The notes beneath the pieces were generated by a model that did not search any database, was not told the DNA's origin, and saw nothing but the letters and a program-made list of their open reading frames with translations. Shown piece after piece: positions 1 to 64,000 of a stretch of 64,000 nt of DNA. How positions within the stretch are numbered: the stretch's first letter is position 1; every line of letters begins with the position of its first letter. The translations under genes were made by a program, and so were the position numbers. The DNA lies in assembly GCA_004298675.1 (NCBI GenBank), contig SCRI01000086.1, forward strand, positions 132,055 through 196,054, written 5' to 3'. Source of the DNA: a bacterium. GTDB lineage: Bacteria > Vulcanimicrobiota > Vulcanimicrobiia > Vulcanimicrobiales > SCRA01.

Positions 1-161
1 TACTGGGGCTGCAGGGCATCTGTATCGTGACCCACGGGCGTGCGAAGGCGCTGGCGATTCGAAACTCGGTGCGGGCGGCGGCCGTTGCGGTGGAGCGGGG
101 GCTCGTGAAAGCGATCGCGGACGAGATCGCGCACCCGCGCGAAAGCGGACTGAGCCGATGA
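1..161 (+). CDS. plsX: Phosphate acyltransferase PlsX, C-terminal end (partial)
   Basis: Only the last 52 codons are in the window; the gene starts before base 1 and the first complete codon is at base 3. The visible part contains the pattern IVTHGRAKALAIRNSVRAAA, which matches the C-terminal signature of PlsX, the enzyme that makes acyl-phosphate from acyl-ACP for phospholipid synthesis. The stop TGA at 159-161 overlaps the ATG of the next gene by four bases (ATGA), so the two are probably co-transcribed and translationally coupled. The family call rests on a short fragment but the HGR-AxA-I-N pattern is characteristic. Confidence 0.82.
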   Translation, partial: LGLQGICIVTHGRAKALAIRNSVRAAAVAVERGLVKAIADEIAHPRESGLSR

Positions 162-1003
162 GCGTCGCAATCGTCACCGACTCGACCGCCGACCTCGAGC
201 CCGCGCTCGCGCGCGAGCTCGGCGTAACCGTCGTCCCGCTCTACGTGATCTTCGGCCAGCAGCGCTATCTCGATGGCGTGGAGATGACGCGGGCAGAGTT
301 CTTCAAACGCATGGCCGCCGGCGGCGCGCTGCCGAGCACCTCGCAGCCCACGTCGCAGGCCTTTGAAGATGCCTACCGGCCGCTCGTGGAAGCCGGGCAC
401 GAGGTCGTCTCCATCCACATCAGCTCAAAGCTCTCCGGCACCATCAACTCGGCCGGCGCGGGCGCGCAGGCGTTTGCACACGCCCGCATCGAGCGCTTCG
501 ACTCGCAGACGGCCAGCGGCGGTCTGGGGCTGCTGGTGACGGGGGCCGCGCGCATGGCGCGCGAAGGCGCCGGCAGCGACGAGATCCTGGCCGCGCTGCA
601 TGCGTGGCGCGCTTCGCAGCACGGCTACGCCGTGTTTCCCGATCTCAATCACCTGGTGCGCGGAGGCCGCATCGGCAAAGCGCGCGCCTTGGTGGGCGGA
701 ATCCTGCGCATCGTCCCGATCGTGGAAGTCAAGGACGGCGAGGCACATGAATACGGCAAGGCACGCACGTTCACGCGCGGGCTCGATGACGTCGCGACGG
801 CGGCCGTGAGCCATGTGCTCCGCCCCGAGGATGCGCGCCTGGCCGTCGTTCACACCAACGCTCCGGAGATCGCCGCCGAGCTGGTGGCGCGTCTGCGCGC
901 GCGCCTGCCCGTACAGGCGCAGGAGATACTCACGGTGGCGGCCGGTCCGGCGATCGGCGTCCATGGCGGACCCGGCGCCGCCGGCGTCTTCTCGGTAGGA
1001 TAG
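158..1003 (+). CDS. DegV family fatty-acid-binding protein
   Basis: This 281-residue protein has the DegV fold signatures: the N-terminal VTDSTADL segment (about residues 6-13) and the SSKLSGT segment (about residues 88-94), which in the family line the buried fatty-acid pocket. Family members (FakB type) present a bound fatty acid to the kinase FakA so that it can be phosphorylated and passed to PlsX/PlsY. Its position directly after plsX, overlapping by four bases, fits a role in fatty acid supply for phospholipids. No FakA kinase gene is visible in the window, so the exact partner is unknown. Length is normal for the family. Confidence 0.88.
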   Translation: MSVAIVTDSTADLEPALARELGVTVVPLYVIFGQQRYLDGVEMTRAEFFKRMAAGGALPSTSQPTSQAFEDAYRPLVEAGHEVVSIHISSKLSGTINSAGAGAQAFAHARIERFDSQTASGGLGLLVTGAARMAREGAGSDEILAALHAWRASQHGYAVFPDLNHLVRGGRIGKARALVGGILRIVPIVEVKDGEAHEYGKARTFTRGLDDVATAAVSHVLRPEDARLAVVHTNAPEIAAELVARLRARLPVQAQEILTVAAGPAIGVHGGPGAAGVFSVG

Positions 1004-2149
1004 ATGGCCGGCATCTACGTTCACCTGCCGTTCTGTCCGTATCTCTGCCCCTACTGCGACTTCGCGAAGTGGCCCTTCCGGCGCTCGCAGGCGCGCCGTT
1101 ACGTCGACGCGTTGCTGCGCGAGATCGAGGGCGCGCCGGCGCTACAGGGCGAAACGGTTTTTCTGGGCGGGGGAACGCCCAACGCGCTGCCAGTCGAGGA
1201 TCTGCTGGCGGTGCTGGATGCGGTGCGGCGACGCTTCTCCGTGGCGGCGGGTGCGGAGGTCAGCGTGGAGGTGAATCCGGACGCGGGCTCGTTCGACGGT
1301 TTTGCCGCGTACGTCGCGCACGGCGTGACACGCTTCTCGGTCGGTGTGCAGTCGTTCGACGCAGACGAGCTGCGCACGTTGGGAAGGCGTCACAGCCCTG
1401 CCGACATCGCCGCCTGCGTGGCGGCAGCGCGTGCGGCGGGTGCGCGTTCGATCGGCATCGACTTGATCTTCGCGGTGCCGGGACAGACGGTAGCAAGCTG
1501 GCGGCGCTCGCTCGCGCAGGCGCTCGCGTTGGGCATCGATCACCTCTCGTGCTACGGTCTGACGGTGGAGCAAGGGACGCCGTATGCCGCCTGGCAGGCG
1601 CGTGAGCCTGCGGCGTTTCAGGATTCCGACGCCGAGGCGGAGCTGTATGCCGCGGCGATCGAGACGCTGGAGCACGAGGGGTTCGAGCACTACGAGATCT
1701 CCAACTTCGCGCGCCCCGGACGGCGCAGCGCGCACAATTGGAATTATTGGCAAAACGGTGAGTATCTGGGCTTGGGGGTGAGCGCGGCGTCGTTTCTCGC
1801 GGGCGAGCGTTCAGTTGCTACGAAGAGCCTGGAGACCTACTGCGCGGCGCTCGAGGCCGGTCACGAGGTGCCCCGCGAGCGCGAGCGCTTGAGCGGCGCG
1901 GCGGCGGCGGGCGAGGCGATCATGTTGCTTCTGCGCACGGCAGAGGGGGTAGCGGTCGAGCCGTTCAATCAACGTTACGGCGTTGACATACTGTCCTCAT
2001 ACCGGCCCGCGATCGATCGGCTGGCGGATGCGGGCCTCATCATCGCCTCGGAACGGCGGATCGCCCTGACGCCGCGCGGCCGCTTCCTCGCCAACGACGT
2101 ATGCGCAGAGTTCATTGCGCCGGGAACGAGGTCCGAGGGCCGGCCGTAG
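1004..2149 (+). CDS. hemW: Radical SAM protein HemW (HemN-like heme chaperone)
   Basis: The 381-residue product begins almost at once with the radical SAM cluster motif: Cys11, Cys15 and Cys18 in the C-x3-C-x2-C arrangement, followed by the GGGTPN motif near residue 55 that binds SAM. The single-residue spacing and the short N-terminus are typical of HemW rather than of true oxygen-independent coproporphyrinogen oxidase HemN, which is longer at the N-terminus. HemW binds heme and is thought to insert it into respiratory enzymes. The ATG follows the DegV stop codon with no gap. Confidence 0.87.
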   Translation: MAGIYVHLPFCPYLCPYCDFAKWPFRRSQARRYVDALLREIEGAPALQGETVFLGGGTPNALPVEDLLAVLDAVRRRFSVAAGAEVSVEVNPDAGSFDGFAAYVAHGVTRFSVGVQSFDADELRTLGRRHSPADIAACVAAARAAGARSIGIDLIFAVPGQTVASWRRSLAQALALGIDHLSCYGLTVEQGTPYAAWQAREPAAFQDSDAEAELYAAAIETLEHEGFEHYEISNFARPGRRSAHNWNYWQNGEYLGLGVSAASFLAGERSVATKSLETYCAALEAGHEVPRERERLSGAAAAGEAIMLLLRTAEGVAVEPFNQRYGVDILSSYRPAIDRLADAGLIIASERRIALTPRGRFLANDVCAEFIAPGTRSEGRP

Positions 2150-2159
2150 GGTTGTAACC

Positions 2160-3218
2160 GTGCTACGCCTGATTTTTGCCATCATCCTCGCCGCGACGGG
2201 TTTCCTTTTGGGGCGCGAGGCCTACCTGCACTTGCTCTCCCAGCACGTCGCGGGACAGTACTGGCAGTTCACGCTGCTCTTCGTGACACCGGTCATCGGT
2301 GCCGCGCTGGGCGTGTTGATCGCTCCGTCGGTGCAGCAGCTCTTCGAGCACGAGCTGACCGAGGCCGAGAGCTCCATCGAGCGCATGTCGCCTCCGGAGA
2401 TCGTGGGCGGCGCAATCGGGCTCATCGTCGGCCTGCTGATCGCCTTCCTCGTCCGTCTGGTTCTGCTGGAGTGGTTCGCCGTCGCGGGCGCTGCCGGCAC
2501 GTATATCGGCCTAGCCCTCTACCTGATCGTCAGCGTCTTCTGCGTGTACCTGGGCGTGCGCGTGGGCGTGAAGCAGCGGCTGGGATGGCTGGCGCGCACG
2601 GGCGGCGGGGTCCCGGCCAACGTACAGCGCGCGATCCCCAAGATCGTCGACACCTCCGTGATCATCGACGGGCGCATCGTCGATATCGCCAAGACGGGGT
2701 TTGTCGACGGGCCGATGGTGGTGCCGCGCTTCGTGCTGCGCGAGCTGCAGATGATCGCCGACTCGCTCGACTCGCTCAAGCGCACGCGCGGACGGCGGGG
2801 GCTGGAGGTACTCTCGACGTTGCAGGAGAGCATGACCCTGGAGATCGCCGAGTCGGATTACGCGGACATCCACGAGGTCGACGCCAAACTCGTGCGGCTG
2901 GCGCGCGATCGCAAAGGCAAGTTGCTCACCAACGACTACAATCTCAACCGCGTGGCTCAGCTCGAGGGCGTCACGGTGCTCAATATCAACGAGCTGGCCA
3001 ATGCCGTCAAGCCGGTGGTGCTGCCGGGTGAGGAGCTCAACGTCAACATCATTCGCGACGGCAAGGAGATGAACCAGGGCGTCGGCTATCTGGACGATGG
3101 CACCATGATCGTGGTCGAAAACGGCAAGCGGCTGATCGGAGAGCACGTCGACGTACAGGTCACGAGCGTCCTGCAGACGGTGGCCGGGCGCATGATCTTC
3201 GCGAGGCCCAAGCGCTAG
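2160..3218 (+). CDS. PIN/TRAM domain membrane protein (YacL-like)
   Basis: The N-terminal third is hydrophobic with about four membrane segments. It is followed by a PIN nuclease-like domain that begins at VDTSVIIDGRIVDIAKTGF and then by a C-terminal TRAM domain with a predicted RNA-binding role. This is the architecture of YacL of Bacillus, whose gene also lies immediately before ispD. I place the start at the GTG at 2160, ten bases after the hemW stop, giving 352 residues that open directly with the first membrane helix. An upstream ATG at 2115 would add an arginine-rich stretch inside hemW and is less likely. The stop overlaps the ispD GTG by one base. Confidence 0.85.
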   Translation: MLRLIFAIILAATGFLLGREAYLHLLSQHVAGQYWQFTLLFVTPVIGAALGVLIAPSVQQLFEHELTEAESSIERMSPPEIVGGAIGLIVGLLIAFLVRLVLLEWFAVAGAAGTYIGLALYLIVSVFCVYLGVRVGVKQRLGWLARTGGGVPANVQRAIPKIVDTSVIIDGRIVDIAKTGFVDGPMVVPRFVLRELQMIADSLDSLKRTRGRRGLEVLSTLQESMTLEIAESDYADIHEVDAKLVRLARDRKGKLLTNDYNLNRVAQLEGVTVLNINELANAVKPVVLPGEELNVNIIRDGKEMNQGVGYLDDGTMIVVENGKRLIGEHVDVQVTSVLQTVAGRMIFARPKR

Positions 3219-3913
3219 TGCCACTCTCCGGCTGGTGCGCGATCGTGACGGCGGCGGGTCAAGGACGGCGTTTTGGCGGACGCAAGCAGCTGGTGGAACT
3301 GCGCGGGCGGCCGCTGGTGGAGTGGTGCGTGGCGACGTTCGCCGCGTTGGAGGAGATACGCGCGATCGTGGTGGCCTGTGAGCCGGACGAGCTCGCGCGC
3401 ATGATCGAGCTGCTGACGCCGGCGGCGGCGGGAAAGCTAGCGGCGGTTGTTCCCGGCGGGCCGACGCGCCAGGAGAGCGTGGCGCGCGGCTTGACGGCGG
3501 TGCCTTCGCAGTGCGAGGGCATCTTCGTTCACGACGGCGCGCGGCCGCTCGTGAGCGCGGCCGACGTGCGTGCGACGCTGCTGGCCGCGCGGCCGGGGCG
3601 CGCGGCGGTGCTGGCCTCGCCGGTGGTGGACACGATCAAGCGCGTCGACGAGCGCGGGCGTGTCGTCGAGACGCTGCCGCGCAGCGAGCTGTGGGCGGCA
3701 ACGACGCCGCAAGCGTTTGCGGCCGAGGATCTGCGTGCGGCTCACCGCGCCGCGGCCGCCGCGGGCGTGCTGCAGACGGATGACGTCGCACTGGCGGAGC
3801 GGCTGGGCATCGAGACGGTCGTGGTCGCGGCGCAGTCGCCCAATCCGAAGGTCACGCATCCATTCGACCTCGACGTCGTCGAGAGATTGGCGGAGTCTCA
3901 TGGCTATCGGTGA
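3218..3913 (+). CDS. ispD: 2-C-methyl-D-erythritol 4-phosphate cytidylyltransferase
   Basis: This enzyme of the non-mevalonate (MEP) isoprenoid pathway couples MEP to CTP. The 231-residue protein shows the nucleotidyltransferase signature AIVTAAGQGRRFGGRKQ near residues 8-24, the HDGARPLV motif near residue 105, and the C-terminal KVTHPFDL motif. It uses a GTG start overlapping the preceding stop. The next gene is ispF, so two MEP-pathway steps are adjacent, although the intervening IspE kinase is not here. Confidence 0.93.
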   Translation: MPLSGWCAIVTAAGQGRRFGGRKQLVELRGRPLVEWCVATFAALEEIRAIVVACEPDELARMIELLTPAAAGKLAAVVPGGPTRQESVARGLTAVPSQCEGIFVHDGARPLVSAADVRATLLAARPGRAAVLASPVVDTIKRVDERGRVVETLPRSELWAATTPQAFAAEDLRAAHRAAAAAGVLQTDDVALAERLGIETVVVAAQSPNPKVTHPFDLDVVERLAESHGYR

Positions 3914-4394
3914 GATGAGCAGCAGCCGCGTCGGCATCGGCTACGACGCGCATCCGTTGGCGGCGGGGAGGCCGCTGATCTTAGGCGGAGTGCGCGTCGA
4001 GCACGAGCTGGGTCTGCTCGGCTACTCCGATGCGGACGTCTTGACGCATGCCATCGCCGACGCAGTGCTGGGGGCCGCCGCACTCGGAGACCTGGGCGGG
4101 CGCTTCCCGGCCAGCGATCCGCGTTGGCAAGACGCGGACTCGCTGCGCATGCTGGCGGAGTGCGCCGGCGCGGTGCGTGAGGTGGGCTGGGATCTGGCCA
4201 ACGTCGATGCCGTGCTGGTGGCGCAGCGCCCGCGCCTGGGGGGCTTGGTGGACGCGATGCGTGAGAATCTCGCACGCGCGCTCTTCGTTCCGGTCGTGGC
4301 GGTGAGTCTCAAAGTCAAATCTCCCGAAGGGCTGGGCTTCGAGGGTGAGGAGAAGGGGATGAGCGCGCGCGCCGTCGCCTTGCTGGAGCGATGA
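3900..4394 (+). CDS. ispF: 2-C-methyl-D-erythritol 2,4-cyclodiphosphate synthase
   Basis: IspF cyclises CDP-ME phosphate in the MEP pathway. The YDAH motif supplies the first metal-binding Asp and His, and DADVLTHAIADAVLGA supplies the third ligand His. KVKSPEGLGFEGEEKG near the C-terminus is the conserved nucleotide-binding segment. I choose the ATG at 3900, which overlaps ispD by 14 bases and has GGAG a few bases upstream, giving 164 residues. The ATG at 3915 is the alternative and gives 159 residues, closer to the usual size but with almost no space for a ribosome site. A longer open frame upstream is only a shadow of ispD. Confidence 0.93.
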   Translation: MAIGEMSSSRVGIGYDAHPLAAGRPLILGGVRVEHELGLLGYSDADVLTHAIADAVLGAAALGDLGGRFPASDPRWQDADSLRMLAECAGAVREVGWDLANVDAVLVAQRPRLGGLVDAMRENLARALFVPVVAVSLKVKSPEGLGFEGEEKGMSARAVALLER

Positions 4395-5896
4395 TGGATT
4401 CGATCACGCCGCTACGGGTGCGTTTCGCGCCCTCGCCGACGGGGAGCTTGCACGTAGGCGGCGCACGTACCGCGCTCTTCAACGTGCTGCTGGCGCGCCG
4501 CTTGGGCGGCAAAGCGGTGCTGCGCTTGGAGGATACCGACGAGACGCGCAGCGTCAGCGGCAGCGAGGAGGGACTGCTGGCCGATCTCGCGTGGCTGGGT
4601 TTGACCTTCGACGAAGGGCCGGCCAATGGCGGACCGTACGGTCCCTACCGTCAGTCGGAGCGGTTGCCGGTCTATGCCGACATCGCGCGGCGTCTGATCG
4701 AAACCGGTCACGCCTACCGCTGCTACTGCACGCCGGCGGAGTTGGACGCGGAGCGCCGCCGGCAGTTGGCGGAGGGCATCAAGGCGCCGCGTTACTCCGG
4801 GCGTTGCCGCACGCTGGATGAGGCGGCGCGCGCGGCCTTCACACGCGAGGGGCGCGCCGCCGTGGTGCGCTTCGCGGTTGAGCCCGGGGAGACGGTGGTT
4901 CAGGACCTCGTGCACGGCGAGGTGCGCTTCGATCATCACCACCTCGGCGATTTCGTGATGCTCAAGTCCAGCGGCTGGCCCACCTACAACCTGGCCGCCG
5001 CCGTGGACGACGCGACCATGGACATCACGCTGGTGATGCGTGCCGACGAGCATCTGCCCAACACGCCGGCGCAGTTGATGATCCTCGCCGCCCTGGGTTT
5101 GCGCCCGCCACGCTACGCGCACGTGCCGCTCATCTTGAACGCCGAGCATCAGAAGTTATCCAAGCGCCACAACACCGTGGGCGTGGGCGAGTTCCGTACG
5201 CAAGGCATCCTGCCGCAAGCGCTGGTGAACTATTTGGCGTTTCTGGGTTGGACTCCGGAGGGGGAGCGCCAACTCTACACGTTTGAGGAGCTCGTGCAGG
5301 TCTTCGAGTTGGAGCGCATCCACCGCGCGCCGGCCGTCTTCGACGAACGGCGGCTGCGCTGGATGAACCGCCAGTATCTGCAGCGCTTGCCGCGCGCGGA
5401 GTTCGAAGGCCTGCTCGTGGAGGCGTTTCGCGGAGCGGGTCTGCTGAAGGAACTGGTAGACGAGGATTCGCAGTCAGCCGCGCTGGCATGGGCGTCGATC
5501 TTCGTCGATGCCTTCGGCGAGGGCCTGGAAACGATCGCCGATGCCGTGCCGATCGCGCGCGAGTTGGGCAACCGCGTGCCCGTGCTCGACGCCGCGCAGT
5601 CCGGCGTCGAGAGTAGCGCGGAGGTGCGAGCCTATCTGCGAGACGTTCGCGACTACGTCACCGGGATGGCCGCGAAGCGCGCGAACGAGGCGGGGCTGCT
5701 GCGCGATCTGCCGCTCTCCGTCGATCTGCCGGCGCTGGCGGCACGGCATGGCTTGGAGAAGCGCGACGCCTATCGCTGCGTCCGGGTCGCTCTCACCGGG
5801 CAAGAGCACGGCGCGCCGCTGCAGCTGCTGTTCGCGCTTCTCGGCGCCGCCAAGATCGAGGAGCGGCTGGATGCCGCGCTCGCTATAAGACACTAA
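4391..5896 (+). CDS. gltX: Glutamyl-tRNA synthetase
   Basis: A class I aminoacyl-tRNA synthetase of 501 residues that charges tRNA-Glu. The HIGH-type motif appears as PSPTGSLHVGGART close to the N-terminus and the KMSKS-type loop as QKLSKRHNTVG near residue 255. The length and the helical C-terminal anticodon-binding part are normal for bacterial GltX. The ATG at 4391 overlaps the ispF stop by four bases, so it belongs to the same transcript. Confidence 0.95.
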   Translation: MMDSITPLRVRFAPSPTGSLHVGGARTALFNVLLARRLGGKAVLRLEDTDETRSVSGSEEGLLADLAWLGLTFDEGPANGGPYGPYRQSERLPVYADIARRLIETGHAYRCYCTPAELDAERRRQLAEGIKAPRYSGRCRTLDEAARAAFTREGRAAVVRFAVEPGETVVQDLVHGEVRFDHHHLGDFVMLKSSGWPTYNLAAAVDDATMDITLVMRADEHLPNTPAQLMILAALGLRPPRYAHVPLILNAEHQKLSKRHNTVGVGEFRTQGILPQALVNYLAFLGWTPEGERQLYTFEELVQVFELERIHRAPAVFDERRLRWMNRQYLQRLPRAEFEGLLVEAFRGAGLLKELVDEDSQSAALAWASIFVDAFGEGLETIADAVPIARELGNRVPVLDAAQSGVESSAEVRAYLRDVRDYVTGMAAKRANEAGLLRDLPLSVDLPALAARHGLEKRDAYRCVRVALTGQEHGAPLQLLFALLGAAKIEERLDAALAIRH

Positions 5897-6111
5897 CTTG
5901 AGCAAGTATCTTTGGTATAAAGATGCGCAGGAGTGCGCGGCTCGTTGGCGCGAAATCGCTGCGAGCCATGGATACCTGCTCGTCCTTCCATCGCCCGTGC
6001 TGTCGACGCTGTAAACGCTAATCGCGAAACCCGCGCGCCTCGCGGCGCGTTGCAGCAGCACCCGGTGGCCGAGGCCGCCGCACCGATAGGGACAGAGTTC
6101 GAGAGACTACC
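5897..6111. promoter_or_regulatory. Intergenic region before cysE with two adjacent palindromes
   Basis: This 215-base gap separates gltX from cysE. Two perfect palindromes stand side by side at its left edge: ACTTG-AG-CAAGT (5896-5907) and ATCTTT-GGTAT-AAAGAT (5908-5924). They could be a regulator site or a short hairpin at the end of gltX. I searched for a T-box leader, which controls cys genes in Firmicutes, and found no AGGGTGGNACCGCG-like sequence. The remainder shows no convincing feature. Confidence 0.4.
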
Positions 6112-6777
6112 ATGCGTACCCCATTGCTTTTGGCCGACTTGCGCGCCGCGCTGGAGCGCGACCCCGCCGCCACGTCGTGGATCGAGGTCGTCCTGTGCTA
6201 TCCGGGGTTTCACGCCATCGTGATGCATCGGCTCGTCCACGCGATGTGGCGAGCGCGCATACCCCTGCTACCGCGCCTGCTCTCTCAGTTCGCGCGCTTT
6301 CTCACCGGTATCGAGATCCACCCCGGTGCCACGATCGGCCCGGGCTTCTTCGTGGATCACGGTATGGGAGTGGTGATCGGCGAGACCACGGAGATCGGCC
6401 GCGATGTGACCCTCTATCAGGGCGTGACGCTGGGCGGGACCTCGCTGCAACGGGGGAAGCGCCATCCCACGCTGGAGGACGGCGTGACGATCGGCGTTGG
6501 GGCGGCGGTCCTAGGCGCTATCACGGTGGGCGCCAACGCGAAGGTAGGCGGTGGCAGCGTCGTCGTCAAGGACGTGCCGCCAGACTCGACCGTGGTCGGC
6601 ATTCCTGGGCGCGTGGTGGCGCAGAACGGCGTGCCGATACGCGCGGTCAGCGAGCGGCCGCACGTGGAGATGCCCGATCCGGAGATGGAGCAGATCGCCG
6701 AGTTACGCGCGCGGGTGGCGCGTCTGGAACGCTTACTGGAGGAACGCGGCGGGCAGGATGTCTCTGCGGCTCTATAA
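6112..6777 (+). CDS. cysE: Serine O-acetyltransferase
   Basis: CysE makes O-acetylserine, the precursor of cysteine. The 221-residue protein has an N-terminal helical part with the [12 protein letters not shown] segment and a C-terminal left-handed beta-helix built from hexapeptide repeats, including [15 protein letters not shown] and the GVTLGGTS loop that holds the active site. The length matches the shorter Bacillus-type enzyme rather than the 270-residue E. coli type. It overlaps cysS by 20 bases, coupling cysteine synthesis to cysteine charging of tRNA. Confidence 0.93.
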
Positions 6778-8248
6778 CTCGCGCACCCGCGCTGTCGAGA
6801 CATTCACCCCACTGGACGGCAATCGCGTCCGCATCTACATGTGCGGTCTCACGCCGTCGGCGGATCCCCATCTGGGCCACGCGCGCTCGATGCTCTTCTT
6901 CGACGTGCTGCGCCGCTATCTGGATTTTCTGGGCTACGCGGTGACCTACGTGCAGAACGTCACCGACATCGACGACAAGATCATCAAGCGCGCCGCGGAC
7001 GAGGGCGTGACCTGGCACGACATCGTCGAGAAGTACTACGGCAGCTTCGCAGCCAGCCTCGACAAGCTCGGCGTGCGCCGGCCGGAGGTCGAGCCGCGCG
7101 CCACCGAGCACGTACCGAAGATCATTGAAATCATACGCGGGTTGGAGCGTAAGGGCATCGCGTACGAGAGCGACGACGGCGTCTACTACAGCGTGCGCGC
7201 GTGGCCCGCGTACGGCCAGCTCTCGGGGCGCCATATCGACGATTTGCTGGAGAGCGTGCGCATCGATGCCAGCGAGCACAAACGCGACCCGCTCGACTTT
7301 GCGCTGTGGAAGAAGCAGAAGCCGGGAGAGCCGGCGTGGGAGTCGCCTTGGGGACCGGGGCGTCCCGGCTGGCACATCGAGTGTTCGGCGATGTCGTGGG
7401 AGTATCTGGGTGAGCCTTTCGACATTCACGGCGGCGGATTGGATTTGATCTTCCCCCACCACGAAAATGAAGTTGCGCAGACGGAGCCGTTGCTCGACGG
7501 CGGCTTCATGGCCAACTTCTGGGTGCACACGGGACTCCTGTTCTTCGATGGCTCGAAAATGTCGAAGAGTCTCGGCAATTTCGTACCCCTGGAGGAGGAG
7601 TTGCGCCGGCACGATCCACGCGCGCTGCGCACGCTCTTCCTGCAGATCGACTATCGTAAGCAGGCCAACTTTACCGTGGACTCCATCGCCGCCGCGACCA
7701 AAGGCTTGCAGCGCCTGGACGAGACGCTTGCCGATCTGGCGGTGCGCGGGGGCGTGGCGCATTTGGATGAGTTAGAGGCGCTCGACGCGTTGCGTGCGCC
7801 CGCGCCGGCGGCTGAGAGCATGGTGCGCGCTCTGCGCGAGGCATTGGACGCCGACATGAGCACGGCGGGGGCGCTGGCGGCGCTCTTCGGTTGGCTGCCC
7901 GGCACGCGTGCCCTCGAAGGCGAGCCGGCAGCGCAAGCGGCGCGCGCGCTCTACGGTGCGATGTGGATCCTTGGCGTTGCGCCGCGAGTCGAGCGCACGG
8001 CACGGCCGGCCGATCTGCTGAATAGCGGTCAGGTCGAGCAGTTGCGCGGCCTCTATGCCGTGGAGGTTGGCCCGGCGCCCAACGGCAAACAGCCGGGCGA
8101 GATGGTGGAAGAGATTGTCGAGTTGCGTGACAAGGCCCGCCGGGCGCGGGATTTCGCGCGTAGCGACTCGCTGCGCGATGCACTGGCGGGCGCGGGCATC
8201 GTGGTGAAGGACGGTAAGGAGGGCAGCACGTGGAGCGTCGTGCGGTAG
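6758..8248 (+). CDS. cysS: Cysteinyl-tRNA synthetase
   Basis: The 496-residue class I synthetase shows the zinc-site segment [17 protein letters not shown], which includes the HIGH-type motif, and a clean KMSKSLGN loop. ECSAMS and FPHHENE contribute the remaining zinc ligands. The frame stays open upstream to 6551, but family alignment and the MSLRLYNS opening place the start at 6758, inside the end of cysE. In Bacillus the MrnC RNase III-like gene sits between cysS and rlmB; here rlmB follows at once. Confidence 0.95.
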
Positions 8249-8991
8249 CGCCGGTCAGTGACGTCGTCTACGGCATCCATGCCGTGGACGAGGCGCTCAG
8301 CGGCGGCGAGCACTTCCGGCGTATCCACGTCGGCAAGCAGCGCACGCGCGAGCCGCTCGTACGCAAGATCCTGGATGCCGCGCGCTCGTCGGGCTGCGCG
8401 GTGCGCTTGGAGGAGGCGGCGTTCTTCGAGCGCTTTCCGTTCAAGGCGCACCAGCAGGTGGTGGCGTATTCGGATCCCTTCGAATACGCGCGCCTGGACG
8501 ATCTGCTGGCCGCGCCCGCGCCCAGGCTGATCGTCGTGCTCGATCACCTGACCGATCCTCACAACCTGGGCGCCATCGCGCGCACGGCCGAAGGCGCGGG
8601 GGCGACGGGTATCGTGATCCCGGAACGCCGCAGCGTCGGAGTCAACGCCACCGTGCGCAAGGCCTCGGCGGGTGCCGTAGCGCACTTGCCGATCGTGCAG
8701 GTCACCAACGTCTCGCAGGCGCTGCGGACGATGAAGGAAGCCGGTATCTGGGTAGCCGGTGCCGCTGGCGGTACCGGCGCGCTCACCTACACACGCGCCG
8801 ACTTCAGCGGCGATATCTGTCTCGTGATCGGCGCGGAAGGCGCCGGCTTGGCCGACCTGGTGCGCAAACAGTGCGACTATCTCGTGAGCATTCCGATGCT
8901 CGGGAAGACGGCTTCGCTCAACGCCTCGGTCGCTGCGGGTATCCTGCTCTACGAAGTCCTGCGGCAGCGTAATCAGGCCCCTGCCACCTAG
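8230..8991 (+). CDS. rlmB: 23S rRNA (guanosine-2'-O)-methyltransferase RlmB / TrmH family
   Basis: A SPOUT-class RNA methyltransferase of 253 residues. The N-terminal substrate-binding part starts with VYGIHAVDEAL. The catalytic domain carries the three knot motifs, seen as LTDPHNLGAIARTAEGAGA, IGAEGAGL and SLNASVAAGILLYE. The start is a GTG at 8230, 19 bases inside cysS. In this gene order the family member is RlmB (YacO), which methylates G2251 of 23S rRNA; assignment to a tRNA-modifying paralogue cannot be excluded from sequence alone. Confidence 0.88.
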   Translation: MERRAVAPVSDVVYGIHAVDEALSGGEHFRRIHVGKQRTREPLVRKILDAARSSGCAVRLEEAAFFERFPFKAHQQVVAYSDPFEYARLDDLLAAPAPRLIVVLDHLTDPHNLGAIARTAEGAGATGIVIPERRSVGVNATVRKASAGAVAHLPIVQVTNVSQALRTMKEAGIWVAGAAGGTGALTYTRADFSGDICLVIGAEGAGLADLVRKQCDYLVSIPMLGKTASLNASVAAGILLYEVLRQRNQAPAT

Positions 8992-9022
8992 ACAGGCAGC
9001 GCCGTCGCGCTACGACTGAAAA

Positions 9023-9068
9023 CTCCTGCCGCTCGTGGTTGACGCGGCTAGCAGGAGACTCCTATAAT
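9023..9068 (+). promoter_or_regulatory. sigH promoter with an overlapping inverted repeat
   Basis: A near-consensus sigma-70 promoter has its -35 box TTGACG at 9039-9044 and a perfect -10 box TATAAT at 9063-9068, with 18 bases between them. The inverted repeat CTCCTGC (9023-9029) and GCAGGAG (9051-9057) brackets the -35 box. It could act as an operator or as the end hairpin of the rlmB transcript. It lies about 80 bases upstream of the sigH start. Confidence 0.72.
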
Positions 9069-9146
9069 GTCCTATGTGCGGGGCGGCCGACGAGCTGCGG
9101 CTTGCGCTTCGCCTCCACGGAGACCCAGGGGGAGAGATCAAGATTC

Positions 9147-9794
9147 ATGGGGTTGACCCATCCGTCTCAGGACGGTCTGAGCTACCACGAACGGCCGGAC
9201 GAGGATCTAGTCAGCGCTGCCAAGACCGGTGATAACCTGGCCATGGAGTGCCTGCTCACCAAGTATAAGAACTTCGTCCGCATCAAGGCCAAGAGCTACT
9301 TTTTGATCGGCGCGGATCGCGAGGATATCATCCAAGAAGGAATGATCGGCCTCTATAAGGCGGTACGCGATTTCAAAGCCGACAAGCTGTCTAGCTTCCG
9401 GGCCTTTGCCGAGCTCTGCATCACCCGTCAGATCATCACCGCGATCAAGACCGCGACCCGGCAGAAGCACATTCCACTCAACCAGTACATTTCGCTCAAC
9501 AAACCGATCTATGACGAGGACAGCGAACGCACGCTACTCGACGTCATGGCGTCGGCGAAGATGTCCGATCCCGAGGAACTGGTGATCAACCAGGAGATCT
9601 CGGAAGACATCAAGGAGCGCATTCAGGAGAACCTCTCCGAACTGGAGTCGCAGGTGTTGCTGTCGTACCTGGAAGGGAAGTCCTACCAGGAGATGGCTCG
9701 CGATCTCAAGCGCCACGTGAAGTCGATCGACAACGCGCTGCAGCGTGTGAAGCGGAAGATCGAGAAGAACCTCGCGGAGATCGAGTTGCCGTAA
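9147..9794 (+). CDS. sigH: RNA polymerase sigma factor, SigH family
   Basis: A 215-residue sigma-70 family protein. Region 2 is seen as KYKNFVRIKAKSYF and IIQEGMIGLYKAVRDF, and region 4 as LLSYLEGKSYQEMARDL followed by the NALQRVKRKIEKNL recognition helix. The conserved location after rlmB and the close match of region 2 point to SigH, the transition/sporulation sigma of Firmicutes, which in non-spore-formers controls competence or stress genes. The ATG at 9147 is preceded by GGGGGAGAG and follows the strong promoter at 9039-9068; the frame upstream to 9039 overlaps that promoter and is not coding. Confidence 0.88.
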   Translation: MGLTHPSQDGLSYHERPDEDLVSAAKTGDNLAMECLLTKYKNFVRIKAKSYFLIGADREDIIQEGMIGLYKAVRDFKADKLSSFRAFAELCITRQIITAIKTATRQKHIPLNQYISLNKPIYDEDSERTLLDVMASAKMSDPEELVINQEISEDIKERIQENLSELESQVLLSYLEGKSYQEMARDLKRHVKSIDNALQRVKRKIEKNLAEIELP

Positions 9795-9825
9795 CGCGCG
9801 CTCGAAGGCCGGAAAAGAACGCGGG

Positions 9826-9852
9826 AAGGGGGCGGCCGGTGACCGCCCCTTT
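9826..9852 (+). terminator. Hairpin after sigH
   Basis: GGGGCGG and CCGCCCC form a 7-bp GC stem around a CCGGTGA loop, flanked by AA on the left and TTT on the right. The T-run is short, so termination efficiency is uncertain, but it is well placed 30 bases after the sigH stop. Confidence 0.55.
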
Positions 9853-9907
9853 CGCGTGGGAGCCGCGGCTCTCGCACCAGGCCGCAAATGCTTTAAGGAA
9901 TTGTGAG

Positions 9908-10381
9908 ATGAAAGCACGTATGAACTACCGCACCGCCAGCCCGGCGGTGCTCAACGGCATGATGGAGCTGGAGCAGGCCGTGCGCAAGCACGGCGGGCTC
10001 GAGTCCTCGCTGTTGGAACTGGTGAAGATGCGCGCCAGCCAAATCAACGGCTGCGCTTACTGCCTGGACATGCACAGCAAAGATGCGCGCGCGGCCGGCG
10101 AGACCGAGCAGAGGCTGTACGGCCTTTCGGCTTGGCGCGAGGCCCCCTACTATACCGATCGCGAGCGCGCGGCGCTGGCGTGGGCCGAGGCACTCACGCT
10201 GGTTTCGGAGAGCCATGCTCCCGATGACGTCTATGCGGAGATGCGCGCGCACTTCTCGGAGCCGGAGGCCGTCGCGTTGACGATGGCGATCATCGCCATC
10301 AATGGTTGGAATCGTCTGGCGATTGGTTTCCGCGCGGAGGCGGGCACGTATCAGCCGCCGGCCGTGGGCGCCGCGCACTAA
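9908..10381 (+). CDS. Carboxymuconolactone decarboxylase / AhpD-like protein
   Basis: A 157-residue all-helical protein with the AhpD core motif GCAYCLDMHSKDA, whose CxxC cysteines and histidine form the redox centre of alkylhydroperoxidase D-type proteins. These proteins reduce peroxides or act as small thiol oxidoreductases. The ATG at 9908 has AAGGAA eight bases upstream, so I prefer it to an upstream ATG at 9839, which lies in the terminator hairpin. It stands alone between sigH and tRNA-Thr, and its reductant partner is not evident. Confidence 0.85.
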   Translation: MKARMNYRTASPAVLNGMMELEQAVRKHGGLESSLLELVKMRASQINGCAYCLDMHSKDARAAGETEQRLYGLSAWREAPYYTDRERAALAWAEALTLVSESHAPDDVYAEMRAHFSEPEAVALTMAIIAINGWNRLAIGFRAEAGTYQPPAVGAAH

Positions 10382-10448
10382 CGGCCGGCCCCTCGGGAGG
10401 TGCGGTGTGCGGCGCGTGGAACACCCGCCGGCCATCCCCTCCGAGGGT

Positions 10449-10524
10449 GCCGACGTAGCTCAGATGGTAGAGCAGCCGCTTTGTAAGCGGCTTGTCGCGA
10501 GTTCGACTCTCGCCGTCGGCTCCA
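10449..10524 (+). tRNA. tRNA-Thr (TGT)
   Basis: A complete 76-base cloverleaf. The acceptor stem is GCCGACG with CGTCGGC, the anticodon arm reads GCCGC-TTTGTAA-GCGGC giving anticodon TGT, and the T-arm loop is GTTCGACTC. The terminal CCA is encoded. Confidence 0.97.
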
Positions 10525-10534
10525 GATGGTACGT

Positions 10535-10563
10535 ACGCCCGCCCACGTTCGTGAGGCGGGCGT
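10535..10563 (+). terminator. Hairpin terminator after tRNA-Thr
   Basis: ACGCCCGCC (10535-10543) pairs perfectly with GGCGGGCGT (10555-10563), and the loop can extend the helix with CAC and GTG. It lies 10 bases after the tRNA end. Only a short T stretch follows (GCGTTTGG). Confidence 0.6.
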
Positions 10564-10653
10564 CGTGCGTTTGGCTGGTTTGCCGCCGGGAACAAGTATG
10601 ATGCGTCCGCTGCCGCCGCAGCGGTATCTTTCGCGGTTGAGAGGAGTGTATCT

Positions 10654-10887
10654 ATGGACGCGAAGCAGACCTATCTCAGCGCCATGATCGCGCTGGCGAC
10701 CGCCGCATTCGGCCTGATCGCGGCATTGGCTTGGAACGCGGCCATCACCGAGCTCTTCAAGCTCGTACTCAAGCCGGGCGCCGGCATCGTCTCGCTGTTC
10801 ATCTACGCCATCGTCGTCTCGCTGATCGCGGTCTGGGTGATCAACTCACTGGGCCGGCTCGCGGAGCGGGCTGCGAAGAGCGGTTAG
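10654..10887 (+). CDS. DUF5654-type small membrane protein
   Basis: A 77-residue protein with two clear membrane segments: residues 9-29 (MIALATAAFGLIAALAWNAA) and about residues 43-64. The ALAWNAAI motif at the end of the first helix is the hallmark of the DUF5654 family, small two-helix membrane proteins of unknown function. A good ribosome site (GAGAGGAG) precedes the ATG. It is monocistronic between two tRNA genes. Confidence 0.72.
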   Translation: MDAKQTYLSAMIALATAAFGLIAALAWNAAITELFKLVLKPGAGIVSLFIYAIVVSLIAVWVINSLGRLAERAAKSG

Positions 10888-10963
10888 CATCGCGGCATGG
10901 ACGCAATCTGCCGCCGCTTGCACCGCTCCATGGGCTATGGTAGAATCCACAATCGTGGACCGC

Positions 10964-11051
10964 GGGTAGGTGGCCGAGTGGTTAATGGCACCAGACTGTA
11001 AATCTGGCGCGCGAGAGCGCTACGCTGGTTCGAATCCAGCCCTGCCCACCA
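10964..11051 (+). tRNA. tRNA-Tyr (GTA)
   Basis: An 88-base class II tRNA. The acceptor stem is GGGTAGG with CCTGCCC, the anticodon loop CTGTAAA gives anticodon GTA, and a long variable arm (CGCGCGAGAGCGC) follows, as in bacterial tRNA-Tyr. The CCA is encoded. A -10-like TAGAAT lies about 24 bases upstream. Confidence 0.97.
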
Positions 11052-11067
11052 TGTTCCAGGAGAGCGC

Positions 11068-11964
11068 GTGAGCAATCTCTTGACGGGTGCCCGCGGCGAG
11101 GTCTACGGCCCGCGTGAGACGCACCTGACCGATACGTTCACGGTCTTACGCGCATTGCCGCAACGCCGGCGGCGCCTGGTGGGCGCATGGTGCTTCCTCG
11201 ATCTCTATCGCGCGGACGACGAGGGACCCGCGGGCGCGCTCGATCTCTTGCCGCATCCGCACATCGGGCTTCAGACGGTGACGTGGCTCTTCAGCGGCGA
11301 GGTGCGCCACCGCGACAGCCTGGGCAACGACGTGCGCATTCGTCCGGGCGAGCTGAACATCATGACGGCGGGCTCCGGGATCGCGCACGCGGAGACGAGC
11401 ATACCGCACGGTGTGTTGCACGGGCTGCAGTTCTGGATTGCGCTGCCCGACCGGCAGCGCGGCAAGGCCCCCGCGTTCGAGCATCATGCGCAGCTACCCG
11501 TGGTGGATCTGGGCGGCGCGACGGCCCGTGTGATCGTGGGCGACATGCGCGGCGCTGCCTCACCGGCCACGGTGTACTCAGCCCTTGTCGGCGCGGAGAT
11601 CGCGGCGTCAACCGGCGGTGCGATCTCGGTACCGCTCGAGCCGGCATTCGAGTATGCCGTGCTCTCCGTCGACGGTGCGGTAACCGTGGATGGGTTGGGC
11701 TCGGACGGCGTCGGGTTGATCTACGTGGGCGCCGGCCGGGAGGTCATGAAACTTCAGATGCAGGCGGATGCTCGCGCCTTTCTCATCGGCGGCGTTCCGC
11801 TGAACGAGCCCGTGCTGCTGTGGTGGAATTTCGTCGCTCGAAGCACCGCGGAGATGCTGGCCGCCCGCGAGGAGTGGCAGGGCGGGGGCCGGTTCGGCCG
11901 CGTCTCCGGCTTCGGCGATCGCCGGATCGATGCGCCGCCGCTGACCATGACGTTGCGCCCCTGA
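11068..11964 (+). CDS. Pirin family protein
   Basis: A 298-residue bicupin. The N-terminal cupin carries the pirin metal site: HPHIGLQTVTW (about residues 66-76) with two His ligands, and GIAHAE with the further His and Glu. Bacterial pirins bind iron; some have quercetinase activity, others modulate pyruvate metabolism or act as redox sensors. The start is the GTG at 11068, 16 bases after tRNA-Tyr, so the tRNA and pirin may share a transcript. Substrate cannot be told from sequence. Confidence 0.88.
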   Translation: MSNLLTGARGEVYGPRETHLTDTFTVLRALPQRRRRLVGAWCFLDLYRADDEGPAGALDLLPHPHIGLQTVTWLFSGEVRHRDSLGNDVRIRPGELNIMTAGSGIAHAETSIPHGVLHGLQFWIALPDRQRGKAPAFEHHAQLPVVDLGGATARVIVGDMRGAASPATVYSALVGAEIAASTGGAISVPLEPAFEYAVLSVDGAVTVDGLGSDGVGLIYVGAGREVMKLQMQADARAFLIGGVPLNEPVLLWWNFVARSTAEMLAAREEWQGGGRFGRVSGFGDRRIDAPPLTMTLRP

Positions 11965-12028
11965 GACGGCGATCACAATCGTTTGTCTCGGTCTGGAACG
12001 TTTAGCGGTAGATACGGGTAAAGGAGGG

Positions 12029-12445
12029 ATGATGAAGTTACGACGCGTTGCGCTGCCGTTAATGGTGATCGTGCTCGTGGCCGGATGTGCGCGTGGTGGC
12101 GCTCCTAGGGCGCTCGCCGACACCGTGACGAAGGCCGTCTACAACAACGACGTCAGCCAGGTATCGGAGCGCTTCAACGCGCTTATCCGGCCGCAGCTGA
12201 ACCGGGCGTCGGTGGGCGCGCTCTCCGACAAGATGCACGCGCAGGGCGATTACCAGGGACTGGAACCGGTGCAGAGCGACGGCAGCAGCGGCGTCTACGG
12301 CTACGCGGCCAAGTTTTCGCACGGCTCGATGCTGGTCTGCATGAAGTTGGACCAAGATGGTAAGATCGCGGCCTACCGGGTAGAGCCCTTGGGGGCCGGG
12401 CAACCTTCGCCGTCCACCGAGAACCCGTGCGCCATGCTCAAGTAG
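12029..12445 (+). CDS. Small lipoprotein, function unknown (DUF3887-like)
   Basis: A 138-residue product with a lipoprotein signal: two basic residues, a hydrophobic stretch and the lipobox LVAGC with Cys20. The mature part resembles small export-linked domains of the DUF3887 kind, where the residual chain mediates growth-dependent turnover of a hydrolase partner, but the match is weak. AAAGGAGGG just before the ATG is a strong ribosome site. No partner gene is adjacent. Confidence 0.65.
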   Translation: MMKLRRVALPLMVIVLVAGCARGGAPRALADTVTKAVYNNDVSQVSERFNALIRPQLNRASVGALSDKMHAQGDYQGLEPVQSDGSSGVYGYAAKFSHGSMLVCMKLDQDGKIAAYRVEPLGAGQPSPSTENPCAMLK

Positions 12446-12507
12446 ACTCAAACGGCGCTGCGCCGGAAGGGAGCCGCCGGTTCGGGCGCCAAATTGCCGC
12501 CCGGCGT

Positions 12508-12583
12508 GCGGGAGTAGCTCAGTTGGTAGAGCACTAGCCTTCCAAGCTCGGGGTCGCGGGTTCGAGTCCCGTCTCCCGCTCCA
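12508..12583 (+). tRNA. tRNA-Gly (TCC)
   Basis: A complete 76-base cloverleaf. The acceptor stem is GCGGGAG with CTCCCGC, the anticodon loop CTTCCAA gives anticodon TCC, the T loop is TTCGAGT and the CCA is encoded. Confidence 0.96.
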
Positions 12584-12628
12584 TCGTCAAAGCCCCGTCC
12601 CATAAGGGATCGGGGCTTTTTGACGATG
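12581..12628 (+). terminator. Strong terminator after tRNA-Gly
   Basis: Nested inverted repeats fold into one long hairpin: AGCCCCG with CGGGGCT and an inner TCCC-ATAA-GGGA, immediately followed by five T residues. The outer arms CCATCGTCA and TGACGATGG also pair, which would allow a structure on either strand. Confidence 0.88.
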
Positions 12629-12767
12629 GCGACGATCGTGACCGGGTTGGCAAGCGCGGCGGACTCGCCCTTTCCGGGACAGTTCATGGAAATGCCCCGG
12701 TGAGCAGGCTTCTAGCCCAGTGTCTCGGCTTTACAGAGACTTTACGCAAGAGGTGTATATCACACTC

Positions 12768-12796
12768 TTGACGGCCCTTTCTGCATCGTGTACCAT
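12768..12796 (+). promoter_or_regulatory. Promoter of the type IV pilus operon
   Basis: TTGACG at 12768-12773, a 17-base spacer and TACCAT at 12791-12796 form a plausible sigma-70 promoter 45 bases upstream of the first pilus gene. The bases between the tRNA-Gly terminator and this promoter (12629-12767) show no gene. Confidence 0.6.
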
Positions 12797-12840
12797 GCGG
12801 ACCAAGCAGCCGCCAGATAGCGGCAGACGAGCAGTAAATC

Positions 12841-13791
12841 TTGCGCTGGAAGGCGGGTGTTCCCATCGCAACGCTGGCACCGTCCCACCCCGATTCCGCT
12901 CGCGGATCCACCGTCGACGCGCTCGACGCCTTGATCGATCGCGCCATTGCCTGCGGAGCTAGCGACATCCATCTGGAGCCGCAAGCCGAGGGCGGACGGA
13001 TCCGCTTCCGGATCGACGGCACGCTGCGCCCCCATCTGACGCTCCCAAGCGGCCTGTTCGGCGCGTTGTGCGCCCGCGTCAAGCTGATCGGCGAGTTGGA
13101 TCTGGGCGAGCGGCGTCTGCCGCAAGACGGCCGCACCGCATTCCTACGCGGCGAACGCACCTACGAGACGCGCATCGCGACGCTGCCGGGTGTGCTGGGC
13201 GAGAAACTCGTCGTGCGCCTATTCGATCGTGACGGCGGTCTCCGTAGTCTGGAAGAACTGGGAATGTTGCCCGCACAGCGTGCCCGTTACGAGGCGATAC
13301 TGCGCGCCCCGCATGGGCTCGTGCTCATCGCCGGTCCCACGGGCTGTGGCAAGACGACGACGCTCTACTCCTCGATCGAATTGCTGGATCCACAGCGGCG
13401 TAACGTGACCACGGTAGAGGATCCCGTCGAGCGTTACATTCCCGAGATCACGCAGGTGCAGGTTCACGCGCGCGCGGGCATGACGTTTCCCGTCGCGCTG
13501 CGGGCGCTCTTGCGTCAAGATCCCGACGTCATGATCGTCGGTGAGATCCGCGACGGCGAGAGCGCGCGGCTCGCTGTCTCGGCAGCGCTGACCGGGCACC
13601 TCGTTCTGGCCACGGTGCACGTCAACGACGCCGAGCGGGCGCCGGCGCGGCTCTTCGATCTGGGCGTGGAGGCGCAGGCGCTCGAGGCCGCGCTGCGCTG
13701 TGTCGTCGCACAGCGGCTCGTGCCGTGCGGCGGTGCTGGAAGGACCGCGCAATACGAGTTGCGCGAGTATGGAGCCGGCCCGCAATGCTGA
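12841..13791 (+). CDS. Type IV pilus / type II secretion assembly ATPase (PilB/GspE-like, short)
   Basis: A secretion ATPase that would power pilin polymerisation. Seen in order are the ASDIHLEP motif, Walker A GPTGCGKTTT, the Asp box with TVEDPVERYI, Walker B (DVMIVGEIRDGES) and the His box TGHLVLATVHVN. At 316 residues it is shorter than normal PilB/GspE (about 400-570): the N1 domain and the tetracysteine zinc loop near the C-terminus are missing. The only in-frame start after the upstream stop is TTG at 12841. The 3' end overlaps the next ATPase gene by seven bases. Confidence 0.85.
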   Translation: MRWKAGVPIATLAPSHPDSARGSTVDALDALIDRAIACGASDIHLEPQAEGGRIRFRIDGTLRPHLTLPSGLFGALCARVKLIGELDLGERRLPQDGRTAFLRGERTYETRIATLPGVLGEKLVVRLFDRDGGLRSLEELGMLPAQRARYEAILRAPHGLVLIAGPTGCGKTTTLYSSIELLDPQRRNVTTVEDPVERYIPEITQVQVHARAGMTFPVALRALLRQDPDVMIVGEIRDGESARLAVSAALTGHLVLATVHVNDAERAPARLFDLGVEAQALEAALRCVVAQRLVPCGGAGRTAQYELREYGAGPQC

Positions 13792-14858
13792 ACGCCTCCG
13801 CCGATCTCGCCACACTGCGCTTGCACGAATTGTTCCGCATCGCTTTTCGCTCGCGTGCGTCCGATCTCCATCTTGCTGCCGGCTATCCGCCGATGATGCG
13901 AGTCGGCGGCGCCATCGCGCCACTGGCGATGGCTCACCTATCCGAAGCCGACGTCCAGGCGCTCGCGCTATCGCTCCAAGAGAACAGGACGCACAGCGCG
14001 CGTTGCGATACCCCGCAGCATGACGACTTTGCGGTGGAGTGGCCCGAGTACGGAGTGGTGCGCGTGCATCTGTTTCGCGCGGGCGGACAGCGCATCGCGC
14101 TACGCGCGCTCGGCGGTGCGGTGCCGTCGTTTGACGAACTCGGGTTGCCGCGCCGCATTCTGGAGCTGGCGTCGCTGCGCAGCGGTCTGATCGTGATTGC
14201 CGGAGCCACCGGCAGCGGTAAGACCACGACCGCGGCCGCGCTGTTGGATGCCGCCAACGAAATGGCGGCCCGGCACATCGTGACGATTGAAGAGCCCATC
14301 GAATATCGGCTGCGCGCGCGAAAAGGGCTCGTCACGCAGCGCGAGATCGGTCTAGACGTTGCCGACGCGGCGCACGGGATTCATGCGGCTTTGCGCGAGG
14401 ATCCGGACATCATCTTTCTCGGCGAACTGCGCGATGGTGACGCCGTTGAGACCGCGCTCACCGCCGCCGAAACCGGGCATCTCGTCGTGACCACGTTGCA
14501 CGCGCGCGCTGCCGATGGTGCGGTCGAGCGCATCGTCGATCTCGCGCCGGGCGAACGGCGTGAACACGTGCGCCGCCAACTCGCTCAGGTGCTGGCGGGC
14601 GTCGTTTACCAGCGTCTGGTGCGACGGGCGGACGGCGCCGGACGCACGCCCGCCGTCGAAACCCTGATTGCGACGCCGGCCGTGCGCAGCCTCGTGCGCG
14701 AAGAGAAGATCCATCAACTACGCAATGCGATAGCTACCGGGCGCGCCGTGGGAATGCAGACGCTAGCCGCACACTTGGAAGATTTGGCGCTACGCGGCAC
14801 GATCGATCGGGAGACTCTGCGCGAGACGTTACGCGAGCAGACGGCAGGCGATGCCTGA
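13785..14858 (+). CDS. pilT: Type IV pilus retraction ATPase PilT-like
   Basis: A 357-residue PilT-family ATPase. The N-terminal ASDLHLAAGYPPMMRV segment is the typical PilT opening, followed by Walker A GATGSGKTTT, the Asp box IEEPIEYR, Walker B PDIIFLGELRDGDAVE and the His box TGHLVVTTLHA. The usual AIRNLIRE-type C-terminal helix is present in altered form (VRSLVREEKIHQLRNAI). PilT depolymerises the pilus and causes retraction. The start at 13785 (MLNASAD) overlaps the preceding gene by seven bases. An extension to 13725 lies inside that gene. Confidence 0.88.
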   Translation: MLNASADLATLRLHELFRIAFRSRASDLHLAAGYPPMMRVGGAIAPLAMAHLSEADVQALALSLQENRTHSARCDTPQHDDFAVEWPEYGVVRVHLFRAGGQRIALRALGGAVPSFDELGLPRRILELASLRSGLIVIAGATGSGKTTTAAALLDAANEMAARHIVTIEEPIEYRLRARKGLVTQREIGLDVADAAHGIHAALREDPDIIFLGELRDGDAVETALTAAETGHLVVTTLHARAADGAVERIVDLAPGERREHVRRQLAQVLAGVVYQRLVRRADGAGRTPAVETLIATPAVRSLVREEKIHQLRNAIATGRAVGMQTLAAHLEDLALRGTIDRETLRETLREQTAGDA

Positions 14859-16074
14859 GGCCGCGCCGTTCGAGTTCATCGCGCGCCGGGCGGACGGCAC
14901 ACGCGCGCGCGGCCGCCTGCGCGCCGCTTCCCGGGAGGCAGCGCTAGCCTGCGTGCGGGAGCGCGCCCTGGTGCCGGTCGCTGTGCGTGCCTTGAGGCGG
15001 CGCCGCGTCATCGCGCCTCTGAGGCTGCTCGCGCCGGCTGTCGCGCAGCGCGAGCTCGTTGGTACGCTGCGGTCGTTCGCGGTACTGATGCGCGCCGGCG
15101 TACCGGTGCTGCGCACGCTTGACGTGCTTGGCGAGGAGCAGGGTGGAGAGGCGCTCAAGGCGGCGTTTGCGCGCATGCAAGCGAGCCTCGTGCGCGGCGA
15201 GCCCCTCTCGCGCGCCGCGGAGCGCGCGGGGCTGTTCTCCCCGGTGCAGCTCGCGATGATGCGCGCGGGCGAGGCCGGCGGCATGCTCGACGAGACGCTC
15301 GAGCGCGTGGCGCGGATGGCCGAGCGCGAGCACGGGATTCGCAAACGCATCGCTTCAGCGCTGGCCTACCCGGCGATTCTGGCTGCGGCGGCGCTGCTTT
15401 CGATCATCTTGTTGATCGGTACCCTGACCCCGGCGTTGGCGCGCCTCTTCGCCGAGCTGTCCGCTCCGCTGCCGCCGTCGACCATCGCGCTGCTAGCAGT
15501 GGGGCGGCTGCTGCGTTCGCCGTTGTTCTTGGGCGCGGCCGGAGCGGCGGCGCTCTGCGCGGGAATAGGGCTGCGTGCACTGTCCCGCTCGGCTCACGCA
15601 GCCGCCAGCGCGGAGCGGTTGGCGTTGCGCCTCCCGCTGATCGGCTCGCTGCGCCGCGCCATCGTGGTCTCCCGTGTCGCTCGTACCCTAGGCGCGCTGC
15701 TGCGCGGCGGTCTCCCCGCGCTCGAAGCGATCGAGCTCTCCGCGCAATGCTCCGGTAGTCCGGTGGCCGCGCAGGCGCTGCGCGAGTTGCGCCGCTCGCT
15801 GCGTGAGGGCGAAGGGCTGGCGCAGCGCCTGGTCGCCGGCACGCTCTTCCCCGCACTCTTCGTAAACATGGTCCGCGCCGGCGAGGAGAGCGGCTCGCTC
15901 GACACACTCTTGGAGTCGTTGGCGGAATTTTACGACGTCGAAGCGGAGGCCGCGCTGCACGTCTTGACGACGTTGATCGAGCCGACTCTGATCGCCTTGC
16001 TGGGCGGCGTGATCGCCGCCATCGCCTTAGCCGTCTTCGTTCCGCTATATGCTTTGATCGGGAGCCTACGATGA
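14851..16074 (+). CDS. pilC: Type IV pilus inner membrane platform protein PilC/GspF
   Basis: A 407-residue protein with two copies of the T2SSF domain, one around residues 65-185 and one around 270-390. Three membrane segments are visible, near residues 170-190, 220-240 and 380-400. The motif GVPVLRTLDVLGEEQGGEALKAA and its second copy GLPALEAIELSAQ are typical. It forms the membrane platform on which the ATPases act. Start overlaps pilT by eight bases and the stop overlaps the sigma factor gene by four. Confidence 0.9.
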   Translation: MPEAAPFEFIARRADGTRARGRLRAASREAALACVRERALVPVAVRALRRRRVIAPLRLLAPAVAQRELVGTLRSFAVLMRAGVPVLRTLDVLGEEQGGEALKAAFARMQASLVRGEPLSRAAERAGLFSPVQLAMMRAGEAGGMLDETLERVARMAEREHGIRKRIASALAYPAILAAAALLSIILLIGTLTPALARLFAELSAPLPPSTIALLAVGRLLRSPLFLGAAGAAALCAGIGLRALSRSAHAAASAERLALRLPLIGSLRRAIVVSRVARTLGALLRGGLPALEAIELSAQCSGSPVAAQALRELRRSLREGEGLAQRLVAGTLFPALFVNMVRAGEESGSLDTLLESLAEFYDVEAEAALHVLTTLIEPTLIALLGGVIAAIALAVFVPLYALIGSLR

Positions 16075-16781
16075 CCGCGAACCCAACCGAGCGCGCCACG
16101 GTCGAAGGTGAGGCGGTGCTCGCGCGCTGGCTACTCACTCGCGCGGTCGCCGATCGCAATGCGTTGGTCGAGCATTTCTGGTATCTCTGCCGGCGCGCCG
16201 CTCTGCGGCTGCGGCGCGACGCGTTGGATCGCGAAGATGCCGAACAAGTGGCGGCGCTCGGGTTGATCAAGGCCGCCGAGTATTTCCGCCCTGGCGAAGG
16301 CGTTCCGTTCGAAGCGTACGCGTGGACGATGGTGCTCGGCGAGCTGCTCCACTACATCCGGGACTCGACGCCGCTCGTGCGCGTGCCGCGGCGCTTGCGC
16401 GCGGCCGAGCGGCGCGCGGGCGTCATGCGCGACGAGTTGCGCCAGCGCATGCTGCGCGAGCCCACCAACTCCGAAGTGGCCGCCGAGCTCGGCGTCGACG
16501 TCGCGGAGATCGACGAGGCCGAGCGCGCCCGGCGCGCGCAGCGTTTCGAGGACCTCGCCCACGTGCGCGAGGGTAGTACCGTGGGGCTCTCCACGCCGGA
16601 CCGCGTTGCACTCGACGTGGCCTTGGACCGGCTCGACGAACGCGAGCGGCTGCTGGTACTAGCGACCTTCGGCGCGGGGCGCACGCAGACCGAGCTCGGC
16701 GCGCATCTGGGATGCTCGCAGCGGCACGTTTCGCGGCTGTTAAGCCGTGCCTTGAAGAAGATGGCCGACCACCTTCGTTAG
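16071..16781 (+). CDS. Sigma-70 family RNA polymerase sigma factor (SigB/SigF/FliA type)
   Basis: A 236-residue sigma factor. Region 2 is seen as DREDAEQVAALGLIKAAEYF followed by PFEAYAWTMVLGELLHYIRD, region 3 as VPRRLRAAERRAGVMRDELR, and region 4 contains the helix-turn-helix RTQTELGAHLGCSQRHVSRL. The presence of region 3 separates it from ECF factors and places it with the SigB/SigF/FliA group. Its gene is locked into the pilus operon by an ATGA overlap with pilC and lies upstream of the pilin gene, so it may control pilin or downstream genes. That role is inference. Confidence 0.87.
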   Translation: MTANPTERATVEGEAVLARWLLTRAVADRNALVEHFWYLCRRAALRLRRDALDREDAEQVAALGLIKAAEYFRPGEGVPFEAYAWTMVLGELLHYIRDSTPLVRVPRRLRAAERRAGVMRDELRQRMLREPTNSEVAAELGVDVAEIDEAERARRAQRFEDLAHVREGSTVGLSTPDRVALDVALDRLDERERLLVLATFGAGRTQTELGAHLGCSQRHVSRLLSRALKKMADHLR

Positions 16782-16841
16782 CGCGCGTCTGCAGAGCGGC
16801 TGTACGGGGCATTGCGCTGCCACCAGAAAGGCGGTTCAGCA

Positions 16842-17342
16842 ATGCGGCGTTCGCCAGGATTCACGTTGATGGAGCTGATGGTGGTGGTAGCCGTCATCTC
16901 CGTGCTCGCCACGGTCATCATTCCCAACTTCATTCATGCTCGCGCGCAAGGCGTGACGGCGGCCTGCGAGAGTAACCTGCGTCAGATCGCGACCGCGATG
17001 GAGCTATACTACGCCGACAACGGAGCCTATCCGAACAGCGGCGCCGTTACGCCGGCGCTCTTCGCAGGCGGCGTCGCGCCCGCGGAGAGCTACCTGGGGC
17101 AGACCCCGATCGACCCCGCTGACAATCACCCGTACGCCGTGCGCGTGCTGGCCGCCAGCGGCAATACGCCGGCGCGCTATATCATCGAAGACACCGGCGG
17201 GCACGACCCGAGCACCACGCGCGCCCTGACCGATCGCGACAACCCCAGCACCGCCGGCCAGGTTCAGATCAATGCCGACTACCTGGTCTACTCGTCGGCT
17301 AACGGCCTGCAATCGGCCGAGAATCCCAACGAAAGCCCGTGA
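16842..17342 (+). CDS. Type IV pilin / GspG-like pseudopilin
   Basis: The 166-residue precursor has a short basic leader (MRRSPG) followed by FTLMELMVVVAVISVLATV: the prepilin peptidase cleavage site G|F, the invariant Glu at position 5 of the mature protein, and the hydrophobic N-terminal helix. YYADNGAYP in the middle is typical of GspG-type pseudopilins. AAAGGCGG lies eight bases before the ATG at 16842. It is the only pilin-like gene in the cluster and is therefore the likely major subunit. Confidence 0.9.
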   Translation: MRRSPGFTLMELMVVVAVISVLATVIIPNFIHARAQGVTAACESNLRQIATAMELYYADNGAYPNSGAVTPALFAGGVAPAESYLGQTPIDPADNHPYAVRVLAASGNTPARYIIEDTGGHDPSTTRALTDRDNPSTAGQVQINADYLVYSSANGLQSAENPNESP

Positions 17343-17779
17343 GCTGGCTCACTCTCGCCGTGCTCGCCGCTGCGCTAGCGGTGCATGTCACGACGGACCT
17401 GCGCGAAGGGTACGTCTACGACGTCGCCGTCTACCCGCCATTGCTCGTGCTGGCGGCGCTGGCGTGGGGCGCGGGGCGCCTAGCCGACGGCTGTACCGGC
17501 GCGCTGGCGTGCGCGGCCGTGCCGGCAGCGCTGACCGCTGTGACGCGCGGACGCGGCATGGGCATCGGTGATGCGAAGGTGGCCGGCCTGATGGGCATGG
17601 CGTTGGGGCCGTCGGCCGGCGTGCTGGCGCTCGGCTGCTCATTTATGTGGGGCGCCGGCGTGGCGCTTGCGCTCGTGGCCGTACGCCGTCTGCGCTGGGG
17701 CGCGCGGATGGCCTTCGTGCCGTTCTTAGGGCTGGGATTCCTCACGGTCGTCTTTATGCAGCACGCTGGGGTACGCTAG
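17339..17779 (+). CDS. Prepilin peptidase (A24), catalytic domain only
   Basis: A 146-residue membrane protein with about four or five hydrophobic segments. It carries the two aspartates of the aspartyl peptidase family: Asp in TTDLREGYVYD near residue 20, and the GxGD motif as GMGIGDAK near residue 78. The N-terminal methylase domain with its cysteine zinc site, present in full PilD, is missing, so this enzyme would cleave but not methylate pilins. It begins at a GTG overlapping the pilin stop by four bases. Confidence 0.86.
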   Translation: MSWLTLAVLAAALAVHVTTDLREGYVYDVAVYPPLLVLAALAWGAGRLADGCTGALACAAVPAALTAVTRGRGMGIGDAKVAGLMGMALGPSAGVLALGCSFMWGAGVALALVAVRRLRWGARMAFVPFLGLGFLTVVFMQHAGVR

Positions 17780-17832
17780 GGCGGCTTGCCTGTCCCAAGG
17801 AGTGAACGGGCTCCGGGAGAACATGCCCACCT

Positions 17833-18510
17833 ATGGATCTCTCGCTGCTCCGCAAGATCCCGCTGTTCTCCGGGTTTGACGACGAGCAGATCGCCGAAGT
17901 CGGAAAGCTGGTGCAGACGCGGCGCGTCCCCAAGCACCAGATCATCGTGTACGAAGGTGACCCCGGCGATTCGTTCTACGTGTTGCTCAAGGGTTCGGTT
18001 GCCGTCTCGCACATGACCGGCGAGGGTAAGGAGACCATCCTCTCCATCCTCAAAGAGGGCGACTTCTTCGGCGAGATGGCGGTGCTGGACTCGTCGCTGC
18101 GCTCCGCCTCCGTGAAGACGCTCTCCGACGTCGAAGTGGGGCTGGTCACACGCGCCGACTTCCTCGACCTGCTTGGCAAGAATCCGTCGATTGGCCGCTC
18201 GCTGGTGATCGCGCTCTCGGAGCGTCTGCGCGACGCCAACCAGCAGATCGCGGCCTCGGCCTACCAGGACATCCGCAAACGCCTGGCGGCGCTGTTGTTG
18301 AAACTGGCGGAGAAGTTCGGCGAGCAGACGCCCGATGGCACGCGCATCACACAGCGCCTGACCAACCAAGAGATGGCGAGCATGGTCGGCACCACGCGCG
18401 AGACCGTCAACCGCACCCTCAACAAGTTCTGGGACGAGCAGTTGATCGACATGCGCACGGCCTACATCGTCATCAAGGACCCCAGCGCGCTGGAGAAGCA
18501 GCTAGAGTAG
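17833..18510 (+). CDS. Crp/Fnr family transcriptional regulator
   Basis: The 225-residue protein has an N-terminal cyclic-nucleotide-binding fold (about residues 10-120, with EGDPGDSFYVLLKGSVAV and GDFFGEMAVLDSSLRSASV) and a C-terminal winged helix with MASMVGTTRETVNRTLNKF. The FGEMAVLDSSLRSASV segment sits at the phosphate-binding cassette, where the RSA part resembles the cAMP-binding signature. No Fnr-type N-terminal cysteines are present, so it is not an iron-sulfur oxygen sensor. It sits within the pilus cluster, in the same direction, after a 53-base gap. Confidence 0.9.
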   Translation: MDLSLLRKIPLFSGFDDEQIAEVGKLVQTRRVPKHQIIVYEGDPGDSFYVLLKGSVAVSHMTGEGKETILSILKEGDFFGEMAVLDSSLRSASVKTLSDVEVGLVTRADFLDLLGKNPSIGRSLVIALSERLRDANQQIAASAYQDIRKRLAALLLKLAEKFGEQTPDGTRITQRLTNQEMASMVGTTRETVNRTLNKFWDEQLIDMRTAYIVIKDPSALEKQLE

Positions 18511-18544
18511 TCTAGCGGGGGCGCCGCGCGGGCATTGCGCGTGC

Positions 18545-19399
18545 GTGCCGATCTTCGCGCGCTTGCCGCTGCCCCTGGGAGTCCATGTCGATGCCGGCGG
18601 CTTCGCCATCTGCGAGCTGCACGCCGTGGCCCGCGGCGCGCAGCTGCGGCGCGTGATCTTCGAACGCTTCGACGGACGCGACCCCGCGCAGGCGCTGGCA
18701 GCGGCGGTGCGCGCCAACGGCTGGCGAAGCCGCAAATGCGTCGTTGCCGTCGCTACCGAGTGTGCCTCGCTGCACGTGCTGCATCTGCCGGGAATGCCGG
18801 CGCGCGAGCGGCGCGCCGCGGCCTATCTGGAGGCCGAGCGTCTGGCCCCGGCGCGCGAGGTGCCTCTGAGCATCGACGTCGAGCCGCTTGCCGGAGCCTG
18901 GCTGCTCGCGGCGGCGCCGCGCGCGGAGGTGTTGGGTGCGGCCGAGCGCGCGCGGGCTGCGGGGTTGCGCGTGCGCGCGGTCGACGTCGAGACGCTCGCT
19001 CTGGCGCGCGCGGCCGGCGCGCTGCCCGGCGATGCGATCGTCTGCGGCGGCAGCGCGCGCAGCATCCTGCATCTCGTGACGGAGAGCGCGCCGTTCGTGC
19101 GCGCGTGGTCCCGGCGCGTCAGCTGCACGGAACTGGCGGCGCCGTTGGCGGAGGCGCTGGAGTTCGCGGCTAGCCGCGGCTTCGGTGCCGCGCGCCGCGT
19201 CCTGCTCGCCGGGACGTTGGCCGCGGAGGACGGCGGCAGCGCGCGGCTGCAAGATGCGTTGGGGCGAGTTGTCGCGCCGGCCGAATTGTGCGCGCAGGTC
19301 GCGGTCTTGGAGCATCCGCTGGATTACGTTCGTGCCAGCGCGCCGCATTGGCTGACCGCGTGCGGCCTCGCGCTGTGGAGTCTCGCGTCGTGCGCGTGA
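18545..19399 (+). CDS. PilM-like pilus assembly protein
   Basis: A 284-residue protein with an actin-like fold suggested by the opening LGVHVDAGGFAICEL and the internal SIDVEPLAGAWLLAAAPRAEV segment, as in PilM/GspL cytoplasmic domains. Sequence identity to known PilM appears low and the call leans on position: the next gene encodes a PilN-like protein and overlaps it by four bases (GTGA). PilM binds PilN at the membrane in type IV pilus machines. The start is a GTG at 18545. GC content and alanine/arginine content are extreme. Confidence 0.66.
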   Translation: MPIFARLPLPLGVHVDAGGFAICELHAVARGAQLRRVIFERFDGRDPAQALAAAVRANGWRSRKCVVAVATECASLHVLHLPGMPARERRAAAYLEAERLAPAREVPLSIDVEPLAGAWLLAAAPRAEVLGAAERARAAGLRVRAVDVETLALARAAGALPGDAIVCGGSARSILHLVTESAPFVRAWSRRVSCTELAAPLAEALEFAASRGFGAARRVLLAGTLAAEDGGSARLQDALGRVVAPAELCAQVAVLEHPLDYVRASAPHWLTACGLALWSLASCA

Positions 19400-19905
19400 A
19401 TCTGCTGGAGCGCCGGCAGCCCGTTGCACCCGCGGCCCGCGCGGCGCGCGTGCTGCCGGCGCTAGCGCTCGTGCTGGCGTTGGCAGCGGCGGCCGCGCAC
19501 GCGGCGGCGGCAAGCAGTGCCGAACGCGCCGCGCGCATCGCCCAGCTGCGCGCCGTGGCGCAAGCGCGGGCCGCGCCGGTGGAGCGCCTGCGCGCGCAGG
19601 TGACGCAGCTCGAACGCGCCGCAAGCGAGGCCGAGCATCTGCGTGCGACGGGTCCGCGCCTGGCCGCCCAGCTCGCGCGCTTGGCCGATGCGCTCCCGCG
19701 CGCTGCGTGGCTCACGGCGCTGGAGGTCGAGTCCGACGGCGCGTTGCGCATAAGCGGGCGTGCGCCCCAGTTTGCAACGGTGGGCGCGGTGCTCGCGGCG
19801 CTCGAGCGCGTGCATGCGTTCGGTGCGCCGCATCTGCTCGACGCGCAGCGCCCCAGCGATACCTCTGCGGCCCTGCGTTTTCAGATGGAGACACGCGCGC
19901 CGTAG
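19396..19905 (+). CDS. PilN-like pilus assembly membrane protein
   Basis: A 169-residue protein that begins VNLLERRQP, the conserved N-terminal PilN motif that binds PilM. A single membrane segment follows (about residues 18-38), then a coiled coil (about 45-90) and a small alpha/beta domain with the PilN-like pattern WLTALEVESDGALRISGRA. The GTG at 19396 overlaps the preceding stop by four bases. PilO, PilP and the secretin PilQ, which normally follow, are absent here. Confidence 0.78.
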   Translation: MNLLERRQPVAPAARAARVLPALALVLALAAAAAHAAAASSAERAARIAQLRAVAQARAAPVERLRAQVTQLERAASEAEHLRATGPRLAAQLARLADALPRAAWLTALEVESDGALRISGRAPQFATVGAVLAALERVHAFGAPHLLDAQRPSDTSAALRFQMETRAP

Positions 19906-19941
19906 ATAAGGACGACGCGCCGCCACGGCGAAGTTGCCGCC

Positions 19942-21126
19942 ATGCCTACCGAGATCAACGACCGTGTCGTCGCGTGGCGGCGCTCCATTCACGCGCATCC
20001 CGAGCCGGGCTTTGAAGAGGAGCGGACCGCGGCGCTGATCGAGCGCGCGCTCGACGCCGCCGGCGTCGAGCATCGCCGGCTGGCGAAGACCGGCGTGGTG
20101 GGCGTGCTGCGCGGCGGGCTGCCCGGACGCGTGGTGGCGCTGCGTGCCGACATGGATTGCCTCTCCGTGCAGGAGCGCTCGGGCGAGCCGTTCGCTTCGG
20201 AGCGCGCGGGCTTCATGCACGCTTGCGGTCACGACGCGCACGTGGCGATGCTGCTGGGCGCGGCTACCGAGTTGGCGGCGCAGCGCGAGCACCTGCACGG
20301 GACGGTGGTCTGCATCTTCCAGCCGGCGGAGGAGGGCCCCGGCGGCGCCAAGCCGATGATCGAGCAAGGCTGTCTGGACGATCCCAAGGTGGAGGCGATT
20401 GCCATGCTGCACGTCGACCCGCGCTGGGACACCGGTACGGCCGGAGTCACGCCCGGCCCCACCAACGCCGCCTCGGACGAAGTGCACATCGAGATCCGCG
20501 GCGTCGGCGGTCACGGCGCGCACCCGCACCGCGCGGTCGATGCCATCCCGGCCGCCGCGCACGTAGTCCTGGCGTTACAGAACGTCGTGGCGCGCGAGAC
20601 CGATCCGTTGGCGTCGGTCGTGGTGACGATCGGCAAGATCGAGGGCGGTTACCGCAACAACGTCATCGCGGATCGCGTGCACTTAGCGGGCACGGTCCGC
20701 ACGCTCGATCCCGCCATCCGGTTGGCGACGCACGAGAAGATTCGCCGTATCGTCGAGCATGCGGCGGCCGCATACGGATGCTCGGCCGCCACGGAGTTCG
20801 GCCTAGGGTATCCCGTGCTGGTGAACGACCGCGTGCTCACGCCTGCGTACGCCGCATACTTGAAGGCTAAAGAGCCCGCACTGAGCGTGATCGAAACCAT
20901 GCCGCCGACGATGGGCGGCGAGGACTTCGCCTTCTACGCCGAGCGCGTGCCGGGCGTCTCGTGCCGCCTAGGCGTGCGCAACGAGCAGAGCGGTGCTACC
21001 GCGATGATCCACAGCCCGGAGTTCAGACTGGATGAGCGGGCGCTGCCGATCGGCGTGCGTATGCTGACGCACTTCGCGCGCGGCTTCGCCGCGGGCGAGT
21101 TCGGCGCGCAGGCGTCGCAGGGCTAA
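19942..21126 (+). CDS. M20 family metallo-amidohydrolase (hippurate/N-acyl amino acid hydrolase type)
   Basis: A 394-residue zinc or manganese peptidase-like hydrolase. It shows RADMDCLSVQE, the HACGHDAHVAMLL metal motif near residues 93-105, and the EEGPGGAK catalytic glutamate motif. The dimerisation domain inserted after residue 180 is normal. Enzymes of this type remove N-acyl groups from amino acids. It is convergent with the flavin reductase gene and overlaps it by four bases. Confidence 0.9.
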   Translation: MPTEINDRVVAWRRSIHAHPEPGFEEERTAALIERALDAAGVEHRRLAKTGVVGVLRGGLPGRVVALRADMDCLSVQERSGEPFASERAGFMHACGHDAHVAMLLGAATELAAQREHLHGTVVCIFQPAEEGPGGAKPMIEQGCLDDPKVEAIAMLHVDPRWDTGTAGVTPGPTNAASDEVHIEIRGVGGHGAHPHRAVDAIPAAAHVVLALQNVVARETDPLASVVVTIGKIEGGYRNNVIADRVHLAGTVRTLDPAIRLATHEKIRRIVEHAAAAYGCSAATEFGLGYPVLVNDRVLTPAYAAYLKAKEPALSVIETMPPTMGGEDFAFYAERVPGVSCRLGVRNEQSGATAMIHSPEFRLDERALPIGVRMLTHFARGFAAGEFGAQASQG

Positions 21127-21683
21127 ACCAGGCCGACCGGCTCGAGGCGGCCCCGCGCGAGGCCGCCGTTCTCGTCGAACAAGTCGTCGGCGAGGTGGAC
21201 GCGCACCACGCGTCCGATGACCAAGTGGCCGCCGCCGGGCTCGTCACCGAGCTCGACGATACGGTGCGTCACGCACTCGAAGCTGACCGGGGACTCGGCC
21301 ACGCGCGGCGGGGCCACGTCGAGCGACGGCGCCGCCGTGACCCCCGCACGCGCGAACTCGTCGTCGGCGTCAGAGGTGAAACGCGCGGAGCGGCGCGCGG
21401 CATCGGCGTGGCGGCGCGTGACGACGTTGACGACGAACTCGCCGCTGCCCTCGATGTTCCGCAACGTATCCTTCTTGAGCTCGGGCGAGTGGCCGCGCCG
21501 CAGCGGCGCGAAGGCCAGCGTCATCGGCCGCGCCGTCACGGGCATGAAGAAGGAGAACGGCGCCAGATTGCGTTCGCCCTTGGGCCCCAGCGTCGAGACC
21601 CAGGCGATCGGGCGCGGCAGAATCGTGTCGGCCAGGATCTGGTAGACGTCCTGCCACGGCCGATCGCTTGGGACCAAGTTCAT
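21123..21683 (-). CDS. Flavin reductase family protein
   Basis: A 186-residue FMN-binding split-barrel protein. The segments LPRPIAWVSTLGPKGERNLAPFSFF and NIEGSGEFVVNVV (given only in part) are diagnostic of the flavin reductase-like domain. Some relatives supply reduced flavin to monooxygenases; others have been recruited as esterase-like accessory proteins of aromatic catabolism. The gene follows the homogentisate dioxygenase gene in the same operon with an ATGA overlap, which supports a role in aromatic degradation. Confidence 0.86.
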   Translation of the reverse strand: MNLVPSDRPWQDVYQILADTILPRPIAWVSTLGPKGERNLAPFSFFMPVTARPMTLAFAPLRRGHSPELKKDTLRNIEGSGEFVVNVVTRRHADAARRSARFTSDADDEFARAGVTAAPSLDVAPPRVAESPVSFECVTHRIVELGDEPGGGHLVIGRVVRVHLADDLFDENGGLARGRLEPVGLV

Positions 21684-22849
21684 CGAGGCGCTCCAACTCC
21701 GCTAGCCCAGGACGCGTAGTAGGCGCGGTCCTCGACGGTAAACGCTGCTTCGCTCAGGCGCAACGGCCGGAAGGTATCCACCATCGGCGCCAACTCGTTG
21801 GTCTCCTTGGTGCCTAGCGCGGCTTCGATCGTTCCAGGCTGCGGTCCGTGCCACGCGCCGGGCACGTGAATGGTGATCGAACCCCCCTCGATGCCGCGGC
21901 GGCTCATGAAGTTGCCGCTGGCGTAGTAGAGCACTTCGTCGCAGTCCACGTTGGAGTGGAAGTAGGGAACGGGTATCGCCTGCGGGTGAAAGTCGAACGG
22001 GCGCGGCACGAAGACGCAGAAAGCGGCGCCGGGGGCTTCGAACGTCTGATGCACCGGTGGCGGCAGATGCAGTTGCCCCACCAGTGGCGCGAAGTCGTGC
22101 GCGTTGAACGCGTACGGATAGCAGTAACCGTCCCAGCCCGCGACGTCGAAGGGATGGTTTTGCAGCGTGTAGATCGCGCTACGGCCGCGGCTCGTGACTC
22201 GCACCTCGAACGTTCCGGTGGCGTCAACGGGCGCCCCCAGCACCGGTGCGCGGAAGTCGCGCTCGTAGTAGGGCGCCAGCTCGAGCAGCTGACCGTAGGC
22301 GTTACGGTACTTCTTGGGAATCGTGATGGCGCCGCTGGATTCGTGCACCAGCATACGCGTGGGCGTTGTGGGCCGCAAGCGCCAGGTGATGCCGCAGGGG
22401 ATGACCACGAAGTCGTGCCGGCGATATGCCAGCTCGCCCAGCACCGACTCGACGACGCCCTCACCCTCGTGGATGAAGAGCAGCTCGTCGCCGCTGGCGT
22501 TGCGATAGAACCACTCCATGGGCGCGGTGACTTCGGCCACGGAGATGACGATGTCGTCGTTGCCCAGCACCGGCACGCGTGCCTCGACGGCGTTGCCTTT
22601 GCTCTCGATACGCTGCGCGCGCAGATGGCGGTTGAGCAGCGGATCGTTGGGGAGAAAGCGCGCCAGGGGGCGCTCCCAGGGGCGCACCTCCAGAGTAGCC
22701 GTGGGCGGGCGCAGATGATAGAGGAGCGAGTAAACGCTTTCGAAGCCCTTGGTCGAGAGCAGCTCCTCGGCGTAGAGTTCGCCGTCGGCCTTGCGGAATT
22801 GGATGTGGCGCTTGGGCGGCAAGGCGCCTTGACTGACGTAGAAGGGCAT
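21680..22849 (-). CDS. hmgA: Homogentisate 1,2-dioxygenase
   Basis: This iron enzyme opens the ring of homogentisate in tyrosine/phenylalanine catabolism. The 389-residue protein shows the metal-site region RPFDFHPQAIPVPYFHSN with CDEVLYY, and the HVPGAWHGPQPG motif near the C-terminus. The start is the ATG at 22849; the frame stays open to 23257, but the extra part is arginine-rich and lies antisense to the next gene. Fumarylacetoacetate hydrolase and maleylacetoacetate isomerase are not adjacent, although an FAH-family gene lies at 52-53 kb in a different operon. Confidence 0.87.
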   Translation of the reverse strand: MPFYVSQGALPPKRHIQFRKADGELYAEELLSTKGFESVYSLLYHLRPPTATLEVRPWERPLARFLPNDPLLNRHLRAQRIESKGNAVEARVPVLGNDDIVISVAEVTAPMEWFYRNASGDELLFIHEGEGVVESVLGELAYRRHDFVVIPCGITWRLRPTTPTRMLVHESSGAITIPKKYRNAYGQLLELAPYYERDFRAPVLGAPVDATGTFEVRVTSRGRSAIYTLQNHPFDVAGWDGYCYPYAFNAHDFAPLVGQLHLPPPVHQTFEAPGAAFCVFVPRPFDFHPQAIPVPYFHSNVDCDEVLYYASGNFMSRRGIEGGSITIHVPGAWHGPQPGTIEAALGTKETNELAPMVDTFRPLRLSEAAFTVEDRAYYASWASGVGAPR

Positions 22850-22932
22850 CGTAGTCGCGATCCTCGTCTGTGCGGAGTAAGACCTGCTATCCTTCGTTCC
22901 CGTGCGGCAGGAACTCTTGCGCGTGCGCAGGG

Positions 22933-23427
22933 ATGGGGCCCGCCGCTCACCAACGCTTCGCCATGGTTCAGGCCAGCGAGGAGATCGTCTCCGATGCCGG
23001 CGCCGCTTTCGCCTTGCTCTGCGAGGTGGAGAAATGGCCGGTGTGGCTCTCGCTGGCGCGCAGCGTCCGTCGCGTCGACGGCGAGCGCGCCCTAGGTCCA
23101 GGCAGCGAGATTGCGATGCAGGCGCCGCGGCTGGGTGCGCGGGAGGAGCTCTTCGTCGTGGAGCGCTTCTTGCAGGGGCATCTCCTGTATCTCGAGAGCG
23201 CTTACTCGTGCCGGCGCAGTTGGGAGTTTCGCATCGAGCGCAAAGGCGCGCGCGCACGGCTGGTGGCGACGCTAGCCTACCCCACCTACGGCGGCTGGCT
23301 CGGCGCCCAGGCCGAGCGCCTGCTCCATCGGCACGGCGTGGAGCGCGAGCTGCAGGCTTCCGTGGTGCACTTCAAGGGCTTGGTGGAGTTCGAGAACCAC
23401 CCGGACCGCGTGCTGGCCGATTTTTAG
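22933..23427 (+). CDS. SRPBCC family (polyketide cyclase/START-like) protein
   Basis: A 164-residue protein with the START/Bet v1-like pattern: IVSDAGAAFALLCEVEKWPVWL at the N-terminus, then alternating strands and a C-terminal helix ending FENHPDRVLADF. Members bind hydrophobic ligands in a deep cavity; function here is unknown. I start it at the ATG at 22933; the ATG at 22963 is nearly as likely and gives a protein beginning MVQASEE. It is divergent from hmgA. Confidence 0.75.
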   Translation: MGPAAHQRFAMVQASEEIVSDAGAAFALLCEVEKWPVWLSLARSVRRVDGERALGPGSEIAMQAPRLGAREELFVVERFLQGHLLYLESAYSCRRSWEFRIERKGARARLVATLAYPTYGGWLGAQAERLLHRHGVERELQASVVHFKGLVEFENHPDRVLADF

Positions 23428-23463
23428 CAGTCGTTGACGTCGGCTGCTAACCTCCGGTAGAAT
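23424..23463 (+). promoter_or_regulatory. Promoter and palindrome before the FmdB-type gene
   Basis: TTGACG (23434-23439) and TAGAAT (23458-23463) are 18 bases apart. The perfect inverted repeat TTAGCAG (23424-23430) and CTGCTAA (23444-23450) surrounds the -35 box, suggesting an operator. It overlaps the stop codon of the preceding gene. Confidence 0.62.
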
Positions 23464-23502
23464 AGGCTTAGTTCGTCCTACTGAGGACAAAGGAGTTCCC
23501 TC

Positions 23503-23829
23503 GTGCCGCTCTACGAATACCTCTGCCGTGATTGTCGCGTACGCCACGACATCCGCCACGGTTTCGATGAGACGGCCGGCCCCTGCCCGGCTTGCGGAGG
23601 GGTGTTGGAGCGGGTCTTCCATGTCGGCGGGATCCACTTCAAGGGCTCCGGCTTCTACACCACCGATTACAAACGCAGCAACCCCGCGGCCGGTCCCTCG
23701 GCCTCGAATGGGTCGAGTGATTCCGCCAGCGCGAAGAGCGATGGCGCGGCAGCCAAGAGCGTCGCACCCGCCAAGAGCGATACCGCTGCCCCAGCCCCGG
23801 CTTCGAAGGCCGCGGAGAAGTCGGCCTAG
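23503..23829 (+). CDS. FmdB family zinc ribbon protein
   Basis: A 108-residue protein. The first 50 residues hold a zinc ribbon with CxxC pairs (CRDC at residues 8-11 and CPAC) and the family motif GGIHFKGSGFYTTDYKR. The C-terminal half is a low-complexity tail rich in Ala, Ser, Lys and Pro. FmdB-type proteins are small putative regulators. The start is a GTG at 23503 preceded by GGAGTTCC, with a clear promoter upstream. Confidence 0.87.
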   Translation: MPLYEYLCRDCRVRHDIRHGFDETAGPCPACGGVLERVFHVGGIHFKGSGFYTTDYKRSNPAAGPSASNGSSDSASAKSDGAAAKSVAPAKSDTAAPAPASKAAEKSA

Positions 23830-23832
23830 GCG

Positions 23833-24171
23833 ATGAGCGCGCACACGCTCGCCGGCTGGGCGACGGTGGCCGTGGTCGTCATCGTGGCGATCGTGCTGAG
23901 CGCCTACGCCGCGGCGCTGGCTTTGCGCGCGCGCCGGCTCACGCGACGGTTGGATCACCCGCTGCTCGTGCGCATCCGCGAGGCCAGCGTGCAGTTGCGC
24001 GCGCTCGAGGGTGCCCGCACCAAGTTTGAGGGACTAGCCAAGCGCGCAGCGGAGGCGGGTACCGTGCTCGCGCACACGTCGGCCGAACGCGAGCGCCTGC
24101 GCCGGGAAGGCGGGCAGGCCGTGAGCTCGATCTTTCGCGACCTGCGCTCGATCCGCGATCTGCTCTCGTAG
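23833..24171 (+). CDS. Small single-span membrane protein with coiled coil
   Basis: A 112-residue protein with one membrane helix (about residues 9-30) and a charged, largely helical remainder containing a likely coiled coil (residues 45-100). It resembles DUF948-like proteins in layout but I see no diagnostic motif. It follows the zinc ribbon gene by three bases and is probably in the same transcript. Confidence 0.62.
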   Translation: MSAHTLAGWATVAVVVIVAIVLSAYAAALALRARRLTRRLDHPLLVRIREASVQLRALEGARTKFEGLAKRAAEAGTVLAHTSAERERLRREGGQAVSSIFRDLRSIRDLLS

Positions 24172-24185
24172 TCCGGAAACGCCGA

Positions 24186-25226
24186 CTAGATCGGCCCGGT
24201 CTCCTCGGGCGGCTCCCAATGCCAGCCCAGCGGCGGCTCGTCGACGCCTGGGGCGCCAAAGGACTGCTCTCCGTCGTCCTCCGGAGCAAAGGGTAGCTCT
24301 GCCGGCTCCGCACCCATCTGCGGTTGCGGCGGTTCACCGCTGAGGGGCTGGACGGCCGGCGCCGGCGCAGGCTCCGCTGCGGCCGGCGGCGGTTGCGGCT
24401 GTGGGGGCTGCGGCGGTGCAGCGGGCGCCACCGGTGCTGCAGGCGCCGTGGGCGCACCCTGTCCCACGGCTAGCAGCGCGGCGAGACTCTTGGGCGGCAG
24501 GGCGCCCTCTTTCTCCGCGACGCCGATCAAGACCAACCGCCCCTGCGGCAGCAGCTGCGCGCCAGGCTTGGCGGCCAGCTCGCGCAATTGGTCGATGTAG
24601 TACTGCGGCGCCGCCTCGACCTTCATCGTGTCCAACAGCAGATTCAACGTGTCGACCAGGTAGTCGCGCGGCGGAGTCTTGGCGAACGCGAAGATCGCCT
24701 CGGCGACCTGCGGCTTGCTCATGGCCAGCAACTTGCGCCAGTAGCTGGGTGCTTGGTAGTACTCGAACTGTCCGAGCTCGCGTTTGGCGCGCGAGTAGAG
24801 CGTTGCGATGCGCTTGCCGATGGCGTCGCTCGGCGGCAGCGGCTCGACGATGACCACGCGTGCCGCGACGCGCGCCAACTCCTGCATGACGTCGGCGTGG
24901 AAGAGCGGATCGATCTCGTGCAGATAGCTGTTGGCGACGGCTACGTCGAAGCTGGCGTTCTTGGCGGGGATGGCGGAGGTGCTGCCGCGTAGCATCGTGG
25001 CCGCAAGGCTCTCGTAGCGCTTCATCACGTCGTCGTGTGACTCGATCACCGTGACCTGCGCGCCCTCGCCGAGCGCGCGCGCGATGTTCGCGGCATCGGA
25101 GCCGTAGCCGCAGAAGAGGACGCGGTCGCCCGCGGAGATGCCCATGGCATCCCACACCAGCGTGGCTAAGCGCTCCGATTCACGCTCGAACTCGGCGGGA
25201 TCGTAGACCGTCGCAATCTTGCTCAT
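24186..25226 (-). CDS. Class I SAM-dependent methyltransferase with Pro/Ala-rich tail
   Basis: A 346-residue protein. Residues about 25-140 form a Rossmann methyltransferase domain: motif I is VLFCGYGSDAANIA, and the acidic strand VTVIESHD and FDVAVANSYLHEI follow. From about residue 240 the chain changes to a Pro/Ala/Gln-rich low-complexity tail ending in an acidic segment. The tail is unusual for a small-molecule methyltransferase and suggests a tether or interaction region. ATG at 25226 overlaps the aroA stop by four bases; a longer frame lies inside aroA. Confidence 0.7.
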   Translation of the reverse strand: MSKIATVYDPAEFERESERLATLVWDAMGISAGDRVLFCGYGSDAANIARALGEGAQVTVIESHDDVMKRYESLAATMLRGSTSAIPAKNASFDVAVANSYLHEIDPLFHADVMQELARVAARVVIVEPLPPSDAIGKRIATLYSRAKRELGQFEYYQAPSYWRKLLAMSKPQVAEAIFAFAKTPPRDYLVDTLNLLLDTMKVEAAPQYYIDQLRELAAKPGAQLLPQGRLVLIGVAEKEGALPPKSLAALLAVGQGAPTAPAAPVAPAAPPQPPQPQPPPAAAEPAPAPAVQPLSGEPPQPQMGAEPAELPFAPEDDGEQSFGAPGVDEPPLGWHWEPPEETGPI

Positions 25227-26515
25227 CGCTGCAGCTCCGCCCAGGCCTCGTGGAAGCGTGGATAACTCACCCGTGCGCACTGGGCGTCGTCGACGTAGAC
25301 GCCGGCGGGGCTGGCTGCGGCTAGGGCGGCGGCGGCCATGGCGATGCGATGGTCGCCGTGGCTGGCCACCTCGATGCGCTCGTGCAGGTGTGCCGTTCCG
25401 GTGACGTCGAGACCGTCGGGATGGCGCGTGACGGCAATGCCCGCCGCCTCCAGCATCGCGGCGACCGTCTCGATGCGGTCGCTCTCCTTCACGCGCAGCT
25501 CGGCGGCGTTGCGAATATGCGTGGTGCCGCGCGCGAATGCCGCCGCCACCGCCAGCGCCGGCACTTCGTCGATCATCGTCGGCAGCAGCGCGGGATCGAG
25601 ATCGACGCCATGCAAAGCACTGGCACGCGCGATCACGTCGCCGACGGGCTCGCCGCAGACTTCGCGCTCGCCCTGGATCGTGAGGTTCGCGCCCATCGCG
25701 CGCAGCGCGCGCAGCAGGCCGTCGCGCGTGGGATTGAGGCAGAGTCGCTCCACGCGCACCTCCGAACCCGGCGTCACGAGCGCGCCCACGATCGCGAAGG
25801 CCGCGGCGCTGGGATCTCCGGGAACCTCGATGTCGCGCGCCTGCAGCGGCGACGGCGCCAGCTCGATGCGTTCGCCGTCCCAGGTGATGCGCGCGCCAAG
25901 ATAGCGCAGCATGCGCTCGGTGTGATCGCGCGAGCGCTCGTCTCCGCTGATCTGCGCCGTGGTTCCCGCAACCAGCGCGGCCAGCAGCAGTGCCGACTTC
26001 ACCTGTGCCGACGGCACGCGCAGACGTTGGGAGACGGCGTGCAGTCCCGCGTGCGCCCTCAGCGTCACGGGGGCGTGGCCCTCAACCGTATCGATCGCGG
26101 CGCCGGCCTCGCGCAGCGGCGCCGCCACGCGCTCCATCGGCCGGCGTGAGAGCGAGTCGTCGCCGCTGAGCCGGGCGGGCAGCGCGGCTCCGGCGAGGAT
26201 GCCCATCAGCAGGCGCATCGTCGTGCCGGAGTTGAGGCAATCGACGTCGCCCGGCGCGGCGAGACGCTCCGGCGCGTGCAACGTGAGGTCGGGGCCGTCA
26301 CCGTCGATGCGCGCGCCCAGTGCCGTCACGGCGTTGCGCGTGGCCTGGAGGTCGGCACCGGTATTGAGATTGGTGAGTGAGAGCCGTCCGCGCGTCAGGG
26401 CTCCGATCAACAGCGCGCGATGGGAGATCGACTTGTCCGGAGCGACGCGTAGCGCGCCGTGTAAGGGCCCGGGACGGAAGCGGGTAGCGGAGGCGGATGA
26501 CATCTTGCCGGGCAT
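25223..26515 (-). CDS. aroA: 3-phosphoshikimate 1-carboxyvinyltransferase (EPSP synthase)
   Basis: AroA joins PEP to shikimate 3-phosphate in aromatic amino acid synthesis. The 430-residue protein has the motifs APDKSISHRALL, LNTGADLQATRNAVTALGA, NSGTTMRLLMG and VKESDRIE, all at normal positions. The ATG at 26515 is used; the ATG at 26503 (MSSASA) is a possible alternative. The upstream neighbour on the same strand is tRNA-Leu, 48 bases away. Confidence 0.94.
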   Translation of the reverse strand: MPGKMSSASATRFRPGPLHGALRVAPDKSISHRALLIGALTRGRLSLTNLNTGADLQATRNAVTALGARIDGDGPDLTLHAPERLAAPGDVDCLNSGTTMRLLMGILAGAALPARLSGDDSLSRRPMERVAAPLREAGAAIDTVEGHAPVTLRAHAGLHAVSQRLRVPSAQVKSALLLAALVAGTTAQISGDERSRDHTERMLRYLGARITWDGERIELAPSPLQARDIEVPGDPSAAAFAIVGALVTPGSEVRVERLCLNPTRDGLLRALRAMGANLTIQGEREVCGEPVGDVIARASALHGVDLDPALLPTMIDEVPALAVAAAFARGTTHIRNAAELRVKESDRIETVAAMLEAAGIAVTRHPDGLDVTGTAHLHERIEVASHGDHRIAMAAAALAAASPAGVYVDDAQCARVSYPRFHEAWAELQR

Positions 26516-26562
26516 TCGCGTCCCGAGTAGATTGCGCCTATGGGCGGCTTCTTACTTCATTA

Positions 26563-26646
26563 TGGGGAAGGTGGGACTCGAACCCACACGGAGTCACCCC
26601 CGGACGCTTTTGAGGCGTCTGCGTCTACCGATTCCGCCACTTCCCC
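26563..26646 (-). tRNA. tRNA-Leu (CAA)
   Basis: Read on the minus strand this is an 84-base class II tRNA. The acceptor stem is GGGGAAG with CTTCCCC, the anticodon arm GACGC-CTCAAAA-GCGTC gives anticodon CAA, there is a long variable arm (CCGGGGGTGACTCCGTG), and the T loop is GTTCGAG. Unlike the other tRNAs in the window the CCA is not encoded. Its first 22 bases are also the last codons of the acetyltransferase gene upstream. Confidence 0.95.
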
Positions 26647-27185
26647 GTCGCCACCGATTGTAGCATGTGGCGCAACCCCACCCCGAGCATCTGCGCGCGT
26701 GAAAATGCCTCCACGCGGCGCGCACCGCAGACGCGCTCGTAGAATGCCTCGGGTCCTACCGCACCGATCAGCGCGCGCGTGCAGCGCTGGTTCTTGAGCG
26801 ACTGCAAGGCCAGCAGGCAGAGCAGCGAGCCAAGCCCGCGCTTACGCTCGCTTTCGGCCACGCCCATCGGGCCGAAGATGCCCACGCCGGGCTCGTCCCG
26901 CCACTTGCGCAGCCACGGAAAATCCAGGCGGCAGTCGTACGCCGCAAAGCCCAACTCGTTACCGTCCCAGTCGGTAGCAAACCAGGCGTACCCGGTGGCG
27001 ACTTCCTCCGCCCAGAGGCCGCCAAAGGTGCGCCGCAGCCACGCCTGCTGCGAGGGCGTCGCGCCCTGACGCTCGTGCAGCACGACGCCGCGGTCGAGTG
27101 TGCTCCGGTATAGGTCTGGGGAGACGCGGGACCACAGTTGGTCATCCAGCTCCGCGAGCATGTTGATCAGCGTGGCGCCGCTCAT
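26625..27185 (-). CDS. GNAT family acetyltransferase overlapping tRNA-Leu
   Basis: A 186-residue protein with the GNAT pattern: FAAYDCRLD in the central strands and GPMGVAESERKRGLGSLLCLLAL, where the ERKRGLGS segment matches the Q/RxxGxG/A acetyl-CoA loop. Substrate is unknown. The ATG at 27185 overlaps the transporter gene upstream by four bases. The last seven codons and the TAG stop (26625-26627) lie inside the 5' end of tRNA-Leu, so the stop codon is part of the tRNA D-loop GGTAG sequence. Confidence 0.76.
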   Translation of the reverse strand: MSGATLINMLAELDDQLWSRVSPDLYRSTLDRGVVLHERQGATPSQQAWLRRTFGGLWAEEVATGYAWFATDWDGNELGFAAYDCRLDFPWLRKWRDEPGVGIFGPMGVAESERKRGLGSLLCLLALQSLKNQRCTRALIGAVGPEAFYERVCGARRVEAFSRAQMLGVGLRHMLQSVATGKWRNR

Positions 27186-28792
27186 CGCGCCTCCCAACGC
27201 CAGGCGTTCCAGGTGGGCGAGAAGCCGCTGGGAGCGAAATTGCGCAGGCGCTCGCGGTACGCGTAGATGTAGGTGGGATTGAAGAGATAGACGATCGGCA
27301 CGTCGGCGGCGACGATGCGCTGGATGCGTTGGTAGTCGCGCTTGCGCGCCGCCTGGTCGTAGGTGCCGAGCGCGGCCTGCTCCAGACGATCGACGAGCGG
27401 GTTGCAGTAGCGCATGTAGTTCGCAGGCGCGTTACACGTCAGCAGCGTGCTGTCATCGGGGTCGGAGCCCATCGGCCAAACCACGTAGGCGAGATCGAAG
27501 TTTCCCAGCGCCAGCAGTCCGCCCTCGCTCTTTGGAAGGAAGAGCTGCGCGTTCGACACGGATTTGATCCGCATCTCGATGCCCACGGCGTGCAGATCGA
27601 GTTGAATTGCCGCGGCCGCGCGCACGCCGGTGGTGCTCTCGGGGAACTGCACGTACGTGAGCGACAGCTGCCTTCCGTTCTTCGCGCGTATGCCGCTGGG
27701 GCCGCGCCGCCAGCCGGCCTGGTCCAGCAGGTGGTTTGCGGCGGCAGGGTCGTAGGCGGGCAGCTTCGCGCGCGGATCGTAGGCCCAAGAGAGGCGCGGC
27801 TGATCGGTGTCGGTGGCCGGATAGCGCCCCAACGTGATCTTCTTGCTGATGGTGCCGCGATCGATGGCGGCGGCCAACGCGCGGCGCACGCGTACGTCGT
27901 CGAGCGGTGGATGCGAGAGGTTGATCGCTACGCCGGCTACGAGCGCCAGCGGCGCGTAGGCGTAGCGCAAACCGCCGACCCCTGCTAGTGCGGGCTGCTG
28001 CGCCGGCGCGATGAGGTTCCAGTCGCTGGCGCCTGACTGCAGCAGCGTGAGGTTGGTGCCGGGATCGGGGACGATGCGCAGGATCAGCTGCGCGACTTTG
28101 GGCGTGCCACGCCAGTAGCGCGCATTGGCCGCGTAGACCAACCGCTCGCCGCGATGCCACGAGCGTAACACGTAGGGGCCGTCGCACACCGGCGCGGCGT
28201 TGAAGGTGGCGTGGAGCAGCGGGCCTTGGCCGCTTAGGACATGCGCCGGCAGCACGTACTGCGGCACGGCGCCGTACGAGAAGAAGCTTTCGACGGCCGG
28301 AGCCCAGGGCCGGCGCAGATGGAAGACGACGGTGTGCGCGTCGGGTGCCGCGGCGCGCTCCACGAGATCGTAGCCCGCGCGCGAGCGCACGGGGTTGCGC
28401 GGATCCATGAGCGCGTGCAGCGAGAAGAGCACGTCGGCCGAGGTGACGAGAGCGCCGTCTTGCCAGCGCACATTCGGGCGTAAGTGGTAGGTGATGGTGC
28501 GCCCGTCGGGCGAGATGCCGCCGTTGGTGCGCGTGGGGATGCGGCGCAAGAGTTCCGGGATACGCCTACCGCTGGGATCGATATCGATGAACGGCTCGAA
28601 ACACAGACGCGCCACCTCTTGATCCACCGATGCCGCGTCCTGCACCGCGAAGAGTGGGTTGAGGCTGGTGGGATCGGCGGCGAGGTTGAAGCGCACCACA
28701 CTTCCAAGCGTGGGCGGTGCCGCTACCCGGCTGCAGCCGGAGAGCGGCGCGAGCGAGAGCAACGCACAGAGCAGCGGAGCGAATGGGCGCAT
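27182..28792 (-). CDS. Family 5 (oligopeptide/nickel type) ABC solute-binding lipoprotein
   Basis: A 536-residue extracellular binding protein. It has a lipobox (SLAPLSGC, Cys20), the family 5 signature around RPNVRWQDGALVTSADVLFSL, and the usual two-lobed length. It would capture oligopeptides or similar ligands. No permease or ATPase genes of the Dpp/Opp kind are adjacent, so it must work with components encoded elsewhere. The GNAT gene follows with an ATGA overlap. Confidence 0.9.
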   Translation of the reverse strand: MRPFAPLLCALLSLAPLSGCSRVAAPPTLGSVVRFNLAADPTSLNPLFAVQDAASVDQEVARLCFEPFIDIDPSGRRIPELLRRIPTRTNGGISPDGRTITYHLRPNVRWQDGALVTSADVLFSLHALMDPRNPVRSRAGYDLVERAAAPDAHTVVFHLRRPWAPAVESFFSYGAVPQYVLPAHVLSGQGPLLHATFNAAPVCDGPYVLRSWHRGERLVYAANARYWRGTPKVAQLILRIVPDPGTNLTLLQSGASDWNLIAPAQQPALAGVGGLRYAYAPLALVAGVAINLSHPPLDDVRVRRALAAAIDRGTISKKITLGRYPATDTDQPRLSWAYDPRAKLPAYDPAAANHLLDQAGWRRGPSGIRAKNGRQLSLTYVQFPESTTGVRAAAAIQLDLHAVGIEMRIKSVSNAQLFLPKSEGGLLALGNFDLAYVVWPMGSDPDDSTLLTCNAPANYMRYCNPLVDRLEQAALGTYDQAARKRDYQRIQRIVAADVPIVYLFNPTYIYAYRERLRNFAPSGFSPTWNAWRWEAR

Positions 28793-28837
28793 CGCGCCCC
28801 CATTCGCCTCGCTGCTCGCGTTCTCCGCGCCGTTGCG

Positions 28838-29089
28838 TTAGGCGGTGCGGCGTATGAGCCGGACGATCCAGAGGAGGATCACCGCTCCGATGATGGAGAC
28901 GATGATCGACCACACGAATCCGCCGCCAGCGGCGGCACCAAAGAGCGAGACCACCCAACCACCGATGACGGCGCCGATCATACCGATGATGATGTCGGTG
29001 ATCCAGCCGCCGCCGACGGTAGAGGGAACGATCATGCGCGCAATGGCACCGGCGATCAGGCCGATGATGAGCCAGACGATCAGGTGCAT
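28838..29089 (-). CDS. GlsB/YeaQ/YmgE family (transglycosylase-associated) membrane protein
   Basis: An 83-residue hydrophobic protein with three membrane segments and the glycine-rich family pattern LIIGLIAGAIARMIVP and GGWITDIIIGMIGAVIGGWV. Members are small stress-induced membrane proteins of unclear function. GGAG precedes the start on the minus strand. It is separated from its neighbours by about 45 and 80 bases and is probably monocistronic. Confidence 0.86.
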   Translation of the reverse strand: MHLIVWLIIGLIAGAIARMIVPSTVGGGWITDIIIGMIGAVIGGWVVSLFGAAAGGGFVWSIIVSIIGAVILLWIVRLIRRTA

Positions 29090-29170
29090 CGATGAACTCC
29101 TCTCCTTCGCTTGGCTCCCTTATCTCCGAAGGTGGAAGCGTGCAAACACGCAGCCGGGCGTCTGCTTGGG

Positions 29171-30745
29171 CTAGCGCTTTCTCGCGATCGCTTTGGCCTG
29201 CACGAAGAGCAGCAGATAGTCGTGGCCGCCGGCCTTCGAGTCCGTGCCGGACATGTTGAAGCCCCCGAACGGATGCACGCCGACCAAAGCGCCCGTGCAC
29301 TTGCGATTCAAGTAGAGATTGCCCACGTGGAACTCGCGCGCGGCGCGCTCCAGCTTCGCCGGGTCCCGTGAGAAGAGGCCGCCGGTCAGGCCGTACTTGG
29401 TGCCGTTGGCGATCGTCAGCGCCTCGTCGAAGTCACGGGCCTTGATGAAGGCCACGACCGGTCCGAAGACCTCCTCTTGCGCCAAGGTCTTCTCCGGGGT
29501 GACGTTTTCCACGATCGTGGGCTCGATGAAGTAGCCGGCGCGATCGGCGGCCTTACCGCCGGCGGCAACGCGTCCGCCCTCCTCCAGCGCGCGTGCGATT
29601 GCGCGTTGGATGCGCTGATGCGCCTTCTCGTTGACGACGGGACCGACGGCCACGTTCGCGCTCTCGACCGGGTCGCCCACCTCCAACTTTGCGATGCGCT
29701 CCAATACCTTGGCTTTGAGCGCGTCGTAGACGGGCTCTTCGATGATAGCGCGCGACGCCGCGGAGCACTTCTGTCCAGAGAATCCGAAGGCTGAGGCCAC
29801 GATGCCGTCGGCGGCGGCGTCGAGATCGGCGTCCGCTGCCACGACGATCGCGTCCTTGCCACCCATCTCGGCGACGACGCGCTTGATCCAGACCTGGCCC
29901 TCGCGCGGCTTGGCCGCGACTTCGTTGATATGCAGCCCTACCGCCATCGAGCCGGTGAACGATACGAAGCGCGTGCGCGGATGCTCCACGAGGCGCTCGC
30001 CGACGTCGGCGCCGCCGGGCAGGAAGTTCACCACGCCTGCCGGGAGCCCCAGCTCGATCAGCAAATCCACGAAGCCCGCGGCGATGATCGTGCTGTCCGG
30101 TGAGGGCTTGAGCACGACGGTGTTGCCGGTGACGATCGCCGCCGTCGTCATGCCCGCCATGATCGCCAGCGGGAAGTTCCACGGCGGTAGGACGGCGCCC
30201 ACGCCCAGCGGCAGATACTCGAGCCAGTTGTCCTCGGGTAACGGGCTCGGCACGATGGATTGGCGGCCGCCCAAGCGCAGCGCTTCGCGCGCGTAGAACT
30301 CGAGGAAGTCGATGGCCTCGGCGGTATCGGCGTCGGCCTCGACCCACGGCTTGCCGACTTCCACGATCATGGAGGCGTTGAAGTCGTCCTTGCGCGCGCG
30401 CATGGCGGCGGCGGCACGGAAGAGCAGATCCGCGCGCTCCTCCCACGGCACCTTGCTCCAGCTTGCGAAGGCCTTCTCGGCTTCGGCGATGGCGCGATCC
30501 GCCAACTGCGGCGTACCCTCGTAGTACCAGCCGGCGTAGCGGGTGGGCTCGGCAGGCGTCACCGATGGCACCGCGGGCTCGGGCGTGAGGCGCTCGTTGC
30601 CAATGATGATCGGGTAACGGCGCTCGCTCTGCGCGAGGAAACGCTCGATGGCGGCGGCTTGCGCCGCACGCTCGGCGGGGTCACTGAACGTCCGGACGGG
30701 TTCGTTGCGGAACGGCGGGTGCGTCTTCTCGAGCACGGTTGCCAT
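29171..30745 (-). CDS. 1-pyrroline-5-carboxylate dehydrogenase (L-glutamate gamma-semialdehyde dehydrogenase)
   Basis: A 524-residue aldehyde dehydrogenase of the monofunctional P5CDH (RocA/PruA) group. Catalytic Cys lies in FGFSGQKCSAASRAII, the general base Glu in VVAEMGGKDAIVV, and the NAD-binding segment is FTGSMAVGLHIN. The N-terminal opening PPFRNEPVRTFSD is typical of P5CDH. It oxidises glutamate semialdehyde from proline or arginine to glutamate. Proline dehydrogenase is not nearby. A use in 2-oxoglutarate semialdehyde oxidation for the sugar-acid pathway is possible but unsupported. Confidence 0.87.
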   Translation of the reverse strand: MATVLEKTHPPFRNEPVRTFSDPAERAAQAAAIERFLAQSERRYPIIIGNERLTPEPAVPSVTPAEPTRYAGWYYEGTPQLADRAIAEAEKAFASWSKVPWEERADLLFRAAAAMRARKDDFNASMIVEVGKPWVEADADTAEAIDFLEFYAREALRLGGRQSIVPSPLPEDNWLEYLPLGVGAVLPPWNFPLAIMAGMTTAAIVTGNTVVLKPSPDSTIIAAGFVDLLIELGLPAGVVNFLPGGADVGERLVEHPRTRFVSFTGSMAVGLHINEVAAKPREGQVWIKRVVAEMGGKDAIVVAADADLDAAADGIVASAFGFSGQKCSAASRAIIEEPVYDALKAKVLERIAKLEVGDPVESANVAVGPVVNEKAHQRIQRAIARALEEGGRVAAGGKAADRAGYFIEPTIVENVTPEKTLAQEEVFGPVVAFIKARDFDEALTIANGTKYGLTGGLFSRDPAKLERAAREFHVGNLYLNRKCTGALVGVHPFGGFNMSGTDSKAGGHDYLLLFVQAKAIARKR

Positions 30746-30812
30746 GGTGTGGGGATCCTCCTCTTGTCAGCTTCAGGAGTTTTGCGCCGGGAGGACGGCG
30801 AACCTCCGCGCG

Positions 30813-31859
30813 ATGCACACCAGGCCTACCGACCTGCAGCGTCTGCTCGCGCTCTCCGGCACGCTGATTGTGGAGGAGATCGAGAGCGAGGCGCTGAGGG
30901 GCAATCTCTTGGGCGATCCCCATCGCCGCCCGCTCCCCGTCTACCTTCCTCCCGGCTACGATGCCGAGGGGAGCCGCCGTTATCCCACGCTCTACTGCTT
31001 GCATGGTTTCACCGGGTCTGCGGCGTCGTTGGCGGCGGCGCGCGTGTGGTCGCTCAATCCAATCCAGTGGCTCGATCGGCTGATCGTGGAGGGACGCGTG
31101 CCGCCGGCGATCCTCGTGTTGGTCGACGGGTTGACGCGCTATGGCGGCAGTCAGTATGTGAATAGCGCGCTGAGCGGAAACTATGCGGATTACGTGGTGA
31201 ACGACGTGGTGCCGTACGTGGATGCCGCGTTCCGCACCATCGCGCGGCCGCAGGGCCGTGGGCTCTTCGGCAAGTCCAGCGGCGGCTTCGGCACGCTGCA
31301 TCTGGTGATGGAGTATCCGGGGCGTTTCGCCGCCGCCGCCTCGCAGAGCGGCGACGCCTACTTCCAGTACTGCTACTTGCCGGATTTCGTGAAGGCGCAG
31401 CGCGCGCTCGAGCGCCACGGCGGCTTGGCAGGCTTCGTCGCCGCCTTCGACGCCGAGAAGAAGAAGAGCAATGGATCGGTGGAGGTGATGAACATCGTGG
31501 CCATGGCCGCGGCGTACTCCCCAGCCGCCGCTCCGCGCGATCCGTTCGACATCGAGTTCCCCTTCGATCTGCGGACGGGCCTGCTGCGCGACGACGTCTG
31601 GGCGCGCTGGCTGCGCTTCGATCCGGCCCTGACGTGTGTGGAACGGATCGAGGGCTTCCGTGCGTTGCGAGCGTTGTACGTGGAGTGTGGGCGGCGCGAT
31701 CAGTACGCGCTGGACCTGGGAGCGCGCATTCTGGTCGAGCGGCTGCGCGCGCATGGCGTCGAGGTTCAGCACGAAGAGTTCGACGACGACCACATGAGCG
31801 TGCTCTACCGCCACGAGCAGGTCTACCCGGCGCTGCTGGAGAGGTTGGAACGAGAGTGA
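30813..31859 (+). CDS. Alpha/beta hydrolase-fold esterase (Fes/esterase D-like)
   Basis: A 348-residue cytoplasmic hydrolase. LPPGYDAEGSRRYPTLYCLHGFTGS is typical of the putative esterase (EstD/Fes) family, the nucleophile elbow is GLFGKSSGGFG, and the catalytic His probably lies in FDDDHMSVLYRHEQ. Substrate is unknown. The ATG at 30813 is chosen because the longer frame runs antisense through the dehydrogenase start. It overlaps the next gene by four bases. Confidence 0.78.
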   Translation: MHTRPTDLQRLLALSGTLIVEEIESEALRGNLLGDPHRRPLPVYLPPGYDAEGSRRYPTLYCLHGFTGSAASLAAARVWSLNPIQWLDRLIVEGRVPPAILVLVDGLTRYGGSQYVNSALSGNYADYVVNDVVPYVDAAFRTIARPQGRGLFGKSSGGFGTLHLVMEYPGRFAAAASQSGDAYFQYCYLPDFVKAQRALERHGGLAGFVAAFDAEKKKSNGSVEVMNIVAMAAAYSPAAAPRDPFDIEFPFDLRTGLLRDDVWARWLRFDPALTCVERIEGFRALRALYVECGRRDQYALDLGARILVERLRAHGVEVQHEEFDDDHMSVLYRHEQVYPALLERLERE

Positions 31860-32413
31860 ACCGGAGATCGCTGCTGACCGCGCTGGGCGTGGGCGCGTTG
31901 TGTACGTTGCCGCAGCTGCCCGCGTGGGCCAGCGAGGCGAAGGAGATCGCCGTCGACGGCTTCACGTTCGTGGTGCCGGACGGCTGGCGTCACGTGAAGG
32001 CCGGCGCGGGCGAGAACTCCGTCACGCATCTGGGATTGTGGGTGCAGGGGAATTACGCCGACCAAGCCTTCATCGCGCTCGACGAAGATCAGGATCCCGG
32101 CAGCACGCTCGCCGCGTTCGCGCAAGTGACGGAAAACGACATGCGCTCGCGGCTCTCCAAGGTCTTCGTGGACACCCGCGACAAGCTGCAGATGCCCAAC
32201 GGCATGCCGGCGCTGCGCATGAAAGTGGAGTACTTGGCCGGCGACTCCGACACGCTCTATCAGCAGTACGTCTGGCTGATCTACGACGGCCAGATCGGGA
32301 TCTCGCTGGCCGTCGGCGGGCGCGTGGGACGTATCGATTTGGATCAAGCCACGAAGATCGCCTCGACACTCACCGTGGTATGGCGCGGCGACGGCCCGCC
32401 ACCGCCGCCGTAG
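31856..32413 (+). CDS. Exported protein of unknown function (Tat-like signal)
   Basis: A 185-residue product that starts at a GTG overlapping the esterase stop by four bases. The N-terminus has a twin-arginine (NRRSLLTALGVGAL) and a signal cleavage region after PAWA (about residue 25). The mature part begins VDGFTFVVPDGWRHVK, a pattern seen in small exported PsbP-like or lipoprotein-like domains, and ends in six prolines. I do not recognise a specific family. Coupling to the esterase gene suggests a linked function. Confidence 0.62.
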   Translation: MNRRSLLTALGVGALCTLPQLPAWASEAKEIAVDGFTFVVPDGWRHVKAGAGENSVTHLGLWVQGNYADQAFIALDEDQDPGSTLAAFAQVTENDMRSRLSKVFVDTRDKLQMPNGMPALRMKVEYLAGDSDTLYQQYVWLIYDGQIGISLAVGGRVGRIDLDQATKIASTLTVVWRGDGPPPPP

Positions 32414-32433
32414 TAACGTAACGGTCGAGGAAT

Positions 32434-32940
32434 ATGAAGACGTTGGATGACGATCGTGCGCGCTCGTTTCGTGTGCGGCCGGCTCGCGAGGACGATGTCT
32501 CGTTCATTGTGAGGCTGCACGAGCTGGAGCACGTCCAGAAGTTTCTGAAGGCACCGGCGGAGGATGATATCCGTAGGGCATTCGCTAGCGATCGTGTCAA
32601 GCAATTCATCTTGGAGCAGGGTGGAGAGCCCGCGGGACTCATGCTCCTCGATTATTTCGAGGATTGGCTCGTAGAGTTGCGTCGCATTGCCGTCGCGCGC
32701 CCGGGAACGGGTTTGGGGACGTTCGCGATTCGGTGGGCCCTTGATCATGCGTTCAACGAACGCGGGGCGCACCGCGTGTACCTCTCAGTTGCCGCAGCCA
32801 ACGAGCGGGCGCGCGCCCTGTACGGACGCCTGGGCTTCGTGCTCGAAGGCACGTCCCGGCACGGCTTCCGGAACCATGTCAGCTGCGCTTACGAGGACCT
32901 GTGCTCCTATGGCTGCCTGGCGACGGATCGCCGCGACTGA
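32434..32940 (+). CDS. GNAT family N-acetyltransferase (RimJ/RimL-like)
   Basis: A 168-residue GNAT protein. FRVRPAREDDVSFIVRLHE is the N-terminal strand and helix, RRIAVARPGTGLGTFAIRWAL carries the acetyl-CoA loop, and VAAANERARALYGRLGFVLEGT is the conserved C-terminal motif B. Substrate is not predictable; relatives acetylate protein N-termini, amino acids or antibiotics. Confidence 0.84.
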   Translation: MKTLDDDRARSFRVRPAREDDVSFIVRLHELEHVQKFLKAPAEDDIRRAFASDRVKQFILEQGGEPAGLMLLDYFEDWLVELRRIAVARPGTGLGTFAIRWALDHAFNERGAHRVYLSVAAANERARALYGRLGFVLEGTSRHGFRNHVSCAYEDLCSYGCLATDRRD

Positions 32941-32952
32941 TCGTAGGTACGC

Positions 32953-32967
32953 CTGTCTTTAAGACAG
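32953..32967 (+). promoter_or_regulatory. Palindromic operator candidate before the RHH gene
   Basis: CTGTCTT-T-AAGACAG is a perfect 7-bp inverted repeat located 20 bases upstream of the ATG of the ribbon-helix-helix gene. A TGTTACACT extended -10-like sequence (32973-32981) follows. Ribbon-helix-helix antitoxins often repress their own promoter through such palindromes. Confidence 0.5.
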
Positions 32968-32987
32968 TAGCGTGTTACACTGTAGGC

Positions 32988-33230
32988 ATGGCGGAAACGT
33001 TGACCGTCCGGCTCGACGAGCGTGACCGCGAGGTTCTCGAAGCAGCGGCCCGCCAGCGGGGTATGGGACTGAGTGCCTTCGTGCGCGGCCTTGCCGAAGC
33101 AGAGGCTCGGCGCTTGCGACGCTCCGCGATCCGGGCCCAAGGCGAGAAGGTCGTTTCGTATCTCCTGGAGCACCCGGAGGCGCAGGCCGAGGTGGAGACC
33201 TACGGCCGGCCCATCGGCGAGCTGCCATGA
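32988..33230 (+). CDS. Ribbon-helix-helix DNA-binding protein (antitoxin-like, orphan)
   Basis: An 80-residue protein whose first 45 residues fit the RHH fold: strand ETLTVRLDERD, helix REVLEAAARQRG, then LSAFVRGLAEAEARRL. The C-terminal half ending YLLEHPEAQAEVETYGRPIGELP looks like an antitoxin tail. The start at ATG 32988 is supported by the family and by the palindrome upstream; the frame extends upstream to 32901 into the preceding gene without reason. No toxin gene follows; the next gene overlaps by four bases but encodes an exported protein. Confidence 0.72.
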   Translation: MAETLTVRLDERDREVLEAAARQRGMGLSAFVRGLAEAEARRLRRSAIRAQGEKVVSYLLEHPEAQAEVETYGRPIGELP

Positions 33231-33865
33231 GGCGTATGCGTGGACGGCGGATCGTGGCGTGGGTGGTGGTGCTGGCGGCCGCACTCTTGGCGGCTCCGGC
33301 AGCGGCGCCGGCCCAGGGCGACCGGGCCACGCCCGCGGAGGCCGCGTTCGTACAACGCATCGCGGGCGTGTTGCTAGCACGCTACCCGACGGCGGCACAG
33401 GCGGAGAAGGCGGGCTACTTTCGCAGCACCGGCATCGAAGACGACGGCACCGCCGTCTACTTCAACGGCACGTTCACGCGTATCGACGAGCTGCATCCGA
33501 ACTTTCTCTGGTACGACCGCGCGGGCAGGCTCGTGGGATTGGATTACGAGTTCCCGCAGCCGGCGTATGCGCATGCGCCGGTCGCGCGCTTTCCCGTGCA
33601 GGCGCAGCGTTGGACGGTGGTGCGCGAACACGTGCATTTCGCCTACCGCGCCGGCAGTGGTCCGCTCCAACTCCACGGCGCGCGCGCCTATCCGAACTTG
33701 CGCGCGGAGCGCATCACCGCCGCGGCACTCGAAGCCGATCATCTGCTGCCTTCTGGGGTGACGCTGGTGTGGGCGTACCACCATCCCGCGTGCTGGGATC
33801 TGGGCTTCTGGCTGATCCCCAACGCCAACGGCGCCTTCGCCGAGCGCAACCCCGCCGTCAAGTAG
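33227..33865 (+). CDS. Exported protein of unknown function
   Basis: A 212-residue product with a clear signal peptide: basic MRRMRGRR, a hydrophobic core and a likely cleavage after APAQG (about residue 30). The mature part contains a conserved-looking stretch with FRSTGIEDDGTAVYFNGTF and HPNFLWYDRAGRLVGLDYEF and a histidine-rich WTVVREHVHFAYR. I do not recognise the family. ATG overlaps the RHH gene stop (ATGA), so the two are translationally coupled. Confidence 0.6.
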   Translation: MRRMRGRRIVAWVVVLAAALLAAPAAAPAQGDRATPAEAAFVQRIAGVLLARYPTAAQAEKAGYFRSTGIEDDGTAVYFNGTFTRIDELHPNFLWYDRAGRLVGLDYEFPQPAYAHAPVARFPVQAQRWTVVREHVHFAYRAGSGPLQLHGARAYPNLRAERITAAALEADHLLPSGVTLVWAYHHPACWDLGFWLIPNANGAFAERNPAVK

Positions 33866-33874
33866 CGGTTGAGC

Positions 33875-33917
33875 GGGAGCTCGCACGGGTAACAGATCAG
33901 GGCAGCCCGCAGTTCCC
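33875..33917 (+). promoter_or_regulatory. Structured leader candidate before the sedolisin gene
   Basis: GGGAGCT (33875-33881) pairs over seven positions, one a G-U wobble, with AGTTCCC (33911-33917). Inside, CGGG (33886-33889) pairs with CCCG (33906-33909). The coaxial two-stem fold lies 26 bases upstream of the ATG, with GAGGAGG as ribosome site in between. I do not recognise a known riboswitch class. Confidence 0.4.
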
Positions 33918-33943
33918 AAGTCTACCGGCGAGGAGGCTTTGCG

Positions 33944-35377
33944 ATGGCGCTCTGGGGTCGTTTGAACAATCGGCTCGTTGTTTCGTGTACGGCGATGCTG
34001 CTGCTCGCCGCCTGCTCGGGTGGAGGCGGGAGGTCCGTCGCGCCGGTCGCACCGGCGAACTTCACGGCTGGCAGCACGCGTCCCACGGCCGCCGCTGCCT
34101 CGCGTTTCCTGACGGCTTCAAGCGGCGCGCCGAACGCCACGCCGATCATCTATCAAGCCAACCCGCCGCGTAGGCTTGCGCTGGCCAGCGAAGGCCCCGC
34201 CGCGTTCCCGTTCACGCCCTCGCAGTGCGTGCAGCAATTTGGTGTGGCGTGCTATGCTCCCGCCCAGATCCGCGCCGGCTACGACGTGCCCGCGGCGTTG
34301 GACGGCCGTGGGCAGACGATCGTGATCGTCGATGCGTTTGGCAGTCCCACGATCCGGGAGGATCTGCACGCTTTCGACCAGGAGTTCGGTCTGCCCGATC
34401 CCACGCTCAACATCATCTATCCCATGGGCGCGCCGCCGGTCGCCGCGACCAAGTTGGACAAACACCACAGCAACCAGCTAGGTTGGGCCTTCGAGACCAG
34501 CCTCGACGTGGAATGGTCGCACGCGCTGGCGCCGAGCGCGACGATCGACCTCGTGATCGCGCCGAGCAACTTCGGCAACGCGCTCAACGTGGCGCAGGCG
34601 TACGCCGTCGACAACCATCTCGGCAGCGTCATGTCGTTGAGCTTCGGCAGCGCCGAAGGGATGATCGCCGGCCGCGGCAACAATCTGCAGCTGCAGCAGG
34701 CGGATCGCGTGTACCAGGCCGCGCAAGCCGCCGGCATGACCGTCTTCGCATCCTCTGGCGACAGCGGTGCGGCCAACGGTTTGAGTTTCGCCAACGCGGG
34801 CTTCCCCGCGTCCGATCCGCTGGTCACGGCGGTGGGAGGCACCAATCTCTTCTTGAGCGATGCCGGGACATACCAAAGCGAGAACGTCTGGAATGACGGC
34901 GACGCGTGTCCGTTCGGCTGCAGCGATGGGGCGTTTGGCGCCACCGGTGGCGCCCCTAGCGTCATCTTTGCCGCGCCGGCATACCAGCAAGCGCTCTCAC
35001 ATCTCGCCGCCCGCACGACGTCCGACGTTGCGTACAACGCCTCGGTGTACACCTCCGTACTTGCGTACGTTGGGTTCTTCCCAGCCGGCAGCGGGCAGAA
35101 CGGGTTCTACTTCTTCGGTGGGACGAGCGAGGGCGCGCCGCAATGGGCGGCCATCACGGCGCTGGCGAATCAGTCGGCCGGCCATGCCGTGGGCTTCATC
35201 AACCCCAAGCTCTACGCGATCGGAGCCAACGCCGGGAAGTATCTCTCCGCGTTTCACGACATCACCGCCGGTGACAACAGGTTCAACGGGCCAGGTTTCC
35301 CGGCCGGTCCGGGCTATGACATCCCGACGGGGCTGGGATCGCCGAACGTGGCGAATCTCGTGGGTCTCTTACACTAG
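33944..35377 (+). CDS. S53 family serine peptidase (sedolisin), lipoprotein
   Basis: A 477-residue acid peptidase. The catalytic Glu and Asp are in the ETSLDVEWSHALAP segment, the oxyanion Asp in ASSGDSGA, and the nucleophile Ser in FGGTSEGAPQWAA. The calcium-binding C-terminus FHDITAGDNRFN with GPGYDIPTGLGSPN is complete. The N-terminus has a lipobox (LLLAACS, Cys24), so the enzyme is anchored outside the membrane. The large activation prodomain of typical sedolisins (about 170-190 residues) is missing: only about 60 residues separate the lipobox from the catalytic domain. Confidence 0.9.
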   Translation: MALWGRLNNRLVVSCTAMLLLAACSGGGGRSVAPVAPANFTAGSTRPTAAAASRFLTASSGAPNATPIIYQANPPRRLALASEGPAAFPFTPSQCVQQFGVACYAPAQIRAGYDVPAALDGRGQTIVIVDAFGSPTIREDLHAFDQEFGLPDPTLNIIYPMGAPPVAATKLDKHHSNQLGWAFETSLDVEWSHALAPSATIDLVIAPSNFGNALNVAQAYAVDNHLGSVMSLSFGSAEGMIAGRGNNLQLQQADRVYQAAQAAGMTVFASSGDSGAANGLSFANAGFPASDPLVTAVGGTNLFLSDAGTYQSENVWNDGDACPFGCSDGAFGATGGAPSVIFAAPAYQQALSHLAARTTSDVAYNASVYTSVLAYVGFFPAGSGQNGFYFFGGTSEGAPQWAAITALANQSAGHAVGFINPKLYAIGANAGKYLSAFHDITAGDNRFNGPGFPAGPGYDIPTGLGSPNVANLVGLLH

Positions 35378-36138
35378 CGCGCCGTGAGGCCGCCGTCGAC
35401 GATCATGGCCGCGCCCACGACCGAGGCCGACTCGCTGGAGGCCAGATAGGCGGCCATCGCCGCGATCTCTTCGGGGGTGACGAAGCGTCCGTGCGGTTGG
35501 CGCGCCTCCATGGTCTGGCGCGCCTGCGCCGGGTCGGCGTAGCCTGCGGTGATGCGTCCGATCCAGGGCGTGTCGACCGTGCCCGGAGCGATGCAGTTGA
35601 TGCGGATCCCTTCGTGCACGTGGTCGATGGCGGCCGCGCGCGTCAGCGCCACCACGCCGCCTTTGGAGGCGCAGTAGGCGGCGCGATCGGGCACGCCCAC
35701 GAGCCCCGCGATCGAGGCCGTGTTGATGATCGAGCCGCCGCCGCACGCGCGCATCGCGGCGACGGCGTACTTGACACCGTAGAACGTACCCGAGAGATTG
35801 ACGGCGATGACGCGCTCCCAGTCGCTCTCCGCCGTGTCGCAAACCGTCGCCGCGACGCCCACGCCCGCGTTGTTGACCATCACGTCCAGGCCGCCCCAGC
35901 GCGTCACCGCCGCGCCGACCAGCGCCTCCACCTCGGTGGCGCGCGTGACGTCGACGCGCTGGGCGAAGCACTCGCCGCCTAGCTCCCGCGCCACGCTCTG
36001 CGCCGCGGCTAGGTCGACGTCGCCCACCACCACGCGCGCCCCCTCGGCGGCGAAACGTTGCGCAATGGCGCGGCCGATGCCGGAGGCCGCCCCCGTGACG
36101 ACGGCCCGGCTGCCCTCTAAGCGTCGCATCTCGCTCAT
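35374..36138 (-). CDS. SDR family NAD(P)-dependent oxidoreductase
   Basis: A 254-residue classical short-chain dehydrogenase: TGAASGIGRAIA nucleotide motif near residue 14, NNAG near residue 89, catalytic Ser in NTASIAG and YCASK (Tyr-x3-Lys) near residue 156, then the IAPGTVDTPW segment. It is the last gene of a four-gene minus-strand operon with an Ldh-type dehydrogenase and a solute-binding protein, so it likely oxidises a hydroxy acid or sugar-derived intermediate. Its stop overlaps the sedolisin stop region by four bases (convergent). Confidence 0.9.
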   Translation of the reverse strand: MSEMRRLEGSRAVVTGAASGIGRAIAQRFAAEGARVVVGDVDLAAAQSVARELGGECFAQRVDVTRATEVEALVGAAVTRWGGLDVMVNNAGVGVAATVCDTAESDWERVIAVNLSGTFYGVKYAVAAMRACGGGSIINTASIAGLVGVPDRAAYCASKGGVVALTRAAAIDHVHEGIRINCIAPGTVDTPWIGRITAGYADPAQARQTMEARQPHGRFVTPEEIAAMAAYLASSESASVVGAAMIVDGGLTAR

Positions 36139-36139
36139 C

Positions 36140-37402
36140 CTATGACGGATAGACCATGTGGCAGACGGAGGCAGGCGACGAGCCGAGGCGCTCCGGCTCC
36201 TGGCGGTCGATGATGTCGAAGACGTCCTTGGGATCCGCCGCTGTGCCGTTGGCGCGCAGCTTCGCGAGCCAGACCGGCCACATCAGCGAATGATCGGCGC
36301 GGCGATAGTACGACGAGCCCTCCCAGATGGAGTGAAACTTCGCGCCCTCCAGCGTGCGGGCGATCTTCACCGCATCGGTGGATTTGCTTTGATTGATGGC
36401 CCAGAGAAGCCGGTCGGCGGCGACGTAGCCGAAGCAGCTGCGTGCCGTGGGCGGCTCGCCGTACTTCTTGCGATACTCCTCCACGAACTGGTGGCCGGGC
36501 GAGCCGGGGTCGCCCAGCACGCTATTTCCGTCGAAGTACCACTCGGCGCCCCAATAGCCAACGCGCGCTGCCGGCGGCAAGGCCCAGATGTTCTCCAGTT
36601 CCGCCGCCCAGCCCGCGGTTGGAATCTTGTCGAGCAGCCCGAACGACTGCGCCTGTTTCATGAAGTCGACGAAGCCCAGGCCGCCCAGCGTCACGATCAC
36701 GCAGTCCGGCTTCGCGGCCATGATCTTCGTGATGTAGGCGCTGTAGTCCGACGTCCCGATCGGCGTCAAGTCGTTGTTGATGACCGTGCCGCCGACCTTG
36801 CCGTTGATGTCGCCGTAGCCTTTGACGATGGCATGACCGAACGCGTAGTCGTCGGTGATCATGTACCAGCGCTTGCCGAAGAGCTTGGCGATCGAATACC
36901 CGGTGGCATGCGTCATCATCCAGGTATTGTGGCACGTCATGAAGGTGTTCCAGTGGCAGTCCTTGCCGACCGCGTCGTCGGTGTGACCGCCGCTGTCCAC
37001 GAAGGCAACGCCGAGATTGTTGGCGGCCGCACCGGTGGAGAGCGTGGCCGCGCTGTTGACGGTGCCGAAGAGCGCGGAGACGTGGTCTAGCTGAACCAGC
37101 TTGCGCGCCTTCTCCACGCTTACGCCTGGGTTGTTCTGGTTATCCTCGACGACGACTTCGACTTTGCGCCCCATGACGCCGCCGCGGCGATTCCATAACT
37201 CCACCGCGAGCGCGCTCCCGCGCACGTGGTTTTGCGCGAGTGCGCTGAACGGCCCGGTGAGCTCCTCGATCTCGCCGATCCGGATGCTGTCGGCCGCCTC
37301 ACCGCGGCGCGGAATGAAGGCGGGAAAGCCGCCGGCTAGAACGGCGGCGGCGCCGCCAAGCCCGCGTACCACGGCGCGGCGAGAGATAGAAGGTTGCGTC
37401 AT
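36140..37402 (-). CDS. Branched-chain amino acid/urea-type ABC solute-binding protein (Tat-exported)
   Basis: A 420-residue periplasmic-type binding protein of the LivJ/UrtA class (type I fold). The N-terminus has a Tat-like signal (SRRAVVRGLGGAAAVLAGG). The mature part starts IRIGEIEELTGPFSALAQN and contains LFGTVNSAATLSTGAAANN, typical of UrtA/FmdD-like receptors. No Liv permease genes are adjacent. The start at 37402 overlaps the Ldh-type gene by four bases. Confidence 0.86.
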   Translation of the reverse strand: MTQPSISRRAVVRGLGGAAAVLAGGFPAFIPRRGEAADSIRIGEIEELTGPFSALAQNHVRGSALAVELWNRRGGVMGRKVEVVVEDNQNNPGVSVEKARKLVQLDHVSALFGTVNSAATLSTGAAANNLGVAFVDSGGHTDDAVGKDCHWNTFMTCHNTWMMTHATGYSIAKLFGKRWYMITDDYAFGHAIVKGYGDINGKVGGTVINNDLTPIGTSDYSAYITKIMAAKPDCVIVTLGGLGFVDFMKQAQSFGLLDKIPTAGWAAELENIWALPPAARVGYWGAEWYFDGNSVLGDPGSPGHQFVEEYRKKYGEPPTARSCFGYVAADRLLWAINQSKSTDAVKIARTLEGAKFHSIWEGSSYYRRADHSLMWPVWLAKLRANGTAADPKDVFDIIDRQEPERLGSSPASVCHMVYPS

Positions 37403-38505
37403 CGAGAAAGACTCCCTTCGCTCAGAAGATGCTCCATGTGCTCGCGCGAGAGACCGCAACTCTCCGCCGCCTGCAAGATGCCTTCCCAGACGGCGTCTTC
37501 TAATGGAATGCCTTCGCGGCGCCGGCGCTCCCGCGAGCGCTGCTCGGGTCCGCCGGGCATCAGGACCTCGGTGCCGGGGACGGCGGGACGCGAACTCGTG
37601 AAGAAAGCCGCGAAGGCGCGTACCTCGTCCGTAAAGGCCCGCGCGTCCCCGAAGGCGGATGGCGCGAGGTAGATCGAGAGCATCGCATTGGTGATGCTTG
37701 GGTGGGCGCTCGCCGCGGTGCCGCCGCCGGAGAACGCCCCCGCCAACAGCTCGCACATGAACGAGAGGCCGGAGCCCTTATGCTGTCCGAAGGCACGAAT
37801 CGCACCGGGACCGTCGCGTGCATCGGCGGGCTTTCCTGGATGCGGCGTGCCATAGAGCGCCGCGGGATCGCCGGTCGTGCGCCCGTCGGGCTCCACCAGT
37901 GCGTCGGGCGGCAACGCTGCGCCACCCTTGTAGGCGACCAGCGCCTTGCCTTCGGCGACCGTGGAGGTCGCGAAGTCGAGTACGATCGGCAGTTCGCCCG
38001 TCACCGGAATGCCGATCGCAATCGGATTGGTGGACATGCGCCGCTCGACGCCGTTGAAGGGCGCCACCAAGATGCTTCCCGGCACGTTGACGAAATGGAT
38101 CGAGATCAAGCCCGCGGCTGCCGCGCGCTCGGCCCACTCGCCGATGCGTCCGACGTGCGCCGTGTGACGCAGCGCGACGATCGCCATGCCCGAGGTCGTC
38201 GCCTTGCCGATGCCGAGATCGGTTGCTTGTTGCGCGATCGTCTGCCCGAAGCCGTTGTTGCCGTCGACGACGGCCAGCACGGGGGTCTCCGTGACGATCG
38301 TGATGCCGCGCCCAGCGTGAACGTCGCCGCGTTTGAGCGCGGCGATGTAGCGCGGCACGCGGATCACGCCGTGGCTGTCATGGCCGGTGAGGTTGGTCTC
38401 GACCAGGGACTCCGCGACGCGTGCGCTCTCGACTGCGGAGCAGCCTGCAGCTTCGAAGATCGCCGCAACGGTACGGCGCAGGGCGGCCGCCTCAATGGAT
38501 CTCAT
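37399..38505 (-). CDS. Malate/L-lactate (Ldh2) family NAD(P)-dependent dehydrogenase
   Basis: A 368-residue member of the LDH2/MDG2 family, which is unrelated to classical lactate dehydrogenase. The diagnostic GHDSHGVIRVPRY motif lies near residue 41, with DGNNGFGQ and the STNPIAIGIP motif later. Family members oxidise malate, lactate, ureidoglycolate or 2,3-diketo-L-gulonate. Operon context with an RraA-like protein and a solute-binding protein suggests catabolism of a hydroxy acid. It overlaps the RraA-like gene by 14 bases. Confidence 0.88.
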   Translation of the reverse strand: MRSIEAAALRRTVAAIFEAAGCSAVESARVAESLVETNLTGHDSHGVIRVPRYIAALKRGDVHAGRGITIVTETPVLAVVDGNNGFGQTIAQQATDLGIGKATTSGMAIVALRHTAHVGRIGEWAERAAAAGLISIHFVNVPGSILVAPFNGVERRMSTNPIAIGIPVTGELPIVLDFATSTVAEGKALVAYKGGAALPPDALVEPDGRTTGDPAALYGTPHPGKPADARDGPGAIRAFGQHKGSGLSFMCELLAGAFSGGGTAASAHPSITNAMLSIYLAPSAFGDARAFTDEVRAFAAFFTSSRPAVPGTEVLMPGGPEQRSRERRRREGIPLEDAVWEGILQAAESCGLSREHMEHLLSEGSLSR

Positions 38506-39199
38506 CGGCGTTCTCTAACGCGGCGCGCAGCCGCGTGATATCGAAGCCGCTGCGGCGTGCCGCCTCCAAGACGACGGCCTCGCGCCGCGCGCAGAGCGCG
38601 GCGGCCGCGGGAACCTCGGCGGCAACGGTGTGCGGGATCACGACCGCCCCATGGCGATCGGCATGAATGAGATCGTTGTGCGCCACCGTCATGCCGAAAA
38701 CGTTCACTTGCACGCCGAAGTCGACGGCGTGGACGTGCGCGTGGCTGGGCCCTAGCTTGCCGCCCAGCAACTGAAATCCCGGCGCGAGCGCGCCGAGGTC
38801 GCGGAACGAGCCGTTGGTAATGGCGCCCAGGCAGCCCAAGCCCTGGTGGATGGTCGAGTTGACCTCGCCCCAGAAGGCGCCGAAGCCTGGTTCGGGGTCT
38901 AGATCCTGCATGACGACGATGCTGGGGCCCGGCGGCTGCGCGACGTAGGCGTAGTAGTCGAGGCGCTTGCGGCGCGTCTCTTCCTTGGTCTGTGCCGGCG
39001 GCTCGACGGCGCGCATCGTCGCCGTGCGCGCATAGCCGACGATGGGGGCGTGTTCCGGTTCGGCGCAGACGAAGTGGTGCGTGGTGAAGCCGGTGGCGCG
39101 GCGCTGCGGCGCGACGATCTCCAGCGCATTGCAGATCGTCGGCGTGTCGAACTGCGCCAACTGCTGCAGAAGCTCGAGGGAAAGAGATTCCGCGCTCAT
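38492..39199 (-). CDS. RraA family protein (4-hydroxy-2-oxoglutarate aldolase / demethylmenaquinone methyltransferase-like)
   Basis: A 235-residue RraA-fold protein. It contains TPTICNALEIV at the N-terminus, LGAITNGSFRDL with the conserved NGxxRD pattern, and VFGMTVAHNDLIHADRHGAVVIP with the DxxxAD-like metal/substrate site. In catabolic operons this family acts as class II 4-hydroxy-4-methyl-2-oxoglutarate or oxaloacetate aldolase/decarboxylase. The ATG at 39199 is used. A GTTGTC-type operator lies 37 bases upstream. Confidence 0.85.
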   Translation of the reverse strand: MSAESLSLELLQQLAQFDTPTICNALEIVAPQRRATGFTTHHFVCAEPEHAPIVGYARTATMRAVEPPAQTKEETRRKRLDYYAYVAQPPGPSIVVMQDLDPEPGFGAFWGEVNSTIHQGLGCLGAITNGSFRDLGALAPGFQLLGGKLGPSHAHVHAVDFGVQVNVFGMTVAHNDLIHADRHGAVVIPHTVAAEVPAAAALCARREAVVLEAARRSGFDITRLRAALENADEIH

Positions 39200-39235
39200 C
39201 GTTCTCCCCGCTGAAGAAGTCTGGTCGCGTAAGAA

Positions 39236-39256
39236 GTTGTCTAATGACTTGACGAC
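39236..39256. promoter_or_regulatory. Putative GntR operator, site B
   Basis: GTTGTC-N9-GACGAC, with TGACT in the centre, lies 37 bases upstream of the RraA-like gene. Compared with the sites at 47908-47928 and 58184-58204 it shares both arms and the central TGA; 18 of 21 positions match site A when that site is read on the opposite strand. Confidence 0.6.
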
Positions 39257-39657
39257 TTCCTGGTGCCCCTGTATGGCGCGACGTAATGCAAGATCGATGC
39301 AGCACCACTGATGCGCACTTCGATCGGCGGCGATTAGCGGACGTAGCGTTGAAGCGCAGCCCGTCCTGCCATGTGCTACGGTCCTCACGACGACGAGTAC
39401 ATCAGTCCTCTTCGGCAGTGTGCCGACATGGTGGCACACCAGCCTACTATGCTGTGCGCGTGATGCGTATTAAGCGGGAACGTGTGCTCGACGTCTACTG
39501 CGAATTCTAAGACGCCTTTGTTGGACGGGGCGTTGCGGGCCTTGCCGGGATACGGGGTGCGGATTGGCGGCGAGTGGCGGCACCGAGATCGCCGCGGTGG
39601 CCCGCTTGTCGTGGCCTATCGTTAGAACGAACGTGTGTTTGATACCGACGCCGCCCA
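39257..39657. other. Intergenic region with no intact gene, possible gene remnants
   Basis: About 400 bases separate the catabolic operon from the CRISPR promoter. Only short frames exist: 39286-39510 on the plus strand, and a stretch ending in GGPLVVAYR before the TAG at 39625-39627 that resembles the tail of a lost gene. None can be assigned to a family. The base composition changes here toward the more A/T-rich CRISPR locus, so an old junction is plausible. Confidence 0.35.
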
Positions 39658-39686
39658 TTGATTCTCGAAATATAGACTGATATAAT
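39658..39686 (+). promoter_or_regulatory. Promoter of the cas operon
   Basis: TTGATT at 39658-39663, a 17-base A/T-rich spacer and a perfect TATAAT at 39681-39686 form a near-consensus sigma-70 promoter 44 bases before csb1. GAGGTGAA precedes the ATG. Confidence 0.75.
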
Positions 39687-39729
39687 CATTTGGAACATGG
39701 TTATACATTAGGCTGTTCAGAGGTGAAAT

Positions 39730-40947
39730 ATGCTTGATGAACTTCGAAATGCGGTTCAAGAAGCCAACGCCCTCTACTTTGTGACATTGTTGCGAGCGGA
39801 TGACGCTGGCGCTCGGCGTCCGGACGACACGACCGAGCCATCGATTGTCGCCCCGGCGACGTACGCGGCGATCCCTGGGGTCCCTAACAGCGGCGGCCCT
39901 CGCGTCAATCGCGTTCGGACGCACGACCGCGCTGAGGCCCGGACCGTCCTAAGCTCAACCGGTGCTGAAGCCCACCGCCATAAGCTTGCCCTCCGCGATG
40001 CCCTCGCGGAAGACCCGGCACTTCCCTTCCCACGTGTTCACGTCGAAGGCGCGGTCGATCTCAAGGGAAAGGGCAGGCGCCCATGGGCGCTCGACATACT
40101 CGACCTTCCGCACGGCGGCTCTGATACGTATCTGCGGTGGACGAGCGAGTGGAGTGAGTTTGACCCGTTTGTCATGGGGTTCGGCCAGCTCGATCTGCGC
40201 GACGATGCTACGAGGATCTACCAGCGTTGCATCCACATGCTCCTCGTGGGCGGCTGGGCGTCGTACTATCGCGCTGCGGCTCGGATACCACGCACTCTAA
40301 GCTCTAGCATTGAAGGCATCACGATCCTGCCCAACGATACGGCCGACGACCCTCTCGTCACGTACAAAACGCAACGTAGCGATCCTCTCATCAAGGGCAC
40401 CATCGGTCTCCCTGAGGGAATGAAACCCAAAAAGAAAGACAAAGATAAGCTCAGCGCTGAAGGCCTTGGGGATATTCCGGGTAAGCACCCTACGTCGAAG
40501 GTGCTCATTGACTACGCGGTTGCCAAGACGACGATCAGCTTCGCTGGATTGCGCCAAATCCGCTTCGCTGAAAATGGCGGGCGTTCACACGAACGTGACC
40601 TCGCTGGCCGAACCGTTGCAGCTGCGCTAGGCTTATTGATGCACGAGCTTGTTCAGCGGCACGGCTATTACTTGCGCTCTGGCTGCTCCCTAGTGCCAAT
40701 CTTAGGTAAAACGTCTCGAGTACTTGTCGGTGCCGACGGCCGGGAATCTGCATTACCGTGGGATCAGGATGCACGTCCGCGTTTGACCATCGCGAGGGAA
40801 CTCTACGTTGCCGCTGTGCAGGCCGCCGAGGGAACGGGTCTGCAATTCGACCCGGCGCGGACGTTGCATGCGGACCGTAACCTTAACGATGCCGTCTCCC
40901 ATTCTACGCGTTTCGAGCGCGTCGACGAAGATGAGGGGGTCGCATGA
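39730..40947 (+). CDS. csb1: Type I-G CRISPR-associated Cas7 (Csb1, GSU0053 family)
   Basis: The backbone subunit of the type I-G (formerly I-U) interference complex. The 405-residue protein has the family hallmark of a long RAMP-like fold with SSTGAEAHRHKLALRDA near residue 75, DLKGKGRRPWALDILDLPHGGSDTY near 110, and FGQLDLRDDATRIYQRC near 155. The region LIDYAVAKTTISFAGLRQIRF near residue 255 matches the conserved Csb1 central strand. Order csb1-csb2 and the ATGA overlap with csb2 confirm the call. Confidence 0.85.
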   Translation: MLDELRNAVQEANALYFVTLLRADDAGARRPDDTTEPSIVAPATYAAIPGVPNSGGPRVNRVRTHDRAEARTVLSSTGAEAHRHKLALRDALAEDPALPFPRVHVEGAVDLKGKGRRPWALDILDLPHGGSDTYLRWTSEWSEFDPFVMGFGQLDLRDDATRIYQRCIHMLLVGGWASYYRAAARIPRTLSSSIEGITILPNDTADDPLVTYKTQRSDPLIKGTIGLPEGMKPKKKDKDKLSAEGLGDIPGKHPTSKVLIDYAVAKTTISFAGLRQIRFAENGGRSHERDLAGRTVAAALGLLMHELVQRHGYYLRSGCSLVPILGKTSRVLVGADGRESALPWDQDARPRLTIARELYVAAVQAAEGTGLQFDPARTLHADRNLNDAVSHSTRFERVDEDEGVA

Positions 40948-42389
40948 CGACGATTGCCGCCCGTTTCCTCTCGAATCGATACGTAGCGCGGCGCTCCGAC
41001 GATCTGGCATCGGCGGAATGGCCCCCTAGCCCCGATCGCCTCTATCAGGCGCTCGTCAATGCGGCCTCACGGCTCGACGTGGAAAGAGGGAAGGCGCGGG
41101 CGTGGCTCGAGTGGCTATCTGGGCAACCGGCGCCGACAATCGTCGCTGTCCCGCAAGTACAGGAGCGCACAAGACACCGACGTTATGACCCCCGTAACGC
41201 CGAGACTCGGCGGCAGGTCGTCGAGCAGGGGCGCAAGCACGTCGTCACCTTGATCGACCAGCGTCAAGATCTGATCGATCTCGTCGATACGCCGCTCGCG
41301 CACCCCCTCGTCATCTACCACTACGCAGACCGCGTTCCTGACGACCTGATTAGTGTCGCCGATCGCGTTGCCGCGAACGTAGGCTACCTAGGTACGAGCG
41401 AATCCCCCGTACTGCTACGACTTGCCGAACCCATAGTCGGCACCGATCATCGCACCTTCGTTCCCGATGATGACGGGGACCTGATACTGCCGACGCCGTA
41501 TCCAAATCGCCTTGGTGACCTTGACGCGATGTTCGCTGATGCCTATCGGCCGGACCGCCCAGTCTGGGCACCATCGCTGCGTATCGACGCGCGGCGTACG
41601 CGCTATGCAATCGTCGAGAATCGCAAGTCTAGACCCCGAAGTGGCGATTACGAAGATCTCGTCGCACTTGCGTTCACCGTTGCGCCGAACGTCGATTCCC
41701 GGTTCTTCCCGGCCTTCGTCGCCGCGGTGCGTGCAGCGTACCTTCGCCGGCTTCCCGATGGGGTTCACGGGATGCTCTCAGGTCACGATCATACCGCGCC
41801 GGATCCGAGCTCTACGGCATACCCCGGTGCGCATGCTGCGTTTCTACCGCTTGCCGACGTCAACATGCCGTATGCGAGCTCGCGACTCCGTGGCATCGCC
41901 CTGGCTCTACCGTATGCAATGGGCTATGACCCCCGCCGACAAGCGATAGCCGCCTTCGATATCGATCACATCGTTGTCGCTGGCAGCAAGTACGAGCTGA
42001 CGCCGGTCATCCCTCTCGACCGCGAGTTCGAGGCAACCAGACTCGCACGTTACAGTCGCGTTGGCCGGACCTGGGCGACGCTGACGCCCATTCGTCTCTG
42101 GAAGATGCCCAATCGTAATGGGGGCGATGTTCCGGCGCTAGTCGCGGAGGCCATCCAGCAGACCGGCTACCCGGAACCGCGGTGGATCGAGATTGGTCCT
42201 GCGCCGTATGTGCCCGGCGCGCTCCACGTCACCGCTTACCGTCATCGATTCGAAAAGCCGTACTGGCTCGTTCACGCCCGATTCCAGTTTAGTGAGCCCG
42301 TGCGCGGACCGATGCTCGTTGGGCGAGGACGCTCGGTTGGTTTCGGCTTCTGCGGACTGGTGAACAGCGCAGGGATGCGGGTCGCGTGA
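40944..42389 (+). CDS. csb2: Type I-G CRISPR-associated Cas5-Cas6 fusion (Csb2, GSU0054 family)
   Basis: A 481-residue protein that combines the 5'-handle-binding Cas5 role with crRNA processing. The opening ARFLSNRYVARRSDD followed by EWPPSPDRLYQALVNA is diagnostic of Csb2. The C-terminal Cas6-like part ends with the glycine-rich loop GPMLVGRGRSVGFGFCGL, typical of RAMP repeat endonucleases. It would cut the hairpin repeats of the array downstream. It overlaps csb1 and cas3 by four bases each. Confidence 0.88.
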   Translation: MTTIAARFLSNRYVARRSDDLASAEWPPSPDRLYQALVNAASRLDVERGKARAWLEWLSGQPAPTIVAVPQVQERTRHRRYDPRNAETRRQVVEQGRKHVVTLIDQRQDLIDLVDTPLAHPLVIYHYADRVPDDLISVADRVAANVGYLGTSESPVLLRLAEPIVGTDHRTFVPDDDGDLILPTPYPNRLGDLDAMFADAYRPDRPVWAPSLRIDARRTRYAIVENRKSRPRSGDYEDLVALAFTVAPNVDSRFFPAFVAAVRAAYLRRLPDGVHGMLSGHDHTAPDPSSTAYPGAHAAFLPLADVNMPYASSRLRGIALALPYAMGYDPRRQAIAAFDIDHIVVAGSKYELTPVIPLDREFEATRLARYSRVGRTWATLTPIRLWKMPNRNGGDVPALVAEAIQQTGYPEPRWIEIGPAPYVPGALHVTAYRHRFEKPYWLVHARFQFSEPVRGPMLVGRGRSVGFGFCGLVNSAGMRVA

Positions 42390-45217
42390 GGTTCGAAGAC
42401 TTCTTCAGCGCCGTGACCGGGAACACGCCGTTCGACTGGCAGCGTCGGCTTGCCGATCAGGTCACGCAGAACGATCCAGCACGCGTGAGCTGGCCAGACC
42501 TGATCGAGCTTCCTACTTCGGCAGGGAAGACGTCGATCCAACTCATCGCGGCGTATGCGCTCGCGGTGCACCCGAACGCACATCGTCGGATCGTCTACGT
42601 TATCGACAGGCGTACCGTCGCCGACGATGCCTACGAGACCGCGCATATTCTCCGGGAACGGCTCAGGCGGGGCGATCCTGCCCTGGCCCCGTTTGCCGCT
42701 TCTCTTCGTTACAATGTCGGTCTGAAGTCCACGGAACCCTTGCTTGAGACACATCTCCTCCGCGGAGGTCTCGGAGAGCCGTTGGCGCGATTACGGTCCC
42801 CAATCGCGCCAACGATCCTCGTTGGAACAGTAGATCAGCTCGGGTCGCGACTTTTGTTTCGCGGTTACGGTGTCAGCGAACGCATGCGTCCGGTCGCGGC
42901 AGGACTACTCGCCTACGATACGCTCTGGATCGTCGATGAGGCACATCTTTCCCCGGCCTTCTTGGACACCCTACGTGCCGTGCGTGCATCGGTCTTGGCA
43001 TCTCCACTTCCGCACGATCGTCCACTGCACCTCATTGAGATGACTGCTACCCCGCGCAAGCGCGCCGGGCGAACCGTCTTTGCACTGGGGAGACCCGACG
43101 ATCGCATCGCTCAGAGAATCAGCTGCTCTAAGCCCGCGTTGATTCGTGATCCAATTCAGACAAGAGATCTGGTTGCTGCGTTCGCAGCGCTCGTCGAGGA
43201 AGCGCTGGGATCAAAATCCTTTCGGCGCCTCGGCGTGATCGTGAACCGAGTAGGACTGGCGCGCGAGATTTTCGATGCGCTTCGAAAGGGCGGGTCGAAA
43301 GATAGCGCAGACTATCTCTTATTCATCGGTCCGATTCGTCCGTACGATCGTAAGTTGCTCTACGAGCGTTCTGCCGCCGTGTCTCTCAAGGCGCAGTCGC
43401 ACGAGCGACGCGCCCACCCGGTAGTCGCCATCTGCACGCAGACGATTGAGGTCGGAGCAGACATCGACTTTGATGCCTTATTCGTCCAAGCGGCACCCCT
43501 CGACGCGCTGCGTCAGCGCTTCGGTCGTCATAATCGGCTTGGCTCGAGCAACGGCACACTTGCGATTATTGTGCCAGAACTGCTCGAAAAAGTGGAGCCC
43601 ATCTACGGAGATGCCACGCAGCGGACGATACGGTGGTTATGTTCGGTCGCCCAGAGGGCGTCATCGGGGCAGAAGGTCGATTTCGGCATAGCCGCCATGG
43701 ACGATGTAGTGGGCCGACTCTCACCGCAAGAGCTTGAGGCGCTGTGCAGTTCGGGACCACTCGGCGAGCCGCTACATGTGCAACACGCGCGAAACCTCGC
43801 TCGCTCCACCAGCCCATGCATCGACGAGCCTGATGTCAGTATCTTCCTTCACGGAGAGCCTGCGCGTGCCGATGTCCAGCTAGTCTGGCGGGAACTCCCC
43901 AAGGACTACGATATCGGTAGGCTCTCGGAAGAGGTCAAGGATGATCTGTCGGCCGCACCACCTTGTGCTGGGGAAATGCTAAGTATCCCGGTCTATGCGG
44001 CGCGTTCCTTCCTTGAGGGTGAGAAGGCGGACGTCGCCGATGTTCCGGCAGAGTTGGAATCCACGCGTCAGGGCCGCAGGCACGGGGTTAAGGCAATCCG
44101 GTGGTCACCGGATAAGGACCAGATTGCCGCTGTTGAGCCTGATCAGATTCGACCCGGAGATACCCTCGTGTTACCCCTAAGTGCCGGGGGCTCCGATGAG
44201 TTCGGCTGGTCCCCTGATCGTATGGACTCTGTTTCAGACCTTTCCTTAGCGGCATACTTCGCGAAAAACGGAGACAGAGTTCGAGCCGCGCGAATGAGAG
44301 TCTTGGTTGCATTTGACCCTGAGGATGGTCGCACGGTCACCGAGCGCGTCGACGATGCTCTCACGAACAAGTGTGAAAGCGGTGACGGCTTGCTCGAGCG
44401 AGAGATCGCACGTGTACTGATGCAAGTGCCCAAGGACCAACGAACGATCCAGCTGATCCAAGCCGCAGGCGGCAACGAACATGCGTGGGTAACCTGGCGC
44501 GAGTCGGTGCGCGACGACGAAGATCCAAACGCCGACGCTAGTTCTTTCACGGTCCGCGTGGGGCTCACCGACCACTTAGAGCACGTTGCCGCCCGCGCAC
44601 TCGATCTTGCGCAGCGCTGCGGGTTGCTCAAGGAGCTGTGTGAAAAGCTCTCTCTGGCTGGCCTTCTGCATGACCTCGGCAAGGCCGACGTTCGCTTCCA
44701 GACGGTACTTCGCGGGGGCGATCTCATCGGTGCGCTTCGAGCCGAAGGCCAGACGGAGAACTTGCTGGCGAAGGGCCTTCGGCGATTTGCGGGAGGGGTC
44801 CAGCGTAGCGTTGCCGTTCCAATGTCTGAACGCTGGTTCCCTGGCATGCGCCACGAAGCGATCTCCGTGGCCATGGCTGGTGTCCAAGACCCGTTGGTCC
44901 GTCACCTCATCGGTAGTCATCACGGCTTTGGACGACCGACGTTCCCGACGATTGAGGATGCGGCGCCGCGTACAGTCCGTGCTCGAATCAACGGAGTCGC
45001 ATACGAAGCTTCGAGCGACCATCATCTCAATGCGAGCGGCTGGGATGAGCAATTTGCCGCGTTGCTCGACGATTACGGAATATGGGGCCTCGCGTATCTA
45101 GAGGCAATCTTACGCCTTGCCGACCATCGATGTTCTAGAGAAGAAGAGAGCGGGTCTGTGTTGGGGCTCCCAGAGCGGGATGGAGGAAACTCGTGCAGCT
45201 TGAGCTCGACGGTCTAG
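42386..45217 (+). CDS. cas3: Type I-G Cas3 helicase-nuclease (helicase first, HD domain at C-terminus)
   Basis: A 943-residue effector. The superfamily 2 helicase comes first: Walker A ELPTSAGKTS near residue 46, the DEAH box VDEAHLSP near 187, the TAT motif IEMTATPRKRAG, and motif VI RQRFGRHNRLGS near 375. The HD nuclease lies at the C-terminus, with LAGLLHDLGKADVRF near residue 760, IGSHHG and LRLADH. This helicase-then-HD order is characteristic of the GSU0051 (I-G) Cas3 and is opposite to I-E or I-F. It degrades target DNA after recruitment by the complex. Confidence 0.92.
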   Translation: MRFEDFFSAVTGNTPFDWQRRLADQVTQNDPARVSWPDLIELPTSAGKTSIQLIAAYALAVHPNAHRRIVYVIDRRTVADDAYETAHILRERLRRGDPALAPFAASLRYNVGLKSTEPLLETHLLRGGLGEPLARLRSPIAPTILVGTVDQLGSRLLFRGYGVSERMRPVAAGLLAYDTLWIVDEAHLSPAFLDTLRAVRASVLASPLPHDRPLHLIEMTATPRKRAGRTVFALGRPDDRIAQRISCSKPALIRDPIQTRDLVAAFAALVEEALGSKSFRRLGVIVNRVGLAREIFDALRKGGSKDSADYLLFIGPIRPYDRKLLYERSAAVSLKAQSHERRAHPVVAICTQTIEVGADIDFDALFVQAAPLDALRQRFGRHNRLGSSNGTLAIIVPELLEKVEPIYGDATQRTIRWLCSVAQRASSGQKVDFGIAAMDDVVGRLSPQELEALCSSGPLGEPLHVQHARNLARSTSPCIDEPDVSIFLHGEPARADVQLVWRELPKDYDIGRLSEEVKDDLSAAPPCAGEMLSIPVYAARSFLEGEKADVADVPAELESTRQGRRHGVKAIRWSPDKDQIAAVEPDQIRPGDTLVLPLSAGGSDEFGWSPDRMDSVSDLSLAAYFAKNGDRVRAARMRVLVAFDPEDGRTVTERVDDALTNKCESGDGLLEREIARVLMQVPKDQRTIQLIQAAGGNEHAWVTWRESVRDDEDPNADASSFTVRVGLTDHLEHVAARALDLAQRCGLLKELCEKLSLAGLLHDLGKADVRFQTVLRGGDLIGALRAEGQTENLLAKGLRRFAGGVQRSVAVPMSERWFPGMRHEAISVAMAGVQDPLVRHLIGSHHGFGRPTFPTIEDAAPRTVRARINGVAYEASSDHHLNASGWDEQFAALLDDYGIWGLAYLEAILRLADHRCSREEESGSVLGLPERDGGNSCSLSSTV

Positions 45218-46215
45218 ACGGCTCGAATCCTCTTGCATTCCTAGCGGCCCTTGGCGTCCTTGCGACCGTTGGAGGGAGACTCGCGTGGGTGGAGCACGGA
45301 GCGGCCTGGAGGCCGATAATCACCGAGTTGTCAAGCGATATAAGTATGGAGCAACTCGCCGACGTTCTCTATTCGCGGCTCCAGGCGGTTCCGTTCGCCT
45401 ACACACTCGCCCAACCAGGCGAAGCGCCATACGAAGATTTTGCGACGCGAAAGAAGGACCCCGCGACGACGACGGTTCGCCTTGTTGACGGCGAGACGGC
45501 CTTTCGTGCCGCAATCGAACGGGCGGCGATTGAGTGCCAAAATAGCGGCGATTGCGCCGAGCTCGAACGACTCGCGGCCCATACGTGTGTGCTCGGCGTA
45601 CGCAAGGGTAGCACGACGGACGTGCGGTCCGTCTCCGGGCCCGTGCGTTACCTTTCCAATATCCGTGCCATCGTGGAAGCGACGACACGTGAGGACATCG
45701 CACGCGCGTTGTTCGAGCGTTGGCAGTATTATGCGGGCGAAGTAAAGCGTAAGAAAGAACGAGGTAGGATAAAGGGCCCAGGAAAGCGACCGAAGCTCGG
45801 CCTCGATCCCCGGGCCGTTGTCGAGAATGTTCCCGTTAACATCGCCGGCCTCGGTTCGATCTCCGAACTTGGCGCTGAACGACTCGCGCTCGAGGGATTG
45901 CGCGCCCTTCCCACTAGCATCCACGGTGGGAGGCTTGTTACCCGCGGTTACCATTATAGGCGGGGTAGGGCTTACGCATTTCGCTGGGTGCTCTCGCGAA
46001 GCCCTCGCTCGCTGCGAACGAGCTCGGAGCTTCTGGCGAGCGCGCCATTGGACTTTAGCCCCGATGGCCGAGATCAAGGGCGCGCAGCCCTGTTGTGCTG
46101 GATGCGAGATCTCGGGGTTGCCGCGTTGTTCGAGTCCCGGCTCCGGTACTATGGGCAAGGGTACAAGCAGTTACTTCCGGCGGTAGCGATAGCGGAAGCG
46201 GGTTCGAGCGCTTAG
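45193..46215 (+). CDS. Type I-G Cas8-like protein (Csb3/Csx17-like, short)
   Basis: A 340-residue protein whose opening LDGLDGSNPLAFLAALGVLATV matches the N-terminal motif shared by Csb3 (GSU0052) and Csx17, the large-subunit candidates of type I-G. At 340 residues it is about half the length of Csx17 and near the size of Csb3, so I favour Csb3. It starts at a GTG 25 bases inside cas3, with GGAGG eight bases before it. It is the last cas gene; the leader and array follow. Assignment as the PAM-recognising subunit is inference. Confidence 0.7.
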   Translation: MQLELDGLDGSNPLAFLAALGVLATVGGRLAWVEHGAAWRPIITELSSDISMEQLADVLYSRLQAVPFAYTLAQPGEAPYEDFATRKKDPATTTVRLVDGETAFRAAIERAAIECQNSGDCAELERLAAHTCVLGVRKGSTTDVRSVSGPVRYLSNIRAIVEATTREDIARALFERWQYYAGEVKRKKERGRIKGPGKRPKLGLDPRAVVENVPVNIAGLGSISELGAERLALEGLRALPTSIHGGRLVTRGYHYRRGRAYAFRWVLSRSPRSLRTSSELLASAPLDFSPDGRDQGRAALLCWMRDLGVAALFESRLRYYGQGYKQLLPAVAIAEAGSSA

Positions 46216-46382
46216 GTAATGGAGAGTATAACCGGAGGCGCTCGATCCCCGGTTTTGCGCGGAAAATCACTGGGATCCACCGTGAAATGCACCTTGAAAG
46301 CTGAAAAGCAAAGTCGCCAGGGAATACCCGCTCGAAAAATGAGGCTCATTTCGAGACGGCACCAGGCGGTTTAATACCTGCC
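46216..46382 (+). promoter_or_regulatory. CRISPR leader
   Basis: This 167-base A/T-enriched stretch between the last cas gene and the first repeat contains no gene. An imperfect 25-bp palindrome (46331-46355), made of CTCGAA, ATGAG-G-CTCAT and TTCGAG, ends 27 bases before the first repeat. The leader position agrees with array orientation: repeats adjoining it are uniform and those at the far end are degenerate. Confidence 0.7.
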
Positions 46383-47866
46383 GTTTCCGCGCCCACTAGG
46401 GCGCGGCTCTGTTGAAGGTTGGCGATAGAGATGATCTCGTCGCCGTTCGATTCGGTTTCCGCGCCCACTAGGGCGCGGCTCTGTTGAAGGCAATTGAAAG
46501 CGACGCATTTGGATTCGATGACCTATGTTTCCGCGCCCACTAGGGCGCGGCTCTGTTGAAGGTTATTCGATGGGGCTAACACGACGGAGATCCTTGGGTT
46601 TCCGCGCCCACTAGGGCGCGGCTCTGTTGAAGGTACGAAACTCGCGTCGTTGCACTCGAAACCGTCGAGTTTCCGCGCCCACTAGGGCGCGGCTCTGTTG
46701 AAGGGCGCTCGATTGGCGCGTACGTTCCGTGATTCTCGAGTTTCCGCGCCCACTAGGGCGCGGCTCTGTTGAAGGGATCATCTATGGCTGTGGGCTTCTT
46801 GTCCTCGGCTGAGTTTCCGCGCCCACTAGGGCGCGGCTCTGTTGAAGGCCTGCCCCGATCTTGCGGTCGAAGAAATGGCGGTCGTTTCCGCGCCCACTAG
46901 GGCGCGGCTCTGTTGAAGGCGCTGCTTGCTGCTGGCGTTATAGATAACATGTCGCGTTTCCGCGCCCACTAGGGCGCGGCTCTGTTGAAGGACATAGAGA
47001 CGATTACCGGTGGTTCCGTCAATGCGGTTTCCGCGCCCACTAGGGCGCGGCTCTGTTGAAGGCGGTCCAGATCGAGCGTTTCCCCGATCTTGACCATAAT
47101 TTCCGCGCCCACTAGGGCGCGGCTCTGTTGAAGGTGGAAGTGCGGGCGAGTCTGGGTCACGGAAGGAGCAGTTTCCGCGCCCACTAGGGCGCGGCTCTGT
47201 TGAAGGATCCAATCGCGCTGATCCCCGGCCGCGACGAGGTCATGTTTCCGCGCCCACTAGGGCGCGGCTCTGTTGAAGGATCGCGCCCACCGGAACGACG
47301 TCGAGCGGAAAGGTCGTTTCCGCGCCCACTAGGGCGCGGCTCTGTTGAAGGTCGGAGATCCACAGGGCCTTGGTCCGTCCGTGTGCGTTTCCGCGTCCGC
47401 TAGGGCGCGGCTCTGTTGAAGGTTTGGCAGCTGGCGCATCAGCATCCCTGTCGCAACGTGTTTTCGCGCCCACTAGGGCGCGGCTCTGTTGAAGGAGGTG
47501 ATGGCCGAAGTTGAGCGTGCCGCTTCCGGTCGGTTTCCGCGTCCACTAGGGCGCGGCTCTGTTGAAGCGAGGAAGAGTTTCTCGCGCACATCGTTCTGCC
47601 GGACGAGTTTCCGCGTCTACTGGCGCGCGGTTCTGTAGAAGCCCGTACCCGTATACTAACCAATGGCTCACCATCACGTCCTGGTGTTTCCGCGTCTACT
47701 GGGACGCGGCTCTGTTGAAGCCCGGAAGCTCGGTGCGCGTTGTTCTTCAAGGTGATGGTTTCCTTGCCCGCTAGGGCGCGGCTCTGTTGAAGCGCTGTCA
47801 CGTCGGTCGACGCGTTGATGTCGCGGATGCATTTCCGCGTCCGCTGGAGCGCGGCTCTGTTGAAGG
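46383..47866 (+). CRISPR. CRISPR array, 21 repeats and 20 spacers
   Basis: The repeat is 36 bases, starting GTTTCCGCGCCCACTAGG and ending GCGCGGCTCTGTTGAAGG. It contains a perfect 8-bp hairpin CCGCGCCC-ACTA-GGGCGCGG, suited to Cas6-type cutting. Repeats start at 46383, 46455, 46527, 46598, 46669, 46740, 46813, 46884, 46956, 47027, 47099, 47171, 47244, 47316, 47387, 47460, 47533, 47607, 47686, 47758 and 47831. Spacers are 35-38 bases, except one of 43 before the repeat at 47686. The first ten are identical; changes begin at 47099 (first base A) and accumulate from 47387 on, marking the old end. No spacer obviously matches this window. Confidence 0.98.
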
Positions 47867-47907
47867 TAGTGGCCGAGCGCCTCCGACTCCCGCTGCGGAT
47901 GGCAGGA

Positions 47908-47928
47908 GTTGTCGAGTCATCAGACAAC
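47908..47928. promoter_or_regulatory. Putative GntR operator, site A
   Basis: GTTGTC-N9-GACAAC is a perfect 6-bp inverted repeat with a 9-base centre, located between the last CRISPR repeat and the SDR start at 47942. It ends 13 bases before the ATG, a position suited to repression. Read on the opposite strand it has the same central TGA as sites B and C. Confidence 0.65.
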
Positions 47929-47941
47929 GTTCCAGCGTGAA

Positions 47942-48703
47942 ATGAACAAGATCGATCTCGACGGCCGGGTTGCGATCGTCACCGGCGGTGCGCGCGGCAT
48001 CGGGCACGCCATCGTCCGGCGCCTGCTGCAATCCGGGGCGGCGGTGGCGATCTGGGATGCCGACGAGGGGCGTCTCGCGCAGGCTGCTCAGACGCTGGAG
48101 GCCGCGTTCGGTGCGCCGCGCGTCGCCACGCAAGCGGTTGAGCTGACCCGCGAGGACGAGGTCGAGGCGGCGGCGCGCGCGACGGCGCAACGTTTCGGAA
48201 AGATCGACATCCTGGTCAACAACGCCGGCATCACCGGCGGTAATGCTCCCACCTGGGAGTTGGAGCCGCAAGCTTGGCGCCGCGTTATCGAGGTCAATCT
48301 CGTGGCGCCCTACCTGGTCTGCCGCGCGGTGGTGCCGCGGATGCTGGAGAACGGCTACGGGCGAATCGTCAACATCGCCTCGATCGCCGGGAAAGAGGGC
48401 AACCCCAACGCGTCGCACTACAGCGCCTCGAAAGCCGGCTTGATCGGGCTCACGAAGTCGCTGGGCAAGGAGCTCGCCGGCAAGAACATCCTGGTGAATG
48501 CCGTCACGCCGGCGGCTGCGAAGACCGACATCTTCGCGCAGATGACGGCAGAACACATTGAATACATGCGCTCCCGCATTCCCATGGGGCGTTTCCTCGA
48601 GGTCGAGGAGGTAGCGGCAATGGTGGCTTGGCTGGCGTCCGAAGAGTGCTCGTTCACGACGGGCAGCGTCGTCGATATCTCCGGCGGCCGCGCGGTGTAC
48701 TGA
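47942..48703 (+). CDS. SDR family oxidoreductase (sugar-acid pathway)
   Basis: A 253-residue classical [15 protein letters not shown] near residue 15, NNAGITGG near 90, catalytic [21 protein letters not shown] (given in part; Tyr-x3-Lys). It resembles 2-keto-3-deoxy-sugar-acid or aldose dehydrogenases of the FabG type. ATG at 47942 follows the operator at 47908-47928. One base separates its stop from the dehydratase gene, so the two are an operon and this enzyme most likely acts on the sugar or sugar acid just before or after dehydration. Confidence 0.84.
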
Positions 48704-48704
48704 C

Positions 48705-50489
48705 ATGACCGAACAAGCAAAGCGTGGGCTGCGCAGCGCGCAGTGGTGGGACAATCCCGACAATCCCGGGATGACGGCTCTCTATCTCGAGCGCTACCTC
48801 AACTTCGGTCTCACGCGTGAGGAGCTGCAGTCGGGCAAGCCGATCGTCGGCATCGCTCAGACCGGCAGCGATCTCTCGCCGTGCAACCGCCATCACTTGG
48901 ATCTGGCGCAGCGCGTGCGCGCGGGCATTCGCGACGCCGGCGGCATCCCCATCGAGTTTCCCGTCCATCCCATCCAGGAGACCGGCAAGCGGCCGACGGC
49001 GGCCCTCGATCGCAACCTCGCCTACCTCGGGCTCGTGGAAGTGCTCTACGGCTACCCGCTCGACGGCGTCGTGCTCACCACCGGCTGCGACAAGACCACG
49101 CCGGCCATGCTGATGGGAGCCGCCACAGTCGATCTCCCCGCCATCGTGCTCTCCGGCGGTCCCATGCTCGACGGCTATTTCGAAGGAGAGTTGGTCGGCT
49201 CGGGCACAGTGGTGTGGGAGGCGCGCCGCCGCTATGCCGCAGGCGAGATCGACTATGTCACGTTCATGGAGATGGTCGCGGCCGCGGCGCCGAGCCCGGG
49301 TCATTGCAATACGATGGGCACCGCCAGCTCCATGAACGCGATGGCGGAGGCGCTGGGCATGTCGCTGCCGGGCTGCGCGGCGATCCCCGCGCCCTACCGC
49401 GAGCGCGGCCAGATCGCCTACGCCACGGGCAGACGTATCGTCGAGATGGTGCGCGAAGATCTGCGTCCCTCACGCATCCTCACGCGCGCGGCCTTCGAGA
49501 ACGCGATCGTCTGCGCGTCGGCCATCGGCGCATCCACGAACTGCCCGCCGCACGTCAACGCCATCGCGCGCCACATCGGCGTGGAGCTGAACAACGACGA
49601 CTGGGACCGCATCGGCTACGAGATTCCCTTGCTGGTGAACGTGATGCCGGCCGGCGCCTACCTCGGCGAGGCCTACTACCGCGCCGGTGGCCTGCCGGCA
49701 GTGGTGAGCGAGCTCATGCGCCACGGCAAGATTCGCGCGAGCGCGCTGACGGTGACGGGCAAGACGATCGGTGAGAATCATCGCGAAGCGCGCATCCTGG
49801 ACGAAGACGTCATCCGCCCCTGGGAGCGGCCGCTCAAAGAGAACGCGGGCTTTGCCGTGCTCACGGGTAATCTGTTCGACAGCGCGATCATGAAGACGTC
49901 GGTGATCTCGGATGATTTCCGCGAGCGCTATCTGCGCCGCCCCGGCGACGAGGACGCCTTCGAAGGGCGCGCGATCGTCTTCGAAGGTCCGGAGGACTAC
50001 CATCACCGCATCAACGACCCCGTGCTCGCGATCGACGAGGGGTGTCTGCTGGTGATTCGCGGCAGCGGCCCCATCGGATACCCGGGCTCGGCGGAGGTGG
50101 TCAACATGCTGCCGCCCGACGCGCTCGTGCGGTGCGGCGTCTGCGAGCTGCCCTGCATGGGTGACGGGCGTCAGAGCGGCACGTCGGGGAGCCCCTCCAT
50201 TCTCAACGCTTCGCCGGAGTCCGCCGTGGGCGGCGGACTCGCGTTGCTTCAGACCGGCGACCGCATCCGCGTCGACCTCAAGCGCCGCCGCGCCGACATG
50301 CTGGTCCCCGAAGCGGAGTTGGCACGTCGCCAAGCCGAACTCAAGCTACCCGAGCTCGTCAACCAGACGCCGTGGCAAGAGATCTACCGCAACCACGTCG
50401 GTCAACTTGCCGAAGGCGCGGTGTTGGAGAGCGCCGTGAAGTATCAGCGCGTGGCGGAGCGCTTCGGCATCCCGCGCGACAACCACTAG
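48705..50489 (+). CDS. IlvD/Edd family dehydratase (pentonate/aldonate dehydratase type)
   Basis: A 594-residue iron-sulfur dehydratase. The cluster cysteines are seen in [26 protein letters not shown] and [36 protein letters not shown] is the conserved C-terminal motif (given in part). Length and the opening [21 protein letters not shown] fit L-arabinonate/D-xylonate dehydratases rather than biosynthetic IlvD (about 560 residues). It would convert an aldonate to a 2-keto-3-deoxy acid. Confidence 0.88.
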
Positions 50490-52007
50490 CTACATCACGG
50501 CGCCGAGCTGCCACGGGACGAACTCGTTATCGCCGTAGTCATACTCCTCGCTGCGTGTGCGCTCGCCTGAGGCCACGGCGAGGATGTGCTCGAAGATGCG
50601 GTGGCCAACTTGCTCGATGCTTTCGTCACCCGTGACGATGCCGCCGCAGTTGAGGTCCATGTCGTCGGACATGCGCTCGTACATGGGCGTGTTGGTGGCC
50701 AGCTTGATGCAGGGCGCGGGCTTGAAGCCCGACGTCGAGCCGCGCCCCGTCGTGAAGCAGATGACGTTGGCTCCACCCGCCACTTGGCCCGTGACCGCAA
50801 CCGGATCGTAGCCCGGCGTATCCATGAAGACGAAACCGTGCTCGGTGATCGGCTCGGCATACTCGTAGACGGCTTGCAGCGGTGTGGTGCCGCTCTTGGC
50901 CACGGCCCCAAGCGACTTCTCGAGGATCGTGGTGAGTCCGCCGGCTTTGTTGCCGTGCGAGGGGTTGTTGTTCAGCTCCATCTCATGGCGTGAGGTGTAC
51001 TCGCGCCACCACGCGATGCGCGCCAACAGTCGTTCGGCCACGGCCGGCGTGGCGGCGCGCCGCGTCAGCAGGTGCTCCGCTCCGTAGATCTCCGGCGTCT
51101 CGCTGAGCACCGCCGTACCGCCGTGGCGCACCAGCAGGTCGGCTGCGTAGCCCAGCGCGGGATTGGCGGAGATGCCGGAGTAGCCGTCGGAGCCGCCACA
51201 CTCCAGCGCGAGCAGCAACGCCGACGCCGGTTGGCGCGAGCGCCGTGCCGCGTTGACTTCATCGAGCATCGAGCCCACGGCCTCGATGGCCGCGTCGATG
51301 GTCTTGCGCGTGCCGCCGAGCCCTTGGATCGTCATGGTGCGCAGCGTGGAGCTCTGCTTGGCGCCGTAGCGCTGCATGAGCAGCGGAATCTGGTTGGTTT
51401 CGCAACCCAAGCCGATCAGCACGGCGCCGCCGACGTTGGGGTGGGTGGCGTAACCCCACATCGTGCGCGTGAGAAAGCGATACGCCTCCCCGTCCAGGCT
51501 GAGCGCGCAGCCGCCGTCATGCGTGAGCGCGACGACGCCGTCGACGTGCTCGTAGTTGCGCAAGCCGCCGCCGCGGTTGAAGTGGTCCGCCACGGCGCGC
51601 GTCACGGTCGCCGAGCAGTTCACGGAGGAGATGAGCGCGACGTAGTTACGCGTACCGACGCGGCCGTCGGCGCGGAGATAGCCTTCGAAGGCGGCGCGCT
51701 CGCCCTCCGGCACGAACGTGGGAGCGGAGGCGTCCACGCACGGCGCGTAGTCCAAGGCGACCTCGCCCATCTCGACGTTGTCGACGTGGACGTGCTCCCC
51801 CGGTTCGATGTCGCGTTGCGCGTAGCCGATGACCTGGCCGTACTTGCGGACCGCCTCACCACGAGCGATCGCGCGCAGCGCGATCTTATGCCCTTGCGGC
51901 ACCGCCGCCTGCGCCACCAGACCCGCGCCGGCGTCGTCGCCGGGTGCCAGGGAGCGGCGTGCGACCGCGACGTTGTCCGAGGGATTGAGCACGATCACGG
52001 GCGACAT
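50490..52007 (-). CDS. UxaA/GarD family altronate/galactarate dehydratase
   Basis: A 505-residue dehydratase. An N-terminal SAF domain (about residues 1-90, with HKIALRAIARGEAVRKYGQVIG) is fused to the UxaA catalytic part, which contains DGRVGTRNYVALISSVNCSATV, HDGGCAL and LECGGSDGYSGISANPALG. The family dehydrates altronate, galactarate or related aldarates. The ATG at 52007 (MSPVIVL) is favoured over one at 52016. It is the last gene of the minus-strand transporter operon, 20 bases after the FAH-family gene. Confidence 0.9.
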   Translation of the reverse strand: MSPVIVLNPSDNVAVARRSLAPGDDAGAGLVAQAAVPQGHKIALRAIARGEAVRKYGQVIGYAQRDIEPGEHVHVDNVEMGEVALDYAPCVDASAPTFVPEGERAAFEGYLRADGRVGTRNYVALISSVNCSATVTRAVADHFNRGGGLRNYEHVDGVVALTHDGGCALSLDGEAYRFLTRTMWGYATHPNVGGAVLIGLGCETNQIPLLMQRYGAKQSSTLRTMTIQGLGGTRKTIDAAIEAVGSMLDEVNAARRSRQPASALLLALECGGSDGYSGISANPALGYAADLLVRHGGTAVLSETPEIYGAEHLLTRRAATPAVAERLLARIAWWREYTSRHEMELNNNPSHGNKAGGLTTILEKSLGAVAKSGTTPLQAVYEYAEPITEHGFVFMDTPGYDPVAVTGQVAGGANVICFTTGRGSTSGFKPAPCIKLATNTPMYERMSDDMDLNCGGIVTGDESIEQVGHRIFEHILAVASGERTRSEEYDYGDNEFVPWQLGAVM

Positions 52008-52027
52008 GACGGTCATCCTTTCATCGG

Positions 52028-53211
52028 TTACGTGCTGCCGCAGAGGCCGCGCGCGTGCAGGTTGGCGATCAGCGCGCGTACGCCGAAGTTCCAGGGCGCG
52101 GCAACGTCGCAGGTGGTGACGCGGTTGATCAGCGTGCCCAAGTGGGGCGAGGCGATCGTCACCACGTCTCCGAGCTTGTGCGTGAAGCCGGCGCCGTCGC
52201 GCTCCTGCGTGGGCGCGAACATCGTGCCCAGGAAGAGCGCGAAGCCGTCGGGGTATTGGTGGTGGCCGCCGAAGGTGGCGTCGACCAGTTCCAGCACGTC
52301 GCGGCTGATCTGCGCCATCGAGCTGGTGGCATCGAGCAGAAAGCCATCCTCGCCTTCGACGCGCAGCGTGACTTCGGCACTGCGCACCTCGTCGAGACCG
52401 AAGCCGTCGTCGAAGAGACGCACGAAGGGGCCGATCGCAGTGGAGGCGTTGTTGTCCTTGGCCTTACCGAGTAGCAGCGCGCTGCGCCCTTCGAAGTCGC
52501 GCAGGTTGACGTCGTTGCCGAGCGTTGCGCCGACGACGTGGCCCGTACTCGATGCCACGATCACGATCTCGGGCTCGGGATTGTTCCAATTCGAGCGCGG
52601 GTGCACGGCCACGTCGGCACCGAAGCCGATCGCGGAGAGCGGCTGCGCCTTCGTGAACACCTCCGCGTCGGGACCGATGCCGACTTCTAGATATTGCGAC
52701 CAGAGACCGCGCTCCACGAGTGCCGCGCGCAGTGCCTGCGCCTGCGGTGATCCGGGCCGGATCTTGGAGAGATCCACACCGACTTGCGCCACCAGCGCGC
52801 GCCGCGCGGCCTCGGCGGCGGCGGGATCGCCTTTGGCGTGCTCTTCGACCACGCGCTCGAGCAGGCTTGCGGCGAACGTGACGCCGGCGGCTTTCACGGC
52901 TTGCAGATCGATCGGCGCGAGCAGCCAGGGCTTAGCGGTGTCGCGGTGACGCGGATCGGAGTTGGCCACGAGCTCCGCCACGCTCCCCAGCCGGTGCTTG
53001 CGCGGTGCCGCCGCCACGCGTCCCGCGGGATCGGCGGCGTCGAAGAGCGCCGACGTAGTCGCGGCGGTAGCACTGATGTCGTAGACGCCCTCGTCGTCAA
53101 CGGTGACGACGGAGGGACCCGGAATCGCTCCGGGCACCCAGGCGCGGCCGACGAATGTGCCCATGTAACCGCCGTTGGGAGCACGATAGCGCGTGGCGAT
53201 CTCCAGTGGCG

Positions 53212-53218
<7 letters not shown>
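52028..53218 (-). CDS. Fumarylacetoacetate hydrolase family protein (2-keto-3-deoxy-acid dehydratase type)
   Basis: A 396-residue protein with a C-terminal FAH domain: the metal-binding segment NNPEPEIVIV and GATLGNDVNLRDFEGRSALLLGKAKDNN. The N-terminal half is a separate domain. Long FAH proteins in sugar-acid clusters act as 2-keto-3-deoxy-L-arabonate or -xylonate dehydratases (AraD1/XylX) that yield 2-oxoglutarate semialdehyde, and this is the likely role here rather than tyrosine catabolism. The ATG at 53218 overlaps the transporter ATPase gene by seven bases. Confidence 0.78.
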
Positions 53219-54306
<1,088 letters not shown>

Positions 54307-54321
54307 GTCTTTGCGGTTCCC

Positions 54322-55158
54322 TCAATCCTTCAGCGCGCCGGCCATGCCGGAGACGTAGTGCTCGACGAAGAAGAAATAGATGATGATGACGGGCAGCGTT
54401 CCCAGCAGTGCCCCCGCCATGAGCTGCCCCCACTGAAAGACGTCGCCGCGGATGAGCTCCGTGGTGAGCCCGACCGTGATCGTCTTGTTCGCGCTCGAGA
54501 ACATGTACACCAGGGCATAGAGATACTCGTTCCACGAGAGCGTGAAGCAGAAGATGGTCGAGGAGATCAGCCCCGGCTTGGCCAGCGGGAGCACGATGCG
54601 CGTCATGATCTGGAAGTGGCTAGCGCCGTCGACGCGTCCCGCCTCCTCCAACTCGCGGGGGAGCGTGCGCAGGAAGCCGCTGAGCAGCCACGTGCAGAAC
54701 GGCACGAGGAACGTGGTGTAGATCGGGATCAGCGCCCACAGCTTGTCGAACCAGTGCAGCGCGATCAAGACGTTGGCGAGCGGCAGAAAGAGGATCGCCG
54801 GCGGCACCAGGTAGGCGAAGAAGATGGCGGCGCTCAGCGTCTTCGAGCCCGGGAAGCGCAGACGCACGATGGCGTAGGCGGCCAGGAAGGACACCGCCAC
54901 GCTGAGCGCGGTGGCCCCTACCGATACCAGCAGCGTGTTGGCGAACCAGTGCAGGTACTGCGTCCCTGCCACCAGATCCACCACGTGCTTGAAGGTGGGG
55001 TGAAAGATCCACCAGGGATTGGGCGTGGTGAGCAGCTCGTGGTCGGCCTTGAACGTGGTGAGCAGCATCCAGTAGAACGGCACGAACATGAAGACGAAGT
55101 AGCATGTCAGCGGTACGTAGATGCGCAGCCAGGGTTTGCTCGCGCTGCTTGCGCTCAT
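54322..55158 (-). CDS. Carbohydrate ABC transporter permease (MalG/UgpE type)
   Basis: A 278-residue membrane protein with six predicted helices and the EAA loop EEAGRVDGASHFQIMTRIVLP, which contacts the ATPase. FNPWWIF-like segment PNPWWIFHPTFKH after the first helix is common in MalG-type permeases. I prefer the ATG at 55158 (MSASSAS); an ATG at 55176 would overlap the preceding permease by 11 bases. Confidence 0.92.
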   Translation of the reverse strand: MSASSASKPWLRIYVPLTCYFVFMFVPFYWMLLTTFKADHELLTTPNPWWIFHPTFKHVVDLVAGTQYLHWFANTLLVSVGATALSVAVSFLAAYAIVRLRFPGSKTLSAAIFFAYLVPPAILFLPLANVLIALHWFDKLWALIPIYTTFLVPFCTWLLSGFLRTLPRELEEAGRVDGASHFQIMTRIVLPLAKPGLISSTIFCFTLSWNEYLYALVYMFSSANKTITVGLTTELIRGDVFQWGQLMAGALLGTLPVIIIYFFFVEHYVSGMAGALKD

Positions 55159-55165
55159 CACGATC

Positions 55166-56092
55166 CTATTTCTCACGCATGGCGCGCAGCGCGAAGTATG
55201 CCAGAACGATCATGAAGGGGAGCGTCGAGATGGCGATGGCGGCACCCTGACCGAGGTTGCCGCTAGGGATGGCGCGTTGATAGGCGAGGGTCGTGAAAAC
55301 TTGAGTGCCGTTCACCGGGCCGCCCTGGGTCATCGTCCAAATCAATTGGAAGTCGGTGATCGTCCAGATCGACGAGAAGCAGACCAGGATCGTGGTCAGC
55401 GGCGCGAGCAGCGGCCAGATGATATGGCGGAACGAGGCCCAGCCGCCGGCGCCGTCGATGGCCGCCGCTTCCAGCAGCTCCGCGGGAATCGACTGGAGTC
55501 CGGCCATGAAGCCGATGGCGAAGTACGGCACGCCGCGCCAGACGTTGACTACGATCAATGAGACGCGCGCGTTCCACTCCGTGCCGAGAAAGTTGATGGC
55601 GTGGTGGATGAGTCCCAGGCGCTCGAACAGCCAGCTGATGCCGCTGAACTGCGGATCGAGCAGCCACTGCCACGCCAGCACCGCCAGCACCGTCGGTGCC
55701 ACCCATGGCAGCAGCATGAGCGAACGCGCCGCACGGTAGCCGCGGAAGCGTTGGTTGAGCACCATCGCCAGTGCTAAGCCGATGCTCAGCTTGAGCGCCT
55801 CTGAGCCTACCGTGTAGAGGATCGAATAGAACGTGGCCGCGCGATAGGTGGGATCGGCGAAGAGCGCGGTAAAGTTCGCCAGTCCCACGAAATGCCCGGC
55901 GTTGCCGAGCGTCGCGCTCGTCAGTCCGAGCCACACACCGAAGACGAGCGGGTAGGCGACGAGCGCAGCCAAGAGACCCACCGCTGGGGCCGCAAGCAGC
56001 GGCCCCAAGACGGCGGGCGTATCGGCCGCCCTGCGTAGACGCTCGAAGAGCGTGGGGGTTCTTGCCGCCAGCGCGGGGGCGGCCTCAGCCAT
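55166..56092 (-). CDS. Carbohydrate ABC transporter permease (MalF/UgpA type)
   Basis: A 308-residue membrane protein with six predicted helices. The EAA loop appears as LLEAAAIDGAGGWASFRHIIWP. NAGHFVGLANFTALFADPTYRAA is the conserved extracytoplasmic segment of MalF/UgpA permeases. It pairs with the MalG-type permease just downstream. The start overlaps the binding-protein gene by eight bases. Confidence 0.93.
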   Translation of the reverse strand: MAEAAPALAARTPTLFERLRRAADTPAVLGPLLAAPAVGLLAALVAYPLVFGVWLGLTSATLGNAGHFVGLANFTALFADPTYRAATFYSILYTVGSEALKLSIGLALAMVLNQRFRGYRAARSLMLLPWVAPTVLAVLAWQWLLDPQFSGISWLFERLGLIHHAINFLGTEWNARVSLIVVNVWRGVPYFAIGFMAGLQSIPAELLEAAAIDGAGGWASFRHIIWPLLAPLTTILVCFSSIWTITDFQLIWTMTQGGPVNGTQVFTTLAYQRAIPSGNLGQGAAIAISTLPFMIVLAYFALRAMREK

Positions 56093-57401
56093 AGATGGCT
56101 TTCAGCCGGTTCTCGGCGCGTTGGATGGCTTGTTTTGGCGGCATGTCGTTGACGCAGGCGTCGGCAAACATGTCGACCACGATGAAGTCGTTCAACGCGG
56201 TCGCCGCCTCTTTGCCGGGAGCCCCCGCGAAACCGTCGGAGAGTTCGCCGACCATGGCGTCGCGATAGGGCGTGACGTTGGGATTGCTTGTCCACACCGG
56301 CAGACTGCGGTAGCCGCGCGCGGCCGGCGTCACGTAGCCGTTCATCGCCGTCACCCACGCGTCGGCCTGCTTGCGCTCGAGCATGAAGCGCAGATATTCC
56401 TTGGCTGCCTTCGGGTAGCTCGAGTACTTGAAGATGAAGGCTTGCGTGAAGAGGTTGAAGGGCGTGGGGCGATTGACCGGTCCCATCGGGATCGGTGCGT
56501 TGATCGTGTCGGCAAAGATCTGCGGGAAGCTCTCCTTGGCTACCACCCAGATGCTGATACCGTTGATGGTCCACGAGATGTCGCCGGCGAGGAAGGCTTT
56601 GTTGTTGGAGGGATCGAGCCACGACGAGACACCCGGGATCATCGTCTCGTACAGCTCCTTGGCGTACTCCAAAGCGTGGACCGTCTGCGGCGAGTTGATC
56701 GCGACGGAGCCGTCCGGGTTGACCTGTTTGCCGCCGAAGCCCCAGAGGAGCGAGTGGGCCCAGGTATTGGCGTCACCGACGGCGTGCCCCAAGGCTAGAC
56801 CGCAGGGATGGCCGTTCTTTTTCAAGGCTTTGGAGAGTTTCAGGAGACCGCCGAGGTTCTTGGGGAACTCGTGGAAGCCGGCTTGCTCCACCCAACTCTT
56901 CCGGTACACTGCCGCGGCGCCCGCCACGCCGATGGGAACGGCGATCCAACGCCGCTCCTTCGTGTCGTAGCCGTACTCACGTGAGACGGGATACCAGCCG
57001 CCGCCGTCGTGGCCCAGGTAGTTGGCGAGATCCGAGACGTCGACCAGTTTGTCGGGATAGATGAAGGGCGCGTCGTACCAGCCCATCACGATGTCGGGCC
57101 CCGAGTTGACCTGCGCCGAGAGCGCGGCCTTGGGTGAGACGTCCGTCCAGGAGAGGTACTGCACCTCGACCGGAATGCCGGTGAGCTTGGTGAAGAGCTG
57201 CGTATTCGCGTTCCACGCGGCCTCGTCGCTCTTGACGAAGCCGCTCCAGCGCAGGAGTTGGAGCTTGGCGCCGCTCTCGGGCGTAAACATCGGTGTGTAG
57301 GCGGCGGCCTGCGCGCCGGCCGTGTCGAGCAGGACGCCGGCGGCCGTCGCGGCGACGGCACCGGTGCCTACGAGGAACTCACGTCGATCGAGCGATCTCA
57401 T
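56085..57401 (-). CDS. Carbohydrate ABC transporter solute-binding protein (Tat-exported)
   Basis: A 438-residue extracytoplasmic receptor of solute-binding family 1. The signal is Tat type: DRREFLVGTGAVAATAAG. The mature part contains LQLLRWSGFVK and the family 1 patterns FTKLTGIPVEVQYLSW and GPDIVMGWYDAP. It delivers a sugar or sugar acid to the permeases encoded downstream. The gene lies 60 bases after the GntR regulator gene on the same strand. Confidence 0.92.
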   Translation of the reverse strand: MRSLDRREFLVGTGAVAATAAGVLLDTAGAQAAAYTPMFTPESGAKLQLLRWSGFVKSDEAAWNANTQLFTKLTGIPVEVQYLSWTDVSPKAALSAQVNSGPDIVMGWYDAPFIYPDKLVDVSDLANYLGHDGGGWYPVSREYGYDTKERRWIAVPIGVAGAAAVYRKSWVEQAGFHEFPKNLGGLLKLSKALKKNGHPCGLALGHAVGDANTWAHSLLWGFGGKQVNPDGSVAINSPQTVHALEYAKELYETMIPGVSSWLDPSNNKAFLAGDISWTINGISIWVVAKESFPQIFADTINAPIPMGPVNRPTPFNLFTQAFIFKYSSYPKAAKEYLRFMLERKQADAWVTAMNGYVTPAARGYRSLPVWTSNPNVTPYRDAMVGELSDGFAGAPGKEAATALNDFIVVDMFADACVNDMPPKQAIQRAENRLKAIYG

Positions 57402-57461
57402 ATCCGAGTTGCCTCCTTGTCGTCAAGCGAAGATGTATTCGGGTACGGGAAGCTGCGTCTC

Positions 57462-58175
57462 TTATAAGTTCAAGAGTGCCTTGACGTCACGTTCCGTTCC
57501 CGCGAGGTGTTTGCGCATGGCCGTGCGCGCGGCGGCGCCGTCACCGCGCTTCACGGCGCGAAAGATCGCGACGTGATCGCGCAGTGCCCGCTTGAGCACG
57601 CCGGGCAGCGAACTGGTGGTCTGCTGGCTGAAGGTCAAGAGCTCGCGCATCGAGTCACCCATCTTGATCAGCGCGCGATTGCGTGTGGCCTGCAAGAGCG
57701 CGCGATGGAAGACGGCGTCGGCATGACTGAAGGCGACGTGATCCTCTACCGTGCCCTGCATCAGCCGGACCGCCGACTGCATGGCCTGGAGGTCGTCTTC
57801 CTCCGCGCGTTCGGCCGCTAGCGCAGCGACTTCGCACTCGAAGATGCGGCGCGCCTCCATGAGGTCCTGCAGCACGGAGACCATGGTGCCGCGCTCGCGC
57901 CGGGCCGCCAGGATGTCGACGTCGAGCGGATCCCAGGACTCGGGCTCCGTGATACGGGTGCCGGCACCGTGCCGGATCTCTACGAGGCCTTTCTCCGAGA
58001 GCACGCGCAGGGCTTCGCGAACGACGGCACGTGAGGCGCCGAACTGCATCGCCATCTCCGGCTCGGAGGGGAGAAACGTGCCGGGCTCAAGCTCGCCCGA
58101 GACGATGCGCCCCACGATCGCTTCCACGATCTGAACGTGCAGACGCTTCGCCTCGACAGGCTTGTAGCGTGTCAT
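57462..58175 (-). CDS. GntR family regulator, FadR/FCD type
   Basis: A 237-residue repressor-type regulator. The N-terminal winged helix has GELEPGTFLPSEPEMAMQFGASRAVVREALRVLSEKGLVE (seen in full around residues 25-65; given here only by its key part PSEPEMA and SRAVVREALRVL). The C-terminal all-helical FCD ligand domain (residues 85-230) contains the metal-binding His pattern FHRALLQATRN and RDHVAIFRAV. It lies head-to-head with the aldolase gene, with an operator-like site in between, and directly upstream of the sugar importer operon. The ATG at 58175 is used. Confidence 0.9.
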   Translation of the reverse strand: MTRYKPVEAKRLHVQIVEAIVGRIVSGELEPGTFLPSEPEMAMQFGASRAVVREALRVLSEKGLVEIRHGAGTRITEPESWDPLDVDILAARRERGTMVSVLQDLMEARRIFECEVAALAAERAEEDDLQAMQSAVRLMQGTVEDHVAFSHADAVFHRALLQATRNRALIKMGDSMRELLTFSQQTTSSLPGVLKRALRDHVAIFRAVKRGDGAAARTAMRKHLAGTERDVKALLNL

Positions 58176-58183
58176 GTGGTATA

Positions 58184-58204
58184 GTTGTCTAGTGAGTCTA
58201 CAAC
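58184..58204. promoter_or_regulatory. Putative GntR operator, site C
   Basis: GTTGTC-N9-TACAAC, with TGA in the centre, lies between the divergent regulator (start 58175) and aldolase (start 58227) genes. It resembles sites A (47908-47928) and B (39236-39256). Its position next to the regulator gene makes GntR the obvious candidate to bind all three. Confidence 0.62.
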
Positions 58205-58226
58205 ATCCTACCGCGGGGGAAGAGCA

Positions 58227-59033
58227 GTGCGCGCGAATGGTTTGAGAGATCTCTGGCAATCGGGCGAGGCGGCGATCAACGGCTGGCTCGCGATTCCAAG
58301 TTCGTTTTCGGCCGAAGTGATGGCGCACGCCGGCTGGAACTCGCTCACGGTCGACATGCAGCACGGCTGCGTCGACTACCAGACGGCGGTGACGCTGCTG
58401 CAGGCAATCTCCACGACGCCGACGGTGCCGTTGGTGCGCGTGCCGTGGAACGATCCCGGCATCATCATGAAGTCGCTGGATGCCGGCGCCTATGGTGTGA
58501 TCTGCCCCATGGTCAACAGCCGCGCGGATGCCGAGCGTTTCGTGCAGGCGTGCCGCTATCCACCGCAGGGGTATCGCAGCTCCGGTCCCATCCGCGCTTC
58601 GCTATACGGCGGCAGCGACTACCAGCTGCACGCCAATCAGACCGTGCTCGCCTTCGCGATGATCGAGACGAAAGAGGCGCTGGAACGCGCCGACGAGATC
58701 CTCTCGACGCCGGGCCTCGACGCCGTCTATATCGGCCCCGCGGACTTGAGCTTCTCGCTCACGGGGCGCTTCGGTTTCGATCATGCCGAAGGGACCGTGC
58801 AGTTCCAAGCCGTCGAGCGAATCCTCGCCGCGGCCAAGCGCAATGGAGTCGCGGCGGGCATTCACACCGGCTCTCCCAACTATGCCGCGAAAATGATCGC
58901 GCTCGGTTTCAACCTCGTGACCATCAACTCCGACGCGAAGCTGCTCGATGCCGCTGCCCGTGCGGCCGTCGCGCAGGCGCGCGCCGGCGGCGGCGAGGTG
59001 TCTGCGACCGTTTCGGCTTCCTCGCCGTATTAG
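58227..59033 (+). CDS. HpcH/HpaI family aldolase (2-keto-3-deoxy acid / 4-hydroxy-2-oxo acid aldolase)
   Basis: A 268-residue class II aldolase. It shows GWNSLTVDMQHG with the catalytic base region, the metal-binding Glu in FAMIETKEALE, Asp in VYIGPADLSFS, and the VPLVRVPWND substrate strand. Family members split 2-keto-3-deoxy sugar acids to pyruvate and an aldehyde. The GTG at 58227 is preceded by GGGGGAAGAG, a good ribosome site; the frame runs upstream to 58185 through the operator. It probably ends the same sugar-acid pathway. Confidence 0.89.
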   Translation: MRANGLRDLWQSGEAAINGWLAIPSSFSAEVMAHAGWNSLTVDMQHGCVDYQTAVTLLQAISTTPTVPLVRVPWNDPGIIMKSLDAGAYGVICPMVNSRADAERFVQACRYPPQGYRSSGPIRASLYGGSDYQLHANQTVLAFAMIETKEALERADEILSTPGLDAVYIGPADLSFSLTGRFGFDHAEGTVQFQAVERILAAAKRNGVAAGIHTGSPNYAAKMIALGFNLVTINSDAKLLDAAARAAVAQARAGGGEVSATVSASSPY

Positions 59034-59038
59034 GAGGC

Positions 59039-59263
59039 ATGAAGGCGGTTGTCATTCCCCACGTGCATGGCGCGTGGACGGTTTCTCATGTCGCGGTTCC
59101 GGAGCCCAAGAGCGACGAGGTGCTTCGTCGTGCCCGCGCGTTTGTTCGAGCAGCGGGGGCGCATCGTAGCGTCGGGACAGAACGGCGCGTGGTACTTGTA
59201 CGAACGGCGCCGGAATGGGTGCCTCCACAGAATCTCCACACTTATGTGGCAAACTGTATGTGA
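59039..59263 (+). pseudogene. Truncated zinc-type alcohol dehydrogenase N-terminus
   Basis: The frame starts MKAVVIPHVHGAWTV and continues VAVPEPKSDEVL, which is the N-terminal strand pattern of medium-chain zinc alcohol dehydrogenases. After EVL (about base 59133) the homology is lost: the expected I-x-V-x-A-S-G-x-C metal segment is replaced by an arginine-rich run that ends at a stop after 74 codons. GGAGG precedes the ATG, so the start signals survive. The break probably marks the junction with the redox island to the right. Confidence 0.6.
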
Positions 59264-59781
59264 TGACACGGGGGCACTTTTTGGGTTTTGCGGCACTGCT
59301 GACGACTGCCGCATGTAATCGTTCCGCGGATGCAACGGCTGTAGGCGGTCTTCAGGGGCTGGTGGGTCGACCCGTACCGAATTTTTCGGTCCCCCGGCTC
59401 GGGGGCGGAACCGGCTCTCTGGCGGACTATCGTGGAAAGGCGGTGCTTGCCAATCTTTGGGCCACGTGGTGCCCGCCTTGCCGGCACGAGATGCCGAATC
59501 TCGAACGGCTCTACCATACCTATGCGCCGCACGGTTTCGTGATCGTTGGGATCGACCAGGGTGAAGCGGCGAGCGTCGTGGCCGCGTATATCAAGAAGGT
59601 CGGCGTCACCTACCCGATCCTGCTCGACAACGATCAGCAATACGGTCCGGCCTTTCAGGCCGTGGGATTGCCGACGAGCGTATTCGTCAAACGCGACGGT
59701 ACAGTGTCCGCCGCGTTTGACGGCGAGTTGACGTATGAGAAGATGCGCGCGAACGCGCAAGCTGCGCTCGGAGCGAAGTAG
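59263..59781 (+). CDS. TlpA/ResA-like thiol-disulfide oxidoreductase lipoprotein
   Basis: A 172-residue protein with a lipoprotein signal (LLTTAACN, Cys18) and a thioredoxin-fold TlpA/ResA domain. The active site is NLWATWCPPCRHEMP, and the cis-Pro loop is GLPTSVFV. Such proteins reduce disulfides outside the membrane, for instance in cytochrome c maturation, and receive electrons from CcdA-type carriers. A CcdA-like gene lies 1.8 kb downstream on the other strand. The ATG at 59263 has only a weak ribosome site. Confidence 0.88.
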   Translation: MTRGHFLGFAALLTTAACNRSADATAVGGLQGLVGRPVPNFSVPRLGGGTGSLADYRGKAVLANLWATWCPPCRHEMPNLERLYHTYAPHGFVIVGIDQGEAASVVAAYIKKVGVTYPILLDNDQQYGPAFQAVGLPTSVFVKRDGTVSAAFDGELTYEKMRANAQAALGAK

Positions 59782-59810
59782 TCCCGCGGCGTGCCTGGCG
59801 GGCCGCGGGA
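59782..59810 (+). terminator. Hairpin after the TlpA-like gene
   Basis: TCCCGCGGC (59782-59790) and GCCGCGGGA (59802-59810) form a perfect 9-bp stem with an 11-base loop, directly after the stop codon. No T-run follows, so it may be an attenuator or stabilising hairpin rather than a full terminator. Confidence 0.45.
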
Positions 59811-59840
59811 GCGTGACAACGGCAGCGCGAATCGGTAGGC

Positions 59841-60506
59841 ATGCCACGAGTGCTCCTCGTCGATGACGACCCGGTGGTGTACGACGCGATTACACCGTAT
59901 GCCAGAAGAGAGCGGTGGGATCTGCGTTGGGCTCGCTCGGTGGGAGAGGCTACGCAGGCAATCGAAGGCGCGCCTCCCGACGTCGTGCTGCTGGACCGTG
60001 GGCTACCCGGCGTCGCCGGCGATGCCCTCGCCGCTCGGTTGAGCAAACTCGGTGCGCCGTTTCTCATGCTCACCGCGCTGACGGACGAGCCCGACCGGTT
60101 ATCTGGATTCGACCTGGGGGCGGATGATTACGTCGTCAAACCGTTCAGCGTTCCAGAGCTGGTTCGGCGCGTTCACGTCGTGTTACGCCGGCGCGGATCA
60201 CCTCGAATCCGGTTGCCGGGCGGCGTTGAGCTCGATAGCGAGGCACGTTTGGTGCGAGTGGCCGGCCGCACCGTGTCTCTGACCGCCACTGAATACGCTC
60301 TCTTCGAGCGCATGGCGCGGTCTCCGGATCGCGTTTACTCGCGCGAGGAGCTTGCTTCTCTCTGCGATTTGGATCTCGATACGTCCGATCGGGTCATCGA
60401 CTCGCATGTCAAGAACATTCGAAAGAAACTCCGGGGCGCCGGAAGCATGCATCCGGCGATCGAGACCGTCGTTGGGGTGGGCTACGTCGTGCGAGAAGAA
60501 CGATGA
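59841..60506 (+). CDS. OmpR-family response regulator
   Basis: A 221-residue regulator. The receiver domain has VLLVDDDP with the acidic pair, the phospho-acceptor Asp in VVLLDRGLPG (about residue 53), and the DDYVVKPFS lysine. The C-terminal winged helix shows LTATEYALFERMARSPDRVYSREEL in part and SHVKNIRKKLRG recognition helix. It overlaps the histidine kinase gene by four bases. The target genes are likely within the redox island, but this is inference. Confidence 0.93.
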   Translation: MPRVLLVDDDPVVYDAITPYARRERWDLRWARSVGEATQAIEGAPPDVVLLDRGLPGVAGDALAARLSKLGAPFLMLTALTDEPDRLSGFDLGADDYVVKPFSVPELVRRVHVVLRRRGSPRIRLPGGVELDSEARLVRVAGRTVSLTATEYALFERMARSPDRVYSREELASLCDLDLDTSDRVIDSHVKNIRKKLRGAGSMHPAIETVVGVGYVVREER

Positions 60507-61612
60507 CGCTTGCGGGACGCGTTACGCTTGCTTGTGCCATCGTGATGGGCGTTGGCATGGTTATCGCGGGACTCTTGATGCGAGTGACGATCGATCATTC
60601 CCTAGAGCCTTACGCGCGGCAATTCGTGATGATGCGGCAGATGATGGATGCCGGACCGGACCTCCCCGGCATTCTCGCAGCGGTAGATTGGGCGATGTTG
60701 CTATCCACGGTCGTCGCGATCGTCGTCGGGTGCCTCATCTCGTGGTTGCTCGGCGCGGAGCTCGCGCGTTCCGTCGTGGCCGTGCGCCGAGGCCTCGATC
60801 GCTTTGCCGCAGGCCAGCTTACTCAGCCGATCGATGCTCAGGGGCCGAGCGAGCTTCAATCGATTGCGGACGCCGCCAACGGCATGGCGCGGCAACTGCA
60901 TCAGTCGCGGCAGCTCGAGCGTGAGCTGGTTGCAGGAGTCGCGCACGACCTTGCGCATCCGGTCATCGGAATGCGAGGGACCGTGGAAGGCATTCGCGAT
61001 GGACTGGTAGACGCCGCAGACGGGCGGACGATCGATCGATTGCTGATGAATCTCGATACGCTCGAAGCGACGTTGACCGATCTTCGGGACGTCGCCGCGG
61101 TGAACGCGGGCCGTATCCAGATCTCGCTGGGTGATGTGGACATGCCGCGCGTTGCCGCGAGCGTCCATGATGCGTATGCGGATCTGGCGGCGCAAAAGGG
61201 TGTCGTTCTCGAACTCGACCGCGAAGGGAAGGCAAACGTACTCGTACGCTCTGACGAGCAGCGTCTCCACCGCATCTTGAGCAACCTCGTCCTCAATGCG
61301 TTGCACGCGACGGCGCCCGGTGGCAGCGTACGTATCGGGGCTCGGACAGAGGCTGCCCGCGCGGTTGTATTCGTCGAAGATGCAGCCGGCGCAGAGTCCA
61401 CTGCACGTATTCGGTCTGCACTGGAGGCTGGTTCGGGTGGTGGCCTCGGCTTGCACGTCGTCAGGGCTCTCTCCTCGGCGCTACATGCGGAGGTCCGTGT
61501 CCGAGAGGGCGTTGCCGGTACGGTCGTCGAGGTCGAGTTGCCGGTCCATCGCGCCGGGTTCGTGCCGCCGGAAGCGTTATCTGCCTTTGGAAACAGCGGC
61601 GGCCGTAACTAG
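60503..61612 (+). CDS. Sensor histidine kinase
   Basis: A 369-residue membrane kinase. Two membrane helices (about residues 4-26 and 62-85) flank a very short extracytoplasmic loop of about 35 residues, then a HAMP domain, the H-box VAGVAHDLAHPVIGMRG with the phospho-acceptor His, an N-box NLVLNALHATAPGG and a G-box GGGLGLHVVRALS. The small sensor loop contains no cysteine or obvious metal ligand cluster except methionines (MMRQMMD), which could bind copper or silver. The gene is convergent with the CcdA-like gene and overlaps it by four bases. Confidence 0.92.
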   Translation: MTLAGRVTLACAIVMGVGMVIAGLLMRVTIDHSLEPYARQFVMMRQMMDAGPDLPGILAAVDWAMLLSTVVAIVVGCLISWLLGAELARSVVAVRRGLDRFAAGQLTQPIDAQGPSELQSIADAANGMARQLHQSRQLERELVAGVAHDLAHPVIGMRGTVEGIRDGLVDAADGRTIDRLLMNLDTLEATLTDLRDVAAVNAGRIQISLGDVDMPRVAASVHDAYADLAAQKGVVLELDREGKANVLVRSDEQRLHRILSNLVLNALHATAPGGSVRIGARTEAARAVVFVEDAAGAESTARIRSALEAGSGGGLGLHVVRALSSALHAEVRVREGVAGTVVEVELPVHRAGFVPPEALSAFGNSGGRN

Positions 61613-62511
61613 CGGCGCGATACTTCTTGAGGGTCCGGCGTTTCAACGGGTGCCCGTCGTGTCGTGACGACGACGCCCGCGGCGACTCCCGTGGCGAGGG
61701 CAAGCAGGATGGCTGCTTGGGCGATGATCGGTAGGTGTCCGAGTGCGAGTGAGAGCGCGCCGGCGATTCCGGTCGCCCAGCGCGTCCACGCGACGAGCGC
61801 GTCGGGAGTCAGCGTGCTGGTTCCCGTTATGGCAATCGTCAGCGCCAACGACCCCATCGCGATGAAGATCGTGCCGGAAGCAGCATCGGTCCACAGCACC
61901 GGCCGGCCGCCAATCGTGATGCGAGGCCAGTGCCGCGAGGCTAGCCGCTGCTGCAGATTGAGGCGTTCCCAAAGCAGCGCGGCGGTGAAGAGCGGGAACA
62001 CCATGCCGAAAACATACGAGATCCCAAGACCGGCCGCGCCGAGCGGCGAGGCCGCGAGCGCGGAGAGCGCGATCACGCCGGCGAGCACCGGGGCGCAGCA
62101 AGAGCTGACGACACCGGAGACGACGCCAAGCATGAACGTATCGCCGATCCCGCCGGCGCTGCCTGCGCGATAGCGAAAGCTCGGCATCGGGAGCGTGAAG
62201 CCGCGGCCTACGAAGACCGCTAGACCCAGCGCCAGGAGCAAGAGCCCGACGACCAGGTAAACGGTCCGATGGTAGATTCCGAGGACGTGACCGAGCGCGC
62301 CCACGCCCAGGATGATCGGCAGCAAGACCACCGCAACGCCGGCGGCAAAAATCGTCGTCGTGATCGGCAGGCGCAGCCGCCCTGAGCGCAGGGCCGCGCC
62401 GACGAATGTCGGCATAAGGGATACGACGCAGCAAGGGGCGAACAGCGCGAGAACGCCGCCGAGGAATGCCGCGATCAACGAGCTCGAGTAGACGAGTGCG
62501 ACACTGCTCAC
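61609..62511 (-). CDS. CcdA/DsbD-like membrane thiol reductant carrier
   Basis: A 300-residue protein with about eight membrane segments. The two redox cysteine sites lie in pseudo-symmetric helices: FAPCCVVSLMPTFVG near residue 25 and VSSCCAPVLAGVI near residue 135, both CC pairs rather than the single Cys of classical CcdA. It would pass electrons from cytoplasmic thioredoxin to extracytoplasmic thiol proteins, here plausibly the TlpA-like lipoprotein and the membrane-anchored peroxiredoxin-like protein of the same operon. It overlaps the glutaredoxin-like gene by four bases. Confidence 0.82.
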   Translation of the reverse strand: MSSVALVYSSSLIAAFLGGVLALFAPCCVVSLMPTFVGAALRSGRLRLPITTTIFAAGVAVVLLPIILGVGALGHVLGIYHRTVYLVVGLLLLALGLAVFVGRGFTLPMPSFRYRAGSAGGIGDTFMLGVVSGVVSSCCAPVLAGVIALSALAASPLGAAGLGISYVFGMVFPLFTAALLWERLNLQQRLASRHWPRITIGGRPVLWTDAASGTIFIAMGSLALTIAITGTSTLTPDALVAWTRWATGIAGALSLALGHLPIIAQAAILLALATGVAAGVVVTTRRAPVETPDPQEVSRR

Positions 62512-62774
62512 GAGGGATTCGTGAATCCTCTCTTCGCGAGTCGCTTGCGGATCGCGCGTTCGGAGACCCTACCGTAGGCCCACAACTCGCCGTCGACGTA
62601 GAGCGCCGGTGGAAATGGAACACCGTCGCGCTGAAGGAGCGGCTTTGCCGCGTGATCGGTCCAGTCGAGCACGGTGATGTCCATCGGGCAACCTTCGGAC
62701 GTCAGCCGGTCGAGGATAGCATGGGCGTCGTGACAGAGATGGCAGTCCTCGGCCTCGATCAGTGTCACGATCAC
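62508..62774 (-). CDS. Glutaredoxin-like protein (DUF836/thioredoxin fold)
   Basis: An 88-residue thioredoxin-fold protein with the active site EDCHLCHDA (Cys11 and Cys14) and the cis-Pro strand PFPPALYVDGELW. It belongs to the small glutaredoxin-like group. Both cysteines are encoded by normal TGC/TGT codons. It sits between the peroxiredoxin-like gene and the CcdA-like gene with four-base overlaps on both sides, so the three form one translationally coupled unit and probably one electron-transfer path. Confidence 0.87.
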   Translation of the reverse strand: MIVTLIEAEDCHLCHDAHAILDRLTSEGCPMDITVLDWTDHAAKPLLQRDGVPFPPALYVDGELWAYGRVSERAIRKRLAKRGFTNPS

Positions 62775-63403
62775 TTCGACCTCAACGCCGCGAGCACATC
62801 GGAGACCGGAACGTGCATCGTCTGAGGCGCGAGCTCTTTCCAGATGACGCGGCCCGCGCTGTCCAGTAGGAAGATCGAATGATCGTCGACGGGGCCCATG
62901 TCCATGCCGGCCGACGGCAAACGGAAGATGCCGAACGCCGATCCAACCCGATGGTCGGTATCCTCGAGAAGCTGATACCCGAGTTTGAGCTGCGTCGACA
63001 GGGATTGCGAGGTTGCAATCGGATCGACGCTCACGCCGACGATGCGCGCACCAAGGGCTTGAAAATCAGAGAGACGTTGCTGCAACTCGACCAGTTGCGT
63101 TTGGCACGCCCCTCAGCCGGCGCCTTCATAAAAGTAGAGAACAACCTTCGATCCGCGTAACTGCGCGAGACGCATATTAGCGCCATGCGTCGAGGGGAGC
63201 GCTAGCTGCTCCGCTGCTTGTATCGTGACGGCGCTTGACCCTGAGGCCTCGGCTGCGGACGGCGAAGCCTCGCGGAGGTGCAGACCCACAAAAGCGGCCG
63301 CGGCCACGATCAGTGCCGCAAAAACGTAGCCCACGAATGTTGCCGGGGTACTCCGCCTTTGCGCGGAGAGTGCGCTACGACTATTCTCGGGGCCCTGTTT
63401 CAC
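62771..63403 (-). CDS. Membrane-anchored peroxiredoxin-like protein, candidate selenoprotein (Sec97, UxxC)
   Basis: Read through one in-frame TGA (63115-63113), the gene encodes 210 residues: an N-terminal membrane anchor (about residues 22-42), then an AhpC/TSA-like thioredoxin fold. The strand VVLYFYEGAG leads directly into TGA-Gly-Ala-Cys, then QTQLVELQQRLSDFQALGA and IVGVSVDP. The TGA is at the peroxidatic Cys position and makes a UxxC motif (residues 97-100). Both sides are in the same frame with no other stop. A hairpin with a GGUCG loop begins 14 bases after the TGA (see 63082-63098). The start is a GTG at 63403. The alternative is a nonsense mutation TGC to TGA. Confidence 0.75.
63082..63098 (-). 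promoter_or_regulatory. Candidate bacterial SECIS hairpin
   Basis: On the minus strand GCAACU pairs perfectly with AGUUGC around the loop GGUCG. The stem begins at nucleotide 15 after the TGA, and the GGU of the loop lies at 21-23. Bacterial SelB recognises an apical loop with G/GU at roughly 16-37 nt from the UGA; the E. coli fdhF loop contains the same GGUC. The hairpin is inside the coding sequence, as in bacteria. Confidence 0.7.
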
Positions 63404-63535
63404 AACGACTCCTTTGCAGCGAACTCGTCAGCTTCTACCATACTCGTGTGGAGATCGTGTGGAGGACGGTCGAGCCTAGCGCCGGCTTAACGTCTCCATT
63501 CGGCCTCCATACCAATACGGTAGGATGTGAGCACA

Positions 63536-63882
63536 ATGCGAGTCTTTGGCATGTGTCTAGATTGGCGGGTCCTCGGCGGACTTGCCAGCGTTGCGGTGAT
63601 CGTTGCCGTCACCCATCCCGCATGGCTTGGCCTGGCCCTGCCATATCTGCTCTTTCTGGCGTGCCCGCTTTCCATGCTCCTCATGATGCGTATGATGGGT
63701 GACAGTAGTGGCGCTCGTTCGGGAGCCACCGCGATGCCGATGGCGCACCCTGATGTCGTTCGTGAGCCCACGATAGCCGTACCGCTCTCGGTGTGGAAAC
63801 GGCTTTCCTCTCTCGAGGAGCAGGCGCAGCCGGCGCTGCCCGTCTCGAACAACTTGCGCGATTACGACGGTGCGGGACCAAG
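63536..63882 (+). CDS. DUF2933-like small membrane protein, 3' end disturbed by an IS element
   Basis: The frame opens MRVFGMCLDWRVLGGLASVA and continues through two hydrophobic helices to LFLACPLSMLLMMRMM, which fits the DUF2933 family found in metal-resistance and thiol-redox clusters. The ATG at 63536 is divergent from the peroxiredoxin-like gene, with 132 bases between. The hydrophilic tail from about residue 55 stays open to the window edge, but from about 63883 on it runs into the insertion sequence, so the true C-terminus is uncertain. Confidence 0.65.
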
Positions 63883-64000
63883 TGAAGCTGGCCCGGTTCC
63901 GTGGATACTCTCCGGTTGGCGGAGAAAGGTCCACCAATGGCCAGAAAGCACCCCCGGTCCTACCCGCCGGAGTTCCGGCATAACGTCGTGGAGCTGGCCC
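63883..64000 (+). mobile_element. IS3-like insertion sequence, left end (partial)
   Basis: TGAAGCTGGCCCGG at 63883 begins with the TG typical of IS3-family termini, and about 50 bases later a transposase frame starts. Only the left end is in the window, so the terminal repeat cannot be checked against the right end. Confidence 0.55.
63937..64000 (+). CDS. IS3-family transposase OrfA, N-terminus (partial)
   Basis: The ATG at 63937 starts MARKHPRSYPPEFRHNVVEL, which is the usual opening of IS3 OrfA helix-turn-helix proteins (YPPEFR-x2-VVEL). The gene runs off the right edge after 21 codons. GGAGAAAGG lies about 10 bases upstream. It is in a different frame from the DUF2933-like reading frame that also stays open here. 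Confidence 0.78.
   Translation, partial: MARKHPRSYPPEFRHNVVELA

Follow-up and report, generated by a model that had tools for sequence, protein, structure and literature searches.

A gene in the window (the whole stretch of 64,000 nucleotides that was analysed) that a stop codon seems to break very probably codes for a functional redox protein, anchored in the membrane, with a selenocysteine (Sec) active site. Comparison with related sequences makes it highly probable that Sec is inserted at codon 97, where the reading frame carries a TGA. The protein, named Sec-redoxin here, would belong to the AhpC/TSA superfamily as an anchored, extracytoplasmic redoxin similar to thioredoxin/ResA. The explanation as a whole, in which Sec-redoxin works in a reducing relay from the cytoplasm to the envelope, is considered likely. 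Automatic annotation would split the gene or call it broken, and it is a good selenoprotein candidate.

Table 1. Positions in the window of the Sec-redoxin gene, its elements and its neighbours
Feature	Position	Strand	Remarks
Sec-redoxin gene	62771..63403	-	AhpC/TSA domain; GTG start; 210 aa + stop; UGAC active-site motif
In-frame TGA, codon 97, predicted Sec	63113..63115	-	First position of UxxC
Cys100 codon	63104..63106	-	Second residue (Cys) of UxxC; in alignments matches the peroxiredoxin peroxidatic Cys and the second ResA Cys
Predicted N-terminal membrane anchor	63269..63346	-	Residues about 20-45, basic residues ahead; predicted from sequence
His175 codon	62879..62881	-	Invariant in 12/12 aligned members; at the thioredoxin cis-Pro / peroxiredoxin Arg place
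Shine-Dalgarno-like AAAGGAG	63409..63415	-	5 nt upstream of the GTG start
bSECIS-like hairpin	63082..63098	-	GCAACT-GGTCG-AGTTGC; apical loop 20 nt past the TGA
Glutaredoxin-like protein gene	62508..62774	-	88 aa; CHLC; start overlaps the Sec-redoxin stop by 4 bases
CcdA-like membrane protein gene	61609..62511	-	300 aa; conserved Cys pairs APCC and SCCAP
Divergent DUF2933 gene	63527..64000	+	PF11666, 4.4e-8; runs off the contig end

Reading frame of the Sec-redoxin gene

A single TGA splits one minus-strand frame into two parts, 63403-63113 and 63085-62771. The first-pass annotation had joined them into one AhpC/TSA-like protein, and the read-through product of 210 residues bears this out, with a Pfam AhpC-TSA match (E 6.9e-24) at residues 62-187, on both sides of the TGA. 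The claim that the frame stays open past the TGA and ends in a four-base overlap also holds: 113 sense codons plus the stop follow, and the stop shares four bases with the GTG start of the next gene. Since the GC content of the window is 66%, the open frame by itself is weak evidence. Membrane anchoring, which had been suggested as well, is plausible from the hydrophobic stretch that follows a basic N-terminus. The single-sequence AlphaFold2 model of Sec-redoxin contains a helix at residues 20-45; the model is of low confidence (pLDDT 54) and was set aside rather than used for a fold search.

A TGA-containing orthologue and Cys-containing homologues

The second genome of the genus (G001) has an orthologue (L080:1346-1945), which is 60% identical and carries TGA at the aligned codon. 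The presence of the TGA in two independent assemblies makes a base error unlikely. Between the two genes, the codons downstream of the TGA show a pS of 0.66 and a pN of 0.20, which is not expected of a dead 3' part. The domain upstream of the TGA gives a pS of 0.83 and a pN of 0.29, and the 5' tail (1-60) is fast-evolving, with a pN of 0.54.

Twelve members were aligned: two TGA members (from the window genome, G000, and G001) and ten Cys members from plasmids. Position 97 is Cys in all ten plasmid homologues and TGA in the two genomes, and Cys100 and His175 are invariant in all 12 members. This distribution is the one that the first-pass annotation had proposed to look for. Its call of a candidate selenoprotein is now backed by the Cys homologues, the TGA orthologue, the selection downstream of the TGA and the Sec machinery described below.

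Searches of the phylum found no true orthologue beyond the two genomes, save for a fragment at the end of a G001 contig. This fragment (G001:C160:1500-3301, L057) is a second, partial Sec-redoxin copy with matches in two frames, which could stem from decay of a duplicate or from misassembly. A scan of genome contigs with one sequence returned one distant match, and a profile search of viral contigs with the redoxin alignment returned no relative.

Alternatively, the TGA could be a nonsense mutation or an assembly error, so that only fragments of a pseudogene would be expressed. The assemblies are drafts, which speaks for this explanation, but the aligned codon of the G001 gene, which was assembled independently and has diverged to 60% identity, is TGA as well, purifying selection persists past the TGA, and the stop-start overlap is preserved. 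The complete Sec machinery and the further in-frame TGAs at redox sites of the same genome also argue against it. A broken gene or a sequencing error is therefore very improbable, and the explanation was rejected on the basis of the G001 orthologue and the selection. General recoding of TGA is a poor explanation too, since the Sec-redoxin gene itself uses TGA as its regular stop.

Selenocysteine machinery and other TGA-containing redox genes

The window comes from a 3.03 Mb draft genome that is 98.5% complete. In this genome a tRNA-Sec gene scored 71.7 bits (gathering cut-off 47) and is called SeC by ARAGORN. selA scored 542.9 bits (cut-off 267.9), and selB lies directly downstream of it, with 302.9 bits over the frame (cut-off 242) and 269 bits for the first part alone. 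selD scored 380 bits (cut-off 125) and has one in-frame TGA of its own, in CAGUASK. All four genes of the check suggested with the selenoprotein call were thus found. With selB and tRNA-Sec in place, the main objection foreseen there, a genome without selB/selC, is excluded.

In the phylum, tRNA-Sec was above the cut-off in 100 of 149 genomes, i.e. two thirds of those searched, and in 66 of the 85 good-quality ones. Sec use looks widespread in the phylum, where many TPGU PrxQ-like and TxxU AhpE-like TGA genes have Cys forms in relatives. Within the order, TGA-bearing PrxQ-like (TPGU) and AhpE-like (TGVU) genes alternate with the TPGC/TxxC forms of relatives.

One in-frame TGA was found in 4 of the 18 AhpC/TSA genes of the window genome, Sec-redoxin included. 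The same genome has a TxxU peroxiredoxin-like gene on C18 (..FTPVUTSQM..) and two more UxxC paralogues, on C50 (..GTWUPRC..) and C22 (..GAYUPFC..). Another, distantly related family of the phylum has GTWCPQC Cys forms of the C50-type paralogue (L110 and L111, in G068 and G067), giving a second Sec/Cys pair.

A bSECIS-like hairpin downstream of the TGA

A hairpin begins 14 nt past the TGA, with a loop that opens with GG and an MFE of -17.2. The published bSECIS model allows a loop of 3-9, a stem of 4-16, a spacing of 16-37 and an MFE of at most -7.5, with G in the first two loop positions (PMC13188914). The hairpin fits this model, as do 63% of ordinary codons in the window genes, so it is weak when taken alone; in the same null, 13% of the codons reach its energy. 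Six UxxC genes of the genus share the hairpin; a single pair in it changes, from A-U to G-C, a covariation that 170 of 500 shuffles also reached. The ten Cys homologues have no equivalent of it. Rfam gave chance matches only over the region. The hairpin is compatible with a bSECIS role. Its use as stand-alone proof of Sec insertion was dropped after the null test.

Position of the TGA in the active site

When Sec-redoxin was aligned with PrxQ and AhpE, Sec97 fell on the Thr of TxxC and Cys100 on the peroxidatic Cys. When it was aligned with ResA, the motif fell on CEPC, so that the TGA corresponds to the first Cys of CxxC. These alignments indicate that Sec would take the position of the thioredoxin-type nucleophile. 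In peroxiredoxins, the nucleophile is the C-terminal Cys of a CxxC-derived motif, and an Arg holds the place of the thioredoxin cis-Pro (PMC2757866). At this place Sec-redoxin has His175, whereas Pro is found there in the UPRC and UPFC paralogues.

The first-pass annotation had put the TGA at the peroxidatic position, as a replacement of the expected Cys that creates UxxC. The replacement stands, as the homologues have Cys at this codon. The peroxidatic assignment does not, because the peroxidatic Cys corresponds to Cys100 and the TGA falls three residues before it; that reading was ruled out by the PrxQ/AhpE and ResA alignments.

Sec-redoxin has the PF00578 domain with UxxC replacing TxxC/TxxU. 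The catalytic peroxiredoxin signature is not matched, with U/C for Thr and His175 for Arg, and Cys100 alone is kept. The traits of ResA/TlpA-type proteins, namely a membrane anchor, CxxC and an adjoining CcdA, are present, the anchor and the partnership being predictions. The cis-Pro opposite CxxC is absent, with His175 at its place in 12/12 members.

Sec-redoxin could also be a Sec-dependent peroxidase whose main task is to reduce peroxide in the envelope. Either Cys100 or Sec97 would then be peroxidatic, and the CcdA-like protein would feed the enzyme. The AhpC/TSA domain and the alignment of Cys100 with the peroxidatic Cys agree with such a role, and the Caulobacter ScsB-TlpA-PprX system provides an example of an envelope peroxidase route (PMC5403849). 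However, all 12 members have a CxxC-type motif where TxxC would be expected and a His in place of the active-site Arg, the motif aligns with ResA, and a separate TxxU peroxiredoxin-like gene is present in the genome. A peroxidase is therefore regarded as unlikely.

The Sec-redoxin operon and its Cys-form relatives on plasmids

Sec-redoxin is the first gene of the operon, followed by the glutaredoxin-like and CcdA-like genes. The first-pass annotation had overlooked this module, with its DUF2933 gene, and the copper genes near it. The glutaredoxin-like protein has a Glrx-like match of 6.2e-4, below the Pfam cut-off, and aligns with the glutaredoxin family protein of a Rubrobacter module. The CcdA-like protein has no CcdA/DsbD match in Pfam; it shares 41% identity with a Rubrobacter protein annotated as CcdA and 63% with the G001 protein. 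In G001 these three genes keep their order, and a CopC/CopD fusion comes next. In the window itself, whose contig ends at 64000, no copper gene was identified beside the Sec-redoxin operon.

Runs of ccdA, redoxin and grx/trx genes were found on plasmids of seven genera, Rubrobacter, Burkholderia, Paraburkholderia, Microvirga, Rhodococcus, Streptomyces and Cryobacterium, and on a Cellulomonas plasmid the genes are arranged as grx-ccdA-redoxin. The plasmid modules (L098, L100-L106) span Actinomycetota and Pseudomonadota, and DUF2933 lies immediately ahead of ccdA in three of them. A copper gene was present within the fetched stretch in five plasmid records (cueR in two, CopC in two, a multicopper oxidase in one), a raw count from records picked by redoxin similarity and not by copper genes. 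The Burkholderia stretch contains a heavy-metal P-type ATPase as well. Plasmids often carry metal resistance. A more distant homologue in Metabacillus is accompanied by none of the module or copper genes.

The copper genes beside the Cys modules and the CopC/CopD gene in G001 raise the alternative of a copper chaperone or reductase in the manner of Sco, in which Sec97, Cys100 and His175, perhaps with Met167 and Met196, would bind Cu(I) and the protein would deliver copper or reduce Cu(II). His175, Met167 and Met196 are invariant in 12/12 members, 3 of the 12 give a weak SCO1-SenC match (best 1.4e-3), and a cis-Pro, absent here, may block metal binding to CxxC (PMC2757866). In contrast, the Sco proteins of relatives have CxxxC, where this family has CxxC/UxxC, and their late His ligand is placed two residues earlier with respect to the strand that comes after it. 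Such a chaperone is thus improbable, to the same degree as the peroxidase. His175 as the exact Sco ligand position was rejected owing to the offset of two residues.

Relation to known systems

Prx-like UxxC selenoproteins (PF00578) were described in 2005 (PMC1088965; see also PMC2398784) and are a high-confidence selenoprotein family (PMC13188914). The statement in the first-pass annotation that Sec is established in such proteins of other bacteria is thus borne out by the literature (PMC1088965, PMC13188914). Sec-redoxin belongs to these known selenoproteins, with which it shares the AhpC/TSA fold family, a thioredoxin-like UxxC in place of TxxU, and Cys homologues. It differs from them in the N-terminal anchor, the fixed setting of CcdA-like, Grx-like and DUF2933 genes, and the His at the cis-Pro/Arg place. 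The module and the His175 feature were not found described. The literature search found no description of the ccdA/redoxin/glutaredoxin module or of its Sec form, no paper on CcdA with copper and DUF2933, and no paper on selenocysteine in Eremiobacterota. The literature on CcdA together with selenoproteins, as far as titles and counts tell, holds passing mentions only.

CcdA-ResA/TlpA systems likewise combine an anchored extracytoplasmic CxxC redoxin with an adjoining CcdA-like transporter, and the motif of Sec-redoxin aligns with CEPC. Unlike in these systems, Sec replaces the first Cys, the cis-Pro is missing and a dedicated glutaredoxin-like gene is present; the plasmid forms are surrounded by copper genes rather than cytochrome c genes. 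The membrane part of Scs systems is ScsB, whereas a short CcdA-like protein is found here. Scs systems (Caulobacter ScsB-TlpA-PprX, Salmonella ScsA-D) resemble the present case as envelope redox relays fed from the cytoplasm, and serve a peroxiredoxin or protect against copper (PMC5403849); the redoxin here differs in being a Sec UxxC protein. PrxQ/Bcp and AhpE, including the TxxU forms of the clade, belong to the same superfamily and have the peroxidatic Cys at the place of Cys100, but Sec-redoxin has UxxC for TxxC/TxxU and His for Arg.

Proposed function of Sec-redoxin

CcdA takes reducing equivalents from thioredoxin in the cytoplasm and hands them to ResA and other proteins outside the membrane (PMC9145763). 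In the favoured explanation, SelB with tRNA-Sec would read the TGA at codon 97 as Sec and thereby create the UxxC active site. Sec97 would attack as the nucleophile and Cys100 would resolve, which would give a selenenylsulfide. This bond would be re-reduced from the cytoplasm via the CcdA-like membrane protein, whose likely cytoplasmic donor is the glutaredoxin-like protein. The topology and electron flow of the relay are probably as drawn here.

The relay would most likely keep envelope thiols or copper-binding cysteines reduced, or handle copper-driven oxidative damage. Copper catalyses wrong disulfides, and thiol oxidoreductases of the envelope, ScsC among them, act against these (PMC5403849). 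A role of the module in copper handling, suggested by the recurrent copper genes, can be put forward tentatively. A more specific version is somewhat more doubtful still. According to it, electrons would pass from glutaredoxin through CcdA to Sec-redoxin in a Sec-dependent copper-homeostasis relay across the membrane, and the Sec/Cys/His site would reduce or bind copper or the thiols of copper sites. The relay would have arisen when Sec took the place of Cys in a module associated with copper and also carried from host to host by plasmids, which is conjectured with the same reserve. A Sec redoxin tied to a CcdA/glutaredoxin module recurrent with copper genes makes a specific test possible, namely of Sec in envelope copper or thiol homeostasis.

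On the plus strand at 59215-61612, a TlpA-like gene (WCPPC) is followed by genes for a response regulator and a histidine kinase. They are convergent with the Sec-redoxin operon, and are possible regulators or partners of it.
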